From contig JAIXXV010000018.1 in assembly GCA_027490575.1 (NCBI GenBank), positions 1-34,393 on the forward strand: 34,393 nucleotides of DNA. Direction: 5' to 3'. A model generated the notes under the pieces. The model searched no databases. It saw only the letters and a list, made by a program, of their open reading frames with translations, and was not told the origin of the DNA. This document shows, piece by piece, positions 1 through 34,393 of this stretch. The stretch is from a bacterium (GTDB lineage: Bacteria > Patescibacteriota > Minisyncoccia > Phycocordibacterales > CAIZLB01). How positions within the stretch are numbered: position 1 is the stretch's first letter; each line of letters begins with the position of its first letter. A program made the position numbers and the translations under genes.

Positions 1-1
1 C

Positions 2-307
2 AACACCCTACACAGGGATAAGGGAGACTACTGTGCAAGCTGTCGAAGTGAATACGAGCGCAAGCGTGAGGCAGACCCAGCTCGCATCGCACACAAACGA
101 ATGATGTATGGAGGCAACTATCGCACCCGCAGAGCCAGCATGGTCGCTCAGACCATAGAGAACAATCTTCCTTGTCACATTTGCAAAAAGCATTTCATGA
201 CCGAGTCTGACATCACAGCAGATCACCTGATACCAGGAAGCCCAAACTCACCGCTTGCTCCAGCGCACAAGAGCTGCAACTCAAGCAGAGGCAACACACC
301 GCTGTAA
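2..307 (+). CDS. HNH endonuclease, 5' truncated by the window edge
   Basis: The reading frame is open from base 2 with no start inside the conserved part, so the gene begins outside the window. It aligns without gaps to residues 11-111 of the full gene at 33822. Visible are the second half of a zinc knuckle (CASC), a CHICKK pair, the ADHLIPG core with the HNH histidine, and a closing CNSSRG motif. Small HNH proteins beside terminase genes are common in tailed phages and in some help cut DNA at packaging. Compared with the other copy about one residue in six differs, while all cysteines and the HNH core are kept, so both copies look functional. Confidence 0.85.
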   Translation, partial: NTLHRDKGDYCASCRSEYERKREADPARIAHKRMMYGGNYRTRRASMVAQTIENNLPCHICKKHFMTESDITADHLIPGSPNSPLAPAHKSCNSSRGNTPL

Positions 308-321
308 TTCACAAAGACCCA

Positions 322-337
322 TGCCCCTAGGAGGGCA
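322..337. other. Small hairpin after the HNH gene
   Basis: TGCCC (322-326) pairs with GGGCA (333-337) around a six-base loop, 14 bases after the HNH stop codon. The stem is identical in the right-hand copy (34172-34187), while two loop bases are swapped there. No T-run follows, so it is not a standard intrinsic terminator. It may protect an mRNA end or act as a weak terminator. Confidence 0.4.
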
Positions 338-354
338 CACAAGGCTCTTACACG

Positions 355-369
355 CTGTAAACGCTTGCA
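355..369. promoter_or_regulatory. Catabolite-operator-like site, distal
   Basis: CTGTAAACGCTTGCA is an imperfect palindrome that matches 14 of 15 positions of the cre consensus WTGNAANCGNWNNCW used by LacI-family regulators. It shares 13 of 15 bases with the site at 516-530, about 160 bp downstream, and is unchanged in the right-hand repeat copy (34205-34219). The match is seen; binding by a host LacI-family protein is inference. Confidence 0.45.
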
Positions 370-413
370 GTCAAGCAATCACCCATTCCGTTACCTAATC
401 GTGACACTACGCT

Positions 414-438
414 ACCCCCCGCCCCTAGCTACGGGGGT
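414..438. other. GC-rich hairpin in the pre-terS non-coding region
   Basis: A C-run (415-420, followed by G421) pairs with C432 and a G-run (433-437) around a loop of about ten bases. In the right-hand copy (34264-34288) the C-run and G-run are kept while the loop is largely rewritten, which suggests selection on the stem. There is no T-run. Its place just before terS would suit a packaging-related DNA structure or an attenuator, but nothing here decides between them. Confidence 0.45.
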
Positions 439-515
439 GGGTGCGTTCTCCCGACACTACATACAGGCAAGACCCCGACCACACTTTTGCACACCTGTTG
501 TAGGTTGATTCGTTT

Positions 516-530
516 TTGTAAACGCTTACA
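516..530. promoter_or_regulatory. Catabolite-operator-like site next to the terS promoter
   Basis: TTGTAAACGCTTACA fits all 15 positions of the cre consensus WTGNAANCGNWNNCW and is a near-perfect 14-bp palindrome. It ends five bases before the candidate -10 element at 536-541, a position where a bound LacI-family protein would block or modulate transcription of the packaging genes. It lies in the fully conserved 75-base block of the repeat. No LacI-like gene is in the window, so a regulator would have to come from the host. Confidence 0.5.
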
Positions 531-535
531 GTTGC

Positions 536-541
536 TAGGGT
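536..541 (+). promoter_or_regulatory. Candidate -10 element for terS
   Basis: TAGGGT fits TANNNT and ends six bases before the ATG at 548, so transcription would start at or next to the start codon (leaderless mRNA). The same geometry is seen at 10164 and 22615. No good -35 hexamer is visible; the cre-like palindrome occupies that region. AGGG at 537-540 could instead act as a weak ribosome site. Confidence 0.4.
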
Positions 542-547
542 TAGACC

Positions 548-994
548 ATGCCTAATCCAAAAGTGCCATCAGAAATCAAAGCCAAGCGAGGAACGCTACG
601 CCCAGAGGACAGAGAGCGAATGGTTGCTGCTCCCAAAGTCGAGGGTGGATACATCGAGCCGTTTCGCCCGTTAGAGTTCGCTGGACTCCAGCTCTGGAAA
701 TCAGCAATGATCACAGGCAGCTCTTGGATTGCCAGGAACTCTGACACTCACTTGCTGATGATGACCTGCGAGCAACTTGACCGCCGAGAAGAGATTCGCA
801 GCCTGATTGCCGAAACTCAGGACTGGCATCTTTACAAACAACTCAATGACCTAGAACGCCTGATAGCAGGTAACCTAGGACTCTTAGGATTCACACCATC
901 AGACCGCACTCGACTAGGACTAGCCGAGGTAAAGACTCAGAGCAAGTTTGAGGAACTGATGGCAAGAAAGGAACAGCGATCATCACAGTCGTAA
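548..994 (+). CDS. terS: Terminase small subunit
   Basis: A 148-residue protein, first of the packaging operon and directly before the large terminase group. The N-terminus is basic and proline-rich, followed by a helical region (residues 40-125) with a conserved-looking WKSAMITGSSW segment and the LGFTPSDRTRLGLAEV stretch typical of P27-type small terminase subunits of actinobacterial phages. In the family this subunit binds the packaging site and loads the ATPase motor. The stop codon overlaps the ATG of the next gene (TAATG). The call rests on position, size and the LGFTPSDR-like motif. Confidence 0.8.
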   Translation: MPNPKVPSEIKAKRGTLRPEDRERMVAAPKVEGGYIEPFRPLEFAGLQLWKSAMITGSSWIARNSDTHLLMMTCEQLDRREEIRSLIAETQDWHLYKQLNDLERLIAGNLGLLGFTPSDRTRLGLAEVKTQSKFEELMARKEQRSSQS

Positions 995-1431
995 TGGGTG
1001 CACCATGCTCAGGGAAATCAACCTATGTGCGAGAGCAAGCAAAGGGTGAGGACATCATTGTTGACATGGACAGAATCGCCTTGTCACTTGCCGTAGAGGG
1101 CACAGCAGAGTTTGAGTATTCCGAGCGTATCCGTAACATCGCCCGACAAGCCAGACCTGCCATTGTCAAAGGTGCTCTGTTAGCCGCTCAAGGTGAACGC
1201 CGCCTCGGTGTCTGGATTATCCACACCGACCCGTCACCACAAGACCGCCAAATGTATCGAGCCATGAACGCTCAGTTTGTAGAACTCGACCCAGGCAAGG
1301 ATGTCTGTTTTGCAAGGGCAAAAGAAAGACCGCAGCCAAACCGACAGGTGAGCGAAAAGGTTATTGCCGAGTATTACCAGAAGAGGACTAATCGTGTGGC
1401 CGCCACAATGGTTGACTCAAGTTCCAACTAA
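994..1431 (+). CDS. P-loop NTPase, polynucleotide-kinase or AAA-like
   Basis: Residues 2-9 (GAPCSGKS) form a Walker A motif and VDMDRI (23-28) looks like the acidic substrate or metal motif of small P-loop kinases. The rest (REQAKG, RQARPAIVKGALLAA, a late arginine-rich lid RAKERPQPNRQ) fits the fold of zeta-toxin or polynucleotide-kinase-like proteins. Such kinases often sit between small and large terminase genes in actinobacterial phages; their role is unproven. The P-loop starts at residue 2, and the codons just upstream in this frame (979-993) read IITVV, the strand normally preceding a P-loop. The real start may therefore be upstream and non-standard. The 3' end overlaps terL. Confidence 0.75.
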   Translation: MGAPCSGKSTYVREQAKGEDIIVDMDRIALSLAVEGTAEFEYSERIRNIARQARPAIVKGALLAAQGERRLGVWIIHTDPSPQDRQMYRAMNAQFVELDPGKDVCFARAKERPQPNRQVSEKVIAEYYQKRTNRVAATMVDSSSN

Positions 1432-2902
1432 AGCCATCGAGTATGGCGAGGGCGATTTAGTCATTGACTTTGCCGAGGCGTTTGGTGTGATTACCAAGGA
1501 CAGCATCGCTGGCAAGCAAGGTTCACCGCTGGTTTTGCGTGACTGGCAGAAAGACCTTATCCGTCACATCTACGCAACAGACGGCAATGACGGCTTTAGG
1601 CAAAAGCTGTGTCTCGTGGGCATGCCCCGTAAATCCGGCAAGAGTGCCATCATGTCAGTCCTTGCTACCTACGATTTGTATTTCGGCCCTAAAGGTGGTG
1701 AGGTCTACTCAATCGCTGCCGAAAAGGAACAGGCTCGCATCGTGTTCGCTGATGCCAAGAAAACCATTGAGGCAAACCCAGAGCTGCTTGAAATGACCAA
1801 GATTTATCGAGATGCCATCGAGGTTGTCAGCACGGGTTCGGTTTATCGAGTGCTCTCTGCCGAGTCCTACTCAAAGGAAGGCCTTTCACCGACTGCGGTT
1901 TATGCCGATGAGCTCCATGCACACCAGACTCGTGAGCTGTTTGATGTTATGTCGCTTGCTATGGGTGCTCGTGGTAACCAGGCACACATGGTCGCAATCA
2001 CCACAGCAGGTGTAAAGACAGACCGGACAGGTCAAGACTCAATCGCCTATTCGCTCTACCAATACGGACAACGCTGCTCTCGTGGAGAAGTCTCCGACCC
2101 GTCATTCTTCATGGCTTGGTGGGAAGCACCAGCCGAGTCAGATCATCGTGACCCTGAGACTTGGAAGATTGCCAACCCAGGCTTCGGTGACATCTGTGAC
2201 GCTGCCGATTTCGAGTCTGCCGTCAAGCGAACTCCTGAGCCTGAGTTCAGAACCAAGCGATGCAACCAATGGGTCTCTAGTGCCCTTGGCTGGCTTCCTA
2301 CTGGCTCTTGGGACTCGTGTGCAGGTGACTTAGACCTAACTGACAAAGACTATGTCATCGGCTTTGACGGCTCGTTTTCCGGTGACTCGACTGTTTTAGT
2401 CGGTGCGACCCTAGAGGCTGAGCCGCAGGTGTTTATGATCAAGGCTTGGGAGAAAGACCCGAACATTCACGATGACACTTGGCGAGTGGACATCCTTGAG
2501 GTGGAGAACACCATTCGAGAGTTCGTGCGTGACAACCCCAGAGTCAAAGAGATTGTCTGTGACCCTTACCGCTGGCAACGCTCGATGGAAATCCTAGCCG
2601 AAGAGGGCTATCCCATTGTTGAGTATCCGAGCACCAACGCTCGCCGCATGGTTCCGGCCTGTGCAAAATTCTTCGATGCCGTAGTCGAGGGCAGACTGAA
2701 GCACGATGGCAACCCGATTCTTGCCCGACACCTAGACAACGCTGTTGTGAAGGTTGACAATCTTGGCCCTCGTATCGTCAAAGAGAACCGCAACTCATCA
2801 CGCAGGATTGACGCTGCTGTCGCTGCTGTGATCGCAGTTGATAGGGCGTTAGCAAGTAGAATAGAAGAAGAAGTCCTGACACCAGGCGTATTTGTATTTT
2901 GA
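1394..2902 (+). CDS. terL: Terminase large subunit
   Basis: ATPase and nuclease motor that fills the procapsid with DNA. With the GTG start at 1394, preceded by AGAGGA six bases away, the protein has 502 residues. Walker A is GMPRKSGKSA (76-85) and Walker B is AVYADE with D172/E173. The nuclease acids appear as D325 (GFDGSF), D390 (CDPYRW) and D473 (RRIDAA). An in-frame TTG at 1364 would add ten residues but has no ribosome site. The start lies inside the kinase gene by 38 bases, so the two are translationally coupled. Length and motif order are normal for TerL of siphoviruses. Confidence 0.95.
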   Translation: MWPPQWLTQVPTKAIEYGEGDLVIDFAEAFGVITKDSIAGKQGSPLVLRDWQKDLIRHIYATDGNDGFRQKLCLVGMPRKSGKSAIMSVLATYDLYFGPKGGEVYSIAAEKEQARIVFADAKKTIEANPELLEMTKIYRDAIEVVSTGSVYRVLSAESYSKEGLSPTAVYADELHAHQTRELFDVMSLAMGARGNQAHMVAITTAGVKTDRTGQDSIAYSLYQYGQRCSRGEVSDPSFFMAWWEAPAESDHRDPETWKIANPGFGDICDAADFESAVKRTPEPEFRTKRCNQWVSSALGWLPTGSWDSCAGDLDLTDKDYVIGFDGSFSGDSTVLVGATLEAEPQVFMIKAWEKDPNIHDDTWRVDILEVENTIREFVRDNPRVKEIVCDPYRWQRSMEILAEEGYPIVEYPSTNARRMVPACAKFFDAVVEGRLKHDGNPILARHLDNAVVKVDNLGPRIVKENRNSSRRIDAAVAAVIAVDRALASRIEEEVLTPGVFVF

Positions 2903-2910
2903 GGGATGAA

Positions 2911-3045
2911 ATGGCAACAGCATTACAAGTCGCAGGAGCAGCGGCAATAGTATTCGGGCTAGGGCTAGTTTGGTTACCTCTGGCATTTATCTTTGGCGGT
3001 GTCTTTGCCGTCTTGTTCGGTCTTGCCATTGAGAGGCAGAAGTAA
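2911..3045 (+). CDS. Tiny membrane protein between terL and portal
   Basis: A 44-residue ORF with ATG at 2911, preceded by GAGGGA. Residues 5-40 are almost wholly hydrophobic, enough for two short membrane segments divided by a glycine/proline turn (WLPLAFIFGG), ending in the charged tail IERQK. Its stop overlaps the portal ATG (TAATG), which supports translation. No function is known to me; possibilities include a holin-like or superinfection-related membrane peptide. Confidence 0.7.
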   Translation: MATALQVAGAAAIVFGLGLVWLPLAFIFGGVFAVLFGLAIERQK

Positions 3046-4400
3046 TGCTCAACAACCTTTTTGAGACTCGTGCGATTAGCTTTCAGACCATCTGGGGCAG
3101 CGGTGGAGACATCGAACTCCAAAACAACTCTGGCACTTATGTAACGCAGGACAATGTTTGGAAGCTTGCAGCCATCACAGGTGCAGTCAACCTAATCGCA
3201 TCCAACATCTCGACCCTGCCAATGGAAGCATGGGTTCGCAGAGACGGACAGAAGCTCTTGATGCGACCAAAGCCGGACTGGGTAAGCCGCCCTGACATCA
3301 GCTTTGTTGACCGCACTCCGTTTATCTCGCAGATCATCACCAGCCTCATGCTCGATGGCAACGCCTTCATCCGAGTATTCCGAGACGCTGACGGACTACC
3401 AATCAACCTGACGGTATTCAACCCAACAGAGATTGAGGTCAAGAAGAACCCGCTTGGCAGAATCGTTTTCACTCACACCAAGACGGGCGAGACCCTAGGC
3501 CAAGACGATGTTCTACACATTGTCGAGAGCCTTATCCAGCCAGGTCAGGTGCGAGGCATCTCTCGTGTCTCGATGCTCAAAGACTCACTAGGTCTAGGCA
3601 TGGCACTTGAGGCTTATGCTCAGCGTTGGTTCGGACAAGGTGCTTCGGGCAACTACGCCATCACAGTTCCAGGTGCTCTCAACCAAGAGCAAGCAAAGCA
3701 GATGGCTGACTCTGTTGACAACAGACATGGCGGCTGGCGTAAGTCCTCAAAGACTATGGTGTTCCACTCCGGTGCAGACATCAAAGACATTGGCATTGAC
3801 CCTGAGAAGTCTCAGTCAATCGAAGCTCGCAGAATGTTTGTCGAGGATGTTGCAAGGATCTACTCAATCCCAACCCACAAGCTCAGTCTGCCAGGGACTA
3901 ACACCTACTCAAGCATTGAGCAGACTCAGATTGAGTTTGTCACCGACACACTACGCCCTTACACCGCTCTAATCGAGAACGCCCTATCAACTCTGTTGCA
4001 GGTGTATCCAAATGGTCAGGGTGCTTTCCTAGAGTTCAACATGGCTGCCCTACTACGAGGTGACATCAACTCTCGTGCCACCGCTGCCTCTGTTGCAATT
4101 CAGGGTGGATGGCTAACCATCAACGATGTGCGACAGGGTGAGGGCTTGTCAAAGATTGACGGTGGCGATGTGCTTCGAGTCCCACTTGCCAATGTGCCGA
4201 TTGACGCTGCTGATCTAACCGCAACCGACAAGCGAGTTCTAATGGCTCAGCGTTTGATTGTGGTTGGTTTCGACCCTGCCTCAGTCCTATCAGCCCTAGA
4301 CCTACCAGCAATGACTCACACAGGCGTTCCAAGCGTTCAGTTGCAAGGTGTGGCACAGATTGACCCTAATGATCCACAAGCAGTCTATGAGGCTAAGTAA
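3045..4400 (+). CDS. Portal protein, HK97 type
   Basis: A 451-residue protein right after terL. The dodecameric portal forms the DNA gate at one capsid vertex. Family traits visible are the early VTQDNVWKLAAITGAVNLIASNISTL segment, the middle FNPTEIEVKKN strand, the QRWFGQGASGNYAI segment, and the FVEDVARIYSIPTHKL and SIEQTQIEFVTDTLRPY motifs in the second half. These are characteristic of phage portal proteins of the HK97 gp3 family. Length is normal. It starts inside the stop codon of the small membrane protein and its own stop overlaps the next ATG. Confidence 0.95.
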   Translation: MLNNLFETRAISFQTIWGSGGDIELQNNSGTYVTQDNVWKLAAITGAVNLIASNISTLPMEAWVRRDGQKLLMRPKPDWVSRPDISFVDRTPFISQIITSLMLDGNAFIRVFRDADGLPINLTVFNPTEIEVKKNPLGRIVFTHTKTGETLGQDDVLHIVESLIQPGQVRGISRVSMLKDSLGLGMALEAYAQRWFGQGASGNYAITVPGALNQEQAKQMADSVDNRHGGWRKSSKTMVFHSGADIKDIGIDPEKSQSIEARRMFVEDVARIYSIPTHKLSLPGTNTYSSIEQTQIEFVTDTLRPYTALIENALSTLLQVYPNGQGAFLEFNMAALLRGDINSRATAASVAIQGGWLTINDVRQGEGLSKIDGGDVLRVPLANVPIDAADLTATDKRVLMAQRLIVVGFDPASVLSALDLPAMTHTGVPSVQLQGVAQIDPNDPQAVYEAK

Positions 4401-4672
4401 TGCCAATCACTAGCAGTCAAGTATCCGTTGGAACAACAAGAGTCAAGATTGTTGTGGCACAAGCGGGCAATCAGCAGATCATTGTTCACGACCACGACCA
4501 CAACGGCAGTAATGATGTTTATCTTGGTAACTCAACTGTGACTACCACAACTGGACTTCATGTGCCCAAGACCGAGACAATTCAACTTGATGTTCCAGCA
4601 GGTGATGACCTGTGGGCTATCGCAAGCGGCAACTCTGTCGCACTTCATGTGATCGCAGTTAGGCAGAGCTAG
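4400..4672 (+). CDS. Small beta-rich head-region protein
   Basis: A 90-residue protein of alternating polar and hydrophobic residues with repeated VTTTTG and VAVHVI-like strands and a His/Asp cluster (HDHDHNGSND, about residues 30-39). No membrane segment. Similar small beta-rich proteins lie between portal and protease in other phages and may decorate the virion. It is coupled at both ends (TAATG from portal, TAGTG to the protease fusion). Function is not recognised with certainty. The HDHDH cluster could bind a metal. Confidence 0.65.
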   Translation: MPITSSQVSVGTTRVKIVVAQAGNQQIIVHDHDHNGSNDVYLGNSTVTTTTGLHVPKTETIQLDVPAGDDLWAIASGNSVALHVIAVRQS

Positions 4673-6300
4673 TGCCTTATTACATTACCGACAAAGCACA
4701 GGATTGCTCAGGCTGGGCAACAATCAAAGAGGATGGCGAAGTCATCGGTTGCCATACCACCAAGCAGGGAGCGATTGACCAGATGGTTGCTGTCTCTATT
4801 GCCGAGAACCTAGAGCCAGGTGGAGAGCGTAACGAGTCAGGGCCACCTGCCGTAATCGCTGACATTGACAACACTCTGATCACTTATCAAGGTGTGAAGG
4901 TTGACAAGGTTGCAGATTACCTAGACAGCTTTGATGACACCGAAATCATTATCATTACCGCTCGCCTTGCCTCTGAGCGTGACGCAACTGTTGCAGAGCT
5001 AGACAACCTAGACATTGACTATGACCAGTTGTTTATGAAGCCGGATACCGACACCGACTCAACCGAGTGGAAAAAGCAGACCGCACAACGCTTGCTAGAA
5101 ACCTACAATGTCATGGTTGCAGTTGATGACAATGAAGAAATCCGCAACGCCTATCGAGACCTAGGCATTACCGCTATTGCACCAAGCCAAGTCCCAGCAT
5201 CTTACGATGACGAGGATGAGGAAGAGATGCGAGCAGTTGACATGACACCACCTGCTTACATGAGGGCAGCAGCTCGCAGAGGGCTAGAGTATTACGCAGA
5301 TGGAAAGGGTGGCGATGGACTGGTTGACCAAACAATCGAAGATGCTCGCCGGATGGCTGCGGGAGAAGTATCAGAGCGTAAGTGGCGGCTTATTGGCCCT
5401 TGGATTGCTCGTCACCTGGTGGATTTGGATTCTCCTAGTGCTCAGCCTGATAGCCCTGAGTATCCTTCCGCTGGCGTTGTCGCAATGCTTCTCTGGGGTG
5501 CTCCAGCGAATCGCAGAGGTGCTGAGAGGGCTAGGGCTTATGCCGAAGGTGTAGTTGCTAGGCTAGATGCAGAACAAGAACGGAAAGCAAGTATGACCAA
5601 TCGGGAAACTCGTGACTTTGAGACTCAGTTTGAGATCAGAGAAGAGGGCGATGGCATGACCTTTGTTGGCTATGCCGCAAAGTTTGACCAGCCTTCAGAA
5701 AACCTAGGTGGCTTTGTTGAGTATGTTGAGCGTGGTGCTTTCAGCCGCTCGCTCAAGTCTCGCAACGATGTGATGCTGTTGTGGAATCACGATGCAGGTC
5801 AGCCACTTGCATCAACCAAATCAGGCACTATGAAGCTAACCGAGGATGACATCGGTTTGCGAGTAGAGGCTCGTCTGCCACAGACCACTCTTGGCAAAGA
5901 CCTAGCCATCCTTTTGCGTGACGGAATTGTCGGCAAGATGAGTTTTGGCTTCAATGTCATCAAAGACTCTTGGAACGCTGAGGGCAACGAACGCCGCCTG
6001 AAGTCCGTTCGCTTGTTCGAGGTTTCAGCGGTTGTTTGGCCGGCCTACACCTCAACCTCAGCCTCTGTGCGTGGTCTTGATAAGGTTGCTCAGCGAGCTT
6101 CGGTAGATGCCGATGAGTTGGCTGATGTTATGCTCAAGATTGAGGAAGGTGCAGACCTAACTCCTGACCAGGCAGAGCTAATGAAGTCGGTTGTCGAGCG
6201 ACTAGCACCTGCCCCAGAGCCAGCAGTTACCGAAGAACCACAACCATCACTTCTTGCTGTCAAGCAGAAGCAACTTGACCTGCTACTGAAAAGGATCTAA
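4672..6300 (+). CDS. Fusion of HAD-type phosphatase and HK97 prohead protease
   Basis: A 542-residue multidomain protein with GTG start inside the previous stop. Residues 1-55 form a small domain (YYITDKAQDCSGWATI). Residues 60-175 look like a HAD phosphatase of the polynucleotide 3'-phosphatase type: D64 and D66 in DIDNT, T96 in ITAR, K123, and D152/D153. Residues 185-300 are a helical domain (YMRAAARRGLEYY, WIARHLVDL, PSAGVVAMLLWG) often seen in phage head proteins. Residues 308-490 are a prohead serine protease with H373 (LWNHDAG) and S424 (KMSFGF). M308 at 5593 could be an internal start giving a normal-sized protease. The protease matures the head by trimming capsid N-termini. All HAD catalytic positions are kept, so that domain may be active. 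Confidence 0.88.
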   Translation: MPYYITDKAQDCSGWATIKEDGEVIGCHTTKQGAIDQMVAVSIAENLEPGGERNESGPPAVIADIDNTLITYQGVKVDKVADYLDSFDDTEIIIITARLASERDATVAELDNLDIDYDQLFMKPDTDTDSTEWKKQTAQRLLETYNVMVAVDDNEEIRNAYRDLGITAIAPSQVPASYDDEDEEEMRAVDMTPPAYMRAAARRGLEYYADGKGGDGLVDQTIEDARRMAAGEVSERKWRLIGPWIARHLVDLDSPSAQPDSPEYPSAGVVAMLLWGAPANRRGAERARAYAEGVVARLDAEQERKASMTNRETRDFETQFEIREEGDGMTFVGYAAKFDQPSENLGGFVEYVERGAFSRSLKSRNDVMLLWNHDAGQPLASTKSGTMKLTEDDIGLRVEARLPQTTLGKDLAILLRDGIVGKMSFGFNVIKDSWNAEGNERRLKSVRLFEVSAVVWPAYTSTSASVRGLDKVAQRASVDADELADVMLKIEEGADLTPDQAELMKSVVERLAPAPEPAVTEEPQPSLLAVKQKQLDLLLKRI

Positions 6301-6303
6301 CAC

Positions 6304-6492
6304 ATGGCAAGCAAGACACAAATCAAAGAGACCATTCTCAAGGTTGCAGGAGACCCGATTTCCGGTGTCATCTTCGACCTTGCAGAGGAGTGGGCTGAGG
6401 CCATTGTTGCCCTCGATGCTCCACAGACTGCGGCTATTGCTCCAGCCGCAACTAAGGAAACCCGTATAACCAAGCCAGAGGAAGTTCGCTAG
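6304..6492 (+). CDS. Small conserved-type protein before the capsid gene
   Basis: A 62-residue protein starting four bases after the protease fusion. It has an amphipathic helical first half (TQIKETILKVAGDPISGVIFDLAEEWAEAIVALD, given here in outline) and an Ala/Pro linker ending KETRITKPEEVR. Short proteins of this kind occur between protease and capsid genes in actinobacterial phages; a scaffold or assembly role is possible but unproven. It is followed by an intrinsic terminator. Confidence 0.7.
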   Translation: MASKTQIKETILKVAGDPISGVIFDLAEEWAEAIVALDAPQTAAIAPAATKETRITKPEEVR

Positions 6493-6516
6493 ACTCTGCC
6501 AAGCTTTAGGGTTTCG

Positions 6517-6554
6517 CCCCGTCACTCTTTTCCCCTTTCTAGTGGCGGGGTTTT
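6517..6554 (+). terminator. Intrinsic terminator upstream of the capsid gene
   Basis: CCCCG (6517-6521) pairs with CGGGG (6546-6550), and CACT (6523-6526) with AGTG (6541-6544), with a T-G wobble between, giving a ten-pair stem and a 14-base loop. It is followed by TTTTCCTTT. It would end or reduce the packaging/protease transcript before the separately promoted capsid gene. Confidence 0.8.
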
Positions 6555-6571
6555 CCTTTACCCTGATGTTA

Positions 6572-6577
6572 TAGAAT
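6572..6577 (+). promoter_or_regulatory. Candidate -10 element of the capsid promoter
   Basis: TAGAAT lies within TATAGAATAGA, 22 bases after the terminator stem, in the 170-base non-coding gap between 6493 and 6662. The nine-mer TAGAATAGA recurs at 10164 and at 2857, and a near variant occurs at 27155. Transcription from here would give a leader of about 80 bases with a strong ribosome site (AAGGAG at 6654). No convincing -35 is seen. Confidence 0.5.
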
Positions 6578-6662
6578 AGAAACAACGCTTGCGTGTCAGC
6601 ACCAGCGTTTCAGTTCAGAGTCAGCTCGGCTGAAAATTTAATTAACTAATCTAAGGAGAATC

Positions 6663-7820
6663 ATGTCCGAGACCTTTCTAAAGGCACAGACTGAGGCTCG
6701 TGCTCGTGCGTGGGAAGCTGCTAAGGCTCTTCTCGACAACGCTGCTGCTGAGAAGCGTGACCTGACTGCTGAAGAGCAGGTTCAGTTTGACCGCATCAAC
6801 GCAGACCTAGACGAGCGTGCTGCCGCTATTGACAACATTCGCAAGATCGAAGAGCGTGAGGCTAAGGCCGCCGAACTTTCTCGTGGTCTTGAGATTGCAA
6901 CCCCTAAGTCCGACTCTGACCTACTGCGTGCTATCGCTCGTGGTGAGGTTCGTGGTCACAACTTCGAGGCTCGCACCCTAGTTCCAAACAGCAACCTAGT
7001 CCCAACCGGTTTCTTCGACCAGGTTTGGATGCGTGCTCGTGAGGTTGGCCCAATGCTTCGTGTTGGCAACATCCTCAACACCGCATCGGGTGAGGACATT
7101 GTGTTCCCAACCCTAACCGCATACAGCTCTGCTGGTCTTGTGGCTGCTGGTGGAACCATTGCCGAGTCTGAGCCAACCTTCAGCTCTGTAACCATCGGAT
7201 CTTACAAGTATTCTTTCCTCGTGCCTGTGTCCGAGGAACTACTAGTAGATAGCGGGGTCTCGCTAGAGGCTGAATTGGCAAAGGCTGGTGGTAACTCCAT
7301 CGGTTTCGCCGTCAACACCGCTCTAACCACCGGAACTGGCTCAAGCCAGCCAAACGGTGTTGTGACCGCTGCTTCGTCTGCTGTTACTGGAACTGCTGCT
7401 GCTGGTGCTCCAACTGGTGATGACATCATCAACCTTTACTACTCGCTAGACGGTGCTGTGCGTGCAGCTACTAACTTCGCTTTCATGGCGAACGCAACCA
7501 CCATCTCCAGCATCCGTAAGCTAAAGGACACCACTGGACAATACTTGTTCCAGCCTGCTCTAGCTGCTGGCACTCCAGACACCCTATTGGGCCGCCCACT
7601 AGTTGAGAACCCAGCAATGGCTTCTGGAACTTCTGCAAAGTCCATCCTTGCTGGTGACTGGGATGCTTACCGAGTTCGTGTTGCTGGTGGCCTTCAGGTC
7701 GCTCAGTCAGCTGACTACCAGTTCAACCTTGGAGTGGTCAACTACCGCTTCCAGATTCGTGTTGACGGTGACTTGCTAGACACCACCGCAATCAAGTTCT
7801 ACAAGGGTGCAACCGCCTAG
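6663..7820 (+). CDS. Major capsid protein, HK97 fold
   Basis: A 385-residue protein with a strong ribosome site (TAAGGAGAATC) and its own promoter region. Residues 1-85 are a charged coiled-coil delta/scaffold domain (TAEEQVQFDRINADLDERAA) of the kind removed by the prohead protease. The capsid fold follows: LVPTGFFDQVWMRAREVGP, the SYKYSFLVPVSEELLVDS segment, a NPAMASG stretch and a closing FNLGVVNYRFQIRVDGDL motif. It is flanked by terminators and has the most regular, apparently highly expressed codon choice in the window. Confidence 0.96.
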   Translation: MSETFLKAQTEARARAWEAAKALLDNAAAEKRDLTAEEQVQFDRINADLDERAAAIDNIRKIEEREAKAAELSRGLEIATPKSDSDLLRAIARGEVRGHNFEARTLVPNSNLVPTGFFDQVWMRAREVGPMLRVGNILNTASGEDIVFPTLTAYSSAGLVAAGGTIAESEPTFSSVTIGSYKYSFLVPVSEELLVDSGVSLEAELAKAGGNSIGFAVNTALTTGTGSSQPNGVVTAASSAVTGTAAAGAPTGDDIINLYYSLDGAVRAATNFAFMANATTISSIRKLKDTTGQYLFQPALAAGTPDTLLGRPLVENPAMASGTSAKSILAGDWDAYRVRVAGGLQVAQSADYQFNLGVVNYRFQIRVDGDLLDTTAIKFYKGATA

Positions 7821-7840
7821 TAGATACCTACGCAACAGAG

Positions 7841-7869
7841 AACCCTCGGCAGAAATGTCGGGGGTTTTC
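7841..7869 (+). terminator. Terminator after the capsid gene
   Basis: AACCCTCG (7841-7848) pairs with CGGGGGTT (7859-7866), including one T-G wobble, around a ten-base loop, running into TTTTCT. It lies 21 bases after the capsid stop codon. It would set high capsid expression apart from the sugar genes downstream. Confidence 0.75.
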
Positions 7870-7900
7870 TGCTAAGGTGAAGAAAGAAGAAAGGCAAGAA

Positions 7901-9112
7901 ATGGGCAACCCTAAAAAGCAAGAGCAAATCAACGGCAGCGTGAGTTGGTTCAGTAACGGTATCAACCAACCGACTGGCTATGGACAGCAGTCATGGGAAG
8001 TCGTGACTCGTATGAAGCGTCACGGCATAGATGTAGCCTCAATCGCCAACTACGGGCGAGAGGGTGTCAACGGCTTTGTAGAAACACCATTTGGCAAAAT
8101 CCCTGAATACGCAAGAGGAGTAGACCTTTACAGCAATGACTCTGCTCCGGTGTCTCACGCACACCACATCAGCAAAGACATCACTAAGCCCTCGATGTTT
8201 ATGACCTTGTTCGATACTTGGGTGCTGACCAATCCTGAGTTCGACAAGATTCCTAAGATCGCAAGCTGGACACCGCTTGACCATGTATCTATGCCACCAG
8301 CCGTAAAGAAGTGGTTGGACAAGCCGAATGTGCTACCAATCGCAATGGCTCCATTTGGTGTAGAACAGATGGCAGAAGTGGGCATTGAGTCCACCTACAT
8401 CCCTCACGCCATTGACACTCACATCTTCAAGCCAACAGAGACAATCGAAGGGCAAATCACTCGCCGCTTTCTAAATGTCAAAGACGATGACTTCTTGATT
8501 GTTGTGAACGCAGCCAACAAAGCCAATAAGTCCATCCACCGGAAATCATTTTCCGAGTTGCTAATGGCCTTCAGCGTATTCCGCAAGAAAGTCCCAAATG
8601 CTTATCTCTACATCCATACCGAGCCGACAGGCATCTATGGCGGCTTTCACCTGCCACGCCTCGCTGCTGCCTGTGGTCTGCCTATGGATGCTGTGCTATT
8701 CCCTAACCCGATTGACTACCGCTTTGGCTTTGAGCGTGAGCACCTAGCTGCAATCTACTCAGCAGCAGATGTTGTCGCTCAGTTGTCTTATGGCGGTGGC
8801 TATGAGCTTCCTATCATGGAAGCCCAGGCCTGTGGTAAGCGAGTAATCTCAATCAACTGGACTGCACCAAAAGACCTAGTATCAGAGGATGGCTACCTCG
8901 TCAACGGGCAGTTGTTCTGGGATGAGGCTCAGCTTGCTTGGTTCAAGATTCCTCACATCGGCTCAATCACTCAGGCACTTGAGAACGCCTACGATGACAC
9001 CAGAGCTAACGGATCTCACAGCGAGGTAAGCCGCAAGTTTGCCAAGCAGTTTGATGCTGAGAAGGTCTGGCTTGAGAACTGGTTACCATTCCTCAAGGAA
9101 CACCTAAAGTGA
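7901..9112 (+). CDS. Glycosyltransferase, GT4-like (GT-B fold)
   Basis: The ATG at 7901 has AAGG six bases upstream; a GTG at 7877 would add eight lysine/glutamate-rich residues and is less likely. The product has 403 residues. The N-terminal half has the SWFSNGINQPTGYGQQSW opening typical of retaining GT-B enzymes. The C-terminal half has the nucleotide-sugar signature SYGGGYELPIMEAQACGKRV, in which the E-x7-E pattern binds the donor. No signal or membrane segment. It lies immediately after the capsid terminator and overlaps the next glycosyltransferase by four bases. A role in decorating virion proteins or modifying host sugars is inferred; donor and acceptor are unknown. Confidence 0.9.
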   Translation: MGNPKKQEQINGSVSWFSNGINQPTGYGQQSWEVVTRMKRHGIDVASIANYGREGVNGFVETPFGKIPEYARGVDLYSNDSAPVSHAHHISKDITKPSMFMTLFDTWVLTNPEFDKIPKIASWTPLDHVSMPPAVKKWLDKPNVLPIAMAPFGVEQMAEVGIESTYIPHAIDTHIFKPTETIEGQITRRFLNVKDDDFLIVVNAANKANKSIHRKSFSELLMAFSVFRKKVPNAYLYIHTEPTGIYGGFHLPRLAAACGLPMDAVLFPNPIDYRFGFEREHLAAIYSAADVVAQLSYGGGYELPIMEAQACGKRVISINWTAPKDLVSEDGYLVNGQLFWDEAQLAWFKIPHIGSITQALENAYDDTRANGSHSEVSRKFAKQFDAEKVWLENWLPFLKEHLK

Positions 9113-9756
9113 TACCAGTCCTAGGGTTTGCAACCCTCACTCGCTTTGATTTGGCACAGCGGTTGATTGACTCTATTGACCACCCTGTCGAGCATCTGGT
9201 TATTGTTGACAACTCAGGCAAGATGGAGTTTGAGCCAAAGGCAAATCCCTTTGTTGTGAACACTTGGATTATTAGAGTGCCTAGCGGTCTTGGTGCTAAC
9301 GGTGCTTGGAATCTCATTATCAAGTCAACGCCTCACGCACCTTATTGGGTTATCCCAAATGATGACGCTTACTTTGAGGCAGGTGCATTGGCAACCATCG
9401 AGGCAGAGGTTGACACAACCAAGTTCAACTTTTTGAACATCAACCCAAAGTGGTCATGTGTTATCCCGACTGAGGAAAGTGTTATGAAGGCAGGCCTTTG
9501 GGATGAGGTCTTTCACCCGATTTATTTTGATGACGATGAGTATGAGTGGCGTATGCAAAAACTTGGCGTGGAGTTCCACACCATCAACGCAACAGTCCAC
9601 CACAACAACAGCTCAACTTTGCAGAGTGGCTTCAGGGCTGCGAATGACCGCACCTTTGCTCGCAACTCAGCAGTATTCAGAAACAAGGTAGTAGCAGAGG
9701 ACACAGGGATCAGAGGTTGGTCTCTGCAAGTAAGAAGGGAAAACAGATGGGACTAA
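9109..9756 (+). CDS. Glycosyltransferase, GT2-like
   Basis: A 215-residue protein with a GTG start inside the stop of the GT4 gene (GTGA). The N-terminus has the GT-A layout: GFATLTRFDLAQRLIDSI, then LVIVDNSG, then PNDDAYF as the metal-binding acidic motif. IYFDDDEYEWRMQKLG (about residues 138-153) resembles the acceptor-site and base region of rhamnosyltransferase-like GT2 enzymes. It is shorter than most GT2 proteins but looks complete. Coupling to both neighbours shows a dedicated sugar operon. Substrates cannot be read from sequence. Confidence 0.82.
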   Translation: MIPVLGFATLTRFDLAQRLIDSIDHPVEHLVIVDNSGKMEFEPKANPFVVNTWIIRVPSGLGANGAWNLIIKSTPHAPYWVIPNDDAYFEAGALATIEAEVDTTKFNFLNINPKWSCVIPTEESVMKAGLWDEVFHPIYFDDDEYEWRMQKLGVEFHTINATVHHNNSSTLQSGFRAANDRTFARNSAVFRNKVVAEDTGIRGWSLQVRRENRWD

Positions 9757-10166
9757 ACATTTTTACGGCTGGCACATTTGACTTGATTCACTCAGGTCAT
9801 GTCAACTTTTTGCGAGAGTGTGCTCAGCTCGGAGATGTAACTGTTGTGCTCAACACAGATGAGTTCATTGAGCGTTACAAAGGCAAGCCACCAGTCATGT
9901 CCTATGACGAGCGGTTTCAGATTCTCAGCGAGTTCAGATGTGTCAAAAACATCTTTCCGAATTGGGCAAATGAGAACTGTGCCGCAGTAGTTGATGACCT
10001 ACGACCTGACATTGTTGCCATCGGTTCAGACTGGGCTAAGAAAGACTATTACAAGCAGATGGGCTTTGATCAGAACTGGCTTGATGAACGCAACATAAAA
10101 CTGCTCTACATTCCCTATACTCAGGGCATCAGCACCACAGACATCAAGCGTAGGTTGCAAGGGTAG
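9747..10166 (+). CDS. Cytidylyltransferase-like protein, TagD/RfaE type
   Basis: The ATG at 9747 follows GAAGGGA at six bases, giving 139 residues and a ten-base overlap with the GT2 gene. GTFDLIHSGHVNFL is the nucleotide-binding HxGH motif of the family that makes CDP-glycerol, CDP-ethanolamine or ADP-heptose. The late signature reads PYTQGISTTDIKRR, where glycerol-3-phosphate cytidylyltransferases usually have an arginine in place of the tyrosine, so the substrate may differ. It would supply an activated donor for the two glycosyltransferases ahead of it. Confidence 0.88.
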   Translation: MGLNIFTAGTFDLIHSGHVNFLRECAQLGDVTVVLNTDEFIERYKGKPPVMSYDERFQILSEFRCVKNIFPNWANENCAAVVDDLRPDIVAIGSDWAKKDYYKQMGFDQNWLDERNIKLLYIPYTQGISTTDIKRRLQG

Positions 10167-10169
10167 AAT
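10164..10169 (+). promoter_or_regulatory. Candidate -10 element for the head-tail operon
   Basis: TAGAAT overlaps the stop codon of the nucleotidyltransferase gene and ends six bases before the ATG at 10176, as expected for a leaderless transcript. There is no ribosome site before that ATG. It shares the nine-mer TAGAATAGA with the capsid promoter region. It would restart transcription after the sugar module. Confidence 0.55.
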
Positions 10170-10175
10170 AGAGAC

Positions 10176-10772
10176 ATGGCAATCACTAACGGTTACAGCA
10201 CACTTGCTCAGGTCAAGTCCGCTCTTCGCATCACCGACAATGTTGATGACTCGCTGCTAGAGATGGCGATTGAGTCTGCCTCTCGTGCCATTGACCAATA
10301 CACCAACCGCATTTTCTACAACGCCGGAACTGCTGTGCGTTACTACGCACCAAGCGATGACTTCAATGTTGACACCGATGATCTCATCAGCCTCACCACC
10401 CTCGCAACCATGAGCGATGATGACCAGGTGTATGACACCACTTGGACTGCTACCGACTACCAGCTAGAGCCGCTGAACGGCTTTGCAGACGGCATCACAC
10501 AGCCTTACAACCACATCAGAGCAGTTGGTGACTACACCTTCCTAACTATCGGCGGTGAGGCTACCATCAAGGTCACAGGTGTTTGGGGCTGGAACGCTGT
10601 CCCAATTCAGGTGACTCAGGCTTGTGTGATTCAGGCATCCCGCATCTACAAGCGACTAGACAGCCCACTAGGAATCATCTCCGGTGAGCTTGGCTCAATG
10701 CGTGTTGGCTCTCGTATTGACCCAGATGTCGCACAGCTTGTTGACTCGCTACGCAGGATCAGGTTTGCATAG
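10176..10772 (+). CDS. Head-tail connector, gp6-like
   Basis: A 198-residue protein with the typical opening YSTLAQVKSALRITDNVDDSLLEMAIESASRAIDQYTNR, a helical layout shared by HK97 gp6-type adaptors that bind below the portal. The C-terminus (QACVIQASRIYKRLDSPLGI, DPDVAQLVDSLRRIRF) is also usual for the group. The first gene after the sugar module; its stop overlaps the GTG of the next gene (TAGTG). Confidence 0.85.
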   Translation: MAITNGYSTLAQVKSALRITDNVDDSLLEMAIESASRAIDQYTNRIFYNAGTAVRYYAPSDDFNVDTDDLISLTTLATMSDDDQVYDTTWTATDYQLEPLNGFADGITQPYNHIRAVGDYTFLTIGGEATIKVTGVWGWNAVPIQVTQACVIQASRIYKRLDSPLGIISGELGSMRVGSRIDPDVAQLVDSLRRIRFA

Positions 10773-11179
10773 TGGCGAGCATCGCAGAACTCAGAACCGA
10801 ACTTGCTGCCAATGTCGGCACTATCGCAGGGCTAAGAACCTCTGAGTTTATTCCTGACAATCCAAACCCACCCATCGCCATTGTGCAGTTTGACCGAGCA
10901 CAGTATCACTTGGACATGAGAAACGGGATGGCAGAATACAACTTTGTTGTGCAGCTAATCGTTGGTCGTGTTGACGAGCGAACCGCACAAAGAAACCTCG
11001 ATGCTTACTGCTCAAGCACAGGCAGCTCATCTGTCCTGCTTGCGGTAGAATCGAACAGGACACTAAACGGTAAGGCCTTTGACTGTGTAGTGACCGAAAT
11101 GTCTAGCTATGGCCCTGTCCTAGTAAATGACACAACCTATCTCGGTGCTGAGTTCCAAATCCGAGTGCTTGCAAGCTAA
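10772..11179 (+). CDS. Tail-terminator or head-tail joining protein
   Basis: A 135-residue protein with GTG start inside the preceding stop. It begins with a helix (SIAELRTELAANVGTI) followed by alternating strands (PPIAIVQFDRAQYHLDM, AEYNFVVQLIVGRVDER) and a helix with QRNLDAYC. This order and its place between connector and major tail protein match tail terminator or completion proteins of siphoviruses, which cap the tail tube. The call rests mainly on position and fold pattern. Confidence 0.65.
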   Translation: MASIAELRTELAANVGTIAGLRTSEFIPDNPNPPIAIVQFDRAQYHLDMRNGMAEYNFVVQLIVGRVDERTAQRNLDAYCSSTGSSSVLLAVESNRTLNGKAFDCVVTEMSSYGPVLVNDTTYLGAEFQIRVLAS

Positions 11180-11192
11180 TAAGGAGAAATAA

Positions 11193-11603
11193 ATGGCAAA
11201 GTTGGTTCTGACCAACGCAGTAGTCAAGATCAACGGAACTGACTACTCCTCAAATGTAAACCAGGTGGAAATCGCTGTTACCTCAGATGAGGTTGACACC
11301 ACCGCTTTCAGCTCGACTGGTTGGAGAACCGTAACTGGTGGTCTAAAGTCCGGCTCTGTAACCGTATCGCTTCACAACGACTACGCTGCTGCTGCGATTG
11401 ACTCGGCTCTATGGCCGCTGCTCAACACCCTAGCAACTGTTGTTGTATTGCCTAACGGCACTGCTGCTGCTGCTGGAAACCCAAGCTACACCTTCACCGC
11501 TCTAGTCAACAACCTAACCCCAATTTCGGGTTCTGTTGGAGACCTAGCAACCCAGAACCTAACCTGGCCTATCTCTGGTGAAGTAACCAGGGCAACCGCC
11601 TAA
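11193..11603 (+). CDS. Major tail (tube) protein
   Basis: A 136-residue protein with a very good ribosome site (AAGGAGAAATAAATG). It is beta-rich throughout, with VNQVEIAVTSDEVDTTAFSS and GWRTVTGGLKSGSVTVSLH, the features of tube-forming tail proteins of actinobacterial siphoviruses. Its Ala/Thr-rich, regular codon use suits an abundant structural protein. It lies directly before the frameshifted chaperone genes, as in lambda-like gene order. Confidence 0.88.
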   Translation: MAKLVLTNAVVKINGTDYSSNVNQVEIAVTSDEVDTTAFSSTGWRTVTGGLKSGSVTVSLHNDYAAAAIDSALWPLLNTLATVVVLPNGTAAAAGNPSYTFTALVNNLTPISGSVGDLATQNLTWPISGEVTRATA

Positions 11604-11630
11604 GAACCCAAAACAGAAAGGGGACTATAA

Positions 11631-11888
11631 ATGAAAATCAAACTAGAGGTTGAATACAACTCTGGTGACAAGGTAGAGGTCATCTGCTCTGCTCCTGACA
11701 TTGTCAAGTTCGAAGATAAGTTCAACATGGCAATCACTAAGGCTGCACAGGACATGAGACTAACTCACCTGCTGTTCTTGGCTCACTCCGCATTGAGCAG
11801 GACAAAGCAGACTGATCTCGACTTTGAGAAATGGACTGAGACTGTCGAAGAAGTTGGCGGCGTAGAAACCCCAAAATCGAAGGGCTAG
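11631..11888 (+). CDS. Tail assembly chaperone, short form (gpG-like)
   Basis: An 85-residue protein with ribosome site AGGGGA. It opens with strands KIKLEVEYNSGDKVEVICS and continues with helices (DIVKFEDKFNMAITKAAQ, LTHLLFLAHSALSR). Position between the major tail protein and the tape measure is diagnostic of the G/GT chaperone pair that coats the tape measure during tail assembly. It ends at the TAG at 11886 unless the ribosome slips at 11870-11876. Confidence 0.85.
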   Translation: MKIKLEVEYNSGDKVEVICSAPDIVKFEDKFNMAITKAAQDMRLTHLLFLAHSALSRTKQTDLDFEKWTETVEEVGGVETPKSKG

Positions 11889-12025
11889 GTGACAGCTCCC
11901 AGCATTGGGAGATTGCCGCCCTAGCCGTTGAGACAGGCATCGCACCAAGCCTCTTACTGCAAGAGTCTGAGCGAATGAGGTTCACAATGGCTCGCTACCT
12001 AATCTGGCGAGCACAACAAAGGTAA
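11631..12025 (+). CDS. Tail assembly chaperone, frameshifted long form (gpGT-like)
   Basis: A -1 slip at 11870-11876 joins the first 82 residues to a second frame that runs to the TAA at 12023, giving about 131 residues. The added part reads HWEIAALAVETGIAPSLLL then MARYLIWRAQQR, which is the pattern of gpT domains in phages of Gram-positive hosts. This second frame has no start codon with a ribosome site and would otherwise be an unexplained 130-base gap. The fusion is inferred from the slippery sequence and the family rule that this pair uses frameshifting. Confidence 0.82.
11870..11876 (+). promoter_or_regulatory. Programmed -1 frameshift site
   Basis: The heptamer C CCA AAA fits X XXY YYZ in the zero frame of the short chaperone. 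After a one-base backward slip both codons re-pair (CCC, AAA) and translation continues in the gpT frame. It lies four codons before the zero-frame stop. No strong downstream pseudoknot was recognised; GACAGCTCC and the CCCAGCATTGGGAG hairpin at 11897-11910 could stimulate the slip. Confidence 0.75.
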
Positions 12026-12053
12026 CCACTCCGCAAGGGGTGGTTTTCCTTTT
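12025..12053 (+). terminator. Intrinsic terminator after the tail chaperones
   Basis: ACCACTCC (12025-12032) pairs with GGGGTGGT (12037-12044), with one T-G wobble, closed by the stable tetraloop GCAA, then TTTTCCTTTT. The stem begins with the last base of the gpGT stop codon. It separates the abundant tube and chaperone transcript from the tape measure region. TAGACT (12055-12060) just after it may be a restarting -10 element. Confidence 0.85.
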
Positions 12054-12078
12054 GGTAGACTTGACGGAGAGGTGACGG

Positions 12079-12732
12079 ATGCTAAAAATGCTACTTGTGA
12101 ACAAGACTGGTCAGCCTTACTCTGTGCAGGACATTCGTGCATTGCAGAAGAAACTCAGAGAAATTGAACCTGAACTACGCAGAGAGTTTTTGCGTGAGGT
12201 CAAAGCTATCGGTAAAGAGCCTCAAAAGGCAATTAGAGATGCAATCCCAACCGAGAGCCCTCTAAGTGGTATGAACCCTGCTACCAGGGGTCGCAACGCA
12301 ACCCTGCAATGGGGCAAGGTAAGTAAGGGAGCAAAGTCTGGCGGAGCTAAGTCAACCACTATCCGCTTCCGCACACAGGCTGGCGGCAAGTCTTTGACCG
12401 CAACTCTGCTCGGCATCAGAGTCAACTCAGCGGCTTCATCGGTTGCTGACTACGCAGGGCGATCAGGTCGCTACATTGGCAAAGGTTACAAAGCATCCGG
12501 CTACTCAAAGCTTATTCGCCGCACCTATAAAGACGGTTCGCAATCGGTAGGATTCAAAAGAGAAGCAACTGCCAAGGGCGGTCAAGCTTTCATCCAGAAT
12601 CTAAATGACAAACTAGGCAATAAGCCATCACGCATGGCATGGAAAGCTGTTGAAAAGAGCTTGCCAGCAACATCAAAGTCAATTCAGTTTGTCATTGACA
12701 AATGGATTATCAAATACATGAAAGGCTTCTAA
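12079..12732 (+). CDS. Minor tail protein, HK97 gp10-like
   Basis: A 217-residue, strongly basic protein with ribosome site GGAGAGG. The first 50 residues are helical (DIRALQKKLREIEPELRREF), followed by the PKAIRDAIPTESPLSG segment, a beta region, and a C-terminus with many lysines (KPSRMAWKAVEKSLP). This outline resembles HK97-gp10-like tail completion proteins, though such genes normally lie before the major tail gene. Here it sits between chaperones and tape measure. The tape measure ATG follows its stop directly. Confidence 0.6.
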   Translation: MLKMLLVNKTGQPYSVQDIRALQKKLREIEPELRREFLREVKAIGKEPQKAIRDAIPTESPLSGMNPATRGRNATLQWGKVSKGAKSGGAKSTTIRFRTQAGGKSLTATLLGIRVNSAASSVADYAGRSGRYIGKGYKASGYSKLIRRTYKDGSQSVGFKREATAKGGQAFIQNLNDKLGNKPSRMAWKAVEKSLPATSKSIQFVIDKWIIKYMKGF

Positions 12733-15213
12733 ATGTCAGCAAATGTAGTCCTGAAATCTATCTGGGATGACAGAGGAATCAAGGCTGCTCAGAAGTCCTT
12801 TGGTGCTCTCAGCGGCACTCTAGGCAAAATCGGTGGAGTTCTTGCCACCGCCTTCTCCGTTAGAGCCATTACTAACTTTGCAGGTGACGCTCTCAAGGCT
12901 GCCGATGCTGCCAATGTTGCAAACCTAAGACTTGACCAAATCGCTAAGTCCATGAACTTGTTTGGCATTGAGACCAGCATGGTGACGGGTAGGCTCAAGG
13001 CTTTCGCTGATCAGCAGATGATGGTTATTGGACAAGATGACGAACTCATCAAGTCCACCCAGGCAAAGCTTCTAACCTTCAAGAACCTAGCACTCACCGC
13101 AGATGAGGCTGGTGGTGCGTTTGACCGAGCAACCATCGCTGCCTTTGACCTTGCCGCTGCCGGATTCGGTTCTGCCGAGACCAACGCCCTGCAACTTGGT
13201 AAGGCACTACAAGACCCAATCAAGGGACTAACCGCTCTACGCCGAGCAGGTGTAACTTTCACCGAGTCTGAGAAGGCTCGCATCACCCAGTTGGTTGAAT
13301 CCAACAAGATGCTTGAGGCACAGGATCTAATCCTGACCGCTATCGAACAACAAGTTGGTGGAACGGCTGCCGCAACCGCAACCAGCTCTCAGAAGATGAC
13401 TGTTGCTCTTGGCGAGGTAACTGAGCAAATCGGTCAGTATCTTCTCCCTGCCTTTGAGGACATTGCAGACACAGGCGTTACTGCAATAACCGAGATGCTT
13501 GACCCAACTACTGAAATGGGAACAGAGTTTGCCCAGGCTGCCGCTGCCGCTGGTGTGTTCTTCCAGCAGATCGCAGATGGGTTCGAAGGATTTGCCAATG
13601 ATGGTGGGTTCAAGATTCTTTTGGATTTCATCGAAACAATCTTCATCGGCTTTAGCCAAATAAACTTTATGATTGGCGATGCTGCCGATACCCTAGCAAA
13701 GTTCTTCTCTGCTGACTTTGCAGGTGCAGCAAACAACATCACAACCTTCCTAAGTCGCTACAACACCTTTGTTCAAGACCTGTATGACGAGATTGACAGC
13801 AGAGCAAAGAAGTCTGCTGCTGTCGCACAGAACTCAGGCGAGGCAAACCGCTTCAAGAATCTCTACAACCAGTCTGTCTCCGGCACTACCACAGGCGGCG
13901 GTGGCGGTAACAAGCCATCAGACGAGGCTGCCAAGCAGTTCTCTAAGGTGCAAAAGGTTATCAAGGCTGCACAAGCAAACATCCTCAAAGCCGAGGAAGC
14001 CTACACTCGTGCAAAGTTTGAAATCAACCGAGAGTCAAACGCTCGCATTGAGGCTCTAAACACCGCAGCAGCCAAAGCACAAGTTGACCTGATTGCACAA
14101 TCGCAGATGCGTATCACCGATGCGTTTAGGGCTGCAACCCAGCTAAGTCTTAGTGATCTATTCACCAGCGAGACCACTCGTGAGCTAGTCACCCAGGTTA
14201 AAAAGCTGACTCAGAACCTAACGGTGACCGTAAGCAAGGAAACTGAAAAGACCGCTTACAAGTCCGTAACCGACATCATCAACGGATTGCGTGACCGCCT
14301 CACCGCTTCTAAGAATCTGCTCGCTAACGCCTCGAAACTTGCAGGGCTAGGGTTCAAGCAAACCTTTATCGAACAGGTCTTAGAGACTGGCACAGAGACG
14401 GGCAACGCCCTTGCAGGAGCAATCCTTGAGGCATCACCTGAAACTCAGTCAGAACTAAAGACCCTATTCGGTGAGCTAGAGGATGTATCTGAGACAGGTG
14501 CAGGTTCACTAGCAAAGAGCATCTATGACAAGTTTGGTCTTGCTACTCGTGAGATGAAAGACCAGTCAATCGCAATTCAGGCTGAACTGAATGACGCACT
14601 AGAGGCTGAGAACAAACTATTGCTTCAGTCTTTGGCTGACGCTGCGTTTGCCTTCCAGACTCAGATCGCAGACATCAAGACTCAATTCCTACTTGACATC
14701 GGTGAGTTTGACGGAGCATTTGCCGGACTAGGCAACACCATCAAGGCTGTTCTGGCAAACCTAGAGAAACTGCTCGGTGCGGGAACAAGTGACATCAAGG
14801 CTGCCATTACCGCACCAGGCTCAGGATCAGTTGTCGCAGGTGCAACTGTTACCGAGAGCGTTGCAGTCAAGGACATCAAGAACGCAACCGGAATCATCAT
14901 TGACGAGCTATCAGATGTCAAGGGAACTGCTGCCTATCTTCAGGCAAGAATCAACGCTGCCAATTCATTCATCAAACTCGCATCCTCTAACGCCGCTCAG
15001 GATGCCTCTGCTGCCGCCTCGATTGCTGACTGGACTCGACAGCTCACAAACCTTCAGGGTGCTGCCGCATCAGGCAATGTTGCTGGAACGGTTGTCAACA
15101 TAAATGTAAAGACCGACAGCACTCAGTCTCAGGCTATGGTTGGAAAGACCATCGGTAAGATTGTGACCAAGTATGTGACCACAGGTGGTCAAGTTCTAGT
15201 GAGCGGTAACTAA
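12733..15213 (+). CDS. Tape measure protein
   Basis: At 826 residues this is the longest gene in the window. It sets tail length and passes with the DNA into the cell. It starts SANVVLKSIWDDRGIKAAQKSFG, a typical opening. Residues 60-240 are the helical TMP core (LKAFADQQMMVIGQDDELIKST, LALTADEAGG, ALQLGKALQDPIKGLTALRRAGV). A hydrophobic stretch lies near residues 280-330, a Gly/Ser break (TTTGGGGG) near 390, then long coiled coils. If about 1.5 angstrom per residue holds, the tail would be roughly 120 nm. The stop overlaps the next ATG. Confidence 0.95.
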   Translation: MSANVVLKSIWDDRGIKAAQKSFGALSGTLGKIGGVLATAFSVRAITNFAGDALKAADAANVANLRLDQIAKSMNLFGIETSMVTGRLKAFADQQMMVIGQDDELIKSTQAKLLTFKNLALTADEAGGAFDRATIAAFDLAAAGFGSAETNALQLGKALQDPIKGLTALRRAGVTFTESEKARITQLVESNKMLEAQDLILTAIEQQVGGTAAATATSSQKMTVALGEVTEQIGQYLLPAFEDIADTGVTAITEMLDPTTEMGTEFAQAAAAAGVFFQQIADGFEGFANDGGFKILLDFIETIFIGFSQINFMIGDAADTLAKFFSADFAGAANNITTFLSRYNTFVQDLYDEIDSRAKKSAAVAQNSGEANRFKNLYNQSVSGTTTGGGGGNKPSDEAAKQFSKVQKVIKAAQANILKAEEAYTRAKFEINRESNARIEALNTAAAKAQVDLIAQSQMRITDAFRAATQLSLSDLFTSETTRELVTQVKKLTQNLTVTVSKETEKTAYKSVTDIINGLRDRLTASKNLLANASKLAGLGFKQTFIEQVLETGTETGNALAGAILEASPETQSELKTLFGELEDVSETGAGSLAKSIYDKFGLATREMKDQSIAIQAELNDALEAENKLLLQSLADAAFAFQTQIADIKTQFLLDIGEFDGAFAGLGNTIKAVLANLEKLLGAGTSDIKAAITAPGSGSVVAGATVTESVAVKDIKNATGIIIDELSDVKGTAAYLQARINAANSFIKLASSNAAQDASAAASIADWTRQLTNLQGAAASGNVAGTVVNINVKTDSTQSQAMVGKTIGKIVTKYVTTGGQVLVSGN

Positions 15214-16439
15214 TGCCAGTTCCAATGCCAAAGGTCGAAATTGGCTTTGACATTGTCGGAGCAAACGCACCATTTTTTACTTTGGATGACCCAACCAAAG
15301 GAATCCTAGACAACACCAGCTACCCACTAGGTGGTCAGATTTTCTACGATGTGACCGATAGCGTCAAGGGCATCACCACTAGGCGAGGTAAGAACCGTCA
15401 GCTTGATGAGTTCGATGCTGGTCTTGCCAATGTCGTGTTCGAGAACAACGACAGAACATTTGACCCTGAGTATGTCAACTCGCCTTACTATGGGCAGATT
15501 ATTCCTAAGCGTTCAATCAGGATCTCATCTGCTGGCAACAGGATCTTTACTGGAGTTATAGATGACTGGAATCTGAACTACGAGCCAGGTGGCTTTAGCG
15601 AGGCATCAGCGGCGGCCTCAGACGCTTTCACCCTGTTCAACACACAAACACTCTCGGCTGGAACTGCAACGGCTCAGCTAAGCGGTGCAAGAATCAACGC
15701 CATCTTGGACTTGCCCGATGTCAACTGGCCTCAGCAAGACCGAGACATTGACGCTGGCATTACTCAGCTCGGTGCGGATGTTTTTGCAGAGGACACAAAT
15801 GTCCTTGCCTATTTGCGAACAGTCTCTAACTCCGAGCCAGGTAACCTGTTTATCAACAAGGTCGGTCATGTTACCTTTACTGACAGAAACCCAAACTCAG
15901 GCAATAAGGTCATTGGCTTTGCAGACGATGGCACAGGAATTCCGTATCAGGGAATGAAGGTTGTCTACGGATCAGAGTTGCTATACAACGAGATTGTGCT
16001 TGGCTCGCAGTTTGCCGGAACTGTGACTGCAACTGACCCACAATCTATTGACGAGTATGGTGTTCTGAACCTGACTCAAAATGACCTGTTGGTGTCTAGC
16101 CCAACAGTTCTTGAACAGCTTGCCGCATACTACGCAATCAAATACTCTCAACCTGAATACCGCTTTGAGTCAATAGATGTTGTTCTCGATGATTTAGGCG
16201 ATACAGAGCAGCAAGAAATCCTAGCTCTTGAGATTGGTGACTTTGTTACTGTCAAGTTCACACCAAACGGAATCCCACCTTCAATCCGCAAGGTTGCAGA
16301 AATTATCCGTATTGACCACGACATCACTCCAGAGGCTCACATTGTCTCTCTAGGCTTCTCAACAACCGAAGGTGCTTTCTGGACTCTCTCAGACATCATC
16401 TTTGGTAGACTATCCACAGGCAATGTATTGGGATTCTAA
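15213..16439 (+). CDS. Minor tail protein, distal-tail/baseplate type
   Basis: A 408-residue protein right after the tape measure. It opens with a beta domain (VEIGFDIVGANAPFFTLDD), then DVTDSVKGITTRRGKNRQLDEFDAG and VVFENNDRTFDPEYVNSPYYG, a motif set very common in actinobacterial phage minor tail proteins that form the distal tail/hub. The C-terminal half (VTFTDRN, LEIGDFVTVKFTPNGIPPSIRKVAEIIRIDHDI) fits the second domain of these hubs. ATG overlaps the tape measure stop (TAATG). Confidence 0.85.
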   Translation: MPVPMPKVEIGFDIVGANAPFFTLDDPTKGILDNTSYPLGGQIFYDVTDSVKGITTRRGKNRQLDEFDAGLANVVFENNDRTFDPEYVNSPYYGQIIPKRSIRISSAGNRIFTGVIDDWNLNYEPGGFSEASAAASDAFTLFNTQTLSAGTATAQLSGARINAILDLPDVNWPQQDRDIDAGITQLGADVFAEDTNVLAYLRTVSNSEPGNLFINKVGHVTFTDRNPNSGNKVIGFADDGTGIPYQGMKVVYGSELLYNEIVLGSQFAGTVTATDPQSIDEYGVLNLTQNDLLVSSPTVLEQLAAYYAIKYSQPEYRFESIDVVLDDLGDTEQQEILALEIGDFVTVKFTPNGIPPSIRKVAEIIRIDHDITPEAHIVSLGFSTTEGAFWTLSDIIFGRLSTGNVLGF

Positions 16440-16447
16440 GGTGATTC

Positions 16448-17005
16448 ATGGGACTAGGTAGAAAAGTTTTTGCGGCTGGTGATGTCCTAGCAGCGGCAGA
16501 CCTAAATGGTTACTTGATGGAACAATCCGTCATGAACTTTGCCAACGCAACAGACAGAACCAACAACATTGGAACTGCAACCGCTGGCATGGTAACTACC
16601 CTCGGCGGAACTGCAATGGACATTTTCAATGGCTCAACATGGCAATCGGTGTATCCGCCTGTCATAACCTCATTGGCAGGTAGCGTCATTCAAAACGGTG
16701 GAACTGCCATCACCGCCTCGATGACTGCAACCTCAGCACTTGAGAACGGCACTATCTGGGTCAACACCACAGATCCTGTGACTATTACTATTCCTGATGT
16801 TCTCAATACTTGGGACACCATCACCATCCACCGCAACGCTGGCGGAACTGTCAGCATCGCCGCTGGAACTGGTGTGACCTCATGGGCTGGTGCTGGGACT
16901 GCTGGGACTGGCGTGGTATTCAAGATTGACCAGACCTATCGGGCTGCTGGTATTCAGAAGGTTGCTGCTAACAGCTACCGAGTAGTTGGAAGGATTGTTG
17001 CCTAA
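16448..17005 (+). CDS. Fibre or baseplate appendage protein
   Basis: A 185-residue protein opening MGLGRKVFAAGDVLAAADLNGYLMEQSVM. This attachment-type N-terminus is shared in pattern with the next gene (FAAGDVLAAADLN against IGEVVEAADFQNY) and is common in fibre proteins. The rest is beta-rich, Thr/Gly/Ala-heavy (TITIHRNAGGTVSIAAGTGVTSW). It is probably an adsorption or tail-tip component; no enzyme motif is seen. Confidence 0.7.
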   Translation: MGLGRKVFAAGDVLAAADLNGYLMEQSVMNFANATDRTNNIGTATAGMVTTLGGTAMDIFNGSTWQSVYPPVITSLAGSVIQNGGTAITASMTATSALENGTIWVNTTDPVTITIPDVLNTWDTITIHRNAGGTVSIAAGTGVTSWAGAGTAGTGVVFKIDQTYRAAGIQKVAANSYRVVGRIVA

Positions 17006-17676
17006 TGTCAGGTTGGACTCAATGGGGCATCGGTGAGGTCGTAGAGGCCGCTGATTTTCAGAACTACATTCAAGACCAAGTTGTCCAGACTTACGCTGGC
17101 ACAGCCGCTCGTGCCGCATCGCTAGGCACATTCGTATCAGAGGGCATGGTCAGCTACCTAGCAGACACCAACACCCTTCAGTTCTACAATGGCACAGCTT
17201 GGGAGAATGTCAGCTCACCTGGTGACATCACCGCTGTAACCGCTGGAACCGCTTTGACTGGTGGTGGCTCATCGGGCGATGTAACTCTAAATGTGAACCT
17301 AGCCGCTGTTGGCTCTGCTGTCCTAGCCTCACCAAACATCTCTGGAACTGCGGTAATCGCTGCCGGAACTGTAACTGGCAACCTTGTTGTCGGTGGAGAT
17401 CTGAAAGATGTCGGCTGGACTACGCTTCGAGCTCTTGCAACTGACGCATCAGGCAACGCTGTTACCTCTGCTGTAACCTCAACCGAGCTTGGCTTCGTCT
17501 CAGGTGTGACCTCTGCTATTCAGACTCAGATCAACGGCAGGGTATCTGCGACCAACGGCTCTGTCACTACCGCTGCGGTAGGCTCTGCTGTTGTCAGGAA
17601 CATCATTCTGGGAACTGCAACACCAGGAACGGCTGTCGGTATGGATGGCGATGTATTCCTTGTTTACACACCATAA
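17005..17676 (+). CDS. Tail fibre protein
   Basis: A 223-residue protein with a short attachment N-terminus (GWTQWGIGEVVEAADFQNYI), then FYNGTAWENVSSPGDITAVTAGTALTGGGSSGDVTLNV, the GDIT-TGGG-GDVTLN repeat unit found in many phage fibres. The middle is Val/Gly/Ala repeats and the C-terminal part (TSAIQTQINGRVSATNGSV) can form a short trimeric coil. Starts in the stop codon of the previous gene, so the two are coupled and probably assemble together. Confidence 0.78.
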   Translation: MSGWTQWGIGEVVEAADFQNYIQDQVVQTYAGTAARAASLGTFVSEGMVSYLADTNTLQFYNGTAWENVSSPGDITAVTAGTALTGGGSSGDVTLNVNLAAVGSAVLASPNISGTAVIAAGTVTGNLVVGGDLKDVGWTTLRALATDASGNAVTSAVTSTELGFVSGVTSAIQTQINGRVSATNGSVTTAAVGSAVVRNIILGTATPGTAVGMDGDVFLVYTP

Positions 17677-17685
17677 GGGGAAATT

Positions 17686-19167
17686 GTGCCAGGCAATGTA
17701 AAGGTTTCGAGTTCTTGGAAAACAGTTGCCGCTATGCACACTCGTGTTGGCGGATCTTGGAAGAATGTCACCGAGGGCTATACCAAAATCAGCGGAGCTT
17801 GGAAGCAGTTTTTCTCATCAAACGCTTTGGTTGTTGACCACCTTGTCATCGCTGGCGGTGGTGGTGGCGGTTCAGACCAGGGCGGTGGCGGCGGTGCTGG
17901 CGGATACCGCACATCTGCTGGAACATCAGGCGGCGGTAGTGCTGCTGAATCCAGAGTTACTGTTGCCGTAGCCACAAATTACACAGTTACCGTTGGTGCT
18001 GGCGGAACTGGAATGACAGCAAACTCAGGTTCTACTGGAACTAGCGGAAACAACTCAGTATTTGCAACTGTGACTTCTACTGGTGGTGGTCGTGGTGGTT
18101 CGGGTGGAACAAACAACGCACAGACTGGTGGTTCTGGTGGCGGCGGTGGAGCTCAGACGGTTGCTGGTTCTGGTGCTGCTGGAACTGCAAATCAAGGTTT
18201 TGCTGGCGGTAATGCTTCAGGCACTTTTGCTAGTGCAGGTGGCGGCGGCGGTGCAGCCGAAGTTGGAAATGCTGACGGACAGCGTGAAGGTGGCGATGGA
18301 GTTGCCTCAACAATCACAGGCTCGTCTGTAAGTTACGCAGGTGGTGGTGCTGGTGGTTCATCTAACGGATCAACTGTCGCTGGTGCAACTGGCGGCGGTG
18401 GTTCGGGAACTGGTGGCAATACGACTGGTGGTGCTGGAACTGCTAACACAGGCGGTGGAGGAGGCGGTGGCGGTTCTACGCCAGGTGTCGGCAACGGTGC
18501 GGGTGGTGCAGGCGGCTCTGGTGTAGTCATTCTCAGCTACCCATCAACCTTTGACATCCGCAACGGTGCAGGTCTGACTTACACAACCTCTGTTGTAGGT
18601 AGCAACAAAGTCACAGTATTCACAGCAGGAACAGGAAACATTCAGTTTGCATCTGCCGTCAACTCTTCATTAGTTCTGCTAGAGACTGTAACCCTAACCT
18701 CTGCTCAGGCATCGGTTGAGTTCACCGATCTAAACACCAAGTATGGAAGCACCTATCAGCACTTGCAAATTCGTATGGCAGCAAGGTGCGGTGCAGCGGC
18801 AAACCTAAAGATTCAATACAACGGCGATACTGCTGGCAACTACTCTTTCCACTACCTTGAGGGAACAGGCTCAAGCGTTATCTCTGGTGCTGGCACATCT
18901 CAATCAAGCGGTGACTTGGGTGTCGCTGTCGCAGAATCCAATGTGTTCTCAGGATTTATTGTGGACATCCTTGATCCTTTTGAAACCACCAAATTCAAAA
19001 CTGGTCGTAGCTTCTACGGTGCAGCAACAGCAGGTTCAAAGTGGATGGGAATTATGTCTCACAACTGGAGAAGCACATCGGCTGTGACTAGCATCAAATT
19101 AGCCGCTGGAGCACAGAGTTACCAGACTGGAACTAGAATCGCTATCTACGGATTAAGGAATAGCTGA
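17686..19167 (+). CDS. Glycine-rich tail fibre/adhesin
   Basis: GTG start with AAGGGGAAA ahead; 493 residues. Residues 1-45 carry three SWK-type repeats (SSSWKTV, GGSWKNV, SGAWKQF), likely the attachment part. From VVDHLVIAGGGGGG (about 50) to VILSYPS (about 285) glycine-rich blocks alternate with Ser/Thr turns, as in phage adhesins built of packed polyglycine helices, where the variable loops bind the receptor. Residues 325-493 form a beta domain related to the whole of the next two proteins. Low-complexity DNA here is prone to recombination, a known route to new host ranges. Confidence 0.85.
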   Translation: MPGNVKVSSSWKTVAAMHTRVGGSWKNVTEGYTKISGAWKQFFSSNALVVDHLVIAGGGGGGSDQGGGGGAGGYRTSAGTSGGGSAAESRVTVAVATNYTVTVGAGGTGMTANSGSTGTSGNNSVFATVTSTGGGRGGSGGTNNAQTGGSGGGGGAQTVAGSGAAGTANQGFAGGNASGTFASAGGGGGAAEVGNADGQREGGDGVASTITGSSVSYAGGGAGGSSNGSTVAGATGGGGSGTGGNTTGGAGTANTGGGGGGGGSTPGVGNGAGGAGGSGVVILSYPSTFDIRNGAGLTYTTSVVGSNKVTVFTAGTGNIQFASAVNSSLVLLETVTLTSAQASVEFTDLNTKYGSTYQHLQIRMAARCGAAANLKIQYNGDTAGNYSFHYLEGTGSSVISGAGTSQSSGDLGVAVAESNVFSGFIVDILDPFETTKFKTGRSFYGAATAGSKWMGIMSHNWRSTSAVTSIKLAAGAQSYQTGTRIAIYGLRNS

Positions 19168-19655
19168 TGTCATACATCCCTTTGGCAACAGTCACGCTTG
19201 CAAGCAACAGCACAAGCGTCACATTCTCCAGCATCCCAGGCATCTTCAAAGATGTTGTCTTAGTTGGTAACTGGCAAAACAGCTCTACATCATCTGCTGG
19301 CAGGTTGCAGGTCAATAGCGATACCGGCTCAAACTACAACGGTGTGTGGATGACTGGAACTGGTAGCTCGGCAGGTAGCGGATCTGAGGCATCACAAACT
19401 TCTGCTCGTATCGCAGGTGCCAGCGTAGGCCCTGACAACGCATACACAAACATGGTAACCATCACATTCCTTGACTACGCCGCAACAGACAAGCACAAGA
19501 CAATCCTCAGCAGGTTTGGCACAGCTAACAGGGAAACGCAAGCAACCGCATCTCGCTGGGCTTCAACAAGTGCGATAACCTCAATTCGGTTCTTTGACAT
19601 CTTGGGACAGACCTTCCAAGCTGGGGCTACATTCAGTCTGTATGGGGTGGCATAA
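19167..19655 (+). CDS. Beta-rich adhesion protein, paralogue 1
   Basis: A 162-residue protein. VTLASNSTSVTFSSIPGIFKDVVLVGNW at the start and SAITSIRFFDILGQTFQAGATFSLYGV at the end match the layout of the C-terminal domain of the glycine-rich fibre and of the next protein. Such domains resemble jelly-roll-like receptor-binding modules in aquatic phages. ATG overlaps the fibre stop (TGATG). It may be a free receptor-binding protein or a trimer partner of the fibre. Confidence 0.7.
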   Translation: MSYIPLATVTLASNSTSVTFSSIPGIFKDVVLVGNWQNSSTSSAGRLQVNSDTGSNYNGVWMTGTGSSAGSGSEASQTSARIAGASVGPDNAYTNMVTITFLDYAATDKHKTILSRFGTANRETQATASRWASTSAITSIRFFDILGQTFQAGATFSLYGVA

Positions 19656-20171
19656 ATGACAATGACTTTGATTCAGCACATTGAGCTAGGGTCAGCTCAG
19701 GCGAACATCACATTAAGCTCAATACCTCAGACCTATACCGACCTCTATCTGTTGTTTTCTGGCAGGGTCAGCGTGACTGATGGTGGACTAAGACTTAGGG
19801 TAAATGGCTCAACGGCTAATCTATCCACTCGGCTTTTATACGGCAACGGATCAAGTGCGACCTCCGCAACTGACACAACTTACATTGGAACCGTCTCTGA
19901 CTCAAATACAACTGCAAACACTTTTGGCAACGGCAGCCTTTATTTTCCAAATTATGCATCATCTACTGCCAAATCTTTTAGCGGTGAAATTGTCCATGAG
20001 AACAATGCCACATCAGCAGTTCAATGGGTTACTGCTGGCCTCTACAATTCATCAACAGCAATCACTTCGCTAGAGCTTTTCAATGCTGGGAGTGGTAACT
20101 TTGTTCAGTATTCAAGTGCCACTTTGTATGGCATCCTCAAAGGCACTTCAAACGGCGTGACCGTTAGCTAA
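19656..20171 (+). CDS. Beta-rich adhesion protein, paralogue 2
   Basis: A 171-residue protein that starts directly after the previous stop. IELGSAQANITLSSIPQTYTDLYLLFSGR at the start, LYFPNYASSTAKSFSGEIVHENNAT in the middle and STAITSLELFNAGSGNFVQYSSATLYGIL at the end form a complete version of the same domain as in its two upstream neighbours. This form is common in cyanophage and other aquatic phage structural proteins. Likely a receptor-binding or decoration protein. Confidence 0.72.
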   Translation: MTMTLIQHIELGSAQANITLSSIPQTYTDLYLLFSGRVSVTDGGLRLRVNGSTANLSTRLLYGNGSSATSATDTTYIGTVSDSNTTANTFGNGSLYFPNYASSTAKSFSGEIVHENNATSAVQWVTAGLYNSSTAITSLELFNAGSGNFVQYSSATLYGILKGTSNGVTVS

Positions 20172-20185
20172 CAGAAAGAAAACAA

Positions 20186-20419
20186 ATGACTGAAATCATC
20201 ACCAAGCTAATCGTGGACTGCACCACAGGCGAGCAGACCATTGTGCCTCTGACCGAAGAAGAGCTGGCAGAGCGTGAAGCAATGCGATTCCAGGCTGAAG
20301 CAGATCGGGCTCAGCGTGAGGCAGACGAACTAGCCAAGGCAGAAGCCAAGGCATCGGCACAGGCAAAGCTGGCAGCACTCGGTTTGACTGAGGCTGAGAT
20401 TGCAGCTCTGGGTGCATAG
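20186..20419 (+). CDS. Small helical tail-region protein
   Basis: A 77-residue protein with AGAAAGAAAAC upstream. It starts with a short strand pair (KLIVDCTTGEQTIVPLTEEE), then a long Ala/Glu/Lys helix (AEREAMRFQAEADRAQREAD), and ends KLAALGLTEAEIAALGA. Proteins with this TGEQ...LT.EE plus LGLT.EE pattern follow fibre genes in many phages and may help fibre assembly. Coupled to the next gene (TAGTG). Function inferred. Confidence 0.6.
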   Translation: MTEIITKLIVDCTTGEQTIVPLTEEELAEREAMRFQAEADRAQREADELAKAEAKASAQAKLAALGLTEAEIAALGA

Positions 20420-20769
20420 TGGCACACTACGCTTTCCTAGACGATAACAGCATCGTCACCGAGGTCATCACCGGTATTGACGAGACCGAGCTAATTGAGG
20501 GTAAAGACCCTGAGACTTGGTATGGCGAGTTCAGAGGGCAGACCTGCAAGCGAACCAGCTATTCTGGCAGCTACCGCAAGAACTACGCAGGTGTGGGTTA
20601 CAGGTATGACGAAGAACTAGATGCCTTCATCGCACCTCAGCCGTTTGCCTCGTGGGTTCTGGACAAGGACTGCAAGTGGCAAGCTCCGGTTCCATACCCT
20701 ACCGACAATTTGATTTACAAGTGGGATGAGTCAGCCGGAGACTGGACACCAGCGGAGTTTGGAAACTAA
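20419..20769 (+). CDS. Aquatic-phage conserved structural-region protein
   Basis: A 116-residue protein with GTG start. [45 protein letters not shown], and [21 protein letters not shown] match a small protein I know well from cyanophages and pelagiphages. No biochemical function is established for it there; it is usually found near fibres. Its presence in a phage with WhiB genes points to exchange between phages of different host phyla sharing open water, or to deep shared ancestry. Confidence 0.72.
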
Positions 20770-21074
20770 TGAGTTTAGACATTTGGCTACTAGAGCAGGA
20801 AGAGGCAGCGCCAGGGCCGACTCCTACGCCCACGCCTACGCCTACACCTACCCCAACGCCCACTCCGACTCCAACTCCGACTCCAACTCCCACGCCTACT
20901 CCAACACCGACCCCGACTCCTACGCCCACGCCTACGCCTGAGCCTCTACGCCGATGCACCGCGTTGGATGTTAGCTTTGGCTGTTTCTCAACTTCATGTT
21001 GTGTTGGAAGCGGCTGTTCTAGCGGTGCAACTTGTCCAACTGCAAACTGCTCAACCTCTGGTTGGTGCACCTAA
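20769..21074 (+). CDS. Threonine-proline repeat protein with cysteine-rich tip
   Basis: A 101-residue protein: a short head (residues 1-17), an uninterrupted (TP)20 stalk (18-57), and a 44-residue tip with eight cysteines (including [10 protein letters not shown] and GATCPTANC) plus many Gly/Ser/Thr. No signal peptide or membrane segment. A TP stalk should be an extended, stiff rod, and threonine and proline (if hydroxylated) are typical sugar acceptors. The tip could be a small disulfide or metal-bound knob. It sits after the fibres and 0.65 kb before a GT60-like glycosyltransferase, so a glycosylated virion appendage is a reasonable inference. Confidence 0.8.
20820..20939 (+). repeat. Six-base codon-pair repeat, 20 units
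   Basis: Twenty units of ACN-CCN code for the TP stalk. The third codon positions vary among all four bases for both threonine and proline, so the protein repeat is kept while the DNA repeat has drifted. Some longer identical blocks remain near both ends (for example the ACGCCCACGCCTACGCCT block at 20826 and 20922), which would allow unit number to change by recombination. Confidence 0.92.
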
Positions 21075-21093
21075 AAAGGAGTAGGCTACTCTC

Positions 21094-21516
21094 ATGCCAC
21101 TAACTGACATTGACATTGAGTTTGTTTACAACGGCGAGCCAGGCACAGCCTTGGTTTGGGTTATTGACCAAGAGTGTCTATACGATCTGCCACTATCTAT
21201 GGAACACGCTCAGGCTTTCCTAGATGCTGACGAGGTTGTTGACATCTCTGCTGACTACCCTGAACACGATGGCATCACCGTTCGCTTGCTAAAAGCCGGC
21301 GAGACTTTGCTGGAGCTATCTACCACCGAGTATTTTGCCGCCATTCTTTTGAGCGACCATCAAGTTGTCAAGCTGGCAGACTACCCTTACGGTAGGTATG
21401 TGGAGTCACCTTACGCCACCTTTGATGGCGAGAAGTTTCACATCACAAACAGAGATGTGTCAGGGCTGTGGCCTTGGCTAAAAGGGGAAAATAATGTCAG
21501 CGTGGCAGAAGTATAA
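21094..21516 (+). CDS. Protein of unknown function beside the TP-repeat gene
   Basis: A 140-residue acidic protein: VYNGEPGTALVWVIDQECLYDLPLSMEHAQAFLDADEVVDIS first, then mainly strands (DGITVRLLKAGETLLEL, EYFAAILLSDHQVVKLADYP) and FDGEKFHITNRD near the end. AAGGAG lies 12 bases before the ATG, a rather long spacing. No catalytic motif is evident; in particular no clear HxD...H set of a prolyl hydroxylase, which was looked for because of the adjacent TP protein. Overlaps the next gene by 23 bases. Confidence 0.6.
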   Translation: MPLTDIDIEFVYNGEPGTALVWVIDQECLYDLPLSMEHAQAFLDADEVVDISADYPEHDGITVRLLKAGETLLELSTTEYFAAILLSDHQVVKLADYPYGRYVESPYATFDGEKFHITNRDVSGLWPWLKGENNVSVAEV

Positions 21517-21718
21517 AGACAAAAACGGGTCAACACCTCTTGACCTACTCAACCCAAAGTCAGAGCGAGCAACTGACGAACTAGCCGCAGAGCGTCTAGA
21601 GGTTTGCAAGGCTTGTCCTGATGTCATCCCTGTTGTCAACCAATGCAAGCGATGTGGTTGCTTCATGGATCTCAAGACCAAGCTTAAGATTTCCAAGTGT
21701 CCTATCGGCAAATGGTAA
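21494..21718 (+). CDS. Small zinc-binding-type protein
   Basis: A 74-residue protein. Helical first half, then cysteine pairs CKAC, CKRCGCF and a final KCPIGKW. The ERLEVCKAC...CKRCGCFM.LKTKL...CPIGKW pattern is well known from cyanophage and other aquatic phage genomes and probably holds a zinc ion. Function unknown. ATG overlaps the upstream gene, and its stop overlaps the glycosyltransferase ATG at 21712, so it is tied to that enzyme. Confidence 0.75.
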   Translation: MSAWQKYKDKNGSTPLDLLNPKSERATDELAAERLEVCKACPDVIPVVNQCKRCGCFMDLKTKLKISKCPIGKW

Positions 21719-22602
21719 ACCGCATCTTCATTAGCATTGCCTCTTATAGAGACCCTGACCTTATCAACACAGTCAAGAGTGCTCATGAGAACGCTGCCTA
21801 TCCCAACAACCTAATCTTCTCGGTGTTCTCTCAAGCTGAGGAATCAGAGCATCCTGACTTGAGCTTTGTGCCTAACCTGAGATACGAGAAGGCACATTGG
21901 TCAGAGAGCCTTGGGGCTTGCTGGGCTAGAGAGCGAGCAAACCGCAATCTAGAGGGCGATTACTTCTTACAGATTGACTCTCACTCACGCTTCTTGCCTG
22001 GCTGGGACAAGTTGCTTGTGCTGGCTTACAAGCGAGCACAGACATTCTGGGGCAACCGCATCTTCTTCACGAACTACCCTGACCCTTTTGAGCTTGACCA
22101 CTCCGGCAATCCTGAGTTTTTTGCTCAGGCTGCTTTCTTCAAACTCAATGCCTATTGGCATGATGCCTCAAACATGGTGCAAGGTGAGTGGGCAGATGTG
22201 ATTGACACCGCCAACGGTGATGAGCAATACTTCATGTCTGCCAATTCCATGTTTGCAGAGGTAAAACTCATGCAAGAGATTCCCTATGATCCTGAGCTTT
22301 ACTTCACAGGGGAAGAGCCATCGCTGGCACTTAGGGCATACACCAGAGGCATCAGACTTATCAGCCCGACCATCAAGTTCATGTTTACCAACTACAACCG
22401 ACCTAACTCTAAGCGTAGGTTACATTGGGAAGATCACCCACAATGGCATGACTTGAACCGCAAGTCTTACGAGCGGCTAAAGCTAATCATGTCAGGCGAT
22501 ACCTCACTTGGTAAATACGGCATTGGCTCTAAGTATCTGTTTCAGCAATACCAAAAGGTAACGGGCATCAACCTTGGTGATAAGGTCGCTCAAATACAGT
22601 AG
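21712..22602 (+). CDS. GT60-like glycosyltransferase (GlcNAc transferase family)
   Basis: With ATG at 21712 (seven-base overlap with the zinc protein) the product has 296 residues and begins NRIFISIASYRDPDLINTV, the opening of the Skp1-type polypeptide GlcNAc-transferase family. GACWARERANRNLEGDYFLQIDSHSRFLPGWD (in outline) has the family DSH metal motif at 89-91 and the following FxPxWD. In eukaryotes GT60 enzymes add GlcNAc to hydroxyproline or threonine of proteins. Homologues with unknown acceptors are common in aquatic phages. The TP-repeat protein 640 bases upstream is an attractive acceptor. A GTG at 21697 is an alternative start. Confidence 0.85.
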   Translation: MVNRIFISIASYRDPDLINTVKSAHENAAYPNNLIFSVFSQAEESEHPDLSFVPNLRYEKAHWSESLGACWARERANRNLEGDYFLQIDSHSRFLPGWDKLLVLAYKRAQTFWGNRIFFTNYPDPFELDHSGNPEFFAQAAFFKLNAYWHDASNMVQGEWADVIDTANGDEQYFMSANSMFAEVKLMQEIPYDPELYFTGEEPSLALRAYTRGIRLISPTIKFMFTNYNRPNSKRRLHWEDHPQWHDLNRKSYERLKLIMSGDTSLGKYGIGSKYLFQQYQKVTGINLGDKVAQIQ

Positions 22603-22614
22603 GCACACATGAGG

Positions 22615-22620
22615 TAAAAT
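22615..22620 (+). promoter_or_regulatory. Candidate -10 element of the lysis genes
   Basis: TAAAAT ends six bases before the ATG at 22627 in the 24-base gap after the glycosyltransferase gene. No ribosome site precedes the ATG, so a leaderless lysis transcript is likely. No clear -35 is seen. Confidence 0.5.
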
Positions 22621-22626
22621 AAACTC

Positions 22627-22845
22627 ATGCCTGAACCAACTCGCCCTAACTCCTCAAACGCTTTGCTTGTCCAAATCATTACGGACATTGCAGAGATCAA
22701 AGCAGTCGTAAGAAATTACGCAGACCTAGAGACTAGGGTTCGAGAACTTGAGAAGGCTCGCTGGCAGTCAGCGTGGATTACCGCGTTTGCATCTGCAAGC
22801 TTGACCGCAATGGCAGTCATTATTGTCAATCAGGTTGTCTCATGA
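22627..22845 (+). CDS. Holin-like protein with one membrane segment
   Basis: A 72-residue protein. Residues 14-45 are a heptad-like amphipathic helix (IITDIAEIKAVVRNYADLETRVRELEK, given in outline) and residues 48-70 form one membrane helix (AWITAFASASLTAMAVIIVNQVV). This coiled-coil plus C-terminal membrane layout occurs next to endolysins in actinobacterial phages and suggests a holin or holin partner. Its stop overlaps the endolysin ATG (ATGA). Confidence 0.65.
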   Translation: MPEPTRPNSSNALLVQIITDIAEIKAVVRNYADLETRVRELEKARWQSAWITAFASASLTAMAVIIVNQVVS

Positions 22846-23273
22846 GATTTCCATTTGAGCCTAAGTTCATCACAGGTCGGTTTGGCACTCTAAGCGAGTT
22901 CCGCAAGAAGAACGGTATGCAACCGCACAGCGGCGTTGACTGGGCAAGACCAGAGGGAACTCCAATCCCTGCAATCGCGAACGGCACTATTGTCCTGCAA
23001 CAGTTCAGCCAGGTGCTAGGCAATGTCTCGGTGCTACGAGTCATGGACAAGCAGGGAAAGCTTTGGTATGTCGGATTCTGCCACCTAAAGGCTGAAGGTC
23101 ATGGCGTAGGCACAAAGGTTCAAGAGGGTGACACTATCGGCTTTGTTGGAAACACCGGTAGCGCCTCATCGGGGAGCCATCTTCATCTCACCGTCAGCAA
23201 AGAACTCAAGGGCGTATTCGGCCCAACCAGCGTAAAGATTGACCCCATTCAATTCATAAAGGACAACAAGTGA
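22842..23273 (+). CDS. M23-family peptidase, probable endolysin
   Basis: The ATG at 22842 gives 143 residues. It has the full zinc-site set of LytM/M23 endopeptidases: H29 and D33 in HSGVDWA, H81 in CHLKAEG, and H113/H115 in SHLHL. There is no signal peptide and no separate cell-wall-binding domain, so it is a minimal lysin that would need a holin to cross the membrane. It should cut peptide cross-links in host peptidoglycan. It lies between two membrane protein genes and overlaps both by four bases. Confidence 0.88.
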   Translation: MRFPFEPKFITGRFGTLSEFRKKNGMQPHSGVDWARPEGTPIPAIANGTIVLQQFSQVLGNVSVLRVMDKQGKLWYVGFCHLKAEGHGVGTKVQEGDTIGFVGNTGSASSGSHLHLTVSKELKGVFGPTSVKIDPIQFIKDNK

Positions 23274-23623
23274 AAGAAACCATAAAGCAACTACTGATCC
23301 GCTCAGTTGGTCTTATCCTTGCAACCTTCTTTGGTGGCACAGCAGTCGGAGCGGTTGCCGGCTCATGGTGGATGGGTTCCCTCATAGGCGTTGGCTCTGC
23401 CTTTGCCGTAGTTCTAACAACCATCGGTGTTGCAGTTGCTTGGAAAGGTAGCCTTGAGGTCAGCGATCTCCAGAACGCGTTTAGAGCTGCTGTTGCTAAG
23501 TCCGACAGCGAGGCTGTTGAGGATGCCCTAAAGGTAACTCAGGATGGCAACTTTGACTTTGACGATGTTGTCTATGATGGCGATGATGACCTGTATGACG
23601 ATGAGCCTGATACTGTAAAGTAA
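23270..23623 (+). CDS. Membrane protein, second holin candidate
   Basis: A 117-residue protein with GTG start (GTGA overlap with the lysin). Residues 9-60 contain two membrane helices (LIRSVGLILATFFGGTAVGAV, SLIGVGSAFAVVLTTIGVAVAW). The rest is a cytosolic helix and a very acidic tail (FDFDDVVYDGDDDLYDDEPD). Two-helix proteins after lysins are common holins in phages of Gram-positive hosts. The acidic tail is unusual. The transcript ends at the hairpin at 23653-23677. Confidence 0.72.
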   Translation: MKETIKQLLIRSVGLILATFFGGTAVGAVAGSWWMGSLIGVGSAFAVVLTTIGVAVAWKGSLEVSDLQNAFRAAVAKSDSEAVEDALKVTQDGNFDFDDVVYDGDDDLYDDEPDTVK

Positions 23624-23652
23624 TACAGAGCAACCACTTCAGAGATGAAGCC

Positions 23653-23687
23653 CCCCAGTAGAGAAAGTCTGCTGGGGTTATCTCTTT
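23653..23687. terminator. Bidirectional terminator between lysis genes and whiB
   Basis: CCCCAG-T-AGA (23653-23662) pairs with TCT-G-CTGGGG (23668-23677), ten pairs including a T-G wobble, around the loop GAAAG. On the plus strand it runs into TTATCTCTTTT. It sits at the meeting point of the rightward lysis genes and the leftward whiB genes and overlaps the start of the whiB stop region, so it can serve both. Confidence 0.75.
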
Positions 23688-24007
23688 TCCTTGAGCCTGA
23701 AATTCTTTACGCGGTCTGCTGATCTAGCCAAAGCCGTTTCAACAGATGTCTTGCCTTTGCGGATCTCATCCCTTTGGTTAGGTGTCAGACCGCCCCAGAT
23801 GCCGTAAGCCTCATCTGCCACCAGAGCATACTTAGCACACAGTAACTGGACAGGACATTCGCTACAAATCTTCTTGGCTTGGCGTAACTCGTAGGATTCG
23901 CCACCTGCCTCTGGAAACCAAAGCTCTCCGTCAATCTCTTGACAGACCGGTGCTCCATGCTTTCTAATGCCATCAGCCAGGGCTGTAAATGCTTGCTCAA
24001 CTTTCAT
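23678..24007 (-). CDS. WhiB-family iron-sulfur transcription regulator, with basic tail
   Basis: A 109-residue protein. Four cysteines, C22, C48, C51 and C57 (CSECPVQLLC), bind the 4Fe-4S cluster, and GIWGG (69-73) forms the turn that contacts the main sigma factor in WhiB proteins. The C-terminus (RDEIRKGKTS, RVKNFRLKEKR) is basic and could bind DNA. WhiB proteins occur only in Actinobacteria and their phages; phage forms can repress host whiB genes or redirect transcription. It has its own consensus promoter (24015-24044) and a leaderless start. It could control the switch between the lysis/late genes and the early operon. Confidence 0.95.
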   Translation of the reverse strand: MKVEQAFTALADGIRKHGAPVCQEIDGELWFPEAGGESYELRQAKKICSECPVQLLCAKYALVADEAYGIWGGLTPNQRDEIRKGKTSVETALARSADRVKNFRLKEKR

Positions 24008-24014
24008 AAAGCAA

Positions 24015-24044
24015 ACGATAATGCTCGTTTATTGCAACTGTCAA
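24015..24044 (-). promoter_or_regulatory. Strong promoter of the distal whiB gene
   Basis: Read on the minus strand, TTGACA (24044-24039), an 18-base spacer and TATCGT (24020-24015) precede the ATG by seven bases. The -35 is a perfect consensus hexamer and overlaps the stop codon of the upstream whiB gene. With so short a distance to the ATG and no ribosome site, the mRNA should be leaderless. The best sigma-70-type promoter seen in the window. Confidence 0.75.
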
Positions 24045-24313
24045 ATCCGCTCTGACGGCAGCGACCCACCCCAAATGCCATGCTTCTGATTCGACTCTAA
24101 GGCGTAGTCAAAACACGCATCTTTTACGGGGCAAGCTCTGCATCCCTTGATTGCCTCTGTGGTTGCAAGCTCACGCGTCTTGGGATCTTCGATGTCCTCT
24201 GGAAACCAATACTCAGGCTTCCACTCGCAAGGCACTTTATTGCCATTGCGTTGAATAGCAGCTAGGAGTGCGAGGTAATCGCTACTCAATACGCCAAAAT
24301 GTCGGAGGGTCAT
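24041..24313 (-). CDS. WhiB-family iron-sulfur regulator, short form
   Basis: A 90-residue protein with C29, C58, C61 and C67 (CRACPVKDAC) and GIWGG at 79-83. It ends seven residues after GIWGG, so it lacks the basic DNA-contact tail of its neighbour. It also has an extra N-terminal helix (SSDYLALLAAIQR). Such a form might bind sigma factor without touching DNA, or act against the longer WhiB. It is divergent from the early operon with only 32 bases between start codons, so promoters of both directions must overlap here. Confidence 0.93.
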   Translation of the reverse strand: MTLRHFGVLSSDYLALLAAIQRNGNKVPCEWKPEYWFPEDIEDPKTRELATTEAIKGCRACPVKDACFDYALESNQKHGIWGGSLPSERI

Positions 24314-24345
24314 CGTAAAGTAACACTATCTAAGAAAGAGGACAC

Positions 24346-25230
24346 ATGGAACTTCACGCACCAGCAGATTTCAACGGAGCAAAGCTAGTCGGAGTCTTTG
24401 AATCAGGCACTAGCGACTGGCACGAGGCTAGGGCATACAGCCTTGGTGGTTCAGAGATCGGCACAATCATGGGGCTAAACCCTTGGGAGTCTGCCTATGC
24501 ACTCTGGGCAAAGAAAACAGGCAAGATTGAGAATCCTCCGCTGACCAACTGGGCTGTGCGATTTGGGCAAGCCTTTGAAGAGCCAATCCTAAAGCTCTGG
24601 GCAGAGGAGCACCCTGAGTATGAAGTGTTTGTGACCGGCACTTACCAAGACTGCGACAATCCTTGGCTACACGCTAACCCTGACGCACTTGCTAAGCACA
24701 AAGAAACAGGTGAATGGCTAGTGGTTGAGGTAAAGACTGCTCGCACATCCTTTGAGTCCCTGCCGCCTACCTACGAGGCACAGGTTCGCCACTACATGAT
24801 GGTGATGAAAATTCAGCGATCAGTTGTGGTCGCTGTTGCTGGAATGACTTGGCAAGAGTTCTGGGTTGAGCGTGACGAGTTCACCGAGCAAGTTCAGCTT
24901 GACCAGGCTAAGCGGTTCATGTCACACATCACCAATGACACCAAGCCTGACTATGACGGGGCTGAGTCAACTTATGAGGTCATCCGCAAACTGCACCCGT
25001 TGATTGACGATACCGAGATTGAGATTGACGGACTGCACCAGCTCATTCTTGCTCAGCAGGAGTTCGATGCAGCAGAGGCAAAGTTCTTCAAGATGAAGTC
25101 TTGGGTGTTAGATCTGATGGGCAATGCAAAACACGCCTACATTGTTGCAGATGGACAACAAATTAGACTAGCCTCAAGACAGGCTCGCAGAGACGGTGTG
25201 CCATTCCTAGTAGTCAAGAAGGGAAAATAA
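24346..25230 (+). CDS. YqaJ-type recombination exonuclease
   Basis: A 294-residue protein, first of the rightward early operon, with ribosome site AAAGAGGA. YqaJ/lambda-exonuclease motifs in order: GGSEIGTIMGLNPWES (34-49), RFGQAFEEPIL with the helical glutamate, ANPDAL with the metal aspartate (about 111), VVEVKTA with the ExK motif (about 127-131), and YEAQVRHYMMV with the glutamine helix. It should resect 5' ends of double-stranded DNA for annealing-type recombination together with the protein encoded at 25729. Confidence 0.92.
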   Translation: MELHAPADFNGAKLVGVFESGTSDWHEARAYSLGGSEIGTIMGLNPWESAYALWAKKTGKIENPPLTNWAVRFGQAFEEPILKLWAEEHPEYEVFVTGTYQDCDNPWLHANPDALAKHKETGEWLVVEVKTARTSFESLPPTYEAQVRHYMMVMKIQRSVVVAVAGMTWQEFWVERDEFTEQVQLDQAKRFMSHITNDTKPDYDGAESTYEVIRKLHPLIDDTEIEIDGLHQLILAQQEFDAAEAKFFKMKSWVLDLMGNAKHAYIVADGQQIRLASRQARRDGVPFLVVKKGK

Positions 25231-25436
25231 TGCAGGTGTTTTTAGGTGACCAGGTAACGCTGCTCAATGATAGAGGTGACGAGGAAAGCCCGACATTCAT
25301 CACAGGGCAGGTCAAGGGCATTGTCCTGAACGAGAACAAGCAAGTTGAGCGAGTGTATCTGCACAACCTCACCGAGTCGCTGTGGATGTCAGATGGCTGG
25401 AGATTCGTTGACGAGGAGGTCGCTGAAGATGATTGA
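25230..25436 (+). CDS. Small protein of unknown function in the recombination operon
   Basis: A 68-residue acidic protein, start overlapping the exonuclease stop (TAATG). It is probably a small beta barrel: VFLGDQVTLLNDRG, PTFITGQVKGIVLNENKQVERVYLHN, then WMSDGWRFVDEEVAEDD. The pattern of a strand, Gly-rich turn and strand pair is reminiscent of SH3-like folds, but there is no recognisable family. It overlaps the next gene by eight bases. Confidence 0.65.
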   Translation: MQVFLGDQVTLLNDRGDEESPTFITGQVKGIVLNENKQVERVYLHNLTESLWMSDGWRFVDEEVAEDD

Positions 25437-25728
25437 GCTACTGCTAAGCATTGCGGTTGTTGGTCTTGCCGGTTATGTGGTTTGGCTGCACCGAACTCTG
25501 GAGAGCATACGCAAGGGAGCACTTGGGCTAGTGCAAATTTTGAGTAACATGACAAACTTGATTGCCGAACAGAGCAAAATAAACCACTCTCAGCAGCTCT
25601 TGAATGATGCCATCTCTACCAACCTTGAGATTCTAGGCGTTCACACCAAGCTAATTGAGCCTGACATCGCTTATGAGGCATCCGCCTTCCTAGCGTGGTA
25701 TAACAACAGAAAGAAAGATGGCAAGTAA
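25429..25728 (+). CDS. Small membrane-anchored coiled-coil protein
   Basis: A 99-residue protein; AGGAGG lies ten bases before the ATG at 25429. Residues 2-20 (IELLLSIAVVGLAGYVVWL) are a membrane anchor or signal anchor, followed by a helical region (LGLVQILSNMTNLIAEQSKINHSQQLLNDA, in outline). Membrane proteins in early operons can exclude other phages or anchor replication, but no family is recognised. The next ATG follows its stop directly. Confidence 0.65.
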   Translation: MIELLLSIAVVGLAGYVVWLHRTLESIRKGALGLVQILSNMTNLIAEQSKINHSQQLLNDAISTNLEILGVHTKLIEPDIAYEASAFLAWYNNRKKDGK

Positions 25729-26232
25729 ATGGCACGATTCAACTTGGATGACTACGAGACCGTAGAGTCACGCATCAAGCGATTCACCGAGGCGTATCCT
25801 GACGGCAGGATAACTACCGACTGGGCAAACGAGTTTGCTGATTTTCCAGACAAAGCCAGGTGGGTTGTAAAGGCAAAGGTGTTTCTATCTGCCGGCGATC
25901 AGGCAAACGGCTTGGTCAAGGCAACGGGTTACGCATCAGAGACTGATGGCACAGGTGGTGCAAACAATGTTGATGCTCTTGCTAACTGCGAGACCTCAGC
26001 AATTGGGCGAGCACTTGCAAACATGGGCATGAGCGGCAACAAGCGAGCCAGCCGCGAAGAGATGCAAAAGGTTCAGGCTGTTGCAGACCACGCAACACTT
26101 GACTGGATGGCAAAGCTTGAGGAGCTAAACACAAAGACTGAGCTAAAGGCACTTTACGCCGAGGCACTACGCAACCAAGCTCCAAAGCAGGTGCTGGATG
26201 AAATCACAGCCAAGGGCAAGACGGCAAAGTGA
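25729..26232 (+). CDS. Probable single-strand annealing protein
   Basis: A 167-residue protein with FNLDDYETVESRIKRFTEAYPDGRI, RWVVKAKVFLS, LVKATGYASE, and the strongly conserved-looking ALANCETSAIGRALANMGMSGNKRASREEM. This set is typical of a protein found beside YqaJ exonucleases in actinobacterial phages, thought to be a Rad52/ERF-like annealing protein or DNA-binding partner. The assignment to annealing is from context and pattern, not from a proven family. It overlaps the next gene by four bases. Confidence 0.65.
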   Translation: MARFNLDDYETVESRIKRFTEAYPDGRITTDWANEFADFPDKARWVVKAKVFLSAGDQANGLVKATGYASETDGTGGANNVDALANCETSAIGRALANMGMSGNKRASREEMQKVQAVADHATLDWMAKLEELNTKTELKALYAEALRNQAPKQVLDEITAKGKTAK

Positions 26233-26555
26233 ACCCGACAGACATTCAGAAGCAGCTCTCTGAACTGATCACTGAGAACCAAAAGGGAGCAACTTCTCTG
26301 TTTGAGGCAGAGCGGTTGCTTGCAGAGGCAGAATACGAACTAGACACAACCGAGCAGAAGGCGTTTATACGGGCTGAGGGAACGGTTAGAGACAGAGAGG
26401 CACTATCACGCCTAGAAGCGGCTGAGAAACGCTTACAGCGGGATTTGAGACGGGCTGAGTTCAATCGAGTCAAGGTCAAAATCAAAGCTATTGAGACCGG
26501 AATCATGGCACTTGCTACACAGGCAAAGCTCACGCAAGCCGAGGCTAGACTTTGA
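26229..26555 (+). CDS. Coiled-coil protein of unknown function
   Basis: A 108-residue protein with GTG start (GTGA). Almost entirely helical and highly charged (ELDTTEQKAFIRAEGTVRDR, RLEAAEKRLQRDLRRAEFNR), with strong heptad character. Similar small coiled-coil proteins occur in recombination operons of phages of Gram-positive hosts. No function can be given. Confidence 0.7.
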   Translation: MNPTDIQKQLSELITENQKGATSLFEAERLLAEAEYELDTTEQKAFIRAEGTVRDREALSRLEAAEKRLQRDLRRAEFNRVKVKIKAIETGIMALATQAKLTQAEARL

Positions 26556-26558
26556 TGC

Positions 26559-26897
26559 ATGAAGAACAGCGACCTAAAGAAACTCAGAGACAGAGATTAT
26601 TGGTGCTGGCATTGTGGGACTGAAGCAACCCTTGTGCCTCATCACCGAGCTAACAGAGGGCATGGCGGATCTAAAGCCCTCGACACCTTACGCAATGTCA
26701 TCCTTGTCTGCGCTCAGTTCAACTCTGAGATGGAGAGCGATGCAGCGGTGGCAGCTTGGGCAAGAGACCTCGGTCTCAAACTGAGTCGCTACGCCTCGCC
26801 AACAGCGGCGGTTTTTGACAACTGGGCTAAGAAGTGGTATCTATTAGACGAGAAGGGAAACAAGTTCGAAACCGAACCACCCTCTTACCTTATCTGA
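26559..26897 (+). CDS. HNH-like nuclease of the VPHHR type
   Basis: A 112-residue protein. YWCWHCGTE carries a zinc CxxC pair, VPHHRANRGHGGSK holds the catalytic-type histidines, and LDTLRNVILVCAQFNSEMESDA supplies the asparagine helix of HNH proteins. Second zinc cysteine is in VCAQFN. The C-terminal part (WAKKWYLLDEKGNKFE) is a small add-on domain. Such proteins are frequent in actinobacterial phages; whether it cuts or nicks DNA is not known. Starts four bases after the previous stop. Confidence 0.75.
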   Translation: MKNSDLKKLRDRDYWCWHCGTEATLVPHHRANRGHGGSKALDTLRNVILVCAQFNSEMESDAAVAAWARDLGLKLSRYASPTAAVFDNWAKKWYLLDEKGNKFETEPPSYLI

Positions 26898-26909
26898 AAG
26901 GGAAATTAG

Positions 26910-27149
26910 ATGGACTTGGAGCAACTGGCAAAGACTATGCGAGAGCGAGCTTTGCTGATAGAAGGCGATGACAGCCTGAGCGAGACACTAGCCGTAGATG
27001 CAGTCAAGGTTGCAAAGGCAAAAGAGCAAAAGCGCAAGCAGGTTGAGAACCTGAAGAAGCTTTATTTCAACGCTGGTCGTTGGGTTGGTGGGGCTAGAGA
27101 TCAGACTGCTCGTGAGGCGTTTATCAAAATGAAAGAGCGTGAGGTGTAA
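26910..27149 (+). CDS. Small helical protein of unknown function
   Basis: A 79-residue, charged, mainly helical protein (LEQLAKTMRERALLIEG, DAVKVAKAKEQKRKQVENLKK) ending with WVGGARDQTAREAFIKMKERE. Ribosome site GAAAGGGAAA. No family recognised. It is the last gene before the HNH insertion at 27155-27801. Confidence 0.6.
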   Translation: MDLEQLAKTMRERALLIEGDDSLSETLAVDAVKVAKAKEQKRKQVENLKKLYFNAGRWVGGARDQTAREAFIKMKEREV

Positions 27150-27154
27150 GTGAT

Positions 27155-27160
27155 AGAATT
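27155..27160 (+). promoter_or_regulatory. Candidate -10 element for the inserted HNH gene
   Basis: TAGAAT follows the stop codon at 27147-27149 and resembles the capsid and connector promoter elements (TAGAATTAGA here, TAGAATAGA there). A transcript starting near 27167 would begin right at the leader hairpin. No clear -35. Confidence 0.45.
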
Positions 27161-27169
27161 AGAAGAAAC

Positions 27170-27196
27170 CCAGGCGGTGCGTCAACACCCCTGGGC
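27170..27196 (+). other. Leader hairpin before the HNH gene
   Basis: CCCAGG-c-GGTG (27170-27180) pairs with CACC-CCTGGG (27187-27196), ten pairs with one bulged C and a six-base loop. It is not followed by a T-run, so it is not a terminator of the usual kind. It stands at the very 5' end of the predicted transcript and 26 bases before the ATG at 27223, which has its own AAAAGGAG site. It may stabilise the mRNA or block read-in translation. Confidence 0.6.
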
Positions 27197-27222
27197 ATGG
27201 TCAGACTGAAAAGGAGTCCAAC

Positions 27223-27801
27223 ATGGATAATTCTAAACCCTGTAAGAAGTGTCAACGCTTACTTCCTCTCACAGATTTTCACAAAAACTCAAACATCTCT
27301 GATGGTCACAAAAATAGCTGTAAAGCTTGTGAATCAAGATTGTATGCGGAGTATCGGGCAAAAAAACCACGCAATGTAACTGTCGAGCAACAGCAAAAAT
27401 GGAATCAAGCTCGTAAGGAAAAATACTCTGAATTAGAGCTACGCTCGATCAAGAGGATTTATTATCAAAACAACAAGCCTCAGTTTCGAGAGTCAAGAAA
27501 AAGGTATCTAGCAAAAAACCCAGGTCTAAACGCTGCCTATGTAAGAAAATACGAGGCAATAAAAAGAGGCAACGGTGTATTTCTGGTAACTAAAAAAGAA
27601 ATAGCAAATTTGGTGCAAGGATGCTGTTTTTATTGCAAATGCAATTCGACTAAATTGACATTGGATCATGTGATTCCGCTGTCAAGAGGTGGAACTCATA
27701 GCATTGGGAATTTAGTTGGAGCTTGCGGTTCTTGCAATTCCAGCAAAGGCAACAAGTTTATTACTGAATGGAAAAGGGAGAAAAATAATGCCGCTTATTA
27801 G
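27223..27801 (+). CDS. HNH homing-type endonuclease with zinc-finger N-terminus
   Basis: A 192-residue protein. Residues 7-36 have a CKKC...CKAC zinc finger; the middle is lysine/arginine/tyrosine-rich and probably binds DNA. The C-terminus has a full HNH module: CCFYCKCNSTKLTLDHVIPLSRGG and NLVGACGSCNSSKGNK. Base use is clearly more A/T-rich than in flanking genes (many AAA, ATA and TTT codons), and it has its own promoter-like element and leader hairpin. It looks like a recently acquired free-standing homing endonuclease. Its 3' end overlaps the replication gene by 14 bases. Confidence 0.9.
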   Translation: MDNSKPCKKCQRLLPLTDFHKNSNISDGHKNSCKACESRLYAEYRAKKPRNVTVEQQQKWNQARKEKYSELELRSIKRIYYQNNKPQFRESRKRYLAKNPGLNAAYVRKYEAIKRGNGVFLVTKKEIANLVQGCCFYCKCNSTKLTLDHVIPLSRGGTHSIGNLVGACGSCNSSKGNKFITEWKREKNNAAY

Positions 27802-28594
27802 GGGACACCACTCATTTGATGACCACTTTACTCAGATACCAAACGACTGGCTGCGAGATTCTAGGCTCAGCCTAAAGTCCATCGGACTATTAGCCCAGCT
27901 TATGAGCCACGCACCAGGCTGGAACATGAGCATCAGATCTCTTGCTAAGGCCAATGGCACAGGTATTGACACCATAAAGTCTGCTGTGCTGGAGCTGGAG
28001 CATTGCGGCTATCTGAAGCGAGGCGAAAAGCAGAAGCAAAATGACGATGGCACATTTGCCGATTATGTCTGGACTACTGCTGACCCGTTCCAAAATCCCG
28101 TCACGGCAGAATCCCGTCACGGCAGAACTGAACACAAAGAAGAACATTCTTTATTAGAAGAACAAGTAACTAAGAATAACGAGAGAACTATTGCGGTAGA
28201 TGATCTCTTCAATGAGTTCTATGCTCTTTATCCACGCAAGATTGACCCTCGTGATGCTCTAAAGGCCTTCAAGTCAGCTCTGAAGCGAGCTAGTTTTGAG
28301 GACATACTTGCAGGAGTTATTAGATACGCCGAGGCTCAAAAGGATAAAGAAAAGCAATACCTAAAGTATCCAGCCTCATGGCTAAGGGCAGACGCTTGGG
28401 AAAGCCACTATGAGCCAGCAGCCGATTCAGTTGCGGCTGAAAGAAGCACACAACGCCGAGAGCGTGAACTGCAACGGTCAAACGAGTATCTGGCAGAGAT
28501 CAGAGAACAAGAGAAACAAGCGGCCGCCCCGAAGCTGTGTCAGCATGGCAAGAACCTCGCCCTTTGCGTTCCCTGTTCCAAATCACTAGGCTAA
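27788..28594 (+). CDS. Helix-turn-helix replication initiation protein
   Basis: The ATG at 27788 with AAGGGAG ahead gives 268 residues. Residues 15-85 form a winged helix typical of phage replisome organisers (FTQIPNDWLRDSRLSLKSIGLLAQLMSH, in outline; then SIRSLAKANGTGIDTIKSAVLELEHCGYLKR). A linker (95-135) contains the iteron-like DNA repeats. Residues 138-200 (LFNEFYALYPRKIDPRDALKAFKSAL) are a DnaD/phage-O-like domain. The end has a small zinc-type motif (CQHGKNLALCVPC). It should bind the origin and bring in the host helicase, as the genome has no polymerase or helicase of its own. Confidence 0.82.
   Translation: MPLIRGHHSFDDHFTQIPNDWLRDSRLSLKSIGLLAQLMSHAPGWNMSIRSLAKANGTGIDTIKSAVLELEHCGYLKRGEKQKQNDDGTFADYVWTTADPFQNPVTAESRHGRTEHKEEHSLLEEQVTKNNERTIAVDDLFNEFYALYPRKIDPRDALKAFKSALKRASFEDILAGVIRYAEAQKDKEKQYLKYPASWLRADAWESHYEPAADSVAAERSTQRRERELQRSNEYLAEIREQEKQAAAPKLCQHGKNLALCVPCSKSLG
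28094..28125. repeat. Two 16-bp iteron-like direct repeats, candidate origin
   Basis: AATCCCGTCACGGCAG occurs twice head to tail without a spacer (28094-28109, 28110-28125). Each unit has the inverted repeat CCGT-C-ACGG. The unit length is not a multiple of three, so the two copies code for different residues and the repeat is not explained by protein sequence. The next 70 bases are A-rich with few G/C. Iterons with internal symmetry followed by an A-rich stretch inside the initiator gene is the plan of the lambda origin. Origin function is inference. Confidence 0.6.
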
Positions 28595-28598
28595 TCTC

Positions 28599-28847
28599 AT
28601 GCCAGAACAAAAATGTCTGCGGTGCGGAATAGGGTGGGAAGTCCACTCTGCTCGCAAGGCAAACGACTACTGCGAAAGTTGCAGAGTCAAAAGAGCAACA
28701 AAGGTCAACAACTGCTTACCTTGGCATGGCAGGTTTGCAGCAGACCAAGTAACACCAATCCATGATGATGGTTCTGCGGTCATGCCAGGCAATAGAACCT
28801 GCGGTCACCTAGACTGCGTAAACAGAGAACACCTAGAAAGGGTATGA
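28599..28847 (+). CDS. Small zinc-binding HNH-like protein
   Basis: An 82-residue protein with CLRCGIGW, YCESC, then NNCLPWHGRF and a closing RTCGHLDCVNREHLERV. The last motif resembles the zinc-binding end of His-Me finger/HNH endonucleases (CGHxDCxNxxHL). Proteins with this layout are common in actinobacterial phages next to replication genes. Whether it is a nuclease or only binds DNA is open. Confidence 0.65.
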   Translation: MPEQKCLRCGIGWEVHSARKANDYCESCRVKRATKVNNCLPWHGRFAADQVTPIHDDGSAVMPGNRTCGHLDCVNREHLERV

Positions 28848-28848
28848 A

Positions 28849-29127
28849 ATGGCAACAATCACTATCGAAAACGGCAAGGTCTCAAGGATAATCGAGGGTT
28901 ACGGCTTCGAGGTAACTGAGATTCGCACCGTCAAGGGTGAAGAATACAAGTCCTACTACACCGTCTGGAACAGGGATGTCAAAGTCAGCCTCGGTGACAT
29001 CGTTACCGTTGAGGGTGACTACTCAGCAAAGATTGACACCTACACCGATAAGACCAACACTCCACGCACCAAGGTATCAGTCAGCGTGAACAACGCTGAA
29101 GTGATGCTGGCAGACGCTCCGTTCTAA
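28849..29127 (+). CDS. OB-fold, SSB-like DNA-binding protein
   Basis: A 92-residue protein with ATITIENGKVSRIIEGYGFEVTEIRTVKGEEY, YYTVWNRDVKVSLGDIVTVEGDYSAKIDTY and PRTKVSVSVNNAEV. The strand order and GDIVTVEGDYS match single-strand-binding OB folds, where GD.V.V.G is the usual pattern between strands. It lacks the acidic tail of bacterial SSB. Context (initiator before, RusA resolvase after) supports a role at the replication fork. TAATG couples it to the resolvase. Confidence 0.7.
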   Translation: MATITIENGKVSRIIEGYGFEVTEIRTVKGEEYKSYYTVWNRDVKVSLGDIVTVEGDYSAKIDTYTDKTNTPRTKVSVSVNNAEVMLADAPF

Positions 29128-29525
29128 TGGAAATCCGCATCTATGGTGACCCTGCACCGCAAGGCTCTAAAAGAGTGTTCAACGGGCGAATCGTAGAGGC
29201 ATCAGGCAACAAGCTCAAGATTTGGCGTAAAGCGATAGCAGCCGCTTGCCAGAACCTAGTGACCGAAGAACATTCGCTGCTGTTAGGGCCAGTCAGGGTT
29301 GAGGTGGAGTTCTATCTGCCTCGCCCTGCCTCGGTCACAATCAAGAAGCGAGCTCTGCCAATAGTGCCACCCGACTTGGACAAATTGCTCCGGGGATTGC
29401 TTGACGGTATCGGTCAAAGCGAGGTTATCTGGGGCGATGACTCCCAAGTCGTGCAGATAGAAGCTGTCAAGCTCTACGCCGATGACACCGAGACTGGTGC
29501 GACAGTCACAATTTACGCTTTGTAA
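29127..29525 (+). CDS. RusA-type Holliday junction resolvase
   Basis: A 132-residue protein. GDPAPQGSKR at the start and PPDLDKLLRGLLDGI with D83, D85 and D93, followed by GDDSQV (D104/D105), is the RusA signature; the aspartates bind metal. It cuts branched DNA to ready it for packaging. Length is normal. It ends the first part of the early operon; an 85-base gap with a promoter follows. Confidence 0.92.
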   Translation: MEIRIYGDPAPQGSKRVFNGRIVEASGNKLKIWRKAIAAACQNLVTEEHSLLLGPVRVEVEFYLPRPASVTIKKRALPIVPPDLDKLLRGLLDGIGQSEVIWGDDSQVVQIEAVKLYADDTETGATVTIYAL

Positions 29526-29553
29526 CAGTTTGGTAACACTCGCAAAAATGTGC

Positions 29554-29582
29554 TTGCCCTAGTGTCTGATCTGTCATAACCT
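29554..29582 (+). promoter_or_regulatory. Candidate sigma-70-type promoter for the small-gene operon
   Basis: TTGCCC (29554-29559), exactly 17 bases, then TAACCT (29577-29582). It lies in the 85-base gap between the resolvase gene and the ATG at 29611, a break in an otherwise overlapping operon. Transcription would start near 29589 and give a short leader with AAAGGGAAA as ribosome site. Confidence 0.5.
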
Positions 29583-29610
29583 ATTGGTGTTCAGAAGAAA
29601 GGGAAATCAA

Positions 29611-29751
29611 ATGAACACTCGCACTCAAGACGCAACTCTTGTCACCATTGTCACCCTTGTCGGGTTGGCAATGATTTTTGACCTACACCGCACATTCCTC
29701 GCTTGGGCTTGGCCCATTTTGACCGCTTACACCGATTGGCTGTTCTCGTGA
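29611..29751 (+). CDS. Tiny membrane protein
   Basis: A 46-residue protein with ribosome site AAAGGG. Residues 8-23 (ATLVTIVTLVGLAMIF) form a membrane helix, and 28-44 (TFLAWAWPILTAYTDWL) is a second hydrophobic, tryptophan-rich segment. Stop overlaps the GTG of the next gene (GTGA). Small early membrane proteins of phages often disturb host functions, but nothing more specific can be said. Confidence 0.65.
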   Translation: MNTRTQDATLVTIVTLVGLAMIFDLHRTFLAWAWPILTAYTDWLFS

Positions 29752-29912
29752 TAGGCGAACTCAAGGACTTGACCTTAGATGAGCTTTATGCCATCTATCA
29801 GCACACAACGCAGCACCGCGAGCAAGCAGTTCTGCTCGAAGATCCAGAAGCCGAGCACAATGCGGTTTGGCTTATCCAACAGGTGAGACAAGAACTAAGG
29901 AGCAGACTGTGA
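29748..29912 (+). CDS. Small protein of unknown function
   Basis: The GTG at 29748, coupled to the previous stop, gives 54 residues: IGELKDLTLDELYAIYQ, then a helix with HREQAVLLEDPEAEHNA and WLIQQVRQELRSRL. A TTG/ATG further upstream would overlap the membrane gene fully and is unlikely. Helical and acidic. Overlaps the next gene by four bases. Confidence 0.6.
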   Translation: MIGELKDLTLDELYAIYQHTTQHREQAVLLEDPEAEHNAVWLIQQVRQELRSRL

Positions 29913-30100
29913 AAATCACCGAACTAAAGAGCAAGCTAGATTTCTATGCTGACGCTCTGTATCAGAAGGGCTATGACCTCGGCTTTGAGAGCTTGCTAGA
30001 GGACTTTGAGCAGATAGCCGACTCATGGCACAACAACGGCTTTACAGCACCAGCAGAGATGCTAAGACTGGAACTAAGAAAACTAAGGAGTGAGAAATGA
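29909..30100 (+). CDS. Small helical protein of unknown function
   Basis: GTG at 29909 with AAGGAG six bases upstream; 63 residues. KITELKSKLDFYADALYQ, KGYDLGFESLLEDFEQIADSWHNNGF, then a basic end (RLELRKLRSEK). Its YQKGYDLGFESL segment recalls the next proteins (YWMGIRHGRVTGL, YNEGFARGIVAE), so these may be distant relatives. Confidence 0.6.
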   Translation: MKITELKSKLDFYADALYQKGYDLGFESLLEDFEQIADSWHNNGFTAPAEMLRLELRKLRSEK

Positions 30101-30309
30101 AACTACTGAACTGGATTCACCGCAACATTGCAGAGCTGCTGTTTGCCAGGATTCTCGATGAGGATTACTGGATGGGCATTAGGCATGGCAGAGTGACAGG
30201 ACTCAAGCAGGACATCCTCTACCTAGAGAACATCCTTGCAGGGGAAAACAAGACCAATGCAAAGGGCTTGCAGGTTGCCATTGACGCACTAAGAAAGATG
30301 GACAAATGA
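30097..30309 (+). CDS. Small helical protein of unknown function
   Basis: A 70-residue protein, ATGA overlap with its neighbour. IHRNIAELLFARILDEDYWMGIRHGRVTGLKQD and a helix with LENILAGEN, ending AIDALRKMDK. No membrane segment and no known motif. Part of a chain of five tiny coupled genes between the promoter at 29554 and the redoxin gene. Confidence 0.6.
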   Translation: MKLLNWIHRNIAELLFARILDEDYWMGIRHGRVTGLKQDILYLENILAGENKTNAKGLQVAIDALRKMDK

Positions 30310-30605
30310 TGAAGATTACTGTTTGGGAGTTGCCTAACTGTGTGCAATGCAATCAAACCAAGAAAGAATTTGACAAGCGCGGCATCATTTACACGGCTCG
30401 CAAGTTGACCCCAAAGGTCGTTGATCGCTTTCTAGCCATTGGCTTTACCGCTGCACCGATTGTTGAGACCGATGACCGCCGATGGGCAGGATTCCGACTA
30501 GACAAGATCAAGAGCCTAGACAATCACCTCAAGTTTGAGCGTATGCGCGGTGTCAATGTGCCGTTAGTGCCAATGGTTCAGGTTGCAGATGAGGTGGCAG
30601 AGTGA
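30306..30605 (+). CDS. NrdH/glutaredoxin-like protein
   Basis: A 99-residue protein of thioredoxin fold: MKITVWELPNCVQCNQTKKEFDKRGI with the C12-V-Q-C15 redox pair, then the cis-proline region AAPIVETDDRRWAGFRLDKI. NrdH redoxins feed electrons to class Ib ribonucleotide reductase, the form used by actinobacteria, and CVQC is the usual NrdH sequence. No reductase gene is in the window, so it would serve the host enzyme to raise dNTP supply. The C-terminal 20 residues extend beyond normal NrdH. Confidence 0.88.
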   Translation: MMKITVWELPNCVQCNQTKKEFDKRGIIYTARKLTPKVVDRFLAIGFTAAPIVETDDRRWAGFRLDKIKSLDNHLKFERMRGVNVPLVPMVQVADEVAE

Positions 30606-30817
30606 GCGACCTACAAGATGTCATTGCAACTAACGCAATCAGGGCCTACAACGAGGGCTTTGCTCGCGGGATAGTTGCAGAACGCGAGCGAGTCATTGAA
30701 TTGCTGAAGCTAAATCAAATTGACACCAGCAAAAGTGCAATGTCTCAGGCTAGTCAAATAGTCTGGAATGAATTGCGCTTGTTACTAGCAGAGCTAATAA
30801 AGAAAGATACAGAATGA
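30602..30817 (+). CDS. Small protein of unknown function
   Basis: A 71-residue protein with GTG start in the redoxin stop region. DVIATNAIRAYNEGFARGIVAERERVIELLK is a helix pattern seen in many short phage proteins, followed by SAMSQASQIVWNELRLLLAELIKK. Helical throughout; no function known. ATGA overlap with the next gene. Confidence 0.6.
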   Translation: MSDLQDVIATNAIRAYNEGFARGIVAERERVIELLKLNQIDTSKSAMSQASQIVWNELRLLLAELIKKDTE

Positions 30818-31026
30818 GCGTTCAGAACTGGCACAAAGCAAACTATCGTCAGGCGATTGACCTGCTGAAAGATGACAAACTGGTCTGGTCGGGTGACATG
30901 GAGCAGATTAGAAAGCTCTTGGCAGATGTCTTTGATGAGCATCTAATTGAGAGCAACTTCAGCTTCAGCACTCTAAACTATCTAGCAGAGAAACTGCTTG
31001 AGGAAGAGAACGACCTAACGGTCTAG
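30814..31026 (+). CDS. Small protein of unknown function
   Basis: A 70-residue acidic protein: QNWHKANYRQAIDLLKDDKLVWSGDMEQIRKLL, then DVFDEHLIESNFSFSTLNYLAEKLLEEEND. All helical by pattern. No recognised family. Confidence 0.58.
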   Translation: MSVQNWHKANYRQAIDLLKDDKLVWSGDMEQIRKLLADVFDEHLIESNFSFSTLNYLAEKLLEEENDLTV

Positions 31027-31031
31027 GGGTA

Positions 31032-31259
31032 ATGATGCTAGAGGATCTGATACCACCAGGCAGAACCTATGCTTGCAAAGTTCGCACAGTTGCAGAGGGA
31101 CTAGAACCAAAAGATAAAGACATCCTGATTGCAGCCGTCAACAACCCAGACTGGAACTTCAAGACTCTCAGCAACGAGCTTGCCAAGCGTGGCATCACAA
31201 TCGTTGACACAGGCATCGCCAAACACAGACGCAAGCAATGCGCTTGCTTTAGGAACTGA
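31032..31259 (+). CDS. Small helix-turn-helix-type DNA-binding protein
   Basis: A 75-residue protein (ATG at 31032 or 31035, AGGGG ahead). LEPKDKDILIAAVNNPDWNFKTLSNELAKRGITIVDTGIAKHRRKQCACF has the outline of a short helix-turn-helix common in actinobacterial phages, ending in a Cys-x-Cys pair. It may regulate the early operon. Its stop overlaps the phosphoesterase ATG (TGATG). Confidence 0.6.
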   Translation: MMLEDLIPPGRTYACKVRTVAEGLEPKDKDILIAAVNNPDWNFKTLSNELAKRGITIVDTGIAKHRRKQCACFRN

Positions 31260-32395
31260 TGCTAGAGAACCTAGAACCAGCGCCAAAGATAGAGGCAGCA
31301 CCTAACTTCAGGCCAGGCATTGAATTTGACGGCACAGAGGGCGTAGCCACTACAGCAGGTCTCAAGGCAAAGCCTGACTTTAATGAGTTCCTGCTTGACG
31401 CTGGGTTCAACCCTGATGACATTGAGATTGTCGGCACACCGAGAACTAGCCGATGGCAACAGCGTGAGGGCGGCGATTGGCTGACTGCTTATCGGTTCAC
31501 ATTCCGCAAGCGCAACCCTGACATCAACCTCACAGCGTTACTAGCAGAGGCAAGAAGAGCCAAGCCGATTACCCCTAAAGGCGGTCAGGGCAAGGCCCTC
31601 ATTGTCTGTCCTGCTGATCTACAAGTCGGCAAGGTAGGCAGCAGAGGTAACTCAAAAGACCTTGTTGCAAGAGTGATGCAATCCTTTGACCGCATAGAGC
31701 AGATGGCAAAGGCAGGGAAGTATGAGCACATCTACATCCTTGACCTCGGAGACATCATCGAAAGCGTCAGCAACAAAGCGAGCCTCAACCAACTCGAATC
31801 CAACGATTTATCGCCGATGCAACAAACGGATTTAGCCGCATCGTTGATGTTTGATTTGGTAAAGCGCCTTGTCAAGTTTGCACCGCTCACCTTTGGCTCA
31901 GTAGCCTCAAACCATTGTCAAAACCGCGTGAATGGTCAGCAGGTAGGCAGACCAGGGCTAGACGATTGGGGCATCGTTATCCTCCAACAGTTACGCCGCC
32001 TTACCACAGAGCTCAAATGGGATGTCACCTATCTAGTCCCACACCCACATGATGAGGGCTTTGCCTTTAGGTATGGAAAGAACACAGTTGCGGCTGTGCA
32101 TGGTCACCAGGTCGCTCGCCCAGACGGTATTCCTAAGTGGTGGGCCAATGCCACCTTTGGCAATCAGTTCGCTGCACCAGCCAACCTGCTACTCACAGCC
32201 CATTTCCATCATCTGCGAACAGAAGAGCTGTCTCAACACACCAGCGGCGGGAGCAAGTATTGGGTGCAGACAACCACAAGTGACAACGGATCTGATTGGT
32301 TTAGGCTGACTAACGGCATGGACAGCTCAACAGGAATCATCTGCCTAGAGTTACACAAAGACAAACTATTCAACGGGAGCGTGATTAAGTTATGA
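31259..32395 (+). CDS. Metallophosphoesterase
   Basis: A 378-residue protein. After a 100-residue N-terminal part come the two-metal motifs: PADLQVGK (D...Q in place of the usual DxH), LDLGDIIE (GD), SVASNHCQNR (NH, aspartate-type position), VHGHQ and TAHFHHLR. The set fits calcineurin-like DNA phosphatases or exonucleases such as those annotated as Mre11-like in actinobacterial phages. The first-motif glutamine in place of histidine is typical of one phage branch. Likely acts on DNA ends; the exact substrate is unknown. Confidence 0.82.
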   Translation: MLENLEPAPKIEAAPNFRPGIEFDGTEGVATTAGLKAKPDFNEFLLDAGFNPDDIEIVGTPRTSRWQQREGGDWLTAYRFTFRKRNPDINLTALLAEARRAKPITPKGGQGKALIVCPADLQVGKVGSRGNSKDLVARVMQSFDRIEQMAKAGKYEHIYILDLGDIIESVSNKASLNQLESNDLSPMQQTDLAASLMFDLVKRLVKFAPLTFGSVASNHCQNRVNGQQVGRPGLDDWGIVILQQLRRLTTELKWDVTYLVPHPHDEGFAFRYGKNTVAAVHGHQVARPDGIPKWWANATFGNQFAAPANLLLTAHFHHLRTEELSQHTSGGSKYWVQTTTSDNGSDWFRLTNGMDSSTGIICLELHKDKLFNGSVIKL

Positions 32396-32559
32396 GCACA
32401 AGTTACAAAGCAAACGGAGAGGCTGTGCGCGAGTATTACCGCAGACAAGGTGAGCAGCGTGAGCGAGAGCGCATTGCCAGGCTACTCAAGGAACACCTAG
32501 GCAACGGAGACAAGCATTGGAGTCCTGTGTATGTCATCAAGCTTATTGAGGGCAAATGA
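32392..32559 (+). CDS. Small arginine-rich protein
   Basis: A 55-residue protein, coupled at both ends by ATGA overlaps. EAVREYYRRQGEQRERERIARLLKEHLG forms one basic helix, then WSPVYVIKLIEGK. The opening resembles the YNEGFARGIVAERERVIELL pattern at 30602. Unknown role. The double coupling is the main evidence that it is real. Confidence 0.6.
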   Translation: MSTSYKANGEAVREYYRRQGEQRERERIARLLKEHLGNGDKHWSPVYVIKLIEGK

Positions 32560-33227
32560 AGCCTTACTTCCAGAATGATCTGGTTACTCTTTATCATGGC
32601 GATTGCCTTGAGATTACCGAGTGGCTAGAAGCAGATGTCTTAGTCACAGACCCGCCCTATGGAATTGACTGGAGTCCAAATAAGGGTGGCTATAAAGGCA
32701 AGGGAAGTCAAATTAGGTTGCCTAAAATAATTGCTAATGATTCAACCACCGATGTCAGAGATGCTGTATTAGAGCTTTGGGGTAGCCAGCCAGCCATCGT
32801 ATTTGGATCATGGAGAATGCCAAGACCTAAGCTGACAAAGCACAGACTTATTTGGCATAAGCAAGGTCAAGCACCAGGGCCAGCCAACAGCCCATTTATG
32901 ACTCAAGATGAGGAAATCTACATTTGGGGCGAGGGCTTTCTCTCTACATCGCCACCTATGAGGTCTGTCATTACGACCAAAGAGGCTCGAAGCGTAGAGG
33001 TAGCAAAGATAGGACACCCAACTCCAAAACCAGTGGGACTAATGGAGACACTTGTTAGCAGATGTCCAGATGGAGTAATCGCTGATCCATTTGCAGGTTC
33101 AGGCTCGACTCTTATTGCTGCTCGCAACCTAGGCCGCAAAGTTATAGGAGTTGAGATGGAAGAGAAGTATTGCGAGCTAATCGCCAACCGACTCTCTCAA
33201 GAGGCTTTTGACTTTGGTGGTATCTAA
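32556..33227 (+). CDS. DNA methyltransferase, N4/N6 type, beta order
   Basis: A 223-residue protein. The catalytic motif DPPYG (about 33-37) precedes the SAM-binding motif DPFAGSGSTLIAA (about 176-188), and between them is the target-recognition part; this is the beta-class order. HPTPKPVGLMETLV just before the SAM motif is also typical. It would methylate adenine N6 or cytosine N4 in a short site, giving protection against host or rival restriction. It is somewhat more A/T-rich than neighbours. Recognition site not predictable. Confidence 0.92.
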   Translation: MKPYFQNDLVTLYHGDCLEITEWLEADVLVTDPPYGIDWSPNKGGYKGKGSQIRLPKIIANDSTTDVRDAVLELWGSQPAIVFGSWRMPRPKLTKHRLIWHKQGQAPGPANSPFMTQDEEIYIWGEGFLSTSPPMRSVITTKEARSVEVAKIGHPTPKPVGLMETLVSRCPDGVIADPFAGSGSTLIAARNLGRKVIGVEMEEKYCELIANRLSQEAFDFGGI

Positions 33228-33400
33228 TGCCAGCCTATGAGTTCACCTGTCTGCCTTGTGACAGAACAATCACAATGACGCTTATGCTAACCGAGAGCCA
33301 AGAGATCACCTGCACCAACTGTGGCGAGACAATGAAGCGCAGCTACAACTTTGGCGCTGTTACCTTCAAAGGCTCAGGATTCTATCGGACAGACAAGTGA
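33227..33400 (+). CDS. Zinc-ribbon protein, FmdB-like
   Basis: A 57-residue protein: YEFTCLPCDRTI and ITCTNCGETMKRSYNFGAVTFKGSGFYRTD. Two CxxC pairs form a zinc ribbon and the VTFKGSGFYRTD end is the signature of FmdB-type regulators. Start in the methyltransferase stop (TAATG), stop overlapping the next GTG. Function in phages is not known. Confidence 0.8.
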   Translation: MPAYEFTCLPCDRTITMTLMLTESQEITCTNCGETMKRSYNFGAVTFKGSGFYRTDK

Positions 33401-33825
33401 ACGGCGATAATACCTACGAGCAGCGCAACTCAATAAAGAGCAATCGAGGCGAGCAGCTATTTCTGCAATGGTGCAGAGATAAAGGACTAGAAGTTCACCG
33501 ACTTGGATTTGATGAGAAACAAGATAAGGTAAGCCACTTCTTCCAGCTACCAACGATTGTCCGCAACCTGCCCGACTTTGTATTAGCAGATGATGACAAA
33601 CTAATACTGGTCAATGTTAAAGGCTCAATGAACTTCAAAGCCGAGGAATACTCACGCCTGAATGAACTGACTTATCACTATGAGAATGACCAATGCAAAC
33701 TGTGGTATGTGTTTGCATTGCCAGGTGAATTGAAATGGATGACACTTGATCAAGTGCGTGAAGCCTACGACTCATCAACTAAAGAAGGCGTATGGCCTGA
33801 TGGTAAGCGTTACAGAACCTTATGA
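33397..33825 (+). CDS. Possible PD-(D/E)XK-fold nuclease
   Basis: A 142-residue protein with GTG start. E19 in a RGEQLFLQWC helix, P59-D60 in NLPDFVLADDDK and V-N73-V-K75-G in ILVNVKGS are placed as in the PD-(D/E)XK nuclease fold, except that the usual acid of the ExK pair is N73. It may thus be inactive, use another acid, or be a related resolvase-like fold. Position next to a methyltransferase invites a modification-restriction reading, but resolvase or repair roles are just as possible. Confidence 0.55.
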   Translation: MNGDNTYEQRNSIKSNRGEQLFLQWCRDKGLEVHRLGFDEKQDKVSHFFQLPTIVRNLPDFVLADDDKLILVNVKGSMNFKAEEYSRLNELTYHYENDQCKLWYVFALPGELKWMTLDQVREAYDSSTKEGVWPDGKRYRTL

Positions 33826-34157
33826 GATTCAACAGACCTTGCCTCAAGTGCAACACCCTACACAGGGATAAGGGAGACTACTGTGCAAGCTGTCGAAGTG
33901 AATACGAGCGCAAGCGTGAGGCAGACCCAACCCGCATGGCCCGCAAGCGAATGATGTATGGCGGTGACTACCCTGCCCGCCGAGCCAGCATGGTAACAGA
34001 GACAATACAGAACAATCTTCCTTGTCACATTTGCAAAAAGAATTTCACCTCGCTGTCTGAGATCACAGCAGACCACCTGATACCAGGAAATCCAAACTCT
34101 CCACTCGCACCAGCACACAAGGGCTGCAACTCAAGCAGGGGCAATAAGCCGCTGTAA
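33822..34157 (+). CDS. HNH endonuclease, complete copy
   Basis: A 111-residue protein. C7/C10 and C21/C24 form an N-terminal zinc knuckle; a basic helix follows (YERKREADPTRMARKRM). The HNH core is CHICKKNF, SEITADHLIPGNPNSP and a final HKGCNSSRG. Zinc-bound HNH proteins next to terS assist terminase cutting in several phages, which suits its place at the end of the circular map just before terS. The truncated copy at 2-307 is its diverged twin. ATGA overlap with the upstream gene. Confidence 0.9.
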   Translation: MRFNRPCLKCNTLHRDKGDYCASCRSEYERKREADPTRMARKRMMYGGDYPARRASMVTETIQNNLPCHICKKNFTSLSEITADHLIPGNPNSPLAPAHKGCNSSRGNKPL

Positions 34158-34204
34158 TTTACAAACACCCATGCCCCTGAGAGGGCATACACGCCCCTTA
34201 CAGG

Positions 34205-34219
34205 CTGTAAACGCTTGCA
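34205..34219. promoter_or_regulatory. Catabolite-operator-like site, distal (right copy)
   Basis: Same 15 bases as 355-369, unchanged despite substitutions on both sides, including one directly next to it (C to G at the third base upstream). Supports selection on the site. Confidence 0.45.
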
Positions 34220-34263
34220 GTCAAGCAATCACCCATACCGTTATCCAATCGTGACACCACGCT

Positions 34264-34288
34264 ACCCCCCGCCACTACATCTGGGGGT
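34264..34288. other. GC-rich hairpin (right copy)
   Basis: The C-run and G-run stem of 414-438 is kept while the loop differs at several positions (CCACTACATC in place of CCCCTAGCTA) and the inner C-G pair becomes G opposite T. Stem kept and loop free to vary is the pattern expected of a functional secondary structure. Confidence 0.45.
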
Positions 34289-34365
34289 GGGTGCTTTCTT
34301 CTAGCACTACATAGCCGTAAGACCCCGACCACACTTTTGCACACCTGTTGTAGGTTGATTCGTTT

Positions 34366-34391
34366 TTGTAAACGCTTACAGTTGCTAGGGT
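34366..34391 (+). promoter_or_regulatory. Proximal cre-like site and terS -10 element (right copy)
   Basis: TTGTAAACGCTTACA (34366-34380) and TAGGGT (34386-34391) are identical to 516-541. On a circular map this is the same promoter as the one in front of terS. Confidence 0.5.
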
Positions 34392-34393
34392 TA

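Follow-up and report, generated by a model that had tools for sequence, protein, structure and literature searches.

The window analyzed here (the whole 34,393-nt stretch, contig JAIXXV010000018.1) probably carries a phage-encoded system for the mucin-type O-glycosylation of a virion tail component, of which we infer the activity, the sugar and the acceptor: a GT60-family glycosyltransferase is encoded close to a stalk protein made up of a threonine-proline (TP) rod and a cysteine-rich tip. Phages probably build mucin-like, sugar-coated tail parts with dedicated enzymes of their own, because the pairing of stalk and enzyme recurs in many unrelated phages and bacteria (related loci are labeled L009, L187 and so on). 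An earlier sequence-only reading of this DNA had proposed a dedicated enzyme-substrate pair forming a virion spike; co-occurrence, fold and tail fusions support this proposal, but only part of the enzyme family is paired in this way.

The window is a tailed-phage contig with genes for terminase, portal, major capsid protein, head-tail connector and M23 peptidase, and the source phage is a freshwater one. A compact same-strand block (Table 1) separates the tail-fibre region from the peptidase. The phrog_7759 family, represented upstream of the stalk gene, is very common among freshwater viral contigs, and when it was used as a control anchor, stalks were rarely found nearby at other loci. The enzyme gene starts at 21712 or 21715, and the ATG at 21712 overlaps the TAA of the preceding gene. 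No nucleotide-level relatives were found among named phages, and the only protein relatives among them came from the large phages XacN1, CM1 and RAS14; no stalk was evident in the annotated neighbourhood of XacN1 and RAS14.

Table 1. Features of the same-strand block of the window.
Feature	Coordinates	Strand	Remarks
Gene	20186..20419	+	First of the same-strand block
phrog_7759 gene, function unassigned	20419..20769	+	Upstream of the stalk gene; stop overlaps the stalk start (TAATG)
Stalk protein, 101 aa: 17-aa N-terminus, (TP)20 rod (codons 20820-20939), C-terminal 8-Cys tip	20769..21074	+	
140-aa protein, no family assigned	21094..21516	+	Homologues accompany the Cys-tipped stalk in relatives
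DUF6171 / phrog_13558, small CxxC...CxxC protein	21494..21718	+	Family profile matches
GT60-family glycosyltransferase (PF11397), GT-A fold, D88-S89-H90	21712..22602	+	Pfam, phrog, predicted structure

The rod consists of 20 uninterrupted TP units (residues 18–57), and all eight cysteines of the protein sit in the 44-residue tip that follows it, in line with the sequence-only reading, with two genes between the stalk and the enzyme. The TP pattern occurs at a single site in the entire 772 kb assembly. The sister locus L009 (92% identical) has the same gene order and a (TP)21 rod, so the arrangement of stalk and enzyme is not due to chance. Over 40 codons, the rods of the window and of L009 differ at 23 third positions and at no first or second position; the two enzyme genes differ at 24, 8 and 110 sites at codon positions 1, 2 and 3, respectively, over 296 codons. 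Since all the changes in the rod are at third positions, the TP repeat is conserved as protein, judging from this codon comparison, which agrees with the protein-level selection claimed earlier; with 23 synonymous and 0 non-synonymous changes, a rod arising by chance is ruled out. An antisense ORF rich in Val and Gly (123 aa, 20699-21070) overlaps the stalk gene, and an antisense artefact was likewise rejected, stalk genes being found only on the GT60 strand and the tip homology being in the sense frame.

The tip of the window protein is homologous to the tips in L009, L187, L189, L188 and L041, where it is borne by stalks of differing composition, (TP)n, poly-Thr, (VTPP)n or (ATPPP)n. The Thr/Pro chemistry is thus kept and the stalk sequence not. 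In L107, L140 and L163, the stalk-containing protein itself matches minor-tail-type families, and this fusion provides the best, though indirect, evidence for the location of the stalk in the virion.

By sequence and predicted fold, the enzyme is an ordinary GT60 member. It matches PF11397 'Glycosyltransferase (GlcNAc)' with 139.1 bits (cut-off 21, E 3e-40; relatives score 122–241 bits) and also phrog_24687 'glycosyltransferase'. The assignment to the Skp1-type family had been based on the SIASYRDP and DSH motifs, which are present (residues 7–14 and 88–90) and near-invariant among 23 relatives; D88-S89-H90, a DxH/DxD-type metal motif, is invariant in the 23 aligned sequences. An AlphaFold2 model obtained with the 23 relatives had a pLDDT of 95 and a pTM of 0.93. 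The best 50 matches in a Foldseek search of the PDB were all polypeptide GalNAc-transferases, and VIA-align listed mucin-type enzymes of this kind as its first 29 entries, with Z falling from 22.9 to 20.1, and other glycosyltransferases after these, with Z of 19 and below; the top match (Z 22.9) aligned 265 residues at 3.3 A rmsd and about 14% identity. The modeled fold thus groups with polypeptide O-glycosyltransferases. Sequence searches yielded no solved structure for the enzyme, and no GT60 structure was found. The enzyme looks soluble, with no evident membrane-anchoring segment. The known members of the family had been implied to be eukaryotic, but GT60 is not confined to eukaryotes: bacterial and archaeal genomes yielded 294 matching stretches. 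In Trypanosoma cruzi, GT60 enzymes add alpha-GlcNAc to threonines of mucins (PMC9472816), and in the Skp1 pathway, a GT60 enzyme adds alpha-GlcNAc to a hydroxyproline of Skp1 (PMC6939170).

The two intervening genes, which the sequence-only reading suggested might take part, are real and recur in relatives. The 140-aa gene is homologous to genes in six other loci (L009, L187, L189, L201, L041 and L188); its protein was modeled with a pLDDT of 82, and a fold search gave no significant PDB match. The DUF6171 protein, which is probably zinc-binding, is encoded immediately ahead of GT60 or the oxygenase in L041, L048, L106, L107, L117, L140, L153, L163 and L187. However, 26 DUF6171 matches fall in loci without GT60 among those collected, so this widespread family is ruled out as a dedicated partner of the system.

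For the survey of co-occurrence, viral contigs were scanned for GT60, the enzymes were dereplicated at 70% identity, and a stalk was required to contain 8 or more Thr and 20 or more Thr+Pro+Ser within 30 residues. In the viral loci, 12/105 genes at positions −1 to −3 of GT60 encoded a stalk, versus 6/753 elsewhere (OR 16, p=6e-8). Among loci found by GT60 similarity, 8/33 had a stalk within 1.5 kb upstream, with 0 downstream and 0 antisense, whereas tail-gene control loci without GT60 yielded 0/78 (p=3e-5 vs 8/33). GT2 loci of the same records gave 1/30 (p=0.019), or 1/27 when the three GT60 cross-hits L228-L230 were left out (p=0.028), and the contrast between GT60 and GT2 is therefore only moderately significant. 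The phage GT4 control had a stalk in 0/53 loci, a set reduced to only five loci by dereplication. A second scan, seeded with enzymes of large phages, recovered stalks in 37/79 loci (dereplicated at 80%: 19/49, with 17 stalks directly adjacent), a rate that is not unbiased because the seeds were mostly stalk-adjacent. The sampling is biased in that the scans order matches by similarity to a stalk-adjacent enzyme and that the alignment (A6) consists mostly of stalk-adjacent rows. An independent bacterial set gave 10/204 versus 1/1062 (p=9e-8), mostly in the abutting gene, as in Pseudoduganella, an acidobacterium (L251), a Vicinamibacterales MAG (L271), Sphingomonas and Thauera. The survey named beforehand in the sequence-only reading thus had the outcome predicted there, with Thr/Pro-rich repeat proteins beside the enzyme more often than by chance and enriched just upstream of it in phages and, independently, in bacteria. 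Most of the upstream low-complexity tracts (27/31) were Thr-rich. In the bacterial loci L259, L264, L274, L286, L290 and L300, the proteins with Thr/Pro tracts encoded upstream of GT60 share an IDKLQW/FDKLEW/IDKVEW ending, as if this C-terminal motif were a signal marking a GT60 client.

In the GT60 tree, the stalk label requires nine changes, at least six of which are forced by well-supported branches, and it is spread over several clades. About two thirds of the dereplicated viral GT60 loci had no stalk nearby, and by the strict criterion of three genes, most of the 41 viral GT60 representatives lacked one. A clade from the early region, located beside small WhiB-like genes (L133, L124, L148, L119, L173, L149, L127, L114 and L138), and another small clade were stalk-free. 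The pairing therefore holds for part of the GT60 family only. Tandem pairs of GT60-like genes were also observed in large phages (L172, L174 and L178).

The cassettes of the relatives vary in content. The window cassette has a more distant copy in L187. Both L048 and L189 encode a poly-Thr stalk ending in a Cys tip, DUF6171 and GT60; in L189, the tip is a homologous one, and the 140-aa homologue (before DUF6171) and a radical SAM protein (before GT60) are present as well. The radical SAM/SPASM protein of L189 (1431-2432), located between DUF6171 and GT60, is possibly involved in further modification of the stalk. In L041, an fn3-like domain and a Pro10-(ATPPP)n stalk with a Cys tip are followed by the 140-aa homologue, DUF6171, GT60 and finally a 2OG-Fe(II) oxygenase. 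In L106, a PASTA-(TP)n protein is followed by DUF6171, an oxygenase and GT60, the start of GT60 overlapping the stop of the oxygenase gene, and the cassettes of L107, L117 and L140 resemble this one. In L188 (7038-9191), a (VTPP)n stalk with a Cys tip, the 140-aa homologue and DUF6171 are retained, and GT60 is replaced by GT61 (PF04577). PF13640 oxygenase genes were found in the cassettes of L105, L106, L107, L117, L140 and L041, and their alignment retains the His-x-Asp...His pattern. A profile built from these oxygenases gave no match in the window, so no hydroxylase of the Skp1 type was detected there. The features kept across these cassettes are the Thr/Pro chemistry, the terminal Cys tip and a downstream polypeptide-type glycosyltransferase, with turnover of the stalk sequence.

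The enzyme could be an O-glycosyltransferase of tail proteins with its main acceptor in the Cys tip, the 140-aa protein, DUF6171 or the glycine-rich tail fibres encoded upstream, the TP rod being a spacer. All these genes share an operon-like packing, the 140-aa gene and DUF6171 lie between the stalk and GT60 in several relatives, and the direct upstream neighbour in L091 is a Gly-Thr-rich repeat protein, the TP rod lying two genes downstream. Nevertheless, we consider such an acceptor unlikely, as large phages and bacteria without these neighbours have the T/P-stalk gene itself directly next to GT60, and the tip and the small proteins vary or are missing while the T/P-rich composition stays. 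Many phage glycosyltransferases modify host surface glycans, with superinfection exclusion or serotype conversion as the outcome, and an enzyme of this kind might lie near tail genes because genes of this sort insert at that site. The stalk-free early-region clade beside the WhiB genes indicates that some GT60s have another role. For the window enzyme a host-glycan role is very unlikely, however, given a family and fold of protein-modifying enzymes, the apparent lack of a membrane-anchoring segment, and the strong directional link to stalk genes in both phages and bacteria.

Least probable in our estimation is hydroxyproline as the real acceptor, formed as in the Skp1 pathway by a prolyl hydroxylase of the host or the phage. 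The PF13640 oxygenase gene overlaps or adjoins GT60 in L105 and L106, and the oxygenase, with its His-x-Asp...His pattern kept, is present in the cassettes of L107, L117, L140 and L041, in which the visible stalks are Pro-rich (small numbers); in L048 and L189, with poly-Thr stalks, and in L153 and L163, with T-rich ones, no oxygenase was seen. However, the window, L009 and L187 have TP rods with no oxygenase gene nearby, and the poly-Thr stalks beside GT60 hold little proline, so threonine must serve in these cases if the stalk is the acceptor. Threonine would be the likeliest acceptor in the window, since a hydroxylase match is lacking there and poly-Thr stalks are paired with the same enzyme family.

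For O-glycosylation of the stalk, we propose that the stalk gene would give rise to a small tail-attached protein in which an extended Thr-Pro rod links a short N-terminal anchor to a Cys-rich tip. The soluble GT60 enzyme would act on the unfolded rod within the host cytoplasm, either ahead of tail assembly or in its course, and place a sugar on many rod threonines, most likely alpha-GlcNAc from UDP-GlcNAc, by analogy with the family. In the relatives with an oxygenase, hydroxyproline would possibly be an added or preferred acceptor. The product would be a stiff, protease-resistant, sugar-coated spike or fringe, and the coat might provide stiffness, protection from proteases, shielding or receptor contact. 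The DUF6171 and 140-aa proteins may serve as an adaptor, a chaperone or an attachment factor. Since T/P-rich linkers occur commonly in tail proteins, some of the proximity could be opportunistic. Whether phages and some bacteria own a mucin-type O-glycosylation in which an interchangeable Thr/Pro stalk, DUF6171, an optional prolyl hydroxylase and GT60 or GT61 yield sugar-coated tail spikes is, in our judgment, an evenly balanced question.

The closest known systems share single features with the one proposed here. The TcOGNT enzymes of T. cruzi also belong to GT60, with threonine as the acceptor in mucin-like glycoproteins (PMC9472816) comparable to the TP and poly-Thr stalks. However, they are eukaryotic Golgi enzymes with no substrate gene in the same operon, whereas the phage enzyme is soluble-looking and encoded beside a putative virion protein. 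In the PhyA/Gnt1 pathway of Dictyostelium and Toxoplasma, a cytosolic prolyl hydroxylase acts together with a GT60 alpha-GlcNAc-transferase (PMC6939170), and L105, L106, L107, L117, L140 and L041, in which a 2OG-Fe(II) oxygenase is paired with GT60, resemble this pathway. However, Skp1 has one modified proline and the stalks tens of repeats, and there is no oxygenase gene near the cassette of the window. The polypeptide GalNAc-transferases (CAZy GT27) have the fold closest to that of the phage enzyme, which is only about 14% identical to them, lacks a lectin domain and belongs to PF11397. GT27 enzymes glycosylate Thr/Ser of the Pro-rich repeats of mucins. Fap1-type serine-rich repeat glycoproteins have a low-complexity Ser/Thr adhesin stalk, with dedicated glycosyltransferases encoded alongside. 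They thus resemble the proposed system in combining a stalk with its own glycosyltransferases, but they are surface adhesins of Gram-positive bacteria, with accessory export and other GT families. A mucin-type substrate with a dedicated transferase would therefore be of a kind already known, by analogy with trypanosome mucins and serine-rich repeat adhesins. In the open-access literature searched, which included few subscription journals, we found no paper on GT60 in phages and no account of such a cassette; within this scope, the phage and bacterial GT60 substrate-enzyme cassette, with its optional hydroxylase and GT61 replacement, appears to be new.

To our knowledge, glycosylation of phage virion proteins is known in few cases, with the substrates mostly unidentified. 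As the enzyme and its likely substrate are encoded together here, a single co-expression experiment could test the pairing. If the proposal is correct, phages use self-contained enzymes to make tail spikes that are mucin-like and chemically protected, and the pair would be a compact tool for producing glycosylated TP or poly-Thr polymers in bacteria. The modular cassettes would then be prokaryotic counterparts of the trypanosome mucin and Skp1 hydroxyproline pathways, and the prokaryotic pairs of GT60 and hydroxylase could inform the origin of both.

Other features of the window concern its completeness and host. Positions 1-543 and 33851-34393 overlap in the same orientation (543 bp, 87.5% identity), which suggests either that a near-complete genome was pieced together from two variants or that an HNH-like gene is duplicated at the ends. 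The 772 kb assembly has no WhiB genes other than two in the window (23678-24007 and 24041-24313, both on the minus strand). This family is actinobacterial, and the sole control genome that matched in the WhiB search was Corynebacterium. Judged by this search alone, an actinobacterium is the probable host of the phage, and the contig was probably mis-binned into the small-genome bacterium. A second sugar-related cassette (7877-10166), flanked by the genes for the major capsid protein (6663-7820) and the head-tail connector (10176), encodes a GT4-type glycosyltransferase, a 215-aa orphan and a cytidylyltransferase-like protein, with a possible role in capsid glycosylation; relatives of this GT4 enzyme were found in 61 viral contigs.
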